A stretch of 64,000 bases of DNA, taken from the NCBI GenBank assembly GCA_004123355.1, contig SCHM01000002.1, forward strand, positions 4,189,569-4,253,568, given 5' to 3'. The notes beneath the pieces are model-generated. The model was not told the origin of the DNA and did not search any database. It saw nothing but the letters and a program-made list of their open reading frames with translations. Made by a program: the position numbers and the translations under genes. Shown here in pieces: positions 1-64,000 of the stretch. This DNA is from Amphirosellinia nigrospora (Eukaryota > Ascomycota > Sordariomycetes > Xylariales > Xylariaceae). Position 1 is the first letter of the stretch, and each line of letters opens with the position of its first letter.

Positions 1-430
1 AACTATAAAAGCTATTGTTTTTTTTATTATTTAAAATAAAAAAAAAATTACGCTAAGTATTAAAAAACTATACTTTATATTTAATAATAATATTAATAAA
101 AATAAACGACGAATTTTTAAAATATTTAACTAATAAAGCAAATAACCTAATTATAATTAATATAGCTAACTAATACAAAAACTATAAAAGCTATAAATAT
201 AAAAATTATAAAAGTTTCCTATTTTTAAGTTCGTAATTTATATATAAATCCTCGGTTAATTAATTAATAAAAAACAAATAAATTATTTAAACTTATAATA
301 TTTCTTTAAACGGGAGTACTAAAATAATACTAGGTTAAAGAGTTACTATAGGTACTATATAAAGGCATAAGCATCTATCGTATATATAAACAGGTCATCC
401 TACCTACTCTATCATATAGTTAAGTAGCTG
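1..430. repeat. AT-rich degenerate repeat tract
   Basis: The first ~430 bases are extremely AT-rich, dominated by TA and AA steps, with no credible ORF. A 13-base word (ctataaaagctat) occurs at 3-15 and again at 182-194. This composition is typical of transposon DNA mutated by RIP in filamentous ascomycetes. No element family can be named from what remains. GC content returns to normal after ~430. Confidence 0.55.
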
Positions 431-1363
431 AATAGTACGCTCGTATACCTTCCATTTTAGCAGCTGTGACGGACAAAACGACGCCATTGTCGCCATGTGG
501 CTACAACGGATATAGACTCCGCATCTCCGCGACCCTAGCTCAATGCGGAATTACGGGGGAAGAATACAACAGTTGGGACACGTGGGAAAAAGCGTAAATA
601 GATTGTTTAAGTCAGTTCAGAGCGCGGTGCTGCGATGCTTTAACATCGCAAAATGATAGGGTAATGATATACGGCCCCTGTCACACTGATCTCCCACGAA
701 GCTGGCTGAATACTACCCTACGAGACTGACGCGGAGTCACACGAGTATCGCCAGACTTGGCGATTCACCGAGACACACAAACTCCAGATACACAGGTCTA
801 TACAGGTCTACGGAGGTCCGAGAGGTTGTAAGATAAGTAGGAATGATATTCGGTCGTCAAGAGCACGGAATCCTCCTATCCAGGGATGAAGATTTGGATA
901 TTTTAGCACTTTTAGAACTATAGTATATTATTACTTCATTTGAACCTATTTCCAAGCCCGATTCTGTACTATTTGCGCCCTGCATAACATAGGCCGGTAA
1001 TCTAAACCAAAAGCCCTTCCAGTATAAGGTTACAAAACCGCCCGAACAATAAACCAAACACCCAGTATGTGCCAAAGACTCAAATACGTAAGTTGCTATG
1101 TTCGAGCCACGCAGGGCGCATCGTTATCATAGCCGCCATTCGTATGAGGAATGTAGAGAAGATCAATGAAGACCGTATAGAAAATAAAATAATAGACATC
1201 TCTATTTACTATTAGATGAGTATTGGCCTTTGCGCAACACCGAGTGCCGATTAATTACCTACCTCAAGTAGACATCGAACAGACTCGAGCCGAACTCAAA
1301 TGAACCTCCATGATAGGCAGCGGGAGACCGATCAGCGGCGCATGTTGCGCAGCGGAATTTGTG

Positions 1364-1549
1364 CTAACACCACAGCAACTTGTCAGATCGACCAACGTCT
1401 AAACCAGGGGCAAAATATTTACCAATGGGCCTCTGAGCCCTCTGTTGTCGAAGCAAGGCCGCTACGGCCACGACGATCGCGATGACTGCCGTGATGAAAG
1501 AAAGGACGATGCCAACGACTGCAATAGTATCGGTAGGTGTGATAGGCAT
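1364..1549 (-). CDS. short single-pass membrane ORF, unrecognised
   Basis: This is a 61-codon ORF with an ATG start. Residues ~8-33 form one strongly hydrophobic helix (I/V/A/L-rich) followed by a basic stretch with RQQRAQR, so it could be a single-pass membrane peptide or the first exon of a larger gene. I see no conserved domain and no clear continuation by splicing. The rest of 430-2177 holds no other supported gene. The ORF could be chance. Confidence 0.2.
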   Translation of the reverse strand: MPITPTDTIAVVGIVLSFITAVIAIVVAVAALLRQQRAQRPIGKYFAPGLDVGRSDKLLWC

Positions 1550-2177
1550 TGGATTCGTTACAGCAGGTGACGACGATGTGAGATTAGGCGAGTGGAATAA
1601 GTTTCGACTTAGAAGTATGAGTGTGGCTTCGTGAACAGAATGATGAGGGACAATAGATAGCTAATTCAAACACTCGCCTCTCCTCGACAACCTGGGTCGT
1701 CTGCTACAACGCTTTTGTTAATGCTACAGACAGTTCCCATGATCTCATTCCGCCATGACCTCTGTCAAGGGAAGCACCTGAAATGACGTCCTGACTAGAC
1801 TAGACATCTTCTATTGAGGTGCGATGGGTCCGTATTGGTCCTCGGATGTGATTTGCGACAATACACCTGGGTCGATAAGGCTAGCGACGAAGAAGGGTCT
1901 AGAGCACCCCTCGCTGTAGCGCGGATATCGTTACGAGGTGCCATGGTACCTTTGATTTAGTTGTATGCTCCCCTTCTAGCATAGGAACTTTCAGCTAGCT
2001 GACTGCTGTCAGCATGCATGCAAGTCTACTGCATAACTGCGTTGGGATTTAATTGACCGGGATGTTCAGGGAGAAACGAAGTTATATCATAGACAAAGCT
2101 CAATCTGGAATCTTGCGACGATTCGACTCTCTTGCTAGCAAGATCATTGGTCCGGAATAGCTACCCATCCTGGTTGT

Positions 2178-3700
2178 ATGGACAGGGGAGAGTGTGCACT
2201 ACCGACATACTTAGTAGTATTGGCCACGCAAGATCAACAGACTGTTTTCGAAGTTGAAGTATCCAACTTTGAAGTGAAAGTTTTGGTTCGTAGTCCTTTT
2301 CTTTGGTCGAGCCTTAGAAAAGCTTTAAAAAGGCCACTCGATAAATTGTTCAATGGCAGAATGCTTTTAGAGCATTACGACATGTTCAGGCAGCACTACC
2401 ATCATCTTGAGAGAGACTTTTCTAAGAAATGCCGTTTTTATACACTCTGTGATTGGAATACATTTCTGAAAGGGTTCGTTGAGAATCGTTCAGCATTCAG
2501 ATGTTTTAGATTCCATCATACACACAACATGGCTCTTCTCAACCCAGGACTTAAAGGAATCTTCATTCGACAAGACTTAGAACATGGTATCAATGCCCGC
2601 GATAATGCATACACTGAAAGCGAAAAAGACTTTAGACATAGATTTCGACCTCAGTTATCAGGTAGCTTCAGCTTCTCGAAACAAGACGATATCGAGGTTA
2701 ATCTCCGCGAAGAGAGACTGGTGCTTATCCTTCGCCTCAACTTCAACACCCAATTCGAGCGTCTCAAGGGGGCCTTGGAAGAATGTGAACTTGTTAGCCA
2801 ATGGCCTACAACGTTACGAAACTCCAGCCAAGCATGGTCCACTGCAATAACGACAATGCGAAAATTATCCGGATTAGAGTCTCCCCCAGAACTTGCGAAC
2901 GCCCTCTGCTTCCTGTGCGTGTCTAGAGCTGTCGCGGAAACAGCTGAGAGCGATCGAGATGCATAAATTACAGGGTTGAACAGGACCTAGCGAAATGGGC
3001 AGAGATATTGCCTGGGATCAAAGAGATCTGTAGTCTGATGTGGCAAATCAACTGGGATGCTATCCCTCGGCTTCAGTCTCACTTCTCTACCAAGCTAGAG
3101 CAGTTACGAGAGTCCGTGGCCAAACTACTCGTGAGAGCAAATACGGTACTTGGCCTCAAGCCTCACGGTGCAGACCAGGAACACTCAGATAAACTTGGAG
3201 TCTCAAATCAACAGCGGCGGACAAACATTGAGCGAGGCTCGCTAGCTACGGAATCACCAGATCCTCCGCCAATAACAGCAAGACAGAAAAAGCCTCCCGA
3301 CCGCAATCCCCATGAAGACAAACCCCTGTTGCTCACCGCGGTGGTGACACTGGTGACAAGTGTCATATTCGCGCTTGTCGTCTACTTTATTCTTACTTTG
3401 TATATTCTTACACCCACTGTTGTGATGCTCCCTAATCCATGGCAAACCACCCCTTCTCAGGATGCGACAAATTCCCAGGCCACGCTGCTCGAAACATATC
3501 CAGCAAGCCATTCAAGAGTAGCGACTCAACCCTGCCCGTCAACAAACCCCATGATGTTGGACGAGGAGTTTCCAGAGACAATCAATCCCCAACATCTGGA
3601 ACCGTCACCAAGGGCTCACTCCGATATCCCATGGCAATCACCGAGTATTGGAATACGGACATCTTATATCGCAACAAGATCCCTTCAGTTTCTTAGTTAA
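2178..3700 (+). CDS. fungal lineage-specific protein with C-terminal membrane helix, frame lost once
   Basis: Two abutting ORFs form one gene of a lineage-specific ascomycete family whose function I do not know. The first (2178-2966) starts at ATG and ends in a conserved-looking block (LCFLCVSRAVAETAES). The second continues it, in a frame one base shorter, with VEQDLAKWAEILPGIKEI. No GT-AG intron fits the join near 2960, so either one base is missing from the sequence or the gene is broken. The second part carries a ~25-residue hydrophobic helix at about 3331-3412 (LLLTAVVTLVTSVIF) and a Ser/Pro-rich tail, giving a type of membrane-anchored protein. No neighbour suggests a pathway. Confidence 0.55.
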
Positions 3701-4269
3701 AGAGGAGAACCATGTCGATCTCTAATAGAGAAATCTTCTGTATATAGATAGATAGAACTGCAGATACGATAAACACTATACGCCTCGCACCGCAACGAGG
3801 TTCTAGCCACGTAGTGGACATACCAATGGGCAGGTACTACCACTGTATGAGGAAGGAACTGTGTGTACGGAGTACATAAGGAAATTCTGGGTGTCCCCCC
3901 TGCAGGAGATCCTCCATCTCTTTTACATATCAATATACTCTTTCAAACCTCTTTTCTATACCATCATGACAATAGCCGTGCCACGTACTAAGCACCTTGT
4001 CAGGGTACGTGATGTCAACTCAAAACTCGAACAAAAAGCCGGAGCTGTATATAGCCGGGGAATTCAGAATACTTTCGCCTCTAGGATCTCCCTTAGCAAA
4101 CATCAAAAGGGAGATCTCCGATAGTCCCACACGAACATTCCTTCTCTCGTGCCCCTAAGACACCCACAGGCACACACACTCCCCACTCCTTGATCTCGTA
4201 AGCCAACTGGTATCTTATTAACTTATGTATTTAACTAAGAACAAGATAGGCCAGGCTCAAAGTGCACTC

Positions 4270-6260
4270 TTAACGCCCGTAAAACCCGGGGACCCATTGT
4301 GCCGGAAATTCAACTATAGTCTTCGTTTCCACACTAGCAGACCCATCAGAGAAGCCGATTACAGGCGTCCATGAATTCTCTATTCCGAACCCAAAACTCG
4401 TGCGCGGGGTTGGCGTGAAGCATTCTTCGAGGCCATGAGTATCGTGAAAACATTGGGGCTCTTTCCCTGGGTGACAGACAAGTCGCACTTCCCTATCCAG
4501 GAAGAAGGTTTCCGAGACGATGGTTCGGAAGGACCGGGAAACTTGGCGACATGCGATGTTGGTCTCCATGTCAGCATGTTGTAGTATTTTTTCATATAAC
4601 TCATTAGGGAAAACCCCTGCGTTATACATCGTGGATGGCCGGAGCCTAAACAAACATCAGTCATATATCTATTAAAATAGTGTAGCGAAACATACTGTTG
4701 CTTCTGCGTAGCATCGAAAAAATGAGCTAAGACCGCAAACGTTGCGATATCGGCATCCTCAACCCAATCACCGTCGTCAGAGTCGTCTTGAGCATTTTTG
4801 TTCGATAACGAAATGCGGGCGTCCTTAGGGACAGATTGATGTTCGTTGGTAGTAATAGTACAAGGGTTGAGATCATTCTTGAATGTTAAGAGTTTTTCTT
4901 TCTTAAGTTCAGGACAGGCACCGAGCTTCAGGCGTTTCGTATGTTGCACATTTCCCTCAGAAAACTTGAGTAGAATGAAGTATTTGAGTGATATGATGAT
5001 AGCATTGAAATGGGCATGGCCTTCCGCCTTCCCTTTCGCGATTGCGGCCAAAATCGCATCGTGAAATCTTTCCCGGGATGTGATATCACGCCTCAGATAT
5101 ACAAGTGATCCTGAAAACCAGTACGAGGCAGCCTTGGGTGCACTACCGGCTTCCATGCCTTCTGGGTGGTACTCCTCAAGGAATCCGGTTATAATCTCTT
5201 TTCGTTCCCTGGCTACACCATCATTATCAACCATGACCCCATGAACCCACCTTTCGAGTCTATCCCATATCATATTCTTATTTCGTATGAGACGAACATA
5301 CGACGGGGAGCAAGAAGCGAAACACATCAACGCGAAGATAAATTCCCTAAATGGGAAGTTAGATTCGATGTGGAACTCTTGAGCCTGACGTATTTGTGTT
5401 TCGTAGTTGTTGAGAAAGTGTTTGTAGAGACGTTCGCAAGCTACAAAGGCTGGCTTGTGGTTCAAGGCTGATTGCTGCTTCGGGCGTATTGTAGTACGCT
5501 TCATGTGCAAATAGGCTGGGGTCGGATCGTGGGTCCATGGAATTGTGTGTGGATCATTCGTTGTGATAGAGTCGTGAATCTCATCCTTGCCCACATTTCC
5601 TAGCCAGTAGTCTTGGGCTTCTTCCATCAGATCTTTAAAGTGAGGTGGTATCTTGGACAAGTGGAAAAAACAGACACCACTGATTCCGAATATCTCTCTG
5701 TCCAGATCGATGACATAGGCCCATTTACGTTGTCGATCATACCTAACCAATTTACACAGTCAGCGGTTCGTATAGAATGATTAGGATCCAACGACGTATT
5801 AGAATATATAAATAGTATAAGGAGTATTGAATACGTACTCGGGAATAAAATAGCTTGGAAGGCAATGAAGGCCTTGACTTTGGAGGTAAGCTTTCATGTT
5901 ATAGGTATTCCCTTTAATCTTTTTCGTTGATATGGTCAAGGCTCTCTCAATTGTCTTGGCGATGGCGGAGTACTTGGTGCGCAAACTCAGCAGCCAGAAC
6001 CGGTAGTGATAGGGGTTTGAGGGTATCTTGGACACCAACTTGTTGCCCAAACTGGAATGATACAAGTTCCTAGTAATCATATGATTTAGGACGTCGTATG
6101 CTTAGATGAAAAGGGGCCGGATTTCGCTCACCCAGCATCTTTGTAGACATAATGCTTTCCTTGCCATTTGTAGGCATACAGACCCGGGAAATCCAGATCC
6201 TTGCGAGCCTTGTTTCTGGCGTGTCTCGCCGACCACGCGGGGTTAGAACAAGTGAGACAT
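4270..6260 (-). CDS. F-box-like protein, four exons
   Basis: A spliced gene with exons at about 6132-6260, 5839-6069, 4696-5742 and 4270-4645. Donors are GTGAGC, GTACGT and GTATGT; all acceptors end TAG and the phases join cleanly. The N-terminal exons give a segment common in fungal unknowns (DFPGLYAYKWQGKHYVYKDAG, then GNKLVSKIPSNPYHYRFWL). The last exon carries an F-box-like motif (FPNELYEKILQHADMETN), unusually near the C-terminus. F-box proteins normally bring substrates to SCF ubiquitin ligases; here that is only an inference from the motif. Between the first exons and the F-box lies ~350 residues without a domain I recognise. The first exon has no in-frame ATG: the ATG at 6260 is out of step with it, so the start is uncertain. 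Confidence 0.65.
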
Positions 6261-8537
6261 GTGGTGGGGGATGAAAGATGGGAGATGAAGAATGAAGGAT
6301 GAAGGGTGGAAAGCAGGGCTTAAATGTAGATAGTCATGATGTGGTCGGGCTTCAGAGTGAATGAGGGTATCGATAAGCCATTGGGTGATAGAAGTGTATA
6401 ACCTTCCCATAATCCTATCATGTGTCGCTTCTCCCTTTCCTGTGACACGTCGCTGTCGCATATTTACGCGACAAGCCCCAGCCAGTCACCAGTCGTCTGT
6501 TGCTTCCACTTCCAATTGTTTACACCACTGACCACCCTAACTATGAACTACTTCTAAACCCACTGCTTCTATATTTCCATTCTCGGCGCCCAGAGGCCGT
6601 GTCAACATCACTCACTGCCCTTGAAATAATGCGACGAGCCACCTAGAGTCCGAGACATATAGAGAGGCGTGTAGTACAGGCCACCCTCGAGTACAAGTAG
6701 GTAAGGGACAAAAGGAGCTAGACCCCCAAAAAAGCACTGGAAATAATCTTTTGAAAAATGTTATAATTCAACCAATTCGCTAATTGTTACACCTAACAGA
6801 CTCTCGAAGGCAAGGCTCCAATATATGTGATATATTCTGCTGATGAATCTACAGATAAGGAAGCAAGGAAGGAAGGAAACAATTGCCTAAGTACCTAAGT
6901 AGGTACTCGAGATTCAGTGGGGTAGGGGACGAGGTCTGTACAAGTGGTCTGTGCGTAACGCATGTGGCACTTAGCACTGAAGACCACAGGTGCTGTGGCT
7001 GGGGCACAGCCACCAGAGCCCGCAGCGTTGCAGGTTCGAGCCCTGCAACGGCAAAAAGTAGATCATCACTTTTTCCGGACGCCCTATATGGTGCTGCAGT
7101 CGTAGCGGATGTTGGCCGTGCTTACCCGAATCTATTCCAAGTCTCGAGATCCCATCCCCGTCGGATTCGGACAGCAGATCCAGACTTCCAACAAAGCCAA
7201 CTACTGGGTCGTGTAGGTAGAGGGCGAGAGCGCGTGCCCAACTCCAGTCGCTGCCCCCCTTGACTGGAAAACCCCTACGACATCACCTTCTCGCTGCCAG
7301 CTAGCAAAGAGAAGCTGAAGCTAGGTGACTGCGACGGCAATAACACGTCTCACTCACTTTACCTTGAAAACGGGTCGTTCGTCGCACTCGCGAGGAGGAT
7401 TCCGATAAGATTCCGTCACAAGGGCTCAGATAGAGGGCCTAGAATTGGTTCAGATTGAGTAATAAGCAACTATGGTGCCAAAGGGGCCATATAGATCTAA
7501 GTTCCTTATTCTCTTGAAGGGAGGATTCGTGCCCTTTTATGCTCAGAATTCTCCTTCTTTCCTACAGTCGCGAACCTCTACGGGACCGAGAACTAGAGAC
7601 CTGTGTAGCCGGACAAGCGAGTGTCTCGGTGTTCGAGCTCAGCTCGGTATCTGCTTCTGAGACTTACGATAACTTCGTACGACTGCCTCAGCCTCGTAGG
7701 GCAGTATCTTGCGAACTCCGTATACAACCCTGTGTGGCACTGTATTGCGCACTCAGCCAGGGTCCGTGTGACAGATTCACTGCCATGATAATGAGCATGA
7801 CATTATTAAGCACAGATACCTCAAGGCCTGGAAGAGTTACGAGGAGACTCGCTCTCTGGGGATTTGATGTTGATGGTGAGAGCTTGAGTTAGAATGATGG
7901 AATGTGGTTAGAAGGATGGGTAAACTCTGTTCACAAGGACGAGGTTCAATGCCAAACCGTTATCCTGAATGTGATATTGCATCTGGGTGAGACGATAGAA
8001 GGTTAGTGAGCTTTACGGGGGCGCGTTACAGAAGTTAAGGATTGTAAAGTTTAAAGTGGCCCAGATAATAGGCATGGTCTTACTTACGGTTACCGGCGAC
8101 AGTACATTTTAAATTGATCATGCGATTGAACTTGAACTTGGAAACGAGAAGGAAGGGAGGGAGCTAGCAAGTTCTTGTTCCGTCATTCCTCTGAGTAAAG
8201 GATCTTCCGTCTATGGGTTTGGATCGGAGTTTTTGGCAATCGATATCATTCTTCCACTTCTATAAATTCAGGTTGAATTGCATCAAATTGCTTTTTAGTG
8301 GCTTTGTGATTTTGGTGGTACATTTAGCCCCTCATATGATAGCTAGTATTAGTTTATACACCGATCTCTATGAATAATATTAATTAGAATAACGTTTCCT
8401 GGTTATCCTCAAACACCCTCCCCACCATTTTGTCCTTCTTTGACTGATTACTCTGACCCCTTCATCCGCTTGTCTCAACTATACTGCTGCCATACTTAGC
8501 ATGTCGATCTACCCTGGTGTCAATTCAATCCAACTTC
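6261..8537. other. intergenic stretch around solo LTR copy 1
   Basis: Apart from the solo LTR I find no supported gene here. The ORFs across 6883-7892 overlap the LTR or lack any conserved pattern. TACCTAAGTAGGTA-like words occur near 6890. A tRNA-T-arm-like hairpin at 7027-7049 stands alone without a tRNA body. Confidence 0.5.
7414..7773 (+). mobile_element. solo LTR, copy 1 (fossil)
   Basis: A 360-bp solo long terminal repeat of an LTR retrotransposon. It shares its ends and several internal blocks with the copies at 23504-23748 and 50137-50582. The ends are short inverted repeats of the TGTCACA...TGTGACA type. It is flanked by a perfect 5-bp target-site duplication, GATTC, at 7409-7413 and 7774-7778. 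No gag or pol sequence is present, so this is what remains after LTR-LTR recombination. The superfamily cannot be told from an LTR alone. Divergence from the other copies suggests it is not recent. Confidence 0.8.
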
Positions 8538-9935
8538 TCAGGCAGCAGTGACCCTGAGCGGCACACTGGCCTGGGATGGTCGCTGACGAAGAGCGTCGAT
8601 ATGGATTGAGTAGCCCTGGAGTTTCCGTATGGCACTCAAACTTTGCATGGCGCGTATGCTATGCGGTATAGGTATCGCGGCTTCTGAAACCGACCCTGTA
8701 TTGCTGAGTCCTTGTCGTCGCAAGTCATCCCGTGTCTCGGCTTTGCCCAATGGCAACGGGAATCGATATTCTTCACACATATATAGTCAGCAATTCTCCG
8801 TAATTTTAATCGTCATCTTGTGAATAACACGTACGCCTGGCATTTGTCACAAATTCGACAATAGCACGAGAATCGATGCGGTGGTAAAAATTATGCTGAT
8901 CCAAAATGTAAGGACGGCCAGGCTGTAGCCAAGTGGTCAGTCGAGAGGCATGTATTAGTTTTGATAGGGGACAGCACTACCTGTTCAGGGCCCTCCATCT
9001 TCTCTTTATACAACTCCAGAGATCCCCCATACAGTACACCTTCGAGCCAACGGCCGCTCTCGCCGCCCGTCCCCTGATTGTAACCGTGGTAAGTTACGTC
9101 TATTGGGGTAGGTGGCCAGTCACATAAAGTGACAAATATAGGGTAAAAAGATGCGTCATCTCGTGGGCTGTGGCACATGCCAGGATGAATAGGAAGTTCT
9201 GCCATCTTTCCAAATAAAATTTACTCGCCTTGGATCCTCGGGTTGCTTGTGTGTAAGCATTGTATGCTATTACCATGCTTTCGACTTTCTATAAATGCAA
9301 GTTCTCGTCAATAGGATTTGATACGAAAAGAAAACCACCGTAATAGAGAAAACACTATTGACAGTTTCTCCAATTGGAGAAGGATCGTGATGCTCACCTC
9401 AAAATTGTAGGCAAACCCTGCTGCTTGTTTTGGTCGGAAATCTCCCAGATGGGAAGTTGGCATTAGAGGTTCCGTTGATGCCAAAACGCTGCTTGGGTAT
9501 CTCTGAAGTGTTACGTGAGGATAGTCACCCCTCACCCTCTCCAAGAAGTGCTCGACATACTCTTCCATCCTGTTAAGGTCGCCAGTGAAAGACTGGGTAG
9601 AATTTGAACTCTGAGCACGGGCTTTAACAAGGACATGACCGAGTCTGCAAAGAGCCGTTCTACCAGCTGGCATCTCTAGCATCTCGAGTCCAATATTAAC
9701 AGCTACCGCAAGCTTGATCCGAGTCAGCTCGTCTTGTAGGCGCAGATGATTTTCTACTTACAGATGGAAACTTCTCGTCATTCGGAGGAACAGGTATGTA
9801 ACCGTCTTCTTGACGAGCTGCCAAGGAGAAACCGTGAAGTCCATTGACACTAACGTAATACGGCCCATCACAAGGGGTCACACCCGCACAGTAGGAGTTA
9901 TGTGGACCTCGCATCCTATAGTATTTTAACTTCAA
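8538..9935 (-). CDS. unknown five-exon protein, 334 aa
   Basis: Five exons at 9762-9935, 9398-9682, 8981-9205, 8835-8922 and 8538-8770 join in phase to 1005 nt, giving 334 residues with no internal stop. Donors are GTAAGT, GTGAGC, GTAGTG and GTACGT. The last intron (~64 bp) has a clear CTGAC branch site. Distinctive segments are MRGPHNSYCAGVTPCDGPYY, FVTLCDWPPTPIDVTYHGYN and PYILDQHNFYHRID. I recognise no family, signal peptide or membrane helix. The clean splicing over five exons argues for a real gene. CTATAG just after the proposed ATG could be an acceptor, so an upstream exon may exist. The flanking 9936-10977 holds nothing else I can support. Confidence 0.5.
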
Positions 9936-10977
9936 ATTTTAGAAAGGGCGAGGCCGTTGAGATCGGTGATAGTCAGGGGCGGAAGAAATAGTCAGGATTT
10001 GGGAACCAAGTGAATCACAAAGGTATTATGAGACGCCTTTCAAGCAATTTGTATATATTATTATATAGTCACATATTTTGTCCTGTCAGGTAACTTTTTT
10101 TCTCAGAACCCAACCAAGTTTGATAGCTGGTTACTCTTCCATCCCTCGTAGTCATGGCCCGCCTAAACAGGACAAACAAAACGAATGGGCGGTTAACATT
10201 AGCTTGATGCTGTTAGTTCTGAGGAGGTGTTTGCAGGCATAACCTTTCCCGGGCCAAATTGTCAACGCCTGTTGTACGCCGCAACGGTCGTCGTATCTGG
10301 AGAAGTCCCCTCTGCCTGAAGTCCAAGTAAAAGTGAGATGGGCTAGGAACTTGCAAACTCCCCCGTTTTGCGTGTCCATTCCTCGTATGGACTATGGAAG
10401 CCGTAGTGCTTTATGAACAGAGCTTAGTAGCTGCTGACGAGGCCTGGAAAAGACCGGCGGCCATTCTTATTTGAAATGGATACAGGCCAATTATCTCTGA
10501 ATAAAAAACTAGCGAGTCGGTGATTGCTACAGTAGTATAATGCCAATGAGGTATTCATCAGCCATCTCGTAAAGTGGTTGTTTGTGAGTGTCCATAGCCA
10601 CTTAAAATCTAGATCGGTCGGTACCTGCTACCGATGGCTCTTTGCTAATGAAGATCCTCTGAACTAGGACGTAGTACCTATCCCCAGGGATATTGCATAT
10701 CGTACGTATCGACATAGAGCATTCGGCTGGTTCACCTATTGATGTTTGCCTGCCACAGAAGCGTCATCTCGCCCAATCAGAACAGGACTCTAAGCACGCT
10801 CAAAGCTGGCCCACTTTTTTGCAATCTACTTAGCTGGCCCCTTGCTCTTCAATCAACCAATGAACCTTTCCCTAACAATCCGTCATCCTCCTCCATAGTA
10901 TGGTGCATGATTTCCAAGAGACTGACTTTTGATCGCCTCTTTTGTTTCTAGCATCTCAGTAAAACTTTTGACCGTTC

Positions 10978-12115
10978 ATGCCACACCATGCATGCACGCA
11001 TAGACCCGACTCTCTCCCTCCCTTACCACCTCCAGTACGCGCAACACTAGCTGAAACGCTTCCACCGGAAAACGTAGATTTGCAGCATCTAGATATTCTA
11101 AATCTAGCCCTCTCGAATCTCCTTCGAACCGAAGTCGCTGAATTCACTCTGGCACAGATTATTGACGGGTCGCCAACACATCTATCGTTTTCACAGTCTC
11201 ACTTCAATACGCCCAAAGACCACCCAGTGAGGGTACATAAGGAACTATGTCTGGGCTCCTTGGAGAAAATGCGCGAGTTTCGGTCTGCATTGGATATCAT
11301 GTCCCTCAGATTCAGTCCAGCCCTCTTACAGGGATATCAAGACGCAGAAGCAAACAGCCGCGCTTTCTGTCTTCGCCTTGTTGAGATGCTAGCAGTAGCT
11401 TGCCATCAGATTGCTGCATTCTTGTTTGAGATCGAACAAGGAGAACGAGCATAGGAAGGTGTATGAAGCCTGGGCTGTTGAACAACACCAGTTGAAGGCT
11501 GCCGGGGACGAGCGGTACCAGTATGTGGAAGCAGAACCGCCGACTATATTTTACCATCGTTCGTACCGCGATCACGAGCAGTATCCGCGCGGTCTATCTG
11601 ATGTAGTTGGTTATTGGGCTGAGTCGAAGATCTTTGGAGGCGCAGTGCTTCTCGACCGAGGAGAGTCCGAAACCGAGTGCAAAGAGATCTGGTTGGATCC
11701 TAGTCATCATCCGGGACCGACGACAATGTATTCCCCCACGGCGGACCAGCTCGAGAAGTTGATCAACTTCTTGCTGTCAGATCCAGGTGCAGCTGCTGAG
11801 TGTCCCTTACCCATCCGGGCCTCCAACCTCAATAGACCTCGCTACTATCGATATCACGCAACCAAGTACTTCCACATTTTCCGAGACAAATACGACAGTA
11901 GGCTTCCAGAATGGTTTGTTCGTCCAAGTTATCGTCGGGCGCCGGTAGACTTCCCCGAAGTTGAAGATGACAACTGGCTCCTCCTCCATACCATGGAAGC
12001 ATTTCGCACCGGTACCCCGCGAGATGAAACAGCTGTAGCGGCTGCCCTAGAAGGGTTGAAAAATATCACACCCTCATCTCCATTCTGGCCGCTGGACGAT
12101 AAAAGATATAGATAG
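10978..12115 (+). CDS. fungal lineage-specific protein, frame lost once
   Basis: Two overlapping ORFs (10978-11454 and 11411-12115) make one protein of an ascomycete family without known function. The first half ends in MLAVACHQIAAFLFEIEQ; the second resumes with ENEHRKVYEAWAVEQ and contains the diagnostic-looking DVVGYWAESKIFGGAVLLDRG and the HHPGPTTMYSPTADQL segments. The change of frame near 11440 has no usable intron and looks like one extra base in AAGGAG. The rest reads smoothly, so this may be an intact gene with a sequence error or a young pseudogene. No membrane helix or signal peptide is seen. Confidence 0.55.
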
Positions 12116-13173
12116 GCAACCGTAGCCATACCCACTATATCAGAAGTGAACGTTATGGCACATTAAGGCATGCATGCAAGGTCGCCCCCCATCGCGGGTA
12201 GTTGGATTAATGAAAATGAAAGCAATGCAAGGTTATAGGTCAGACCGATGTACAGTCACTTAGCTGGGGCTGCTTAGAAGGCTGAGTCAGCCACACACCC
12301 TACATAGAACATGAGCATAGAGAGGGGCCAATCAAGACCTCACTGGCTAGAGAATGCAGATTTTGCAGAGTCGGTCATAGCTGAGGGTAGGTCGGATAGA
12401 AAACTATAAATGCTCGAAGAAAAAAACATTTCAATCTCCAACCTTCTCGCTGGTCTAGATAATATAAATTGGATACCGAGTGCTTCCCGTAAGATGTTAA
12501 ATGACGTATAGAGGCTATGGACGGACTATATGGGTTAAGAATTATAGTATAATATGCTTACTAAGAAATTTCATAAACAACGAGCCAGTTTGCTTCTCAA
12601 CTAGTATCAATCGAGCGACGAATGGCAACTTATTACATCTCTTATACTATAATCTTTAGATGGATATCTGCTTGACTAGTATTTAAACGACCATGTTATG
12701 TTTATAATAAGCTTAGAAACTTTTTTTCTCAAAAAAATCTTCGAAATGTAAAGCGCACGGGACTTTTCAGTAAGCAGGGGATACCCTTAAATGCGGTATT
12801 GGCTCGACATGTACTCGTACGGCGTATTGGGAACCCCCCGGCAACTACGCCTCAATCTCGCATACAATTACCAGGGGTTTAAAGCAGAATACGATAGCCA
12901 AGGAAACAACAACGGTTTTTTCAAGGCGACAGCTGACTATGGCACGACGTCAGACATTGGCGAAATCCAACTATAGACATTATGCCCGAGCCCTGGCCTC
13001 TCCTTCGCTCGTATTCGAAGCAGATGACACATCATCGTCGAGCTCTTCATCCTGCATATATAAAGAGAGTCCTCAAATGAATGAGTGATGGCTCTCATAG
13101 TGACTTGCGCTTACCACCACTATAATACCTGACAAATTTGTGACTCTTGACGCAACCCCCAGTTCTCTTCAGA
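12116..13173. other. intergenic, nothing supported
   Basis: No gene is supported. A 61-codon ATG ORF at 12791-12976 has no conserved feature. The stretch 12400-12760 is AT-rich. Confidence 0.4.
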
Positions 13174-13729
13174 ATGCGCGCTCCAACATTCGCGACCTTA
13201 ATCGGGTCGTCACTCTTAACCGCCGCCTCTTGCCTACCTAGTTCACCGTCAAACCACACTATCAACGCGCCGTGGACCGTGACTGGGTTCACCGCATCAG
13301 GTCCAGATGGCCAGGAAGTAGCAACGTTCCGGGTGACGGCACCCGACAATTACGTGACGGGCGTACGGGGTCTTGACGTTCTTGTAAGTTGCCTCTTAGC
13401 CTGGTCCCTACTCACCCCCTTCCATTCTTCCCTCTGCCTCATTTACCACCTGCATATACATGAATACAACCTCAACATAAATTCTCACACCAACACAACA
13501 GTGCGAGAGAGTCCCGTACGGACTTGATACGGACGTCGTATGCGCGTCGGATAAGACCTTCCGCCTAGAGACCAGTGTATCTTATCAAGAGTCGTACCCG
13601 GAGGTGGCATTCAAACTCAACCACGTTCAGATCGACGGCATGACCATTACAATCGTGACCGGCGAGGACTTCGTCTTGCCTACCGACACCTTCCAACTTG
13701 CCGTCAATACAGTGGCTATTGGCCTCTAG
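13174..13729 (+). CDS. small secreted protein, candidate effector
   Basis: Two exons, 13174-13383 and 13502-13729, joined in phase 0 by a GTAAGT...CAACAG intron, encode 145 residues. The N-terminus (MRAPTFATLIGSSLLTAASC) is a typical signal peptide. The mature protein opens with WTVTGFTASGPDGQEV, has two later cysteines (in CERVPYG and VVCASDK), and ends with strand-like alternating residues. This layout (signal peptide, a W-x-V strand start, paired cysteines, ~120 mature residues) resembles the Alt a 1/AA1-like secreted beta proteins of ascomycetes. That family link is a visual impression, not a firm assignment. It would be exported and could act outside the cell. Confidence 0.65.
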
Positions 13730-14691
13730 AGTCTTATTCACCATCGGCGGAGCCCACTGCGCTATGGAGGATGATAGTTCTATCAAGCGTTGTCCTTGTA
13801 TGCACTTACAAGTAAAGGAATTGTTCATAATTTGTAATTAGAACACATTACTAGAGATTTCTAAAAATAATACTAGTAGACTGTAAACCTTAGCCAGAAC
13901 AAACAATGGGACAATATTTTGAAAAGTTACATTTTTCTTATGCTATCTGTACAACGCATTTAATATCTGCCGGTGAGGCTTTGGGAAGAGATATATGACT
14001 GCGAAGCAGATACTAGCAAACAGGTGCAGAAAAAATGTTCGGGAGTCAAATGTGAACGCCCGCACTTACTGAGAATCGACATACTGTGGGGTTTGGTTGC
14101 TGAGATACCAAGATAATACACATATGATAGAAGCTGTGGTGATCAGGGCTTTTAACCGTATTCGGTTTCTTAGCCTTCAAGATGCTGAATTGGCCCAGGG
14201 TGACTGGGGCCCACGGGAAAGGAGGTAATCTGGGAATTACTCATCTAATTCGAGTCTCAGTAACGTAGAAATAAGGGGAATCAGTTGATCGAAAGCAGCG
14301 TAACATATTAAAAAAAGAAAAATTTAAAAAATCTCCTCGGTGTGTGTCTTGCTAAGTACAATGGTAAGATACAGAGGGAATTCCGGTGGTTTTTACGTGA
14401 TCTCTACCCCCCTTGTTAATTTGCCCTTTCGCTTCCCTGGGCCTAATTTGCCCATATATCTCACTCGCCCTACTTCAATACGTCTCCTGCCAGCATTTGA
14501 TAAAACGATAAGAATAACATGAAAAAACCCAGGATTTCAGAAAAGATTCAGTCACAATGCAACGTCTTGAGGATAATCGTTTAAGAAAAAATTCAGCCTT
14601 TGAGCCAAACGAAATATTTCTGACGCCTACTCTTTGCAGATGTTGAGTTAAGCACTGGCTAAGCGCGTCGTGCGACGAAAAAGATTGGATG
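13730..14691. other. intergenic, nothing supported
   Basis: Between the secreted-protein gene and the tRNA locus I see no conserved coding sequence. ORFs on both strands are short and unpatterned. Confidence 0.4.
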
Positions 14692-14839
14692 TGGTCAGTA
14701 TGGGGGTCGAACCCATGACCTTCGCATTACTTAGTACAGTGGAATTCCGTATTAGTACCTAGGGTGGGTTAGTAATGATCATTGAATGCTGAAGATGAGG
14801 ATGAACATACGACGCTCTAACCAACTGAGCTAACCGACC
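14692..14839 (-). tRNA. intron-containing tRNA gene, isoleucine-like body, anticodon unresolved
   Basis: On the minus strand a 5' half (GGTCGGTTAGCTCAGTTGG, then TTAGAGC) and a 3' half (AAGGTCATGGGTTCGACCC, then CCATACTGACCA) fold into acceptor, D and T arms. The acceptor stem pairs over 7 bp with one G-U. The anticodon stem TCGTA/TGCGA pairs across a ~74-nt insert, matching an intron at the usual 37/38 position. The body resembles fungal tRNA-Ile. However, the 5' loop reads TGTTCA, so the invariant U33 is absent and no plausible anticodon falls at 34-36. The locus is either a pseudo-tRNA or carries a base error in the loop. Confidence 0.65.
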
Positions 14840-14909
14840 TGTTTGTTGGTTGTTGTAAGGCCTCGTGACTAAAACACGAGTTGTATCGAGCGGGGTGTTG
14901 GGGTTTTTC

Positions 14910-15568
14910 CTAATCTAGCGATTGCGACATGTGTAAGCGCAAGGTCAAAGCTAATAAGTTTAGCGAGGACAGTAAAACTAACCTACTTACACAGCCCCAT
15001 TTGGCCGTTCGCTCCATAGCTGGCGCAAATCCACTCGTCTTCGACACACTCTGCCCGTTATTGTCCGAGACGCCGTCAAGGCTGGGAAACACCAGTTCGG
15101 CCGACATGGGAATTCAACGAGGCCGAATTTCCCATCCGCATTTCGGAAATTCGTCTTGAATTTGTCTCCAAGCAACGTTGGGACCTCCAGCCTTGTCCCA
15201 GTACTCACAGCGATGCTCTTTCGTGTCATCCGCTCCGCAGCCGTATTACTATGGGCCACAACTATGCAGTATAGGCCGCGCGGGAGGAATAACTCGGCAT
15301 TCATCTTCTGAAGGGATGCATTCTGCCTGCCACAGAGCATTGAAACTTAGCGTTTAATTTAAAACTATAATATCGATTAATAATATGAGATAACGAACAC
15401 TTTGCAGCCATTGAGCTCTTTGTACATCCCCGTTACTAGCTGAATTGGTAGGGCGATGGCGGCGCCGTACCCGCCGGGTATGGTAAATGTCGCGGCCGTT
15501 GATAAATTGATAATATCAGCAAGCGGAGACCACGCCTCACATTTGTAGACCTCTTCTAAGAGAGCCAT
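14910..15568 (-). pseudogene. fungal unknown-family protein, broken
   Basis: The parts lie in the order of a known ascomycete unknown family. An N-terminal piece (15377-15568; EAWSPLADIINLSTAATFTI) is followed after a likely intron by NAELFLPRGLYCIVV (15100-15340) and then MSAELVFPSLDGVSDN in another frame (to 14910). The switch near 15107 falls in a CCC run and looks like one missing base. The family is normally longer at the C-terminus, and the reading ends soon after, so the copy also seems truncated. No function is known. Confidence 0.5.
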
Positions 15569-15948
15569 AAATGTACAGTAGGTTGATCAATCTCGCAGGT
15601 GACTAAATCGGGCGCGTACGCTCTAATGAATCCTCTATGCCGCCGTTTAATAAAAAATAAATAAAATAAAAATGAACCACAGGTAGATAGTTTGATGACA
15701 GACCAAGCAAGTTTCAGCAAAGCCTCGTACACCTACTCTGGGTTCTTTGATGTTAGATCAATACATCCCCCATGATCTATTGAACCTAATTACAGGAGGG
15801 TTGAACTCAGGGTATGTGTTAGTTAAGTCCTGGTCAGCCCTTACTAATCATAACACACCTGCCTGAATCATCTTTTGTGTCGAGTTGATTTTAATGAACA
15901 GCGAACAGGTGTTATCTCCACTTGCAAGTCACCCTCAAGACTTCCAGA

Positions 15949-16894
15949 ATGGAGAGCACCGTGCAGTCAGGCGACAATAGGATTATGCTCGTCCTCGGGC
16001 CCTCAAGAAGCGGCAAAGGTACCGTTGGCATGCGAAAACAATTTGCGACTTATAGATGTCTTATTTTCAATTGCCTGGAGAGTAGTACACACCCTTATCA
16101 TAAATAGCACGGGTATTTAAGCTTGAGTTAGACTTTGCTTCTGAAAGGCGGTTTGTTAAACAAACCGCAACAGAGCTATAAATTCCGGATGCACGTAGTA
16201 GATGGCGTCGAAGTTATAAATAGCATCATACTTGCCCCTAGCTAGGTACCCTAGCCAGGCACCAAAGACACGCTTAACCCTATCAGGCGATTGTGCCGTC
16301 CCCCACCGCAAACCATATTCCCGGAATAAAGCTATAAAACCCTCCCCGCCCTCAAGCCTTAAAGTATCTATTGCGTTTGCAAATCACTCAGCTTCGCAGG
16401 CTGACCTGGTTTGACTTTAATCCGTATCAATTACTATGCACTCGGCGTCTTTAAGACGGTGTTTTGTGAGGGCGATGGGGAGTTTTGAGGATCGATTACT
16501 ATCAGATCCGTTCTACGGCTATGCTACAGATAGCTGGGGGAATCATGCTCGCATGGCTCCGACCCTGAACCAGGAAGTTTTGAACTTTCTAGAATGCGAG
16601 GTGAAGACTGAGGCGGCGAGCCAGGCAATGATGGCTGGACGGTTCTCACTCTATTCAGGTTACAGTCAAAACGTCCCAGGAGAAATGAAAGCGCTCCACT
16701 TGGCGGCATAATTCGGGCTTGAACGAGCGGTTGCGGCGTGGCTTAACATCAGCTCGATGGATGAGTACGGTCAAACGGCGCTACAGGTTGCCGCTGAGAG
16801 CGGCCACGAGGGCATCGCGCAGCAACTGCTAGTGGCAAGCTGTGGTAATTGCTCAATTACCTCGCAATTTACTACAGCGAGTGGCCACAATTAA
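15949..16894 (+). pseudogene. NLR-like relic: P-loop fragment plus ankyrin fragment
   Basis: At 15949 a short frame has a degenerate P-loop (LVLGPSRSGKGT; the Ser/Thr after the Lys is replaced by Gly). From 16475 a longer frame matches the region leading into ankyrin repeats in fungal NACHT/ankyrin proteins: DPFYGYATDSWGNHARMAP, then LHLAA, then a stop, then FGLERAVAAW, GQTALQVAAESGHEGI and QQLL. Most of the ATPase region between the two pieces is missing. Intact relatives act in non-self recognition; this copy is a truncated relic with an internal stop. Confidence 0.6.
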
Positions 16895-17561
16895 TTAAGT
16901 TGTCCGCACCTTTCACAACGTTGATACTTTAGGGCCTGAGACGTGAGAAGGCGAGTAGACTAGTCGTTATGAACAGACTTGTTCAAAACGTCCTTGAATT
17001 CGCAAAGGCTGTAACTCTAGCCTCACACTAAAGAAAGATCTAAGTCATCATGTGTCACTATGTCGAATGTCAACACACGAACCTCTGAAGTTCATTAAAT
17101 GTCACGGGAAAACCTGCGGTCGAAAGTCTACTGGACCTGATAACCGCCGGCGTCATGGAGCGACGCATCACCTTGAGCTCCGCTGTTTATGTTCTTGAAT
17201 GAATTTTAGCTCCGTCCTCGACCGGGCAGATACACTGTTAGTATTGCTGGAAATAGTTTAGGGGAACTTGAGTTGCTGTGTCCAATGTCTCTCATAGGTC
17301 CACTGATGTGAAGTTGTAATGCCCCACTGTACTAGTCATCAGGCAGCCATAATTGTGCCCTCAGCATTCATATCGCGAGGATCGAAGATTTGGAAAAAGG
17401 ATATGAGTTTTTACTAGTTTCATAGCTAGATAGCGAAAACTCGTATCCGTAAATCTGAATCGCTATTGTTAGCATGGGTTACAGCTGTATATAAAACCTC
17501 TTAACTTGGGGTTTGTAGATGAAGAGCTTGAAAGCTTATACGCACCCAATTACAGCCAATC
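16895..17561. other. upstream region of the tyrosinase gene
   Basis: No gene is supported. The distal part is the 3' flank of the NLR relic and the proximal part is the promoter of the tyrosinase. Confidence 0.4.
17488..17496 (+). promoter_or_regulatory. TATA box of the tyrosinase gene
   Basis: TATATAAAA lies 66-74 bases before the ATG at 17562, a normal distance for a fungal core promoter with a short leader. It is followed by a pyrimidine/adenine leader ending CAATCATG. Confidence 0.5.
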
Positions 17562-18743
17562 ATGAAGTATCTCATAGTTCTCTCTATGGCTGCAGTGGCA
17601 TCAGCTGCTGCTCACGCAGTTACATTTCGAGGAACCATTCCGGCTGCTCCCTTACACTGGGATGAAGCCACGCGGCTCTCTCAGGCTACCAAGACTGAGT
17701 ACGAGACTGGATGCCCAGAAAAGCGAACACGAGTAGAATGGAGTAGCATGACGGAACCAGACCGCCTCTCATTTATATATGCCATCAAATGTCTCATGGA
17801 CGCACCACCAAAAGGCGTAACAAACGTCACAAGTCGATACGACGAATTAGTTGCCCTCCACTGCTCCATGAGCGACATAGTTCACCAATTCGGCGTTTTC
17901 TTAGCTTGGCACAGATACTTTGTGCACGGCTTTGAGACCCTATTGCGAGATGAATGCAGCTATACAGCTCCTCTCCCCTGGTGGTATGAGGTACCAGACG
18001 CAGGCCGCTTTAACGAGTCATCTATTTTCACACCAGAACACTTCGGTTCTTTACCTGTATCCTATACAGCCGTCGACGAGCCACCGGAGAGCTTCTGCGT
18101 TACTGATGGCGTAAGTTCCAGGATTGGCCTCTTTTCATATTCCATGAGGAGAAAAAGAAGATAGCTGAGGACTAATGACCGAGTCGCTAGATATTCGCAA
18201 ACAGGACTGTAAGCGTTGGTGTGATTGAACCAGGATGCTTATCGCGAGGCGAAGACCAAGGTGCTAGCGCGGATGCGACGATTGAGCAGCTGGACGCATG
18301 CCAGAAAAATGTTACGGCCATCAAAGAGCACCAAGAATGCGTCGAGAACGGCATTCATATCAGCTCGCATGCTGCCATTGGCAAAACCATGAGCGATGTG
18401 CCTGCTTCAGTGAATGATCCTGTTTTCTTCCTGCACCACGGTTTTATTGACTGGGAGTGGATGCGCTGGCAGCGCATAGAGGAGTCACGGTACCAAGATG
18501 GTAAGTCAATTTAGCCTTGTAGCTGTTTCCCGCGCAAGCTATTAGCCTCGTCGCCAAAGCTCTACTGACGTGATGAGTACGATAGTGTCAGGTTGCATCT
18601 ACTACAATCTTACTAATGATGAGTGCACAAATGTCAGCCTCGACACAGTGTTATCTTCCAATGGGTTATTCCCTAACATGACAATTCGAGAGGTTGGAAA
18701 TCCGACAAAGGGTCCCTTGTGTTATGAATACGACTTTTACTAG
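17562..18743 (+). CDS. secreted tyrosinase-family copper oxidase
   Basis: Three exons (17562-18110, 18191-18500, 18586-18743) with GTAAGT donors and TAG acceptors join in phase to 338 residues. The start gives a signal peptide (MKYLIVLSMAAVASAAAHA). The CuA site is seen as VHQFGVFLAWHRYFVHGFE, with an earlier His in VALHCS. The CuB site is seen as HISSHAAIGKTM followed by NDPVFFLHHGFIDWEW. These are the six-histidine pattern of type-3 copper tyrosinases, which oxidise phenols to quinones. The protein is shorter than the ~600-residue melanin tyrosinases and has no C-terminal lid domain, so it belongs with the short secreted group. Substrate is unknown. A TATA box lies upstream and no frame problem is seen. 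Confidence 0.88.
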
Positions 18744-20768
18744 AGAGTTCCGGGGACAGCACACATGGCCAACATACCGAGTCAAGGATGGTCAATAGAA
18801 ACTTTAGCGTTTATGCAATGCCAGGAAACAGGGATCTAGACACACGGATCAAACCGAGACTAAGAAACTCTCTGTATATAGTCAAGTAGTCACATGGAGC
18901 CCACGGAGATGCCTTCACTAATTCTCCATGCAACAACAGATGCCTACACCCTACCCTTGCAAGGTCCATAACATGCAAATCTAAACATTCGGTATAAAGC
19001 TCCGAACAAACTCACTGTAGAGTTACAATGGGTATTGATCGGTAGTATCAGCAGAATTAGATGATACTGGGGCATTGGTTCTTGACTTTTCGGGCTTCAT
19101 AGCTGGGTTGGGCTCATGGTTGGAATTCTTGAAACAAAGTCTATCCGGCTTGTATTTCTCTTTGGCCCAGAAGGCCCATCGCCTCCTTTTAGCGGTGCAT
19201 CGACGGTAGGCCATAAATAGAATCACCGACAAGACGTAAGCATTGCACAAAATTACTTCGAGCTACTGTAAACAGTGTGTATGTTGGTCGACGGTAGTGG
19301 AGTCCCAAGTCCTTACAGAGTTTATTATTGATCAAAATAAGTTTACCACGTTTAGCTATCGTTCAATTATAGGCCACCTGAGAAACAAAACGGTCTTCGA
19401 ACCCAAATCTAAGGAGAGAGCGGCGTCGCGTGTGAAACCAAACAAATTCTTCGAGCATATTCTCGGCTCGAACCCTGGAGTCCGCACCACCTCATACTCG
19501 CTGATATACTGGGTATCCGCGAGAACCTTTTCTCCTCCTCAGTGGCATCACATCCTGCCGCTGCGCGGGCTGGTGCAACTATCGGTTCCGAGGGCGAGTC
19601 GCTGATGAACCAGGTTAGATTTCCCCGGCATCTCCGCAAGCCACTCATCGACGATGATATTGACGGTAATATACGTGGCGTATGCCGCATGCGACGTAGG
19701 GAAGAAGTCGCGCATGTCGCGTAGAAGCAGATACATATACCATTAACACCCACGAAGTATTACCAGCGTCGTTTTTACTCCGTGATAGTGCATAATGTCA
19801 CCCCCTCAGGCCAACAACAGCTCCTCGATAGAACGGAAAAGACCCGCACTGCCACAATAACGTGCTATTTGTGGGTGTGCCTCGCGAATCAGAGGTACAG
19901 GTGGGGTAGTAAGTTCCGTACTTATCGTCTTCAGTCGCCGAATTGAGAACCTGCACCGCAGGCCTGGTTGTGTCAAGGGGCGCCAATATCCTCTCGCGAT
20001 TCATGGCATAGGTGTAAATCGAATCTTGGTTTATGAAACGCTGCGCATCCTTCAGCGGCTTTAGTCGGATATATTTAGGGTCCGCCATTTTCGATAGACG
20101 CCCCTGAAAACATGAATATGGTGGGTAACCTGAAGAGTAACACAACCTAGTTTTTAATGAACGCGTATAGCAGTATGTGAGGCATATTATAAACTATCAT
20201 TGGCACCATGCTACTATATGTGAAACAATAGTAAAAATAGCCAGCATAAGAATTGAACTATCTGTAGGTAGTATTATTGGAGTATTATGTGACCCCTACG
20301 CCCCTACTGATCTGATACTATACCCCGAGAGTGACATCATGCCGAGATATAGGCTGCACAGATGTACAACGACTGGTCGCGGTTGGAAAGCCTTTCTCTA
20401 AACTTGAATGTATCCCTGAAAGGAGTCAATAGCAATGGTTCATGCTAGATGTCCCGATATATTTTTAGATATGCTGCAGCGTTATCTATGTTGTGTGAAG
20501 CGCTACCTATTCGTAGATTTGTCTGTTGAATCTTGGTGTGTAACTACCAGTGAACATTCATTATCTACATGTAACCCACCTCTTTATTTTGAAGAGAATA
20601 AAGAGATATGCCGTGAAGCAAACCGCCCCTCTAGCACCTATTATAGCGTTATGCTGCTGCGCTCGCAAGAGCATGCTTTAATTACAGAATGTGTTACGCG
20701 ATTGTTATTTATACATTGATATCTCAACATAACCTCTTTTCAGTCTTCATTTCTGCTCTGTCTTAACC
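18744..20768. other. intergenic with unassigned ORFs
   Basis: No gene can be named. On the minus strand an ATG frame at 19798-20088 (MADPKYIRLKPLKDAQRFIN) and a second frame at 19548-19736 (LRDMRDFFPTSHAAYATYI) read like real protein and might be exons of one gene, but I could not join them with convincing splice sites. An ORF at 19023-19250 is basic and unpatterned. Confidence 0.3.
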
Positions 20769-23250
20769 TTGAATACCCCATTATCGCACCGGCTAAACAT
20801 CCTTGATATTTCCTCAAAGCTTAAACACAAAGTCTCTTCTGAACCACTCACGACGATGTCTAATCACACTAGTAATGTGTGCCGAGGCAATTCCCACGGC
20901 CCAAGTCCAGCGGATAATGTATCAATCCCCGAGCAGAATCACAAATCAATTGGTCCCCAACAGAATTGTGCAATTCCCTCTAAAGAATGCCCAGTATCAC
21001 CGCAGCTGGTTGACGTACCTACTACACTGGCACCCGACCTTAAGAGTGTGATATCGAATTGCGACCCACCGGCTAAGGCGATCTTACAACCTAGATTAAC
21101 CCTACAAGACTCTATCGGGAGAACCGCCTTGGTAATGATACTCGGAGGAACAGCTCTCATCTTCGCGTCGATTGCTTTTCTCGTCTTTCTTTGGCTCGGC
21201 GCTGGCTCTACTTTCGAGGGAAAAGGTGCGCCTTGGGTTTGGCGTCAAATTGCCCTGAACGACTGGACTGCCCAAACCACGACTTTGATTGCTCTTGCAA
21301 TTAGTACGGTTGTGGTAGCTCAAGCGGCGATCTGTACTTCTAGTAAGATATCTCAACCCTCCGTTTTCTCCTTGAAGGCGTAAATATTCCAAACAGAGAA
21401 AAGTTAAACTCGTATATTGTAGGGCTTGAACTGATGTGTGGTAGTGTTGGCAGGCGCCATTCTCGAAAAGGGTTCTGTTCCTAGAGATAAAGCAGCCCAT
21501 TTCTCTATTCTGAGGGCCACAGGTGAAGGTCCAAAAGCACTCGTGTCTCTGATCTTGCTTTCTGGGAAGCTGAAAACGATAGCAAGAGCTGAGTCCATCC
21601 TGGGACTTCTTCTGCTTGCAGGGACCACTACCATTCAGTTCTCGTCGACTATCCTACTATCGGATATGTCTGGCTCAAATTTGGTGGGAGATGTGGCCCT
21701 CATGCCGGTACAGTCTTTCGTGGCTCCAAACCAGCAAAGAATAACTACTACTCAACATTTATACTCCATCCTAAACCCTGAATTCGCCATCTATGGTGAA
21801 CGAAGGTCCAATACCACAGTCGTACCAAATTCGGATGGCCTGAGCGACACTGGTATCATTGATCGTGTGCTACTACCAATCAGCAACCCCGAGAACCGGA
21901 CAGCTGTCCGCACTTATAAAGGGGGAGCTATTGCTTTTAGCTCAAGAGTCGCTTGTATGAGACCCGAAATCCGAGATTTTGAGTTTGGACAGACTTTTTG
22001 GGACGACCGTAAAGGGAGTAATTTTGGCCAGCTTAATGCAACGCTAGATTACGGGCTGAGCCTCAAAAATGTCAGCGTCAATGATACATGCGGCGGTGAA
22101 AGCTGCCCCTTTGTTTCCTTTAGCTGCTACCTGGCGGGTGGATACGATGGCTACGGGTGGCAAGGTACCATTTGCACCATGGGCGGGGTAGGAGGATCAC
22201 TATGGCCATTTGATCAAGGACCTGAGGTGACAGTCATCAGCGAGCCCTGGTCGATTAACGCTTCTATTACCCTGGTGTTCTCGACTAATATGAGGAACGC
22301 TGACTGGGAAGCAGCTGAGGATCTGGGGATCTTTACAGATGGCTCACTAAGTCCTCCAGTTTCATTGGAACACGAAGAATGGATGAGCTATCAAGTAATG
22401 CCTGGTCGATTCGTTAATGCTTCTTTATGTTTTCATACATATAGCTTGGCATATTCTGATGTCAATATGGTTGCTACGGGGATCTAACGGAGCCAGTGTT
22501 CACATACGATTCCCAAACTGGCAGCATCAATACAGATGCAGTCCAAACCTTCTTTGGTGTTAACCAAGGTCAGACTACCCCTGGGGAAAGAGGTTTATTG
22601 GAAGTTCATGACATAAAAGTCCGGCTTTCCAACAATATAAACGATAGTCAAGCTCTTACAGTGAGCCAAGTCCGATCAGCCATCTACGACGAAATCGAGT
22701 CCGATCCTTCTGTTAATAACACGCGGTTGGCTTGTTATCATTGTAGTTGCGGTAATGTCTGGCCCGTTCACCCTGAACTGGCCCAGTTGCTGGGCAACGT
22801 TCTCAATTCCACAACGCGTGCGGCTGATGCTATTCAAACCTATGTCTCATCAATGGCTTTCACGGTATATCGCCAGCAGCAAAAAACTTTTGCAGGAGCA
22901 GAGGATGCTGCTATATCATCCGTACGGGTGGTATCCACTGCGAAATCGTGCGACAGTCATGGTGGCTGTTGGGATTGGTATCTGTGATTACTCTGGTTGC
23001 AATACACCTGATCACTGTTACCATTACAACGGCTTTATATGTGTACCGGACGAGGTTTTCTAGGCAGTCAAATGTATGGCATGCCATTTCCCAGTTGTTG
23101 TCAGAAGATTTTCATGATATCCTATTTAAATGTAGTCACCAGAGCGACAAAGTTGTTTCACAAGAGATAGAAAAGGATGATAGTAATTACATGGTGAGGG
23201 TTGAAAAACTACAAGGATCGGGACGCGTTGGCATCTTTCGGCACGCATAG
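20769..23250 (+). CDS. large integral membrane protein, ascomycete family, frame lost twice
   Basis: The first exon (20769-21342; a second ATG at 20856 is possible) has two hydrophobic helices, then the WRQIALNDWTAQTTTLIALAIST segment. A GTAAGA...CAG intron (21343-21453) leads to SAILEKGSVPRDKAAHFSI. A long extracellular-looking part follows, with many N-x-S/T sites and cysteine pairs, then a last helix (SVITLVAIHLITVTITTALY) and a cytosolic tail. This is the layout of a common filamentous-fungal membrane family without known function. One base is lost in a G run at 22478-22481 (GGGGAT) and again near 22935; restoring the frame gives family-like text, so the breaks may be sequence errors. Confidence 0.65.
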
Positions 23251-23503
23251 AGTTGTTGAATCTGTACGCTATCTAGGCTAGGTAAATAGCCAAAATGAAC
23301 CTTATATAAAGACCGCAAAGAACTTCCCTCTTATAACTACTAATTTTGGCACCTACTGTTAGTAAACAAAAAGTAGCTTAAATAAAAACAGCATTATTCG
23401 GGACAAAAAAGGCAGCGTACTCTAGGTAAGTTCGACGGTTTTTTTTAACACAGTGCTTTAGTAGGTTAACACGCCGATAGCAAAACGGAGGCCTGGCGGC
23501 TAT

Positions 23504-23748
23504 TGTCACACGGATTTTCAGCCCTCGGCTGCAGCTCGTTTATTTGTACCCTTTTGAGTAATGTTGGCTACACAGGCCCAACGGAGGTCCGTTGGGGTAG
23601 CCCGAAATCTGTGTATATATAGGCTAGTCAGGTCCCGAGTCCTCTGGAAAGGAATCTAGAGAGTAAGAGGTCCTTTGACGCTATAGCCAATTATTAGATC
23701 TGAAGGAATGAAGCTATTCCCAAGCTCTCAAACAGAGCCCTTGTGACA
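23504..23748 (-). mobile_element. solo LTR, copy 3 (fossil)
   Basis: A 245-bp solo LTR in minus orientation. It opens with the same TGTCACAAGGGCTC as copy 2, and copy 1 differs from it only slightly there; it closes with CCGTGTGACA as copy 1 does. A perfect 5-bp target-site duplication, GCTAT, flanks it at 23499-23503 and 23749-23753. It is shorter than the other two copies and has no internal coding part. It sits inside the 3' part of a degenerate secreted-protein gene, so it inserted into former gene sequence. Confidence 0.8.
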
Positions 23749-24382
23749 GCTATCAAGAGAGGGCAGGTCCGCCGCACCGCCACAATAAGTCAGCAGAGGC
23801 CTTCGTACTAAGCTCCTCATATTGCTATTAGTGGCACCTTGACGACTATGGGGGGTGGCTTCCAAATTGGTGCCGTCGTCGAAACTGTAGATGAGCTTAA
23901 CCAGACCATCGTCGGTGGTACATCCAAGACAGTCAATATAGGCGATTATCTCACCGGCGGTAGCCACTCCGTTCTTACGCACCGGTACGGTATGGCGGCA
24001 AACTAGGCCTTAGAGATGGAAGTTGTCACATCATAAGGCGAAATCGTCACTGCCAATGAGTGTCAGAATCGAGATATATCTTGGGCGATGCGAGGTGCTA
24101 GCAGCCGTCGTCTCTGTTAGGCTGTAAAATGTCTCGACTAACGATGCCTCAGCGTGGTGGCTCAGCCTTCGGTGTCATGACATCCGTCACATTACAAACA
24201 CACTCAACCCCGAACCTGGTGGCCGCAAATCTTGCGATCGGGAGGTTCAGTTTATCGAGTGCTAGGTACATCAGTCGACTTCTGCGATACTTGGTGGGAG
24301 CCAAGACCTGTCCCTCATAGCCAAAAACGGCCCCGTAGCCAAGTAAAAGCAGGATGTGGAGATACACTATATAGAGCCTCAC
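23749..24382 (-). pseudogene. secreted-protein pseudogene cut by solo LTR
   Basis: The minus strand starts with an apparent signal peptide (MRLYIVYLHILLLLGYGAVF) at 24382 and continues with LDKLNLPIARFAATRFGVEC. Further in, pieces such as SHRPRYISILTLIGSDDFAL and GEIIAYIDCLGCTTDDGLVK (ending ~23750) read as protein but are separated by stops and frame changes. The reading ends where the solo LTR (23504-23748) is inserted. I do not recognise the family. The signal peptide suggests a former secreted protein. Confidence 0.4.
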
Positions 24383-24624
24383 CAGACCTTAGTCAAACCA
24401 GCGAGGTCAACCAGTGAGAAAGTGTTTTTCGTTCGAACGCATTGTGGACTGCTGATGACACCCATCCTATCTTACACCCTTACAATTCTATCATTTACAT
24501 GTTTGACGAGTGTGCTTAGCCGGCCCGTGAAATACGCTACCTCTGCAGCCGTCGTTCACAGAGTGAGTGAGGTATTGCTGTGACCTACGTATAACGAGCC
24601 ACTGGTATTGTCATTTACGGATAA

Positions 24625-25147
24625 CTAGCGCCTTCCGAATATATCGTGATCATGAGTCTGCGCGAGATGCGATTTGCAGTGCATGCGGCCCTGGAGCAGT
24701 GTCCCCTTCTTTGCGCATCCGCCCTCGGGGCAGGGAATGCCATCGTCCTCTTCGCGCAAGTCTGGGGGGCCGGGGGAGGCGCTGGCTCCGAGCGCGCAGG
24801 CTTTCGGCTCTTTTTTGCGGCACAGAGCAAGCAATGCGCTGCCAGTACGTATCCGGTGTTCGACTTTAGTCTGATTGTCTAGCTGTGTCATCTCTACACA
24901 GATGAAGTCAGCTACCTCCTGGCGTTCCTTCAGTTGATGCTCAACAACTAGCGCCGTCCACTCGTCAGCATCTAGGCCAAGCGGTGTATCATCTTCTGAC
25001 TGCTTGTTGATCTCGATAGTGTCAATGGTATTGAAGTACTGCGTTCGAGAACACTTCTTGGCAGAGTTCATAAGTTTCCGCCTTGCACACTTAAGCGTGT
25101 CGCTTGCCTTCTTGTACAGCTGGTAAAGCTTTCTCCTGATATAGTAT
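24625..25147 (-). pseudogene. C-terminal relic of a DUF3435 (Crypton/Starship-captain-like) tyrosine recombinase
   Basis: The frame reads YYIRRKLYQLYKKASDTLK, QYFNTIDTIEINKQ, DEWTALVVEHQLKERQEVAD, HRIRTGSALLALCRKKEP, and then a finger-like end CPEGGCAKKGTLLQGRMHC followed by SHLAQTH. This order (helical basic segment, 'YF.TIDT..I..Q', 'EW....V.H.L.ER...A', 'R...A..ALC.R.EP', terminal C..C/H..H) is that of the C-terminal part of DUF3435 proteins, the recombinases of Crypton-type elements and Starships. The catalytic domain is absent: a stop lies just upstream at ~25150. The middle finger region also seems shortened. It is a decayed fragment, and no element ends were identified. Confidence 0.6.
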
Positions 25148-25516
25148 AGACTCTAAATATATGGCTAGGTATGTACGTAAAGTCTCTTTGTTTTATCGTT
25201 ATGTACTTAGGCCCCTTCCTCCAGACCCGTGTTCTTAGCAATAAAGACCGTTTCCCCCTATATTTTATGAAGATATACCTGGTGCAGTTCGTTCTATACC
25301 ATTTCCAATTACCTCGACTTAGATAGCATTAAAAATGTATCAAACAGCTATAGCCATGGCCCATCCTCTCATTTTAAGCCTCCTCTCCTAATTAGCCTCG
25401 GATCTCTTCTCTAATGCTCGCTCTAAGCTACACCACGTCGCCACCTGAATTATGAAAACTCCCCTCTTGTTTGCGTCGACCGACATGGAGCATGTCCTCA
25501 ACCACCATCGGCGTGG

Positions 25517-26458
25517 TTAAGGTACTTCCACTGGAGCCTGAGAATGTAACTCGTGTGGCATGTTCTGATACGGCGTGTGCGATGGGCTCGAATATGTCAT
25601 CTGTGATGGTGCGCCGTACATCTCCTGGGATGGTGCACCGTACATCTCCTGGGGCGGTTTCCCGGCATCGGTCCCGGCATTGGACCCGTTTGGAGCAGGG
25701 GTGCTGCTGCTACCTTTACTTCCGTGGCGGCGCGCGAGAAACCACCCGAGACCGAACAGTGCGATGGCTCCCACGCTCACGCCTACGCCGACACCTGCTT
25801 TCGCGCCGGTTGACAACCCCGAACTCGACGGAGGCGGCGTCGATGTCTCTGTGCCGCCGGCGGCACTGCTTGTCGTCGTAGGGCTGGTGGACGAAGCCTG
25901 CGAGGTGCTGCCGGTAGTAGACGAAGAGACAGTGGTACTCGAAGAGGTGGGGGAGCTCGAAGACGAGGTCGCGTCTGGGTCGTTGATGATAAATATATTC
26001 GAAGATATCTGCTGGGAGGTCGAGGTTGGAACCTCTCCCTTCGGCAGGAATCGGAACACCCAAGTTTTCGAGTTGGAAAGTTCGGCTGCGGGGATCGTAG
26101 CCGTCCAAGTTACTGATAGTGTCGAAGTTACGTCTACACCGGCTATGCGACTTGTTAGTATTAAATCTTCCTAAGCTACTTTTTAATCGTTGAAAGTCTT
26201 ACCAGCTATTTTATGTTGCGCGTCGTCACTAGAGCCTGTAATCCACAGGTCGACCGAGGTTGGGTTGCAGTCCGAGCAATAGTTGGGAAACCAACCTTGG
26301 AGAGCCGACGTCCACTGGAGCGTGTACGATTTACCGAGCTGCAGAATAGTCGAATAGTCCGGGCCTTGGGGGAACACCCAATCATCCTGCACCGTCTGTG
26401 CCGCGCACGCGGGCGCCCACAAGAAGAGCGCGAGTGATGCAGGAAGCATCAACAGCAT
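25517..26458 (-). CDS. single-pass cell-surface protein with Ser/Thr-rich stalk
   Basis: Two exons (26203-26458 and 25517-26142), GTAAGA donor and CATAG acceptor, phase 1, encode 293 residues. Residues 1-20 are a signal peptide (MLLMLPASLALFLWAPACAA). The ectodomain contains LGKSYTLQWTSALQGWFPNY and VTSTLSVTWTATIPAAELSN, which read like beta strands. A low-complexity Ser/Thr stalk follows, then a membrane helix (AGVGVGVSVGAIALFGLGWF) with a basic stop-transfer ARRHG, and a short cytosolic tail with a repeated QEMYGAPS. This is the architecture of fungal wall-sensor or adhesion-type surface proteins. No specific family is claimed. The frame is clean. Confidence 0.7.
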
Positions 26459-28184
26459 CGTGGTAACAAAGAATCAGACAGTATGATTATGACGATTTAA
26501 AGAAAGTGAACATCAATTCACGCTGCAACACGAGACCCCAAAAGCACAAAACTGACAAGAAGGATCAAGAGCCTGGTTTCGAGGAGGGGATGGCATTCTT
26601 GTTAGATCCTTCTAAGCGATCAATCAATACCCCAGTCCTATATCATCGTACCATGGGTAAGGTCTATCCGGCCACCACATCACTCACTACCTTTCCTTCG
26701 ATGCGGAGGAAGGTTACTTCACATGTCACATTCTAGCCCACTGTGCCATTCCATCTTGCGGATTACGAAAGCACTGGTTATTACTGTCTCTCCTCCTGCT
26801 ATATTTTTGAGCACCCGCCGTTCGTGCAAAAATTGTGTATGCCACATTTTCCATGCAGGATAAAAGGGGCCCGTCCGGAATTGGAACACAAGGTTGCAGT
26901 CGATGGTCAGTCATTTTGTGGGGCTTAGGATTACGTGGGTGGAGGACTCAGGGGTCATAAACACCACACCACCTGACCAACTACCTACTTTGCTTTCCGT
27001 ACCTAGGTACTTAGCTTTACGCATCACGGACTTTGATTTTCGTTTTCTTTTTGGCAATTAGACTGCGTTCGGTTGGATCACCAGCCTCCCTAATCATCTA
27101 AGTGAAAAAGTTAAGCCGATGGACGAGTAGGAGCTAGATTAGCTCCAACCCTCGCACCGGGCTCAATTTAGTGTGCAGGCCATTTACAAGAGGCCGCCAG
27201 TAACATCTAGTTATCCATTCAGGCACATTTCTTTTTTTCGGGTTTGATTTTACCAACTTACTTAGTCATCTGTGGCCAATGAATGATTCAGAGTTGGAGC
27301 TGACCGTGGGGGCCATTTGGGAACGGATGCGTGCCTAGTAAAAGCAACCCAACCTTCGCCCGAACATGAAGGCAACCAAATGAAGTTCGCACCGGCGCTA
27401 CATATGACGGCTTCTAAAAAAGTTGAAAAGCGATAGAATGATGTTGCGTGAAGGCGACTGGCCTGCTAAGCCTATGTGGTACGGGAGATTCTAATTTCAG
27501 ACACTTAAGCCTCCCCCCAGGGACTTTGATGCCAAGTTCTCAACGCAAAAGTGAATACTTGGCACGGATTGCTCCTAGACTTTTCTTGGGGTACCTCAGC
27601 GTCAACCGAAATGGGCCGATTGCTGTCGAGGCTTTCAATATCTTCGCCCACCCTTGTCTTCCCCTTCGCGACAAGAGCAAATTCCCGTCGGCGTAGTTGA
27701 TTGCAAGCAGCCCTGATACCCTATCTGGCATTCGTGTAGTAGCTAGATTTCGTTGTTCATACGAACTTTGGGTAGCCACGGCCTCTCGGGTAGGGACACA
27801 CCTTTGGAGGCGGACGCTCCTTTGACTCATCCGCGGCTCCAGCTTTGATTAAGCCACGACTAATAGTCATTTTGCGAAGAGGGTTGCAAGCTTTCGGATG
27901 AAACATGTAGGATTGTGAACAAAGATTTTGATGCAGCTCCGTTTCTCTGGTGCTCGGAGAAGGGGTTAGCCAAGTTTTCGTCGTTTGGCAGTAGCTAGCC
28001 AATGGTATCGGCGTACGGTTTATAACATCAGATTACCGGGCGAGTAGAAGGCGAGCAAGATTAAAGTTTTTAACATCAATGGGGATACGCTAGGTCGATA
28101 ACACACGCTACGCTTCACGGCCAGAGATATATCCATATATAGCTGAATATCATACAATTACATAGGCAAACCACTGTTGAGGTA
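26459..28184. other. intergenic, nothing supported
   Basis: I see no conserved gene on either strand in 26459-28184. A TACCTAGGTA word occurs near 27002. Short ORFs are unpatterned. Confidence 0.4.
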
Positions 28185-29220
28185 CTAATTCCCATTCAAT
28201 GGGCAAAGCTGATAACCCCGGGTTTCCCAACGGCCATTGCCAACGCATAGATCGCACCAAAAGATATTGTCGAGATCTACTAATCTCTTGATTTGAAGTA
28301 AGTGCCCATAGTTGTCGCCCCAGAAGGATTTCGTCCAATGCGGCTTACCGGGGATGTTCTGATCAAGGTCAGTTTTAGGTTTGATATGATGTTTTGTCCT
28401 GAAACACCTGCCTCGTTAAAGTAAGCTCCCATATTGGAGGCAGGCTGTCAAAGAGGTTCCGTTATCGCATTAACAAGTTCTAAAGTCTCGGATTTCGTCG
28501 TAGCATTGAAAGGAGGAAACTCGTTGCCAAAGGCTATACGGGGTGGTCAATCATGTAGCTATAGTAAAATGATCACACGGGAAGACTTACTGGCATAGAA
28601 ATATACATTTCTTTATGATGGTTAATAGCATTGCTCCCGCCTCTTAGTTTTGCATTCCTTGTACCATTACCAGACACCAGGAATGCCTGCTCAACTGCTG
28701 TACTACTCGAAGTCAAAGCATTCTTCTAGAAGATGAGACTCCACCCAATCTTCGTAGCCCGCGGGTTTCTGATCATAATAAACATTTAGCCATGGTGCAA
28801 ATAAGGGGTATGGAATGAGTTTCGCGAACGACACAGCGTCAGGCTATGTGGCATTGAGGCGAGCAATGATGGGATCTTGTATAGCTTGCATATCCTTTAT
28901 ATTCTCAGAGCTGAGAAGCACGAACTCGCCAATCACGCCAGCTATTGGTATTGTACCGTCCTTGCCATTAGGGACCGAGCAGTTGGACGACATCACCGAA
29001 TAACCAGACACTCCTTCAGAGTCAAGGTAAGGGAATTGGGAAAGAGTAGACGTTCATGTCCCAAAACCACGCTGCTGGTGCAGTGAGAGACGTAAGCCAA
29101 GTTCCTAAACCGTATAGCTTCGAGACAGGTTTCTATGTCGAGAACTGAAGCTTTATCTGGCTGCAGAAATTGTGTCTTTCTAGTCTATCTGGTGAGAAGA
29201 TCTACTTGCGAGCATGTTAA
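28185..29220 (-). pseudogene. FAD-linked (berberine-bridge-type) oxidase, C-terminal half only
   Basis: The minus strand reads as the second half of a fungal BBE/FAD-linked oxidase: QFPYLDSEGVSGYSVMS, GTIPIAGVIGEFVLLSSENI, YYDQKPAGYEDWVESHLLEE, VSGNGTRNAKLRGGSNAIN, MGAYFNEA and finally SFWGDNYGHLLQIKRLVDLD with NIFWCDLCVGNGRWE before the stop at 28185. Several in-frame stops interrupt it and the FAD-binding N-terminal half is missing; upstream sequence is the 3' flank of the homocitrate synthase gene. Intact relatives oxidise sugars or secondary metabolites with a bicovalent flavin. The position behind homocitrate synthase on the same strand may be chance or the remnant of a former cluster. 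Confidence 0.75.
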
Positions 29221-29362
29221 AGATGAGGGGTCTCTTAGCCATCGTATTAAAAGGGGAGCCTGATAGATATAACGTGACTACATTGGAACATCGCAATAAT
29301 CACATATTACTGTTTCTTTGGCGTCAGAGGTTTAGCTTATTGTGTTATCTACTACTGATTCA

Positions 29363-29463
29363 AATCTGCTCTACCTACTTTTTTTTACCGAAAATACCCC
29401 AAGTACAGACTTGAATCTGGTCTACCTACTTTTTTTTTGCCGAAAATACCACAAGTACAGACT
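29363..29463. repeat. two-copy tandem repeat of ~50 bp
   Basis: Two adjacent near-identical units, each containing CTACCTACTTTTTTT, CCGAAAATACC and AAGTACAGACT, lie just downstream of the homocitrate synthase stop. It is a local duplication with no coding potential. Confidence 0.7.
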
Positions 29464-29509
29464 CCAATTTTCATGTAACCTTTTCTACACTCTCGTCATT
29501 CTGTCTATT

Positions 29510-32500
29510 TTAACTGTGACCATTCAGTAGGTCAAGGTGGAAGGATCGAATTAGGGCATCAGTCTCATCAAGGGTCATCACCTTGAGGTCTGCCATCTGC
29601 TTGATCTTGGCCGTACTAGAATGTCGGGGTTGGATCGTTAGTGAACTAGATGTTAGGATAGGTAGCCAACACTTACACCTGGCGAATTTTGTCCTCTGGC
29701 CAGGAATTTGCATCGAGGCCCAACTGGTCAACTCGACTCTTAATAGCATTCCACCCAGTAAGTCGAGATGTGAAATGAACACTAAGAAATTGGATCAGTT
29801 CCCAGGCTTCATAGTATTACCTAGGTCATAGCTTACTATCTGTACAACTGTGTTAGTTCTGAACATACGCGAGACAAATAGTACAACTTACCTTGATAGA
29901 CCGAAGTCCTCGGGCTTGAGGATCTCATAGGTGGACGGGGAATTAAGGATTGCCTTAGCGTGGATACCAGCCTAATACCGTGTTAGTCGGTTTATTAATC
30001 GACGGGTTCACATGTGGTATATAGATACCTTGTGTGTGAAGGCGCAAAACCCTGTGAATTTCGTAAGCAACACGGCAATGGCTACATATATAGCAGATAA
30101 CATACCAGTAATTGGGTTGTTAAATGGCACGTTGATCTGGAGAGGCCGTTAGCTTACAAGAAAGCATAATGATAAAGCCAGATAAAGTGTGGGCTTACTT
30201 CAACAGCTTCTGCGACAAAATCTTCAATAGCCTTGAGCTGGTGAAGCTTATACTTGGAGAGAATGTAATCCCTGCTGGTCGGCATCATTCTAGCCATCTT
30301 GTGTTTCGTAAAGTCAGACCACAGTTGGATTCCTGAAGAGTAAGGTTTAGACATACGAGGGCCCCAAGTGGGCAGATGCCATTTCTTTCCCCAATTCCAA
30401 GCACAGATGTGTCGACGTCTGTGCCGTAGAAAGTCAGCCTATGCCCACCCCCGTAGACAACGTCGGTGGATCCGGAGTCCAGCTCCAAGGTCCATATCTC
30501 CTTGGTAGTTATGAAGAGAGAATTCAGTGGGCTTACGTGTAGCACCAGCCTCGAGGGCAGTGAAGGAGTTCTAGGAATGGTCAGCTTCTCATCACCAGGT
30601 TTCGGAGCATATGACGGACCGCCACAGCACAGCCTGTATCATCGTGGAACTTGATTCGATTAGCCAAGTGTCATGCGAAATATAGTTTACAGGAGCATAT
30701 ACGTGAACCTCTATATCGGTCGAGACACAGCCTCGAAGGGTTCTAACAAGGTCCTGCGGATGGTTAGCATACGGCGGCCAAAAAAGAGGATGGCCATCAC
30801 TTACATAAACTTGTCTCGGAGAAGCACAGCCCACTGTGTCGGCAACGCCCACTCTTCCGACACCAACGTTATTGCTTTTGAGAAATCCTCCGTTAGTTGT
30901 TGCCGTACGGAGCGTATTTCTAAAGCTAAAGAACAGATTCAGGAGCACCTATGCGGGAAACTCTTCATTGGGACAGCGAACCGCTCTTGGGGAATGCCAA
31001 AGGGACACCAATAGCACGGCAAGTACTTACACAGCGCGGTAAATGGAGAGCAAATCGACTAGATCCGACCTTTGCATACGTTAGCGAGACAGCTGGTTTT
31101 GGAGTCAGCCGACCCTTCAGAAACCCGCCGAGCCAGATGAGTCAAGCCTTGGATGGTGAAGAGCACGTCGAATAGCGTTGCTTTGCTATGCTAAAATGGC
31201 TAATGTAGAAGCCTTATAGGTCATAGGCGCATTTTAAGAGAGTGTCGCAAAAACGATGGTGCCATGTTGTAACGAGCAACGAGAATCTGCATACAAGACC
31301 CTGCTTTTCCCTCTAGGTCTTGCTCGTCATGATTCTCAAAGGCTCCAGACTCCGCAAGCAACAGAGATCGATCGGTCGGCGAAGGGATCGGCTTAGAGAA
31401 GTGTAAAGACGATACTTACCGGAAAGAGTCTTCACTCGAGAAGCGGACCTCGCAGCCTCGGCTGAGCCATTGTTTAGCTTCTAATCGGGACCAGATTGGT
31501 GGTGCACATACCTCTTGATATACTCGATAACCTCGATAGCCTGCTTGGTAATAGCTATCATGTCCTTGCCGCCAAGGGAATGCTCTCGTAGGAATTCTTG
31601 TTGCTGCCAGTCAGTCCATGAACGAGATTATATAGTGGGTCGGTCCTCACGGCTCGTCCCGATGACGACATCTACACCGTCAACTCCGCAGTCGCACTTA
31701 GAGGGTTCAGTCATTTGCAATTCGTTCTCCATTCGAAGGACTCATACCGCAAGCTTGGCGTCCTGGAGCATGTGTTAGCCACATACGAGCATGGGTGCGC
31801 TGGCAGATCGACTGAGGTAAACAAAGGCATCTAAAATCGCTAGCCATAACGGCTGCTCACCTCTAGAGTGCATCTTGTATCTGATATATCGGTTAGAAGA
31901 CTTGGCATAATTAGGGCCAAGAGGAGACAACGAACGGGTTAAAATCTTGGCCTACTGTGTCGTTAGTAGACATTTAATCTCTCTCAAGTATTGGTTATTG
32001 AATGTGCACCTTGAGGCCGAGCTTGCAGATGGCTTCGCAGTCGTCGCGAGATTGCTATGGTTGATTAGCGCTGAGATGCAACTAAGACATACTAGAAAAG
32101 ACTTACCGGGCTGGCAGCTGGATTCGTAAGTTCAATATAGTCACAACCAAATTCAGAAAGCATCGTCGCACTGCAGACAAGGTAATGTCAGCAAGTATAA
32201 CAAAGGGCTGAGTCCGTCTTGAACATACATTTTAATTTTCGTCTCCGTTGAGAAGTACGCATTGGCAAATTGTTCGCCCTCCCTCAAAGCTAAAACATGC
32301 ATTAACCACTTTGTTCGAAGCTATACAGGTATGATAGCGAGGATGATTTCTTACTAGCTGGAAACAGTTAGTTATCTACTGCTGTATTGAGCTTGTTTGT
32401 AGAGCTAAAAGACATATTTTAGGAAGGCCTATACTCAAACACCCTTATTGGGTAGCAGCGAATCACTCTTGGAAGCTGCTGAGAGAGGAATTGAATGGCA

Positions 32501-32602
32501 CGGGAGATACTTGCATTCTATGATCTTGAAGTTGCGGACATTGCTCAAGAGGTCGCTAACGCTCGAGTAAGGGTTCGACGTGGAGTTGCCGGTGATGGAC
32601 AT
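29510..32602 (-). CDS. lys20/lysF-like: homocitrate synthase, 24 exons including two 3-nt micro-exons
   Basis: The enzyme condenses acetyl-CoA with 2-oxoglutarate, the first step of fungal (alpha-aminoadipate) lysine synthesis. Exons in order: 32602-32515, 32357-32355, 32289-32229, 32170-32107, 32054-32010, 31951-31936, 31880-31861, 31762-31748, 31696-31651, 31596-31512, 31461-31420, 31069-31031, 30874-30805, 30753-30703, 30649-30620, 30570-30537, 30418-30357, 30297-30199, 30136-30106, 30051-30029, 29971-29892, 29839-29837, 29781-29677, 29615-29510. They sum to 1218 nt, 405 aa, without a break. Visible family motifs: [136 protein letters not shown]. Catalytic Arg, metal-binding His pair and HKAGIH are all present. 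N- and C-termini are shorter than in most ascomycete enzymes. It could be the housekeeping copy or a paralogue. Confidence 0.92.
29837..29839 (-). other. 3-nt micro-exon 22 of homocitrate synthase
   Basis: ATA is flanked by branch-like AACTAACA, acceptor TTGTACAG and donor GTAAGC, leaving introns of 52 and 55 bp. It turns TCA AG + T GTT CAT into S-R-Y-V-H, restoring the Arg-Tyr of the RYVHF motif. Skipping it would give S-S-V-H. Confidence 0.78.
31281..31337 (-). other. imperfect stem-loop inside the 350-nt intron of homocitrate synthase
   Basis: Two nested arm pairs, GAGAATC/GATTCTC (31281-31287 with 31331-31337) and CAAGACC/GGTCTTG (31294-31300 with 31316-31322), can form an interrupted hairpin in intron 11, by far the longest intron of the gene. 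Confidence 0.4.
32355..32357 (-). other. 3-nt micro-exon 2 of homocitrate synthase
   Basis: CTA is flanked by a branch-like TAACTAAC, acceptor TTTCCAG and donor GTAAGA. With exon 1 ending GAA T and exon 3 starting CT TTG AGG, it produces E-S-T-L-R-E-G exactly. Without it the Thr of the family's catalytic STLREG motif is lost. Confidence 0.75.
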
Positions 32603-33097
32603 GTTGGCAGTTGGGCCGTCCAAACGACGGCAGGGAGATGTAAAGTAGGATGAGCGGCTTTGTTACGAAATCAGTTTGTCTCTCGCGCGCAAGCAGTAAA
32701 TGAGAGACTCTGGCTGTTTGATGTTCTGGAGCAGATGATGGAGGGTCTGCACTTGCATAAATATTAATTTTTTTGAGAGTCACGTCACTGCTCCGGTCGC
32801 CGGACATGGGGCAGAGCTGGAGATGCCCAGTGGGGGAATGTTGGCCGCATTATGCAACTAACCAAGTACTACCCCACAAGGTCGCATTCCAGGGGCCATC
32901 CCAGCCAGCTCCGGCTCCACTAAAATTTTCTGTTGATTGCTTCCATTAACCGCTTGCCTACCTGAAGCACAACGCAAACTTCAGGACACATCATATAGGT
33001 ATCACCTGCCCATCCCATAGACCTATAAATTTTTAACCTGTTTCTCTTTCTCTTTCTCTTTCCCAATTCTATCAAAGATTTTCTCCCCATATACAAA
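32603..33097. promoter_or_regulatory. divergent promoter between homocitrate synthase and Nop6
   Basis: These 495 bp separate two genes transcribed away from each other. A pyrimidine-rich run (TTTCTCTTTCTCTTTCTC) at about 33043-33061 precedes the Nop6 start, typical for fungal housekeeping promoters. No TATA box is evident for Nop6. Confidence 0.5.
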
Positions 33098-34085
33098 ATG
33101 CCGTCCACAAATAAACGCAAGTCCCACGATGAGGACCCCGCGACCGCCACTCCGACGGCGAAAGGACCAGACGTCTCGAGCAAGAAGCGGCGGCGCGTGA
33201 GCGCTGGTGAGGAAGAAGTATCCAAGCTCGAGCGGAAGAAGAAGAAATCAAAGAAAGACAAGAAGAAGAGCTCTGTTAGCGAAGTAGGAGAGACAGCCGC
33301 AGAAGCAGAGGAGGCAGGAGCCGAGGCGGAAGCAGAAGCGGAAGCACCCAGCACAAAGGACGCAGACCCAACAGACCCCAAACCATCAAGCTCGAAGAAG
33401 AACAAAAAGGACAAAAAGAAAAATCCTACCAAAGCCCCAACCGACTCCGAACCCACCCCAGCAGCGACAGACGCAGAACCCGACGTCGACGCCGAAGCTG
33501 AATCGACCGACAAAAAGCGCTTCATAGTCTTCGTCGGCAACCTACCCTACAGCGCAACAAGCGCCCAGATAACATCACACTTCTCCTCCGTGCACCCAAC
33601 CTCGGTGCGACTCCTGCACCAAAAAAACGACCCGTCCAAGTCGCGGGGATCGCTTTCGTAGAATTCGCGCGGTACGACCACATGAAGACGGCGCTAAAGC
33701 TCTACCACCACTCGACCTTCAAATGTCCCTCTTCCACCAATTCCACCCCCAAAGGTGGACGGGGCGGTAAGAACGGGCAGAGGAAGAACGCCAACCAACC
33801 ATGGGGAGAAGGAGGTCCAGAACCGGGGATGGAGGAGCGCAAGATCAATGTTGAATTGACGGCCGGCGGAGGTGGCAACACCGAGTACCGGAAGGAGCGC
33901 ATCCGGGCCAAGAACGAGAAGCTGAACGAGGAGCGGGCACGGCGGGCTCAGGAAGAGGCGCGTCTTCGCGATAAGAAGGGCCGGGAGAAGGCCGAGAAGA
34001 AAGAAGGGATAAGACAGAAGAGGCCGAGGAGAAGAGTGTTGCGGATACTGTACATCCCAGTAGGCGAAGACGGGTTCATGGTTAG
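33098..34085 (+). CDS. nop6: Nop6-like nucleolar RRM protein, frame lost twice
   Basis: The N-terminal ~140 residues are Lys/Glu/Ala-rich with repeated KKSKKDKKK basic clusters. One RRM follows: RFIVFVGNLPYSATSAQI as strand 1/RNP2 and, one base out of frame, IAFVEFARYDHMKTAL as RNP1. A Lys/Arg/Glu-rich helix (RKERIRAKNEKLNEERARR) leads to the family-typical end HPSRRRRVHG. Nop6 helps early 40S ribosome assembly in the nucleolus. Frame is lost at G runs 33645-33648 (GGGGAT) and 34006-34008 (GGGAT); one extra base at each restores family text, so the gene is probably intact and the sequence imperfect. Confidence 0.8.
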
Positions 34086-35040
34086 GCGTCATTTGTAGTT
34101 GGATACCCCCTGTCAGGTAATGCCATTATATGTGTGTATTATTGTTATAGAGGTGATAGAAGGACCTAGTGCCGCAGCACTATAAGTACTCTATATATTA
34201 GGTAGGTACATGGTAAGCCGTACCAGGTACCTGCCTACATCCCCGGTTAAATAAGAATTTGCTGTGACGGATACATATAACACAACTAAAAGCTTAAACC
34301 GAGGTTCATGTGATAAAGAATGAGTGTTTTGGGTTTTGTCGTCGAAAGGAAGCCCACACAGCCTACAGTATTAGACTAAGATCCATAACATGACCATCAT
34401 CACTTCAATTAAGGGAAGAATGATGGCACAAATCACAAGGAACAAGTCTGCCTCAAATTTCTAGCCACCGTGGTTGGGAAAACCCTCCATTTCCATTATG
34501 GGCTGTGATATTTACAGTGTCACCAAATGGTGTAGTAGCACCCTTGCATGCATTGCCGTAGAGCTGAGCACTGTCTATCGAAATCAAGAGCAACAAAAAA
34601 ACAGGCAGGTGGTCCTATGCGTAAGTTCCGAGGTTCTCCAACTTGGGTAGAACCAAGAGGGTGAAGACGGATACCAGATGATCTGGATATCGAACTTCCT
34701 GGACAAAATAAGTCCTTTGCAAGAAACCAACCATGCTTCTCAACCCCGCCGGCCACGAGCCACAACTGCTCTCTGCCTTTTTTCCCCTCTGAGTGAAAAA
34801 TCCATTTGTTCAAGGTCCTTGGTCACAAAAATCAAGGGTCGACCAGATGGTTGGGTATGTGATGTGTGCAAAGGAAGGGATGCGAGGCCGATGTAAATGG
34901 TCAATGCAAACGAGTAGCCTCAGCACGCCGGTTCCTTGATGAGAAATGTCTTTCCTATGTTAACCCCAAAACGCCAGCATTCCTTGCCAATATTTCTTGC
35001 TCGCGACGCAAAATATCAAGTTGCAGATGGACGTGGGTAT
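34086..35040. other. convergent 3' flanks of Nop6 and Rac1
   Basis: Both neighbours end here, so the stretch is mainly 3' untranslated and intergenic DNA. TAGGTAGGTA and GGTACCTGCCTAC words occur at about 34199-34240. No gene is supported. Confidence 0.45.
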
Positions 35041-35941
35041 CTATAGGATAGCGCACTTTCCCGACTTCTTCTTGACGGGGACAGGACGAGGGTTCAGAAC
35101 GGCACTACATAATATGTCAGCAACTCTCCCTCGGAAATTATTGATCATGTAGCTCATACCGAATAGCCTCATCGAAAACGCTCTTCAAGTTTCGCTGAGT
35201 CAAGGCGGAACATTCCAAGTACTTGTGCGCCTTGATATCCTTAGCACAGATCAAAGCCTGGTCATAAGAGACGGGCTCCATTCTCTTAGAGCGGAGGCTC
35301 TCTAGTGTGGCAGGGTCCTCCCGAAGATCAAGCTTGGTACCGACCAAGATGATGGGGATATTCGGGGCATGATGTTCAATCTCGGGGTGCCACTGTAGGC
35401 GATCGGGTCAGTAGGTTGGTAGAGTGAATGGTTCAAAGGGGTGCGCACCTTGGCCTTGACGTTATCGAACGAGGGTGGGCTGACAATGCTGAAGCAGATC
35501 AGGAAGACATCAGTCTGGGGGTAGGATAGCGGACGCAAGCGGTCGTAATCCTCCTGTCCAGCCGTATCCCACAGTCCGAGGCTAATTGGCTTTCCATCGA
35601 CCATAACACTGGCGGAGTAATTATCAAAGCTGAAGAACAATTAGCATGTGATGATTATTAGCAGTAGGGACGGGTCACAAACACTGTGGGAATGTATTCA
35701 CCAGGAAAGGCATTCGTGGTATATGAGATGAGGAGACATGTCTAGGGATGCGTTAGCCTGCCAGCAACAGGTAGTCAATCCTGTATGTAGGTTCTTACCT
35801 TGCCAACAGCACCATCACCAGTGACGACGCACTATTGAAATTTGGTATTAGTCGTTGGTCAAAATAGTGAATTCTGCGCCACCGACGACGGATGCGACCA
35901 GGTGTACATACCTTCAGAGACTGGACGCCAGGGGCAGCCAT
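35041..35941 (-). CDS. rac1: Rac1-type Rho GTPase
   Basis: Six exons (35912-35941, 35799-35831, 35683-35741, 35449-35629, 35160-35392, 35041-35104) sum to 600 nt, 199 aa, without a frame problem. Visible are the P-loop GDGAVGKTC, switch [14 protein letters not shown], switch [22 protein letters not shown], guanine-specifying TKLD and SAL motifs, and a polybasic tail [10 protein letters not shown] ending in the prenylation box CAIL. The [10 protein letters not shown] tail and [20 protein letters not shown] mark it as Rac rather than Cdc42 or Rho1. Rac steers actin, polar growth and NADPH oxidase activity at the plasma membrane of filamentous fungi. Early small exons with GTATGT/GTAAGA donors are typical for fungal Rho genes. 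Confidence 0.96.
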
Positions 35942-37034
35942 AGTTTACGGACTCGAAGAATCGAGCGAAGACGACGGTATGTATACGGGAAGAACGAACA
36001 AGTGGAGGTGTGACGATTAGAGTAGCTGGGATGCCGGAGGATATCGGCGTGGGTCGGCGGGGTCAGGGGTTGGTTATCAGGTGTGGTCGGCGTTAGGGCG
36101 CAGGAGCGAACGCAGTTCCAAGTGAGTGTTGTGTGTTGGCTGGCTAGCTGCAACAAAGGTCAGAGATGTCTTCATGTCAATTATAGGCATAGCGTGCCGC
36201 AGCCTGCAGGAGTTGGGCAGCACAGAGTGACACAATGGTAAAGGGGGGTATGCACGGGAAGGCGCTTTGGCTTCGGGGATGCATGTACATATAGATGTGC
36301 TGTATGCTGTGGGTGGTCCGACGGGCTAGACAGCTCGTGCAGGCGAGGTGGAACAACTTCTAGATGGTGATGGGAGAAGTGAATGCAAAGGTTTGGAATA
36401 GGCAAAATACAAATGCAAACAGTAGTGCCGGTGAGGCGAACCAGACGGCAGGGTGGATGGTAAATCAATATGATTATCCTTACACCTCGGGTCTTGTGTT
36501 GCAAATAGGCTAGGCAGGGAAGACAAAGAAGCGCAGGGGAAGGGAAGACGGTCGACGTAGGTGAGGCGTGAGGCGTGAGACAACAGCAGGATAGGTGTAT
36601 CGGATTCCCGACGGAGTGGTGACGTCTGATGAGTGAGTACAGAGAATGGGGAATTGCGGGAAACAAGCGACGGAACAGACGTCGTGATGGTGGAAAGTAG
36701 GTAGATGCGATGCTTGCTCGGGCTGCTGTGGAAGAGGAAGGGGGACACAAGCCGAGGCCGGGAGTGAAGCACAACGTCAAGTATAAAATAAGAAAAGGCG
36801 ATTGACAACCTACAAGACAAGACCAGGTGGTTGAAGGGTTCTCACAGTACGAAATGCCCGTATCTGAAAGGAGGCCACGATAAACTGACGGGCAGACGGG
36901 GTGTAGGATCAATCAATGGATGGATCAATCAGAGGAGAGATGCAGCGCTCGGATCGCAGTTGAAGTGCCGTCAACGGAACAAGACGGGCGACGGGGACGG
37001 GGACGGGCGACGGGGAAGAAAGAGAGGAACGAAG

Positions 37035-37110
37035 TAAGTAGTAGTAGGAGTAGTAGTAGTAGAGAGAGAGAGAGATACACACACTCACACTTGCTCACTC
37101 ACACACGCAC
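37035..37110. repeat. microsatellite cluster AGT / AG / AC
   Basis: Consecutive runs of AGT triplets, then (GA)n, then ACAC/TCAC units upstream of Rac1. Confidence 0.7.
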
Positions 37111-37175
37111 AAGCAAGCATGCACACTCGGAACTCCTGTGACTCTCTGTGTAAACCGAAACAGAGCGGCAACAGG

Positions 37176-37220
37176 ATAGGAGTTGCAGTTGTAGTTGCAG
37201 TTGCAGTTGCAGTTGTAATG
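37176..37220. repeat. hexanucleotide repeat GTTGCA
   Basis: About seven units of GTTGCA or GTTGTA in tandem. Confidence 0.75.
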
Positions 37221-37269
37221 TACGGTAGCGGTAGTGTGCAGTAGAGGTAGTGTAGTGTAGATATGTGGT

Positions 37270-37335
37270 GGGCGATGTGTGGATTGGATAGAGGTGATGG
37301 GTGGATGGATGAATAGATGGATGGATGGGTGAGTG
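37270..37335. repeat. ATGG-type tetranucleotide tract
   Basis: Imperfect GATGGATGGATG units with interruptions. Confidence 0.6.
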
Positions 37336-40300
37336 GAACGGGCAGAGAGATACCTGCTGCAGTGATAGTAGATAGATGGTCAAGTTTACCTGGATAATTG
37401 GTTGGTTGGACGGTTAGGCGATGGAGCTTCTAAGGATCAAAGAGGAAATCCAAGCTCCAAAGGCGTTAAAGTTGGAAGTAGTAAGTGTAGGAGTAGGTAA
37501 GTAAGTAGGCGGTGGTTAGGTAGAGAAAGGCGGTCGGTCGGCTGGTCGTGATACAACGAAAGCAAAAACTGCCCCAGGTACCTTTTAGCTTTTAGGTAAC
37601 CTCTAGCTAAGTACTTTACCCACCAGGGAGTGGGAGTGACTGGCAGGTACAATATCTACCTGCTACAGATACTTACTTACATGGAGTAGCACATGTACAG
37701 GTAGGTAATATTTATCCCTCCTTCAATGTTGGCTGACTGGATGAGCGCGTTCGCTGCAAATACCTAATCGTCTGTATACCCACCTCATGTAGGTAGGTTA
37801 GGTAATAGGGAGGTACGGCTGCATATGTATATTCGAGGCTAACAAGGTGAGTGGATGTCGAGCTCTGTGCTCCTTTTCGAGATGTGCTTCGTGCTATATT
37901 TACTGTATATTATCGACGAATAGCGCCCCTTCCACTTCCAAGGTTCTTAGCTAGGGAGCCGCTACGCTAGCCCGAGCGTTGCTAGTGGTACCACCTAGCG
38001 ATAACAGCACCCCATCACGGAATGGGATTGCTGGTATTGGCTATTGGGTGGAGACATCTCTGCGATACGCTGATTCTAGTACCAATATGTAACCTCCTTC
38101 TGCATGATTGGACCTTTGTGAGATAGGAAACCGGGTGTTTCGTATGGGAGAGTAGTGTACTGGTTCTCTAAGACATGATGATCAGAAACATCATGTTCGA
38201 AACTACTCGTTCGACTCATGGGCATATCAGGTTTAGATCGGCTTTAAATTCAACGGGTTACAGATATGGTGGATGGATTATCCCAGCTCATCACCTTATC
38301 ATTGACTACACTACGCCATGATCCCCCACCTTTTCCAAGTATACTATGAATAGCTATGTGATAGTCTTAATAGATGCATACATATCGCAGTTCGTGAGAG
38401 CTCACAAAACCACAAAATAGTTAGCATGTAAGGGGTCCCTTAGCCGGCAGGGAGATATCCCCATCTTCCAAGAGACGCCCTTTTAGGCAAGATGTGTACC
38501 TGACGCACGGCTTGTGACATGGCTACCCTGTAACAATTTATAGCCCTCCCACGCGTATCAGGGGTTGCGTCCACCAAAGGCGTCGAGGGACGAATGGGGA
38601 GACAGCGGGTTGTCTTGATTCGTTCACATGTTACAATTTGCGACAAATCAGAATTCTTGGTCAGAAGAGCTTTTTTGGGGGGCGGGAGAGGATGTGCTTA
38701 CAGGAATTCCTTAAAAGGGACCGAGCCCGGAGTACCTATTTACACATGGCTGTTATTAACTCATTTATAACCAAGAGGTCTATTCTGATTTCGTATTATT
38801 CAAGCAGAGAACACTTGTTAAACAACTCAAGACATAGAGGTTGGCCGGGCTGGTACCGGCACACAGCAGCATGTTTGGATACCCCACAATCTTCCTACCT
38901 TTGAAGATTGATCAACACTGGGCCTCCTGTGTGAGAAGCGTGCGTGGGTTGACTAAAGAGGGAAGCAAGCTGGTGGCATTGTGCCAAACAATCGGGAGCA
39001 CCCGAATGGGACATGCACATATCTAAGTAAGTTGTACCATGATCCTTTATCCGGACGCAACACATGATATAACTGACCTACCAAGACATAGACTATCCAG
39101 AACTAGGCACATAAAACAACCTTAGGAGAATTCTTCTAGATACTTGTCAGGCCTAGTCGAGCATCTCTTGCAACCGTCGATAACCAAGTACTGCACAACC
39201 GTGCATGCATATGCCGCCAACCTTAGCGTAGGTAGCTGGATAGGGTGAGAAACTAGGTTAGAGGCTTCGGCTAGGTGGTAGTATGCATCTCGAAACATTC
39301 TATTGAAACAGGTGGTAGAGGGAGGTTGTTTCAAGGTTGACTTGGACGCCGAGATCCGAGAGTTCGGGATATCTGTGCGCGTAACTGTTAGCCGTAGCTG
39401 TGAGCCGGAGCTGTAAGCGCGCTGCAGAACTGATACGTGCATCCTGTCGAAAAGCGCCTACCCCACCCCACCAACTTTCTGGGTGGAGGCTGAAGCTTGC
39501 TTACCGGACGCTGAGCGTTGTACCTGCCCACCTTGGCAAAGATATGTGTTGGACTGGGTTAGAAGAGTACCTAGAATAGCCAACATATATAAAACAAATA
39601 AATCTAAAAACAACAATAATATAAAATCTATACTTTTATCATTCTTGTCTAGTTATTCATCATGATGGAGAACAACTGGCCAAGGGCCTCGGGCACGAGT
39701 TGGGCAGCCTACGTGCTGGCCGGGGCTGTTCATAATTTGTCTGTTTGTCAAATTCGAATAAAAGGCAAAAGCCTCGACACGCGCGCGAAAAGTGACATGA
39801 GTAAGGTTGCGTCGTTGTCTTTGGTAGAGTGAAACCATGCGATACGCATTTTACCAACTGCGTCGATATGGCGATATTCCTCTTGCTGTGCCAGGTTCAT
39901 CTCCTCGGTCATGCCGCTGTTCAGCAATGGATTGGCTCACAGATAAGTACAAGCATAAAATGTGCGAGTCCGGGAGGCAATTCTACTGTCTACTCCCTGT
40001 GTGAGGCACTGAATTAGACTATATTGAATCAACTATGTAGAAGGGATGGAAGTTCCTAGGCCTACACTGCAGTACATCTAGTGAGTGGATGTGGGTCGGC
40101 ACTACCACACCCTGGCCTGACTAGTGCCACGTGTGGGGTGGTCTATTTTGACCAACCCCCACCTAAAGTAAGCACTTCGCTCCAATTGCTCAAACACCTT
40201 TTGACGCGCCCCGACGCGTGTCACTCCATCTCCTCGCAATTCACACGCGCTCAGACTCGGCTGAGGTCAATATTGACTTCGACTACGGCACACCCCCACG

Positions 40301-40442
40301 TCATACCCGCCCGATACAGGGGAGAGCAGTACTAGACCTACCCTGGATAGCAATAAGGAAGAATGAACCAAAGATTGCGGCATCATCATCATGATCACGA
40401 GCCCCTGAGCCAAACCTGATAGAGGGGCATTGACATTGCATC

Positions 40443-42053
40443 ATGGCGAACACCAACTCAAGAATACCACGGGGCGGTCGCCTCGCAGCCCTGAGCACGC
40501 CTCGAGCGACAACTACCCCCAACCGACAACCACCATCGAGCCGTCCCTCTGCCTCAGCGAGACGGAACAATGTTGCGACACCCCACGGGCGAGCCGCCAT
40601 CCGGGCCATGGACCAGCGTCGAGCTGCTTTATTCACCCCAGGAAGGACCCGTCGGCGCAGCTTGCGCGAACAACGCGAGACGCCCCGGGACCTCCTACGC
40701 AACCTCAGCCGAATTCTAGCCCGACGTCCCAACCCCTCTCTTCGTCGTCATCCCTGAATCCCAAGGCAATGCAACCTTGCCTCCATTTCCTGAAGAGGAC
40801 GAGGATGACGATGACGACGACTTTCCGATCGAGCGCCCTCGCTTCTCGCTACCGATGGGCCCCGATGATGATGATGACGACGATTTGAAGCCCCTCGGCT
40901 TAGTGGACTTGAGGAGGACAATTACACAATGCAATCGATTGAGCTTCCCCGGCGAGCGGTCATGGATAATACCATAAGGAGCAGCCTGGGGAGTATGAGG
41001 TATAGCGATTACATGGGGCCCGAAATACAGAGTGACGATGCTGGTATTGATTCCGGCTTCTTTCCTCCGCCGGCTCTGGACGATAGTGCCGAAGTGGTCA
41101 TGGACGAGCCGGCCGTCATTGAACGGTCAGTGCTCTAAATTAAACACCAACATGGAGTGGGATGTCGTGGGATTGATACTAACATATGCACGCAGCCTGG
41201 ACGCCGACGACGCAAGGCGACAAACTCTTGGGCCTGACAGCTTTTTTGGGGCGATAGATACCCCGACGCTGGCAATGAAACTACTTTTGTCATGGCCCCC
41301 ATCGAGTCACCAGTACGAGAACCAACAGCAACCGAGGGGCTGGAGGAATTGGGCAGTGATGATGGCCCCATGTATGATATGAATGATAACGATGACGACC
41401 ACGTGAATGAACCCATGGGCATGCCAGATTCTGATACAGAAGAAGAAGCCGACGATGCGGCCGAGAATAATATTAGCGCAATACAGGAGACGACGCTATC
41501 ACACATAACTAACCTCGCATCGCATAGACCCATGACGAGGAAAAAGGGCAAGATGATGTCGAGACATGGTATCGAGTACCCCTCACTACCATCAAATGTG
41601 GTGAAGAGGCTAGCTACGACCTGTGCAAAGACTGCGGGGTCCAAAGGCAAAATAAGCCCGGACACCCTAAATGCCATAATGATGGCTACGGATTGGTTCT
41701 TCGAGCAGCTTGGCGACGATCTATCCGCATATGCCAAGCATGCGGGCCGCAAGACTATCGATGAGAGTGATATGATTACTATCATGCGAAGGTATGTTTT
41801 TTCCCTATACTATACACTCTTTGCACGGGGCTTCTTTTACCCCTTATCAATAATGTACAGGTATTGATGCCGATTATGATACAGACAGCGGCAGACGAAC
41901 GCCTCCACCACCCCGTTTGCACTAGCCCAGCGCCATTTACCTAGGGAACTCTTGCAGGAGCTGCGTATGCCGGTACCCATTCCCAGTAAAGCTTCGCGCA
42001 AGAAGACGAGACGTGGAGATGTCGAGGGAGAGGAACAAGAGGAAGTGACGTGA
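40443..42053 (+). CDS. cnn1: CENP-T-like kinetochore protein with histone fold
   Basis: The C-terminus is a CENP-T histone fold: GIEYPSLPSNVVKRLATTC, KGKISPDTLNAIMMATDWFF, EQLGDDLSAYAKHAGRKTID and ESDMITIMRR, then over an intron (41792-41884, GTATGT...ACAG) RQRQTNASTTPFALAQRHLP and ELLQELRMPVP. The N-terminus has the basic TPHGRAAIRAMDQRRAALFT and TPRDLLRNLSRIL segments, and an acidic middle (EEDEDDDDDDFPIERPRFSL). CENP-T links centromeric DNA to the Ndc80 complex. Another intron starts at 41126 (GTCAGT) with a TACTAAC branch and ends at 41195. The frame slips by one base at least three times (about 40715-40735, 40770, 40905), each consistent with a missing base. Confidence 0.85.
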
Positions 42054-42101
42054 ACCAAGTATTAGATTTTGGATTTACTCGACATACGGAATAGGGAGTG
42101 T

Positions 42102-43317
42102 CTATGACCACTCCTTGTTCATGCGCACGCGACGGACATATCTGTCGGAGGCTTCTTGACCACCATGTAAAACATGATTGATGTAGCGATGGCTAGCCCG
42201 TACCTGACACAGCGTTAGCATTGCTTTGCACTGTAAGGGGTCAAGAGAGGGAGATAGGAAGCCCATACCAGGTGAAGATGTACTGTGCGTGGTTATTGCG
42301 CAGGTTGACCTCGGCCGGTCTACCGATAGGGATGCCTCTCGATTGCATTTCCAGGGCTTCCATCAGGCCGGGCTCTGCGGCAAGCAAGCTATTGTCAGCA
42401 GATTCGTCCACAAATAAATAAAACAAACCAGATCAAGATATAAAGCAAAATCCAGAGTATCAGTGTGGAAATAAAACCCAATATCAGTAGTGTAAAATAA
42501 CCTACCCATCGTCTGCTCAACCCACACAGCCTGGCTCCCCGTCAACTCGGCCATCTGTTTCACATCAGGGAAGTAGAACTCGCCCTTATCCGGGCGATTC
42601 TCAGGCGTGAACATATTCTTCTTCCACGGCTCTCTAAGCAACCCCTCTACGAGGACCTCACCGGTGGGCAATCCCTCCATGCGATCCCGCTGACGCCTCA
42701 ACTTCCTCGAGACCCAGCCACGATTGACCAGAACCGTGGCAGTCCCTCTCCCCCGCACCCTCTCTCTCGAGGGGCGTGATAACCATGAACCCATCCTCAC
42801 CATCGCGCATGCGCGGGCCCACGAGCATCTCCAGGTCATGCCTATACCGACCCCGCGCCACCACACGGCGGAAATCAAAGTCGTGGATGGCGTCGGGGTC
42901 GACGCGCGGCGGCAGCGGGAGCGGGGGTTGGACCAGGCGATCCTCGAAGCGCGCGATGAGCTCCGTCTTCCATCCCAGGCGCTGCACCTGCCACGTCCCA
43001 GGACTAGCGCGGTGAGGGGATCAGCGCGAGGATGATTAACCCTGGCCCGTGGCGCCGGCCCGCACGTACTAGCTCGGGCGGGTTGTCGAGGATCGAGGTG
43101 AAGGCTGGGTCGTCGCCTGGTTGTCGTTGGCGGGGGGGAGAAGTGGTTGTGAAGGGACGGCGTGGGTGGTGTGTGATGGCTGAGGGGGAGGATTGCCGGT
43201 GCGAAATCGGGCGCGGATTGGTATTTGTGTCGATGTCGTGCTACTGCTTAATTGCCGCTGCGCTTTTCGGGTGAGATTATTGCTGCTTCGCGACAGCCGG
43301 AAGCGTAGGGATTCCAT
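42102..43317 (-). CDS. shy1: SURF1/SHY1 cytochrome c oxidase assembly factor, frame lost several times
   Basis: The first exon starts MESLRFRLSRSSNNLTRKAQ, a mitochondrial presequence. Family segments follow: DPAFTSILDNPPELVRAGRR, the first membrane helix LIILALIPLTALVLGTWQVQ, RLGWKTELIARFEDRL, FRRVVARGRYRHDLEMLVGP, TGEVLVEGLLREPWKKNMFT, then after introns IPIGRPAEVNLRNNHAQYIF and the second helix YGLAIATSIMFYMVVKK. SURF1 sits in the mitochondrial inner membrane and helps assemble complex IV. Later exons are 42269-42374 and 42102-42203. The frame is lost by one base at several points (for example the C run at 42750-42754 and near 42995-43010), each repaired in sense by one extra base. The stop is either at 42102 or in the displaced frame at ~42119. 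Confidence 0.85.
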
Positions 43318-44431
43318 GGTTGCTGTGCCATGCTATGCCTTGGAGGTAGGTAGGTAGGTTGATCGATATCGCAACGACCGGAAGCTGGTGACGATTTCCT
43401 GGGCGCATAGGTCCCCACCACGGTCCCGCCATAGCGGTGTTATACCTTGTAGTTGTATATTGAGCGGAACTGCCAGGCCCATGCGTAAGGTATAGGTCAA
43501 TGCCTCCAGTCAAGGTTAAAGCCCTGCTAGAGTTTCCTGCCGTTGCTTATCCCTTTTTGATCTTGAGATTGTTCATAACTACCGTTATATTTCATGCAGG
43601 ACGACAGCTTAGAAATAAATTTGAGCGGCTTGTCTTCGACGCTTCTTGCAGCAGACTTGATATAATACCGCCCGTCGCCAAGCTGTTAGACGCTGTCGAG
43701 GGTACTGCGAAAGACTCAATGTGAGTCTGAGAGGTCCCTAATTGTAAAAAGACAACCAAGTTTATCTGTTCACCATCAAGGTAGATTAAGAAAGGCATTG
43801 TCAAAAAAAAAAAGTAAGCTACGCCCTATGAGTTACTTGCCTTTATAAGCAATTCAGGTCATTGCCAATTAACCAACCTAATTATTATCTTAACATATAG
43901 ATTTTCAATGTAAGTAAATTAATAAAAAGTTGAATTTCCCGACAGGATTAATCAATTAATTGATAAGGGATGTGATTATTATTTTCAAAGGAGGGAGGGA
44001 GGCGTCAGGCCGGGTGGGGTGATCGGATTGAAGCATAGATAACTGGCCAGACAAGACTCTTAGGTAAGCATGGATGGATCTTACGCACCACCAGAGTAGG
44101 TATCACATGCTGGAGACCTGTCTGATGCCTGTGCATTCGAGGTCCTTCGCACATCTTCATATGAGCAAAGAAGATCGACTTTCTGCAGTGTTTGACAACA
44201 GAAAAACTTCTTCTATATACTAAGCACCGCTATTTTTAGTTGAAAGGGAACGAACCGATTCCGCCCACCCGCTGTCAATTCCAGTCCCACATGAACTAAC
44301 TAACACCTTGACTAAAGCCACCTAACCTCATTTCGTCCATTGCGCTGCTGCTTACACTTTTCCTCTTGCTAGTTGCTGTTATTGTATTACAACGACAACA
44401 ACGATACCCGTCAATTTTGGGCGACGGAGTC
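43318..44431. other. divergent intergenic region SURF1 / UBX4-like
   Basis: No gene is supported. The stretch contains TAGGTAGGTAGG at about 43347 and an AT-rich block at 43800-43980. Confidence 0.45.
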
Positions 44432-46249
44432 ATGTTTTTTAAGGGTAGTTTACAGGAGGGCATTTCGACCGCCCTCCAACAATCGAAGCAGGTTGTCTGC
44501 TTTGTCACAGGTGAGTAAGGCTTGTGTTTCGATGTTACTTCTTGTTATCAAACCGATGTCTTGTGAATGGGCTGCAATTCACATATCTGTATGAAGTGCT
44601 TTTCAAAGGTCTTATTCACGACCTTGTTACTCCATCCCATACTACCCAAAGAAAGGATGCACTTGGTGAAGATACTTGTCCGGTATGCTAACCTTAATCT
44701 TCACATACAGATGACGGCAGCGAGAGTCAGCAGTGGGAGAATGAGTTTCTCACAGATGATTCCGTACGCTTTACCTCATGAGATAAAATGTCATGTAAGC
44801 CTTTTTCCCGCTGACTCCGGTAGATACGGCCCGGACTCGAGAGCCAGTCTATCATCCTGAGACTACCCGCGGGGTCGGAAGAGGCCAATTACCTCGAGGC
44901 GCTTTTTCCGGTACCCAAGAAGCCTACTATCGTAATAATACAGTACGCAACGCCCTGCTCTCTGGTGATCATGGTTCTTACCTATTCTCCAAACCTCGGA
45001 AGGTTTGCACATAAACACTGCTTACATGATATAGGAATGGACAACTGAAAGAGTACATCGCAGCCGGAACAAGCAGAGAAGAATTCACCAGGAGGATGGG
45101 GAAAGCAAACCAGTTAGGAGCAAGACCAAGCCAGCCCTCCACCTCAGCATCCCCGGCACCAGCGGGCCCCTTCACAAAACCATCATCATCAACAAGCTTC
45201 TGCAACATCACGCACTGATGACAGCTTATATGATGCTATGCAACCTACCACCACCAGCTCATCAACCCAGCTCCCGAGAACAACAGAGGAAGAAATGCGC
45301 GCAGCAGCAGCAGCAGCAGCAGCAGCAGACAAGAAAAAAGGAAAAGCACGCGCTGAGGCCGAAGAAGAGGCCAAACGAAGAGTCGACGAGCGCTGCGGCT
45401 GCGCGCCCACGAGCGCAGAGCAAGCCCATGCCAACGAAGTGAAGCTGCGCAAACAGCACGCCAACGAGGAGCGCAGGCGGATCCTGCAGCGCATCGAGGA
45501 CGACAAGCGCGCGCGCAAGGAGCGGGAGGCCGCAGCGCGTCGGGCTCGATCGCTACCGAGCGCCGATACCGCAGGTATAGAGGGCAGCGGTGGCAGCGCC
45601 AAGCCGCGCGTCCCGAGGGCCGGGCAGGGCGACCACTGCAATCTCCAGATCCGGCTGACGGACGGCTCGACGATGCGATCGCGCTTCGCAAGCGACGCGA
45701 CGCTGCGGACCGACGTGAGGCGGTGGGTCGACGCCGAGCGCACCGACGGCGACAGCCCCTACGCGTTCCGCGTCGTGCTGACGCCGCGGCCAAACAAGGC
45801 CGTCGAGCCGCGTGAGGAGGTCGACTCGCTCCTCGCCCTGGGCCTCGCACCCTCGGCAACGCTGGTGCTCATACCGACGCGCTACAGTGCGCGCGTACGG
45901 GGGGGCGTTTTGGGCATGTTCTACTCGCTCCTCGGGCCGTCGCGGCGGCGATCGGGGGGTTTTTTGCGCTGTTCTTCGGAGGCGGAGGCGGGTCTGGACA
46001 TGAGGATGTTCCAATGGAGAATTTGAGGGCGGGGAGGGCGAGGGGGATGCGCAGCTTTATAATGGGAATTCGGTACGTCTGGGGACCTTTTTATCTTACA
46101 TGCTTTTATTCTTATTCTTCCGCCCTCTCGTCCGCGCCCCCCTCCTTTTTTTTCTTTTGAGAGAAGAGAGAACTAGAGCTGACGGTTCCTAGCTGAACTT
46201 TGAGCCCCGCGGCGAAGAGCACGATAACGACGACGAGGATACGCGGTAG
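44432..46249 (+). CDS. UBX-domain protein of the UBX4/UBXD2 type
   Basis: Five exons: 44432-44510, 44711-44763, 44824-44942, 45035-46072, 46193-46249. The N-terminal thioredoxin-like part reads MFFKGSLQEGISTALQQSKQ, DDGSESQQWENEFLTDDS and LPAGSEEANYLEALFPVPKK. A coiled, Ala/Lys/Arg/Glu-rich middle starts with a poly-Ala run at about 45299-45330. The UBX domain reads NLQIRLTDGSTMRSRFASDA to ATLVLIP. A hydrophobic hairpin (LLGAVAAAIGGFFALFF) would insert in the ER membrane, and the last exon gives LNFEPRGEEHDNDDEDTR. UBX proteins recruit Cdc48/p97; this membrane type serves ER-associated degradation. The frame slips by one base near 45205, 45935 and 46045, consistent with indels in the sequence. 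Confidence 0.82.
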
Positions 46250-47245
46250 ACGTGCCTCGCATCACTATTTGGGATCGTGAGTAGAAGTGGACCTACGGTC
46301 GGTCCGCATGCCGCAAGAATTTTCTCGGGGGGTTTTAATGTCTTCCGCGCCGTCCAGGTAGTAGGTTGTGTATCATAATTTCATAATTCGACATGTTCTG
46401 CACGAGTTTGTTTGGTTGGTAATTAGAATTTATATAGAACGTCTTCTCCAATGCGCGGCTGCTTTCATCGCGTCATTGAACTGTGTAAAAACGTACGGCC
46501 GAGTAGGGTGGTGGACAGTATGCCTCCGATACACGCCCGCGGTCCTCGGCATTCACGTCAAGGCAGGTCTGCTGGCACTGGACACGATGCAAAGGGTATC
46601 TAGATTCTCAACAGGCCCGAAAGTGAACGACGTTTGGTAGTCTTGTACAACGCGAGACAAGCAGCAAGATGCGGAATATGGGCATAGATTAGTAAAGAAA
46701 GAAAATAATATCCCCTATTCTTCCCAACATCTATCATCCGAAGAAGCAAACAGATAAAAGGTATATAAATTGCACGCATGTGTGATTTGATGTGATATAA
46801 AGCTCACGAGTGAGTGCCTGTACCAAGTATACATGCATACATACAGTGACCGTTCCGATTTTCCAGGCCAGCATGACTCGACCTTGGAAAGGGGATAGAA
46901 ATCTTATTTAATGCATGCCATCTCCCGCCATCCATCCTGCTCTGCTTGGTATACCGTACTACCTCCAATCCATCCCACGGACCGGACCTAATCTCGTATG
47001 CTCATGAAGCGCCGGGGGGATGCAGTGTATGTAGAATACTCTCTCGTTTTTTCTCTGTTGCCATTGTCTATAAGCCCCAGCGGGGTTCGCCTCGGCCGAA
47101 TCCGCCATAATACGTTGTTTTGTATTCCGTCGGCCCACCACCCAATCCGCCCGCCGCATTTCCGATAAATCCATCCCCGTCCCCATCGCCCGACCAGTCG
47201 TCGCCCACCTCGACCATATGCAATCTTTCTTCCAATCAATTTCCC
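46250..47245. other. convergent 3' flanks of UBX4-like and MPC2
   Basis: No gene is supported between the two stop codons. An ORF that continues from the MPC2 locus to 46959 is in the wrong frame. Confidence 0.45.
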
Positions 47246-47997
47246 TTACGCCTTGACAGCCGCCTTCACGTCCTCTTTCACGTCCTCGGCCTTCTTCTCG
47301 GCAGCGGCGGGCAGGTTCTTCTGGGAGGAGTTGTACATGGCGATGCGGGTCAGCTGGGCGACGCCGACGCAGCCGAGGAAGAAGTTGACGGCGGCGAGGA
47401 GGTAGTTCTGCGGGGTGATGACGAAGCACCAGCGCGTCCAGATGGCGCCCGTGGCGGTCAGGGCGGCGTTCTGCGTCACTGAGAGCTTCTCGGCCGGGCG
47501 CGCGAAGTCGCCGATCCCGGCGATGACGAGGGCCCATTTCATTACCGGGGCCCTAGGGTGGGGGGATTGTCGTGGTTAGTTGCGAATTTGAATTTGTGCT
47601 GGGATTCATGGTAGAACTAGAACCGAGGATGGAGAGGGAGAGGGTTCGTGCAACGGGACACGGCGACACAAGTGGAGGCCAGAGGTGATACCATATGTCA
47701 TATGGCATGTGGCATGTGGTATGTGGCATATGGTACCCGCACATGGGTCATATCTCATATCTTGTCGAAGCAGACAGGTGATCGAGCTACTCACCAGAAG
47801 TGCACCGTCTTGAAACCAATAGGCGAATCCCACATGCGCTTGAACCAGCTGGCCTGTTGTTGTGCCGCGCCCTCACCGGCGGATGTGCTCTGGAATCGGC
47901 GACCGGATGTGCGGGCGAACTGGCTGCGGAGGGCCGCACGTGAGGTCGGGTTGAGTATGGGCCTGGCGGCGCGGAACATGGTGGTCGTGGCGGGCAT
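47246..47997 (-). CDS. mpc2: mitochondrial pyruvate carrier subunit 2
   Basis: Two exons, 47795-47997 and 47246-47552 (GTGAGT donor, CTAG acceptor, phase 2), encode 169 residues with no frame problem. The start is a basic, Ser/Arg-rich mitochondrial presequence (MFRAARPILNPTSRAALRSQ). The MPC core reads WDSPIGFKTVHFWAPVMKWA, LVIAGIGDFARPAEKLSVTQ, ALTATGAIWTRWCFVITPQN and YLLAAVNFFLGCVGVAQLTR, giving three membrane helices. MPC2 pairs with MPC1 in the inner membrane to import pyruvate. The Lys/Glu/Ala-rich tail (AAEKKAEDVKEDVKAAVKA) is an extension seen in some fungi. Confidence 0.95.
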
Positions 47998-48553
47998 TTT
48001 GATTGTATGGATTCGAAAGAAGTCAATTGGCGTAGTGGCGACGAGACTGGTCGGAAGGTCAAGACGAAGGGACCGGGAGAAGGAGGAGAGAGTTGTCCGA
48101 CGGCGATAGTCCGTAGTGGTTGAGATTATATGTACAAGGTATGAATGGGAAGGGATACAGTGTTGGAAAATGTTGTTGGGGACCCTCCGGAGATAATCGG
48201 AGGCCCACATAGGTGGATCCCTGCTTATGATCCGTCCTATGTACCCAAGTACCACTGGGGCGGTATTCTTTTAAAGACATACAATTCAGGTCGTTCATGC
48301 TGTTAAACGCAAGCCTTGTCTATGATCTTGCAAATAAGTGGGCTTGATTATGTCATTATCAATTGAGCAATTCCATTGGTCGAGACGCATTGCTTGCAAA
48401 TGCACCAGCTTTGAATGGGGCCCGGTTCCTTAGTGGCATGTCTGCACCTCAACCTCAACGTCAAAGCTAAGGCGGTGCAACTCTATTTCGTCAACGTCCG
48501 GACCGCACACATCAACCCTCCCTTCCCCTCCCCCTCTGGCGGTACAGCGAAGA
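47998..48553. promoter_or_regulatory. divergent promoter MPC2 / complex I B8
   Basis: These ~555 bp separate two nuclear genes for mitochondrial proteins read in opposite directions, so a shared control region is possible. At 47696-47741, within the MPC2 intron, CATATGGCATGTGG-type words repeat imperfectly. I could not name a specific binding site. Confidence 0.4.
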
Positions 48554-48945
48554 TGTCGGCCAAATACGCCTTCACCAAGACCCTGAAGGAGGTCCGCTTC
48601 TTATTCTGCCAGGGCGAGACCAGCGCTGCGACGAGGTGCGTTTGATTCCCGCCCGCTATACAACTTCGCTCCACGTATCGACGACCCGGATGCTGATGAG
48701 AGTTCTTGCTAGGACATTCCTCACGCGGGCATACCCAACCATGAGAAGAACAACCCTCACACACCGATCCTCATGCGCGAAGCAGCCGGCACCATCCCCA
48801 AGATCTACGCCCGATACGGTTCGTCTTTACATCCCATCCACAAAGTCTATTCCCGGACCCCATACAACCTCTATATTCCCACTATGATACAGAGAAGCCA
48901 GGCGTAATACAGAAGAGAAGATACGAAACCGAGGAAATACCATAG
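48554..48945 (+). CDS. ndufa2-like: complex I B8 subunit (NDUFA2 type)
   Basis: Exon 1 (48554-48635) gives MSAKYAFTKTLKEVRFLFCQ; exon 2 (48713-48818) continues FLTRAYPTM and, one base out of frame, NNPHTPILMREAAGTIPKIY with ARY. This is the thioredoxin-like 10.5-kDa accessory subunit of mitochondrial NADH:ubiquinone oxidoreductase, which is ~90 aa in fungi. The lost base lies in ATGAGAAGAAC near 48745. A third exon from 48893 (EKPGVIQKRRYETEEIP, stop 48943-48945) does not match the usual C-terminus, so the end is uncertain. Confidence 0.8.
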
Positions 48946-50136
48946 CACTAACTCTAGATGTGTACAGAATTCGGAAAAGAGAAAAGCCACTCATTAGAAG
49001 GTGCGTGATGAGCCAATGCGACCTAAATACCCCTCGGCATTAGGGAGGGGATGGGAAGCACTCAGCGACTAAATGTCATGATAGGACTATCCGACAAGGA
49101 AATCGAGGACACTGTATCAAATATAGTCAAGAACGATGTATAATTGATATGATATCTGTGTTGGGGCGGTACATATACCTACCCTCTACCTACAACCAAA
49201 CAATAGACGGCAATTAGAAGAACCAGATAAGTAACCGACAAAGGTATTTTGACACTGTCCTAACATTATGTCATGTCTACTGGACATATCGAGAATATAT
49301 TGTATCCATTACGCGAAACGTCTCAGAAAATTAAGGCAGTAGATTCTGCTAGTTGTCTTGATGATTCATCATTAAACATGATAAAAATTGATGCCTTGAT
49401 AGAGACTTACCTTGTTAGGTAGGTAATGTTAATAGTTGCAAACTCTCGACCTTGTTTACAATAATATTATTTGCCAAAAGAGGAGCATCTGTTAAATTTT
49501 TAACAGATGCACCTCGCTATTACGATTGTCTACCCATTAGGTAACCACTGGCATGTGGCGCATGTCGATGGCCAACAAAAAGTAAGTGGTCAAAGTAGGT
49601 AGGTACGTATCACATGACTTCCCCCTGTGTATTGGTAACTAATAGCGGGCTGTGGCAGGTTCCCGTATTATGTCTTGCTCAAAGGTAGCTTTGCGTCTAA
49701 AACTACCCAGGTACAGAAAAGTGATGATCACCAAAAAGGACGAAGTATTGGGAGAAGAAAAGGTAGATTGAAAGGGATGGAGAATTCCCTTCCCTGCATA
49801 TGGGAGAGATACCTACCTACCACGTATACTACGAATACATCCATTTAGTAAGGAAAGTGGTACACACGCCGTGGTGACGTAATGATCTTAAGACCATATT
49901 TTAGGTAAGTGCAATCAGTACCCCATCTGGTACTAGAGACTTTAAATTCCTTTTACTTTTTGAGGAGAGGTTGGGTATTTATTAATAGAGTGCCTTTTAT
50001 ATGTGATTACGCCTTGGCTGTCTGTTGTCCTTTTGCTCTACTGCCTCGCTTAAGCACTTTAATGCACTTCTGTTAACTTTTATTATCACATGTTTTATAT
50101 AGAATGAGTAATAACACAGATTAATGGGGCGCAATA
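48946..50136. other. intergenic, AT-rich
   Basis: No gene is supported. It contains a perfect palindrome (listed separately) and several TAGGTAGGTA or TACCTACCTAC words (49424, 49596, 49810). Confidence 0.45.
49485..49510. repeat. perfect 26-bp palindrome
   Basis: Two 12-bp arms (GCATCTGTTAAA and its complement TTTAACAGATGC) are separated by two bases. It could be a hairpin, a terminator-like element or a miniature-element end; no flanking duplication was found. Confidence 0.6.
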
Positions 50137-50582
50137 TGTCACAAGGGCTCAGATAGGGGCTTGGAATAGTTCAAATTGAATAATTATTAACTAAAATGCT
50201 GTCAGGTAACAGGGTTACATGAGGTTAGCTAGTACCTCGAAGTAGGTCTGGTACATAGAGATTGGATAAACGAAGACCTGAAGCCTCCCCGAGTAATAGG
50301 AAAAGGTTTAAGAATTAGTGATTTTAAGCCCTTGTCCCTACACTTCTCTCCCTCTCCAAGCAAGAAGACTCCGTGCCTTTCATGCTCGAATCCTTCTTCG
50401 TATCCTTCGTTCAGCTTCGCGGACCTCCGTACACCTGATAAAGACCCGTGTAGCCGGAGACTGTGTGTCTCTGTGTTTGATCCTAGCTTTTGGTGACTGA
50501 CTGAGACTCACGATAACTTCTTACAACTGCTTCAGCCTCGGAAGGTAGTATTGAGCGAGCTTCGTACGAGATCCGTGTAACG
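50137..50582 (+). mobile_element. solo LTR, copy 2 (fossil)
   Basis: A 446-bp solo LTR in the core half of the window. It begins with TGTCACAAGGGCTCAGATAG as copy 1 nearly does, and shares the internal GTGTAGCCGGA and ACGATAACTTC blocks with that copy. The flanking 5-mers (CAATA at 50132-50136, CGATA at 50583-50587) form an imperfect target-site duplication. It is longer than copies 1 and 3 and has no internal coding part. It looks older than copies 1 and 3, judging by its duplication and its 3' end. Confidence 0.72.
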
Positions 50583-51184
50583 CGATATAAAGCAGGTAAG
50601 TATCTTCATCATGCAATGTTTTCACAAGATATATTGTTCCCCAAAGTGTGTAGTATTACAACAATGTACAACTCCGTCGCCTCGTATCCATCGCCCGCAA
50701 TGCAGAATTAAGCCCTAGCCCTGTCGGCTAGCGAACGGTGGAATCTCCCAAGCGAACCAAACAATGACAAAAACAAACCAGCCAACCCGCCAATTTTTCC
50801 CCTCGTGAACAAACTACACACACAACGAAATGAAACCCCCCTCCCAAACTCAGAGGGCCTTGTGAAATGAACATAACCCATAGAAAGCAAGACATCGAAC
50901 ATCGCAGCCACGTGAGTGGCAGATGCAAGTCTGCCATCTATCCCGCATGCATTCCCTTGATTACCCGTCGTCAGAATTATACGTAGGAAAACATCTACGT
51001 CTTGGAAGGAGAATAAACTAAAAGAAAAACGAAAGACGCGTGGGAAAAAAAGGGGAGAGCAAAGATGCTACCCCTGACGTATACGCGCGCAAACTAGTAC
51101 CATGCAGTCGTACCAATTGCCAACGAAACCGGCGTCCGCCGTATCTGTAAAATGAATGCAGAACCTTGAGATGAGACAAGATAC
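50583..51184. other. 3' flank of the RRM gene
   Basis: No gene is supported; probably 3' untranslated region of the minus-strand RRM gene and spacer. Confidence 0.45.
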
Positions 51185-54100
51185 TCAACCCCCCTTACGC
51201 TCACCATCAGGCGGGGCCTTTTCAGCACCTGTTGCATCTTTCGCATCTTTCGTATCTTTGTCCTTCACATCCTGCTTCTGCGCCCCCTTCCTCATCCCAA
51301 GCACTGACCGCAACGCGCCGTAAAGCGGGATGGGGGCGAGTGCGGGGAAGGATTTCTTCGGCTTCGCGGTAGCAGTAGCAGCCGAAGACGACGACGATGA
51401 CGGCGCGGGGTTTTTCGTTTCGGCCACGGATTCGGTCTTGGATTGGCCCTCTTGAGTCTTACTCGCGCCAGCTTCGGATTTGTTAGTACCGGTATTAGTA
51501 GTAGTACCGGCGCTGGGCCTGGCGATGGGAGGTTGCTTTGTCCCGGCGCCCTTCTTGGGGGTCCAGTTCTTGGCTTTCCCCTGCTTTGGTTTCGGGTATG
51601 ATGCGCTTGAGATGGGCGCATATGGTGTGGAAGGGATCTTGGTATCAGGCTTCTTGGCCGTATTGGCATCAACTCGAAGTTCGGAATGTGAAGTGGTGTT
51701 GCCGTCGTTGTTGTCATTCTTGGTGTTGGTCTCGGCAGTGGTCGTCGTCTCAACCCCTTTCGCGGCAGGTTTCTTTTCCGAGAGAAGAACCTCTTTCCCT
51801 TTTCCTTTGTCGAGTTTGCCCGTCTTGACGTCCTTTGCTCCACCCTGCTTCAAGAATTCGCCTATCTGGGGCTCAGTAGTCGGGTGTTGCTTCGTAGCAG
51901 GGCTAGGATGGCATTCGCGCTTCAATATCCTAATAGTTGGACCAGCAACTACGGCCTTCTTCGGGGCCGCATCTCTCGACCCTTCGCCCCTTTCTGGTCC
52001 GGCTTTATGCCCAGCCGGCACGAGATTCGCGCTCTTCTGGTCGTCACGGCCTGCTTTGGCATTCTTAAACTTGCCTTTGCCCTTGCCGCCGCCTTGCTTC
52101 GCGCCAGCATTCGGTTTACCTTCCGTGTTTTCTTTGCCAGTATCTTGGGGCACCGGTTCATCTTTGTTGTTAGCACTCGTCACATTCTCTGTCTCTACCC
52201 TATACTCCTCAACCTTCTTCTCATGCGAACGTCGAGAGGGCGTTGAGATTTCAGGAGTGGATGGGCCGGGCGCAGATATATTGGTGTTGAGTCTCTCCAT
52301 GCTCATTGACATATGTAGTTGCGGAGGTTCCTGTGCCCACATGCCCGGTACACCCCAGACGGGCGGTGCGGCGAGTGGTATGATGAGCGATACGGCGAAC
52401 GAAAAGCATAATTTCCTACCCGAGGGCTATACATGGTAGGATTTGTCACAAAGGGATCCCCATTATCAGTGGAGACAGGACCGGGGTTGAAGTTTTGAGC
52501 GCCTGGGTTCGATGGATAATCCCTTGAAACACCGTCATGATAATGCATCATTGTTGGATTACTCGAGATCGATCTGTTGGGGCCTAATCCGCCAACGGGG
52601 TGCCCGTGACCCATCACTGGAGGTTGTGGACCAGACATGAGATCTCGATAAGGTGGGAATGGTTCACAGTCACCGGGTCGGTTTGTGAATCTCGGCGGAG
52701 TTTGTGGCATGCGAACATAAACAGGCTCAGGGTTCTGCGGAGCTGCCATCCCCTGAAAATGATTGTGAGGATAAGGGGGTAGATGCGAAGTAGGAATCGC
52801 AGGTGTGAAGTTTTGAGATTCAAAAGGCACAGTCGTAGAACTAGCTTCAGTTATCGCTGGCTGCATCACCAGATTCTGACGTCTTTTGTTCCTCTTTCCG
52901 ATCTTGGCCTGACTACCTTCCCCAACTTGCTGCCTTTGTTGTTGATGCTCAGGTTGGGTGCTTTGCGGTCCGGGCATGGATTGAGGCGGCTGCATGGCTT
53001 TCGAAAACTGCTTTTTAGGAGAAGGCTGATCGGGCACATTCTCATCTTCACCTGTTTCGCTGGCCTTGCGTTTGATATGAGAGTGGGATTCACTGGCATA
53101 ACTATCTTCTGCCATCGGGTTGTTCCCACTAGCCTCATGTTGTGGTGGGGGCTTGGTGTTTTCTGGTGCTTGTTCCATCGTCCCCATCTCTGGGTTGCTC
53201 TCGGTCAAAGGCGGAATGGGTTGGTCATGAGCTCTCATAACCGGTGCTAGGCCGCATTTCGAGGCTATCTCATGGTATTCAGACACCGTTGCGTCCTCCT
53301 TGGGAGGTGGCGTTGACTCTTGTCGCCAATCTGGGGGAACCGCCACATATCGAGCCTTTCCTGGTCGAATACGAACAGTACCATGATCTATGCTCGCTTC
53401 CTCGTCTGGTTCAACTGGATCTCCATTTCCAGGCACCCAAGCTAAAATATCTTTTGGATTGCGAGGAGCGATTGTTGTCTCATGTGTGCTGTGGCCCGGT
53501 CGCGCTGTCTGAGTGGAGATGCTACGGTTAGGAGGCTGATGGGATGTCAGATCATGCGTATCGTTTGCATTAACTACCTCAAGACCATGTATGTGATGTG
53601 TTGCGATAACTGGGCTGGTTATTCCTGAACATGACGAGTTGCCCATATTCACTCCACCTTCAGATTGTATAGCTGCTTGACTTGATGGGCCTTCAGCATG
53701 CTTCGAGGTAGCAACGACATCAGCATAGGAAGGCCGACCTCCAAAGGGGGCGCCGCCGAGCGAAACAGCTTGTTGCGTAGGCGGAGGGGAATCACGCCAC
53801 GAGTTGACGTGGACACTGACGTTCGGCCTACTAGCCGGAGGCTGGCGCATTACCTCCCGTGCATCATACGCCTGACGAGCTCGATTATCGGTACGGGCCA
53901 GATGGGGCTTGAAGAACTGGGATCCGGTCCGGAAGTTTACTACGAGGGAGCTCTCTCCCAGGTCGGCGACCTTCACATCGGCCTCCTTGTAAACCGCAGC
54001 TATCGCGGATTTAGGGTTAGCAAACCTATGAATACCCAAGTTAGTCAACATCATGGCGACAGTTGAAATATAAGAAGGAATAGACTGACATTACGTGAGC

Positions 54101-56414
54101 ACGAGTGAAATTGTAGGGAACCGGTGTCACGGCGTCCACGCGGCCGAATTTACTAAAATGTTGCTTCAAGCGCTCTCGACCGCTTTCGGTCTGGTTGAGC
54201 CCTTCTTTCAGTTTACCGACGAAGATCGTTCGATCTCTTTTACTGCAATTTTCACAGGGACAGGGATCGAACTGGGTGTATATGCCGATTTGTCTACCGG
54301 CGTTCACACACCTGCGGTTGCTTGATGAATGACCTAATGCCGCTGGTGTCCATAAAGTCCTTCCGGTTGTAGTAAAATTTCTACCAGTTTGACGGGGACC
54401 GTTATAGATAGCGTCTTGTTGCGAGGGAGGGTTGCTGGGTCGATGAAAGTTCCCCTTATTGCTCACAGTTGACGTCCATCTACCAAAATAGTTAGATTCT
54501 TTACCCTGCCACTGATCGACTCTGTGATTCTGATCTTCCGTGTCGTGTACACTTCCCTTGCGGAAAATGACTTTCGGCCATGGATGTCGTCAGACCCGAC
54601 CTTCTGCCACTTTCCTTTGCTGTAGTTTGGTGCGCTGGGATTTCTGCCCTGTTGTCTAAGCCATTCCAAGCTATCAGACGAGGTGGGCGGCGTAGTGTGC
54701 TGCTGCTGCTGAAGCTGCGCATAGAAACTAGCAGCGGCTCCATGAATGATGAGCTGTCACCGCTGGGGTGAATATGGCCTGGATACGGGTATGGTGTCTG
54801 TTGCATCGCCGGTGGGGGACCATCCACTTGTTTCTGGTGCATTGCGTACGGCGGAATCTGGTAGGCAAACAGACCCTGCGAGATGCCACCTTCGCGAGTT
54901 CCCATTCTTGGCCTGAGGGCACCGGGCCTTGGACAAACTTAGAAGCTGGAGGCGATGTTCTTGTCGATCTGGTGAAGATGGATAAGGATTGCCTTGATAT
55001 TGAGTATGCTGACTCGTGTTTGACATAACCTGTTGCCAGTGACTGTGTTGAGTACGCGGAGCCTCATCACCTATGTCATTTGTATACGATGGTTTTTGGC
55101 ATCCCATGAGTTTCTTGTTCACCTCATGACCATCGCCGGGATAAACACGAGCTTCCTCAGTCACAGCATCATTGCAAATGTGTGTTGGGTCACCACCGAT
55201 ATTAGGTGCACTTGAATATCGCTCCCCGGAAGAAGACCAATGCACCGTGTGACTACTCTCTTTCGAGGAGGAGTCGAAATCCCCTACCGGTACATATTTT
55301 CGGGGAGGTAGGTCACGAGCGCCATTTTCATAACCAGCTATCATCGTCAGCTCGACTCAATAACGTACATGATGAAGTTCGATTTCGAGTTAGAATAAAA
55401 GAAGATAGATTGCTGCTTGAGCTTATGCCATACCTTTTTGACGGGCAAAATTACTGGAGGCGATAGCACTCTCATACTTGGCCTTGAGGGCTGCCGTTTT
55501 TGATGTTCCGTCGGCGATGACAATCCCATTGATAATTCTGTTGGGGATCGCGAACTTATCCATAAAAGGATCATCCGCAGCCTCTACGAACTGCAGATAG
55601 CGGCGTAGATTGTCTACCATGACTGGGTTAGCGAGAACAACATTTATGACAGGATAGGCTAGGGCGAAGTTTCGATAGCTGGGTGTACTTACCTAACTCC
55701 TCTGTCTTCTCAAATGGAAAATAAAGGGGAAGAAACGGACGAAACCCGTTGCGGAGATCATCATAGCGTCTCGCAAAGATACCTCTGATGGCGTTGAGGA
55801 AATGCTCAGGGTATTTCTCATAGCCCTCAAAGATCCGTAGATGATACGGAGTTAGCACCTTTAGGACATCCGCTTGCTTTCTCTTGTTCCAACTCAGTAG
55901 CTTGGTTTGCATCTGCGGCCGTTTCAGAAGTTCGGAAGCGAAATGTTCAAATAACGGCATGTATTGCTCGGTCTGCGTTTTGCTCGTCCTCGACAACTTG
56001 TTGGGCATACTTGTTCTCGAAGACCAAGGTATTAATGACATTCCACAAGTTTTGAGCGCCTCGATGGTAGATATCGTAGGCGTCGAAGTACATATATAGG
56101 TCCCAGTAACTCTGAGGCGTCTCGATCTTTTTACATTCGTCTGGCAGGTTGCGCCTTAACTCATCACAGACGAGCTGGATCTCTGCTGCCCACCAGTAAT
56201 GACCGTTGCGCTCGGGAGTGGGATTCTCAACGAGGCGAAAGGATCTCGCGCCATGCAGTGTTGAGAAGATGGCGGTCGCATCCTTAGGTGCTTGCGTGAA
56301 GAATTCGATGGGCGGCTCACCTTCCTGAAACTCGGAATTGTACTCTGGTGCACCGGCTGCAGCTAGTGCATCTTTGACAGTAAAGCTACTGTATAATTGG
56401 TATTTTGGGGCCAT
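51185..56414 (-). CDS. very long RNA-binding protein with one RRM
   Basis: One gene spans four main exons: 55693-56414, 55434-55622, 54090-55337 and 51185-54025. Donors GTAAGT, GTATGG and GTCAGT join in frame. The N-terminal domain (MAPKYQLYSSFTVKDALAAA to FRPFLPLYFPFEKTEEL, then FMDKFAIPNRIINGIVIADG) is conserved-looking but unnamed. A Pro/Gln/Ser-rich linker follows, then one RRM: RDRTIFVGKLKEGLNQTESG (RNP2), HFSKFGRVDAVTPVPYNF and AHVMFANPKSAIAAV (RNP1-like). The rest (~950 residues) is disordered, Pro/Gln-rich then Lys/Ala/Thr-rich, ending DGERKGG. The frame slips by one base several times (for example ~55990, 54930, 54560, 52350). It probably binds RNA in a ribonucleoprotein; the exact role is unknown. 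Confidence 0.75.
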
Positions 56415-57436
56415 GATGTCAATGCTCGATGGGGCTGTACTAGAGATGGGGTTATTGCTGGGGAGTAGTAGAATGGGTAACAGGAGTGTGAGAGAGTGTG
56501 AGAAAGTGTGGGTGGTGATTCAAGTGGTCTGACTTAGGTGCAAGGTGCAGTCGTTCTCGAGGAACACGAAAGCACCAGAAAGGTGTACGTCAGCTGTTAG
56601 CGAGATAACTCGGCAACAGAAACGAGTGCAGACATTAAACGATCGAAGGACCAAAAGGTGCGGGTTGGGTAGATGGATGATGAGGTATTACAAGAAGGAG
56701 GAGGTGTACCTAGGTAGGCAAGTACTGGTTGTGGGCAATTCAAAATTGACTAGAGAGAGAAATAGGCATGTCAAGTGACGTGCTGTTGAGTGTTGAGGTT
56801 CCTAGGGCAACAGAGAATGTTGGGCGGCGAGGTTTGAATTAGGGGCAGCATTGCCGCTGAGGAGCAATTGCTTGTTTATTCCAGCCGGCCTGGTTCCAAA
56901 GGTGCTTGCTTGCCGAGTTAGGCAACAGCTGTGTCTCGATACATTGTCGAGGGCGTTTAGACGAAATGTAGACCTAAAGATCGGTTATACCAGAATGTAT
57001 CAGGCCGATCCGAATAACCACGGCTCGATGCATGTGTCTAAAGGGCGGTCTGCCTGCGGATTCTTCTCTACTTAGTCTACCTAACCCGGCCATTTCACAT
57101 TTATCTTAAAATCGGGAATGCAATGGACTATTAATAGAGGCGGGAATTTGTATTTGCGTGTCATTAGATGGATATAGTACAGGTCGAGGGATACCGGATG
57201 GCTTTATAACAGCATGAATAGCTGATCGTAAAGTGACTGCGAGCGAGCGCTTCCATTATTTAGATAATACGACTTGAAGCTAGGGACTTTTCCTCTCGCA
57301 TCATCGTGATATTATGTAAATGTCCGCATTCCCATACAGATTGAGTCTGGATAACAATTTAGCAAACAGTTTGGTTGGCGAAGCAGCACGGGCAAGGGGT
57401 AACTTACTATTTACGTAAATCGGTACTAGGGCGCAC
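56415..57436. other. intergenic between RRM gene promoter and Fmp46 3' end
   Basis: No gene is supported. The part near 56415 is the promoter of the RRM gene; it includes GTGTGAGAGAGTGTGAGAAA-type repetition at about 56485-56506. Confidence 0.45.
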
Positions 57437-58019
57437 TTATTTTTTGTTCAACTGGTCTAACATCTTCAGTATCTCGGATTCCTTGTCTGATGCAAGGGCC
57501 CTGCCGTTGTTTCCAATCGACAATCTATTTATATATGTGAGTGAAGAGGAGTCAAAGAAATAACGTAGCATATCAGGCATGGCATGACTTACTACTGGGT
57601 GGTTGAAGTTGTCGGGGCTCTGCTTGAACTTCTTGAGTGCCTCATTTTCCGAGCTGGCGCCCCGCACGACGGAGCCAATCTTGCCCTTGCCAACATATTG
57701 AAGGATGGTCTGGAGCTGATCCTCGGTTGGCGGGTCCTCGGTGATGTTCAATTCAAACTCGGGACGATGGGTGTTCGTCTGAGCCGAGTGGTCGCTCGCC
57801 TGATCCTCGGTGGCAGCTTCCGCAGCATTGGCAGAGGCCTGCTTCAGCACCGTCGCAGCTCTCACAGAGGCAGGCGAGCCGGCCTTGTGGAAGAGGGTGA
57901 CGATGTCAAGAGTCTTGCGCTATTCTCTGGTGTTAGCCATGTTCGGTTGATGTTCGGTCCATGTTCATGTTCATATTCTCGATTATTGATTATTAAATTA
58001 CACTTACAAATTGAAACAT
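57437..58019 (-). CDS. fmp46: Fmp46-like mitochondrial redox protein
   Basis: Exon 1 is only 12 nt (58008-58019, MFQF). Exon 2 (57603-57919) reads RKTLDIVTLFHKAGSPASVR, FELNITEDPPTEDQLQTILQ and YVGKGKIGSVVRGASSENEA; exon 3 (57437-57524) gives IVDW and then NGRALASDKESEILKMLDQL. This is the DUF1687 thioredoxin-fold family typified by yeast Fmp46, a putative mitochondrial redox protein. The position of the usual CxxC cysteine is occupied by HKAGSPAS, as is common in the fungal members. One base is lost near 57510 (GTCGATTGGAAAC). Splice sites are GTAAGT/TAG. Confidence 0.82.
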
Positions 58020-58557
58020 AATGCGATAGGGGTCTGTATTTGAATTGTGAATGTGAGTTAATCGATCGCGGGACTTCAGGTCATGTGTGAATGAAGTTGG
58101 TAGTTGGTATCTATTGGTTTTGGAAGATTTATGATGGGGAGTCACGCAGGGTTGAGCTTTCACATGGTTGAATTATTACGTCAGACGTCAGACTGATAGG
58201 TAGGTAGGTAGGTGCTTTTACAGCAAGCACACAAGTGCCGCGTAAGTACCTAGGTACTGGTGGAGCCTTCTAGCCCTGTCACTGGCTGCTAGTACAGTTG
58301 CTAGGGAATGCCAATCAGGCACAACCATTAGATACCTACCTAAGGGAGCCGCATTTTTTTGGACCTTCTTCTATCACGGCTGCAACTCACTGTCTTTAAT
58401 TGGTTTTACTCGCCAGCTGCTCTTTGCAATTCCCCAAGACAAGCCGTTCTCTATATTCCTATACTGCTGTCGAAACAGTGTATTTATCCCCCGCCTCAAA
58501 TCTGTTGTCATTTCTCAAAGAAAGCATCCTCTTGGTCGCATATCTCAGACATAAACA
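58020..58557. promoter_or_regulatory. divergent promoter Fmp46 / Nup53-like
   Basis: These ~540 bp lie between divergent genes. It carries TAGGTAGGTAGGTAGG at 58199-58214, TACCTAGGTA at ~58246 and TACCTACCTA at ~58332. No TATA box is obvious. Confidence 0.45.
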
Positions 58558-59942
58558 ATGCCACCTCTGATCTTGCATAACGTGCCGGACGAGGAGCTCT
58601 ACACGGGCGAGGACGGCATCCAACGCCCTTACGCCATGATCTGGCCCGAGTAAGTTCTCCTACGCCTACGCCTTGTTTTTGTCTGATCGTTATTATCTTG
58701 ATGACGTCTACTTACCACGGCCATGGATTAGCCACGACCGCCAGCGCGGTGCACCTCGCACCCGCGTCCGCGAAATCAACGAGACGGGCTCCTTCGGCAA
58801 ATCAATGAGACGATCGAGGTCGAGGACGGGCAGCGCGCCTCCGAAACGCGAAGATGCTACCATGCAGAGCGCCGACAGGGTGTTTTCCAACTACATAGCT
58901 AAACAGGCCGCGGCTAACAACGCCGAGCCATCGCAGCGCAAGTCGAGACAAGACGAACCCAAGCCCGCCAAGCCCACCACTACCGCCCACAGAGAACCCG
59001 TCGAGGTCATCCTCCGAGGTTACGCATCCCCTTCCCAGCAGTATGCCGCCATCAACCACTACGAGCAGCTTGCCGGCAGGATATGCGAAGATTACTCCAG
59101 GGAGCCGCCCATCGAGGCGCGACGGTACAAGTCGGACCTGCGCGATGTTGCATTAACACGGAGGCAGCCTTTGACGAGAGGCGAGAGGGAGAGAGTCAAC
59201 AGGATCGCCGGCGGAGAGCATTGGATCAAGATCACATTCGAGTCGCAGGAAGCAGCCAGCGCTGCCCTATACGCCTCTCCACAGCGAATTTTGGGTCATC
59301 TCGTCTACGCAGAGCCGTATCGAAGTCTGCCTCCTATGGACGACACGGCTATCCTTGATGTGGTAGGTGATGCCGGTATGTTTGAGGGGAATCCTCGGCC
59401 GAACACTCGTCGAGACCCCCTCGACGCCCGTCTCAGCCCCGTAACGATCACCGTCGAAACTCGTCAAAATCCTTCCAACCGCCTACCGCAGATCGATATT
59501 TCCGTACAGGAACCAACCCCGGCGCGTGGCCGTCAGGATCACACGCTTCGGTAGATCTGAAGACTCGGCGACCGTATCGGCATCCTCCGCTACCGATCTC
59601 AACGGCGACGGTCACAGGCTCAGAACACACACCCCGAAGAGCACGAACCGAGCCGGAACCGGCCCCTACTACTAGGGGCAGAACGCATCCCTACTGCCAG
59701 GCGCATCGTACTGTTACCCGCCGAGGCGGCCCTTAAGAAGAGCCCCAACGTGGACGCAAAGCGTGCTCGTCCCGCTGCTAGGTTGGTTCAGCGGCGCCAT
59801 GATCGGAAATGAGGTGCCCCGTAACGACATGGGCGAGTTTGATATGAATAGGGCAAGCCTCTACTGGAAGATTATGTATTTCCTTGACTACTGGTTCCGG
59901 CTCTTTAGTCACGAGCTCGTCAGTGGTGATAAGGAAGACTAA
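58558..59942 (+). CDS. nup53: Nup53/Nup35-type nucleoporin
   Basis: Exon 1 (58558-58649) encodes [20 protein letters not shown] with [10 protein letters not shown]; exon 2 starts at 58732. Ser/Arg segments ([15 protein letters not shown]) precede the MPPN/RRM domain: [57 protein letters not shown] and [12 protein letters not shown]. The C-terminus, read after one lost base near 59515 and others, is [40 protein letters not shown] and a stop at 59940-59942; the last helix is the membrane-binding amphipathic helix of the family. It is a linker nucleoporin in the inner ring of the nuclear pore. Confidence 0.85.
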
Positions 59943-61063
59943 TGGAGCTGAATTCCTGAACTAGCGGGAGGGGGATGGAAAAGGAGTGGAACAAAGGCGT
60001 AAATTAATGAATGAGTGGACCGGGACCCTTTCACACCGCACCCTGATAGTGTTTCAAAGGCATTATCAAGATGCTGGATTCGGGGTATTGCTCGCATAAT
60101 ACGACACGTCGCAAGGAAATGGGTATATGATAGCGGTGTATTAAAACAGACTACAAATGTGTTGAGGGGTGTATATTTGTCTACGCACTCTTTCCACTGC
60201 GCCGAACTAGGATGTCGGCGTCGTAGCGGGAGGAAAGGGTAGCTTCCGTTGTAGGTATCTAATGAAAAAACGCAGGCGTGGATTGAGTGTGCTTCCTATT
60301 GTGCTTAATGGTTTGAATGATGATAGATTTAAATAATCGGATACCTACCCCATCGCTAGATATGCCATCGCTCAATATCCAATTTTTCTTTCTGTGTTTC
60401 TCTTGTTGGATCGTTTACTTGCAATTATAGCAGCCGAGTAGAGTTCTTGCCTCACTGAGAGATAAAAGTTTCCTCCTCGTTTGTTGATAAGTTAACATAC
60501 CTCCCATCGACTACGGAATCAAGTATTTACATTACCACTATCACGGGCTGTTATCATTTATAGACACGTACGAGAGCTTAGGTCCTGGAATAAAAAATGA
60601 AGAAAAAAGATATCTTGAACACACGGGAGAACCACTTGTAATAATGAGGGGTCGTTTATATATATAATGAATATATATTACTCTTATCACATCGCATCAC
60701 GCCGCGATGCATTACCTCATGCACACATAATAGTACACGTACAAACACCATGCACACGCCACATAGGTAGGTATGTACGTACAAGTTAGTATCAATGACC
60801 AATAACAAGCACTTAAACAATAGCAAAACGCCAAGCCTACGAACCAACGCCATGCGAACTAGGTAACGTGATGCAGGATGTCTTCTCTATCTCTCATTCT
60901 TATCAGTGTTTACGTCAGGGTCCAGGTCCGGCGCTGGTGCTGCTGTAGATTCCGGAGTTAGACCCCCCAGCTCTGGCATGAATTTTGCTCCTACACCCGG
61001 ATCCGGGAAGACCGAACACCTTCCGACTCGCGTGGTAGCGAAACTCCATCCGCGCGGTCTCCC
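59943..61063. other. convergent 3' flanks of Nup53-like and IVY1
   Basis: No gene is supported. AT-rich runs and TAGGTAGGTATG (60766) are present. Confidence 0.45.
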
Positions 61064-62545
61064 CTAGGTATCATCCGACGCCGAGGTGTCCGCGTTCCGC
61101 AATCCTTCGTCTTGCCAGGGTGATTCAACAGCTTCTTCCCGATCGTGCGGCAAGTCTCCATCCTCGCTAAGCTGTATATCCCGTTGTGACGAAGCAGATA
61201 TTCTACTCGGTCTCAGCGTAGCGTTCCTCTCATCACCGTCTTCATCCCGCGTATCGATAAACTCTCGATCGTCATGATGATCGTTATCACCTCGCACAGT
61301 ACCATCCTGATCTGTATCATCTTCCTCGTCCTCACGATCATCTCGAAACTCGTCGCCCAGGAGCAGTGATTCCGGATCCATAATCACGTCCGTCGTCTGT
61401 CTGCGTATAGGCTGGGGACTGAACGGCCGCACCCCGCGACTCTGGTTGAAATCGGAGAAAATACTCTCCGTGTCCCCGTGATCTGACGTGACGGCGCCCG
61501 CTAAGCTCTGATACCGCTCCGTCTCAGCGAGCAGGCTGTCCGACCGCGTATGGCTCCTCACCCCCGAGTCCGACGCCGTGTCTGCCAGGATGCTTTTGGG
61601 CGGTAGTATACTAAACAGCTTCGTCCCTTCGCCCGCCACGCCGACGGCAGGGCCGGAACCCCCCGCGACAGCGTCGTCGTCGGCCGCGAAGAGGTCCCGC
61701 CCCTTCTCCAGCAGATCGTCCAGGCCACCGCCACTCCAGCCCTTGCGCGCCAGGCTCTCGAAGATATCCACCTCCGCACGCACGAGCGAGCAGCTCGCGT
61801 CGAGGATCTTGGCGCTCGCCTCCTGGCTGTCGCGCAGCAGGCCCTGCGCGTGGTCCCCGTGCAGCGCCGAGAGCCCGTCGAGCTTGCCCGTGAGCTGCAC
61901 GAGGTGCTCGCGGAACTTGGCGAGGTCGCGGCGGCGCTGCTTGTGGAGCTTGAGCCCGTCCTTCTCGAGGCGGCGGATCTCGCGGCTGCGGAGGGCGACC
62001 TCCTTCTGGTACGCTTCGTCGGCGTCCTCGATGTCGCGCCGCCACTTGTCGAGGTCGTGCAGCAGCGGCACCTCGAAGGAGCGGTAGACGGTCTCACTCA
62101 GGATCTGCTGGTGGTTCGCGATTAGGTGGTGCACGCCGCTGGCGCTCAGCAGGTGGTCGGCCGTGCACGACGAGGCGTTGATCGTGTAGCTGTTGGAGAG
62201 GGCCGGGGCACCGGCCGGTAGGTTGAGGAGCGAGTCGGCGCGGGATTCCTTCAGACGTGCGCAGGCCTCGAGGGCACAGCCAAAAGTCGAGGCTGCGGTG
62301 GAGAGCGAGGCGAGGGCGACGCGGTATGACTTGGCTGTTGCCAGTAGGTCTGAATAAGCCAGCTGTGATTGCTCGAGGTCGGCCTTTGTCAAGACGGCAT
62401 GTGAAGGTCTCGGCGGGGGTGGCAGGGGAGATTGAGGGAGGAGAGCTGGTTTGTTGTCGAGGCGTAGGAGTAGGTGGGTGACCCGGGCAAGGGAACTCGG
62501 GACGGTGAAGGCGTACGTGCCCCCTCACGCGCCCTTGAAGCCATG
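61064..62545 (-). CDS. ivy1: IVY1-like vacuolar/endosomal lipid-binding protein
   Basis: The ATG at 62545 starts a Ser/Pro-rich leader (MASRAREGARTPSPSRVPLP) that runs, after one lost base near 62410, into LTKADLEQSQLAYSDLLATA, the typical IVY1 opening. The core (residues ~60-270) is a predicted BAR/IMD-like helical bundle: STFGCALEACARLKESRADS, HQQILSETVYRSFEVPLLHD and WRRDIEDADEAYQKEVALRS with long charged heptads. The tail is acidic and Ser-rich (DDREDEEDDTDQDG) and ends NADTSASDDT. Yeast Ivy1 binds phosphoinositides, Vps33 and Ypt7 and tempers TORC1 at the vacuole. The main frame from 62392 to 61064 is uninterrupted. Confidence 0.82.
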
Positions 62546-63534
62546 TTTTCAGTTGTCTACGATGTTATGTAGAGTTTCGTTGACGATGTGGATGTGGATG
62601 GTCCACGAGGAGACGTGGTACCCCAAGTACCCACGTGGATATTGGATATTGGATGATATTACTGGCTGGATTTGTTTACTTCCGCCGGGGAGTAACAAGG
62701 GCCGAGTCGATAAGCGAGTGCCTAAACTTGTGATATTAGATGATAGCGTTGTATTGCATTTATTGAGTGCGGACAAGATACCTTCGACGATGGAATGAAC
62801 CGACGAGAGGAGATAAGAGGGAAGAAGCTTGGATAAGGAATGCTACTACGATAAGACCTATCACGAGCTGATTGTTCAGTTGAGCATGGAAGTGCTGGCT
62901 GTGGAAAGTTGGGTGACGTACCACACTAGGTATCTCTTAGCGTTAGGATCACCTGGCTAGGGTCTTTAGGGTATAGGGGTTCTTGGGCAATTTACTCCCC
63001 TCAACTCCACTACCTCCACAGGTACCTAACCGTAAGTACGTATTTTACATCCTAATTGCTCTTGGCTATTCAACAATAAGCCTTTTGGTGACACGACATA
63101 GCATTGTTTTGTGAGACCCTTTAAAGAATAGGGATAACTCCCTTCGAAAAAATGTACCTTTGTCTCACAGAAGATGAGATAGATAGGGAAATAAGAAAAG
63201 GTTACGACGCTAGTTGGTACATGTGATACCCACCCGCGACGATCCCTGAGTTGTGGTATACTCTCAGTCACCTAGGTAGTATGAACTTCGCATTTAAGAT
63301 AGCCATAGCCCGCAATGAAAGGGAAATCATTCGAGTTTGTCTTCTCTAGAGTCTTATTCTATACATGAAACCTCTTGAGTATGAGACGAGAAGTGATATT
63401 TACTGCTGCTGATCCATACCGAGTTCGCTACCCATCCGACCTTCTCCCCTGTCGCCTGGAGCGCGCGAGAGAGAAGCTGTCCAAGACGATCCGGAAAATC
63501 ACCAATGGCAACTATAATCAAAGATCCTAGTACT
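62546..63534. other. intergenic between IVY1 promoter and thioesterase 3' end
   Basis: No gene is supported. A short GGATATTGGATATTGGATGATA repetition sits at about 62636-62657, and GGTACCTAAC at ~63021. Confidence 0.45.
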
Positions 63535-64000
63535 TTATAGTTCTGACTTCTTCTCTTCCTGAGGCGGCACGCGCGAGTGAATGAAATCCTCGACCTCGTC
63601 TAACTCATCCGGACAAGCCGAATGGGCCATACTATCCAAGTCAGAACGACGACCATACAGAGCAGATAAAGTAAGGATATAGAGAGAGAGAGAGAGAGAG
63701 AGATGAAATAACTTACGGGAATAGCTTCATGGTGGCGGGGAAGCTTTGCTTCTTCAGCGCATCGAACGACAGCTGACCGAGCGGCAGAGGCACGACGTTG
63801 TCGACGCTGCCGTGAGCCATATATATGGGCGTCTCGTGGTTGAGATCACTCTCTTGGACGAGGCTCTGGATCTTGCTGTCGAGCGGAAGCCAGCAGGAGA
63901 GGCCGACGATACCCGCGAGCTTGACCTTGGCCGTCAGCCCCGTGAGCAGGGCCACGGCGCCGCCCTGCGAGAAGCCGCCCAGCACGATGCGGTCGGCGGG
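63535..64000 (-). CDS. apt1: acyl-protein thioesterase 1 (partial, runs off the window)
   Basis: The window ends inside this gene. The exon from 63717 upward reads LGGFSQGGAVALLTGLTAKV, with the GFSQGG nucleophile elbow (catalytic Ser), LAGIVGLSCWLPLDSKIQSL and YMAHGSVDNVVPLPLGQLS, with the catalytic Asp. The last exon (63535-63631) supplies the catalytic His in MAHSACPDELDEVEDFI. The intron between them (63632-63716) contains an (AG)n run. Such enzymes remove palmitate from proteins or hydrolyse lysophospholipids in the cytosol. The N-terminal part lies beyond base 64000. Confidence 0.92.
63680..63702. repeat. (AG)n microsatellite in the thioesterase intron
   Basis: About eleven AG units near the 5' end of the last intron, by the transcript. 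Confidence 0.8.

Follow-up and report, generated by a model that had tools for sequence, protein, structure and literature searches.

Very short coding exons have been described in plants as well as in fungi. For plants, a set of 2,398 coding microexons of at most 15 nt from 10 species has been compiled (PMC8831610). In Trichoderma virens, a 20-nt microexon has been described for Xlr2 (PMC11121469), and an exon of a single nucleotide, for which read support was reported, is found in the CYP621A P450 genes of Fusarium (PMC12940212). Tiny exons, down to 1 nt, are thus already known, and what is unusual about the gene described below is its density of 18.9 introns per kb of coding sequence. Among open-licence papers, of which the listing was partial, no paper on the structure of this gene was found. 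A survey of fungal genomes gives a maximum of 4.5 introns per kb as a genome mean and an intron density below 2 per kb for the ancestral Pezizomycotina (PMC8476143).

Here, we describe a homocitrate synthase gene of Amphirosellinia nigrospora, a Xylaria-like ascomycete, which lies on contig SCHM01000002.1 in a stretch of 64,000 nucleotides, referred to as the window, and which contains the 3-nt exons ATA and CTA. With a probability that we put at about 95%, judged from sequence comparisons, the three bases ATA form a genuine, constitutive coding exon of this intron-crowded gene. The locus is a clean example of a metabolic enzyme gene with two exons of minimal size, and the support for these comes from the same genome, in which an intronless copy of the gene is present.

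The gene and its two three-base exons

The gene model comprises 1218 coding bases without a frame break on a locus of 3.1 kb, and all 23 introns have a GT or GC donor and an AG acceptor (Table 1). Branch-site matches are weak in introns 2, 8, 10 and 19. The product matches the Schizosaccharomyces pombe homocitrate synthase (3ivs) over residues 8-401 with an E-value of 3.6e-179, and the closest named proteins among the matches listed are from Xylaria and Nemania. The Pfam families PF00682 (HMGL-like) and PF22617 (HCS_D2, post-HMGL domain) were assigned through the closest of these, the 99% identical protein P0001 of Xylaria longipes; for the gene itself, four of its single open frames were scanned, and none of the four returned a family. 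The product is a full-length fungal homocitrate synthase, in which an HMGL-like catalytic domain is followed by an HCS post-HMGL domain, as judged from 3ivs and P0001.

Table 1. Modelled features of the homocitrate synthase gene, with positions counted from the first base of the window
Feature	Position	Strand	Remarks
Homocitrate synthase gene	29510..32602	-	24 exons/23 introns, 405 aa, stop included; modelled
TATTTAT	32757..32763	-	TATA-like box; found by eye, putative role
Exon 1	32515..32602	-	88 nt; gene model
Intron 1	32358..32514	-	157 nt; GC donor; GCAAGT...TTTCCAG
Micro-exon 2 (CTA)	32355..32357	-	fills in Ser-Thr of ESTLREGE (T-CTA-CT)
Intron 2	32290..32354	-	65 nt; GTAAGA...TGTTTTAG; weak branch-site match TTCGAAC
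Exon 3	32229..32289	-	61 nt; gene model
Exons 4 to 20	30029..32170	-	15 to 99 nt each; intervening introns 49 to 350 nt; gene model
Exon 21	29892..29971	-	80 nt; 3' end TCA AG
Intron 21	29840..29891	-	52 nt; GTAAGT...TTGTACAG; branch site AACTAAC
Micro-exon 22 (ATA)	29837..29839	-	last base of Arg codon and first two of Tyr codon (AG-ATA-T)
Intron 22	29782..29836	-	55 nt; GTAAGC...TTTCTTAG; branch site AACTGAT
Exon 23	29677..29781	-	105 nt; 5' start T GTT CAT TTC
Exon 24	29510..29615	-	106 nt; stop TAA; gene model

When the genome was searched with the Neurospora enzyme, a full-length match in a single frame was obtained only at an intronless copy on contig C5, and the window gene was recovered in pieces together with a weaker stretch on contig C4. 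The intron-crowded gene and the C5 copy may be the main homocitrate synthases of the fungus. The C4 stretch (C4:7276500-7279500) is a third, more distant homocitrate synthase-like sequence, in which the matches to the Neurospora enzyme stop near residue 311; a tentative model drawn by eye has about three apparent introns, none of them at positions of the window gene. Elsewhere in the window, two tandem copies of an approximately 52-bp unit that contains an A/T run were seen by eye just downstream of the gene (29360-29466), outside the homology with the intronless copy, and an open frame at 17532-18161 on the plus strand encodes a tyrosinase central domain (E=3.9e-13).

On the plus strand, the three bases of micro-exon 22 read TAT, which corresponds to ATA on the coding strand. 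The initial annotation had placed them as a 3-nt micro-exon between TTGTACAG and GTAAGC, and the rebuilt gene model, the intronless copy and the models of relatives bear this out; likewise, the two introns have the lengths of 52 and 55 bp and the CTAAC/CTGAT-type branch sites that had been proposed, with the branch-site A of the best match 13 nt before the acceptor in both. The introns on either side of ATA are both complete, each having GT-AG ends and a good branch site, and the splice-site scores flanking ATA lie inside the range of the 19 other introns of the gene. Inclusion of ATA yields GLSRYVHF, which contains the S-R-Y-V-H-F join read at the outset, and skipping of ATA yields GLSSVHF with the frame still open, the junction of exon 21 to exon 23 then reading TCAAGTGTTCAT. 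Splicing routes that remove one intron or two were enumerated with GT/GC-AG ends, a minimum intron length of 35 nt and the modelled exon ends, and among these the Arg-Tyr pair was obtained solely by removing introns 21 and 22, in either order. No catalytic role is claimed for these two residues; the distant enzyme 2ztj aligns the Arg and has Lys in place of the Tyr.

The same gene was said to contain a second micro-exon that restores conserved residues, and this is borne out by CTA, which encodes parts of a Ser-Thr pair and is present in the intronless copy. Skipping of CTA gives the product ESLREGE. With the micro-exons included, the junction sequences would be TCAAGATATGTT and GAATCTACTTTG, and the junction that skips CTA would be GAATCTTTGAGG.

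How often such an arrangement arises by chance was estimated with 20,000 dinucleotide shuffles per merged intron. An AG-NNN-GT that yields the conserved pair appeared in 0.98% of the shuffles of the merged 110-nt intron around ATA, and in 0.31% if the splice-site scores had to reach at least the lowest level seen among the other 19 introns. Four of these 19 introns have room for an AG-NNN-GT that keeps a distance of 40 nt or more from either end, and none of the four contains one. For the merged 225-nt stretch around CTA, the corresponding figures are 11.9% and, with the splice-site score filter, 3.4%. The claim that chance is unlikely thus holds for ATA and for the pair of exons, but CTA taken on its own is weak by the shuffle test; the case rests on the intronless genomic copy and on the relatives.

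Support from an intronless copy and from relatives

The 48.1-Mb assembly, which consists of 11 contigs, was searched with the whole gene as query at E-values up to 10, and one other locus was found, C5:826537-827782, in which the exons lie side by side. The coding sequence of this copy (C5:827764-826547, minus strand) is 97.7% identical to that of the window gene, with 28 differences in 1218 coding bases and no gap. All 23 junctions are ungapped against the copy, with 0 to 2 substitutions within 9 bases on either side of each. Both micro-exons are intact in the copy, ATA as part of CGA TAT GTC, where the gene has AGA TAT GTT; the change from AGA to CGA is silent. The immediate flanks are AAG-ATA-TGTT in the gene vs ACG-ATA-TGTC in the copy. 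Since the two sequences differ two bases upstream and four bases downstream of ATA, the copy confirms the length of the exon, its three bases and the encoded residues, but not identical flanks.

Homology between gene and copy is limited to the stretch from -128, upstream of the ATG, to +50, downstream of the stop, which corresponds to C5:827891-826497, and no homology beyond these limits was found when positions 28900-33400 of the window were compared with 9.9 kb of C5. Introns are exactly absent from the copy and homology is confined to the presumed transcript, which is what a copied spliced mRNA would look like; the C5 copy was thus probably made from spliced mRNA. No poly(A) tract is visible at the copy. 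As for a target-site duplication, the 5-nt sequence TCAAG occurs at either edge, but this candidate is weak and may instead reflect homology with the parent. At a dS of about 0.07-0.08, such signs of a retrocopy could have been lost by decay. The presence of both ATA and CTA in this putatively spliced copy gives indirect support for their use in mature mRNA, as do the short contigs of relatives described below.

The reading frame of the copy is open, and the codon differences between the two sequences comprise 21 silent and seven non-silent changes (dN 0.0075, dS 0.079, NG86). Lys87, Asp110 and Glu144 are kept in all 63 family members and in the window gene and are altered in the copy; at position 401, the window gene has Leu, and 54 of the 63 relatives have Gln. 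Gene and copy share the same TAA end, and P0002, P0004-P0009 and P0012, which make up eight of the 13 tails inspected, continue past the TAA with tails such as QNGQNDESVEKAT.

The family mentioned above consists of P0001-P0062 and P0066, that is, 63 of the best 120 proteins listed, and the other 57 are referred to as close outsiders; 54 of the family models are annotated ones and nine are 'lgn' models. At the ATA join, 31 of the 54 annotated models read RYVHF, six SSVHF, four RQLYRYVHF and 13 something else, while RYVHF is present in all nine 'lgn' models and in all 57 close outsiders. The CTA join presents a similar picture, with ESTLREGE in 34, ESLREGE in seven and other readings in 13 of the annotated models, and ESTLREGE in 9/9 'lgn' models and 57/57 close outsiders. 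SSVHF and ESLREGE are the exact skip products of ATA and CTA. A further 120 more distant homologues were listed in a search with the S. pombe enzyme, and Ser30, Thr31, Arg335 and Tyr336 are kept in all of these as well as in the 57 close outsiders, i.e. in 177/177 homologues outside the family, in line with the proposed conservation of the Arg-Tyr pair; the residues that follow Arg-Tyr are variable among the 120. Both ATA and CTA thus encode residues that are conserved in homologues. Within the 63 family models, many of which are mis-annotated at this place, the Arg is present in 52 and the Tyr in 44.

Several of the deviating models can be compared with the introns of the window gene. Over 399 residues, the 'lgn' model P0009 is identical to the annotated model P0005 of Nemania serpens except for an added Thr and the start residue. 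The comparison of P0018 with the T. atroviride model P0022 covers 403 residues and shows no mismatch if four extra residues in the annotated model are left aside. These extra residues are RQLY and resemble an intron end of the window gene, CAG TTG TAC AGA, which reads QLYR. QIVSYNAGNT and IVSYD are retained in models of T. evansii and Cosmosporella, and the window gene read through ATA into intron 22 gives QIV and IVSYDLGNT; in addition, a Beauveria model retains ECKYL, which is what is obtained when the GC donor of the window gene is read through. The stretches retained in P0048, P0049 and P0059 have no likeness to the introns of the window gene. Altogether, the conserved residues are misread in 23 of the 54 annotated models at the ATA join, against none of the nine 'lgn' models, and in 20 of the 54 at the CTA join, so that many public protein records of the family are probably wrong at these places.

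The source of the 'lgn' models appears to ignore introns, because P0009 starts with M where the codon of the window gene is TTG. Eight of the nine 'lgn' contigs are shorter than 2 kb, in comparison to the 3.1 kb spanned by the window gene, and are presumably spliced transcripts or intronless copies; some might be intronless DNA rather than cDNA. P0011, an 'lgn' model on a 29-kb contig, is a full-length relative and possibly represents another, independent intronless copy in a different fungus. DNA of the relatives was also sought in viral contigs, where 19 pattern hits were obtained and none was a relative; the gene structures of the relatives can therefore be deduced only from their proteins.

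Alternative readings of the locus

The bases around ATA could be read in two other ways. If there were no micro-exon, one intron of 110 nt would join exon 21 to exon 23 and Ser-Ser would replace Ser-Arg-Tyr. The frame would remain open, and the GLSSVHF join is exactly what six of the 54 annotated family models read; however, this would leave the gene without the Arg-Tyr pair that is present in all 177 listed homologues outside the family, in the C5 copy and in every 'lgn' model, and the acceptor, the donor and the two branch sites around ATA are all within the range of the other introns, which makes this reading most improbable. The other possibility is a stwintron, in which an inner intron breaks the splice signal of an outer intron, so that the 110 nt would be excised in two steps without an exon between them. 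Such elements are not foreign to this group of fungi, as 288 sequence-similar stwintrons have been reported from 14 Xylariales genomes (PMC12403724), but none of the nested or junction-spanning routes enumerated gives Arg-Tyr. Two separate introns are the only route to this pair among those enumerated, and a stwintron at ATA, rejected by the enumeration, seems almost out of the question.

Two further explanations accept that ATA is coding and concern the relationship between the gene and its copy. The C5 copy might be the ancestral form and the window gene the one that was later invaded by 23 introns. An open frame, mostly silent differences (dN 0.0075, dS 0.079) and the lack of a visible poly(A) tract would be in agreement with this. 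It is nevertheless very unlikely, given that insertions and deletions at the same junctions are present in two fungal orders and that the copy falls within a clade of eight Xylaria and Nemania proteins; moreover, homology to the copy starts at position 32730, 33 nt downstream of the TATA-like box, and residues 87, 110 and 144 are as in all 63 family members in the window gene and changed in the copy. These three fully conserved positions also bear on the idea that the window gene is decaying while the intronless copy does the work, in which case the micro-exon would no longer be under selection: they are changed in the intronless copy and not in the window gene, whose frame is intact and whose 23 introns all have GT or GC and AG ends. 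The existence of two near-identical copies, Leu401 where 54 of 63 relatives have Gln, and the weak branch sites in introns 2, 8, 10 and 19 speak for decay, which we nonetheless consider unlikely. The preferred reading remains that ATA is a constitutive coding exon of the window gene.

Intron crowding and comparison with known micro-exons

With 23 introns in 1218 coding bases, or 18.9 introns per kb coding, the gene is extreme for an ascomycete, and its density is about four times the highest genome mean given in the survey cited above. When 23 introns were placed randomly in 1218 nt, 1.2 internal exons of at most 3 nt were obtained on average, and at least two in 35% of the trials. Since random placement at this density yields such exons, micro-exons are an expected by-product of crowding, and two of them need no special cause. 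That exons of at most 3 nt are expected by chance at 23 introns in 1218 bases is an explanation of their existence that can be tested. A search of the genome for other copies of the introns of the gene (E up to 10, common words skipped) matched only the gene itself and the C5 copy, so no introner-like family of repeated introns was seen.

For splicing, each short intron might be recognised as a unit (intron definition), in which case the length of the exon would matter little. Introns 21 and 22 would then be recognised singly and removed in sequence, in either order; as their splice sites are 3 nt apart, removal of one after the other is to be expected. After the first removal, the remaining intron would be an ordinary one with its donor or acceptor intact. 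The micro-exon would have arisen through dense introns, some of which adjoin by chance, rather than via selection for a micro-exon.

The age of the introns was approached with a quick tree that contained the two copies and 70 of the 240 proteins listed, 72 in total. The copy falls inside the clade of eight Xylaria and Nemania proteins (SH-aLRT 99), which lies within a clade of 31 (SH-aLRT 100) that is nested among Sordariomycetes; support is under 80 in 27 of the 69 inner branches. Pairwise alignment of 66 proteins revealed deletions and insertions at the junctions of the gene in members of both Xylariales and Hypocreales, and in eight models, from Beauveria, Nemania, Xylaria, Stylonectria and Biscogniauxia, the missing part corresponds precisely to the 12 residues encoded by exons 6 and 7. 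The occurrence of such junction differences in two orders and the position of the copy within the Xylaria and Nemania clade suggest that the copy is younger than the introns, and the intron-rich state thus seems to predate the intronless form. Members of Hypocreales and Xylariales are intermixed in the intron-rich clade, which may reflect horizontal transfer, with many of the inner branches being weak. A possible, though on balance doubtful, scenario would be that one Sordariomycetes homocitrate synthase branch gained about twenty short introns (18.9 per kb), moved with these introns between Xylariales and Hypocreales, with horizontal transfer as the probable means, and shed intronless mRNA-derived copies more than once, the two 3-nt exons being leftovers of random crowding. 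If true, the gene would serve as a natural experiment in how introns are gained in bursts and in how short an exon splicing tolerates.

Among the described systems, the 1-nt exon of the Fusarium CYP621A genes resembles ATA in being a minimal ascomycete micro-exon that restores a conserved motif and that was overlooked by annotation within an over-long 'intron' (PMC12940212). It differs in that it restores the frame and that one such exon is described per gene, whereas the two exons described here are 3 nt long and in-frame; furthermore, the proof for CYP621A came from reads and from an intronless homologue in another species (PMC12940212), and the intronless copy described here resides in the same genome. 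The Xlr2 microexon was likewise found in an ascomycete, encodes conserved residues, is conserved across a genus and was missed by annotation, but it is longer and reported to be a regulated switch (PMC11121469). The plant microexons share with ATA and CTA that they are coding, conserved and widely mis-annotated, although the present case concerns a single fungal gene (PMC8831610). The stwintrons of Xylariaceae and Hypoxylaceae, which belong to the same order, also bring two short introns together and require two splicing steps; however, they are nested and leave no exon between them, whereas here three coding bases remain (PMC12403724).
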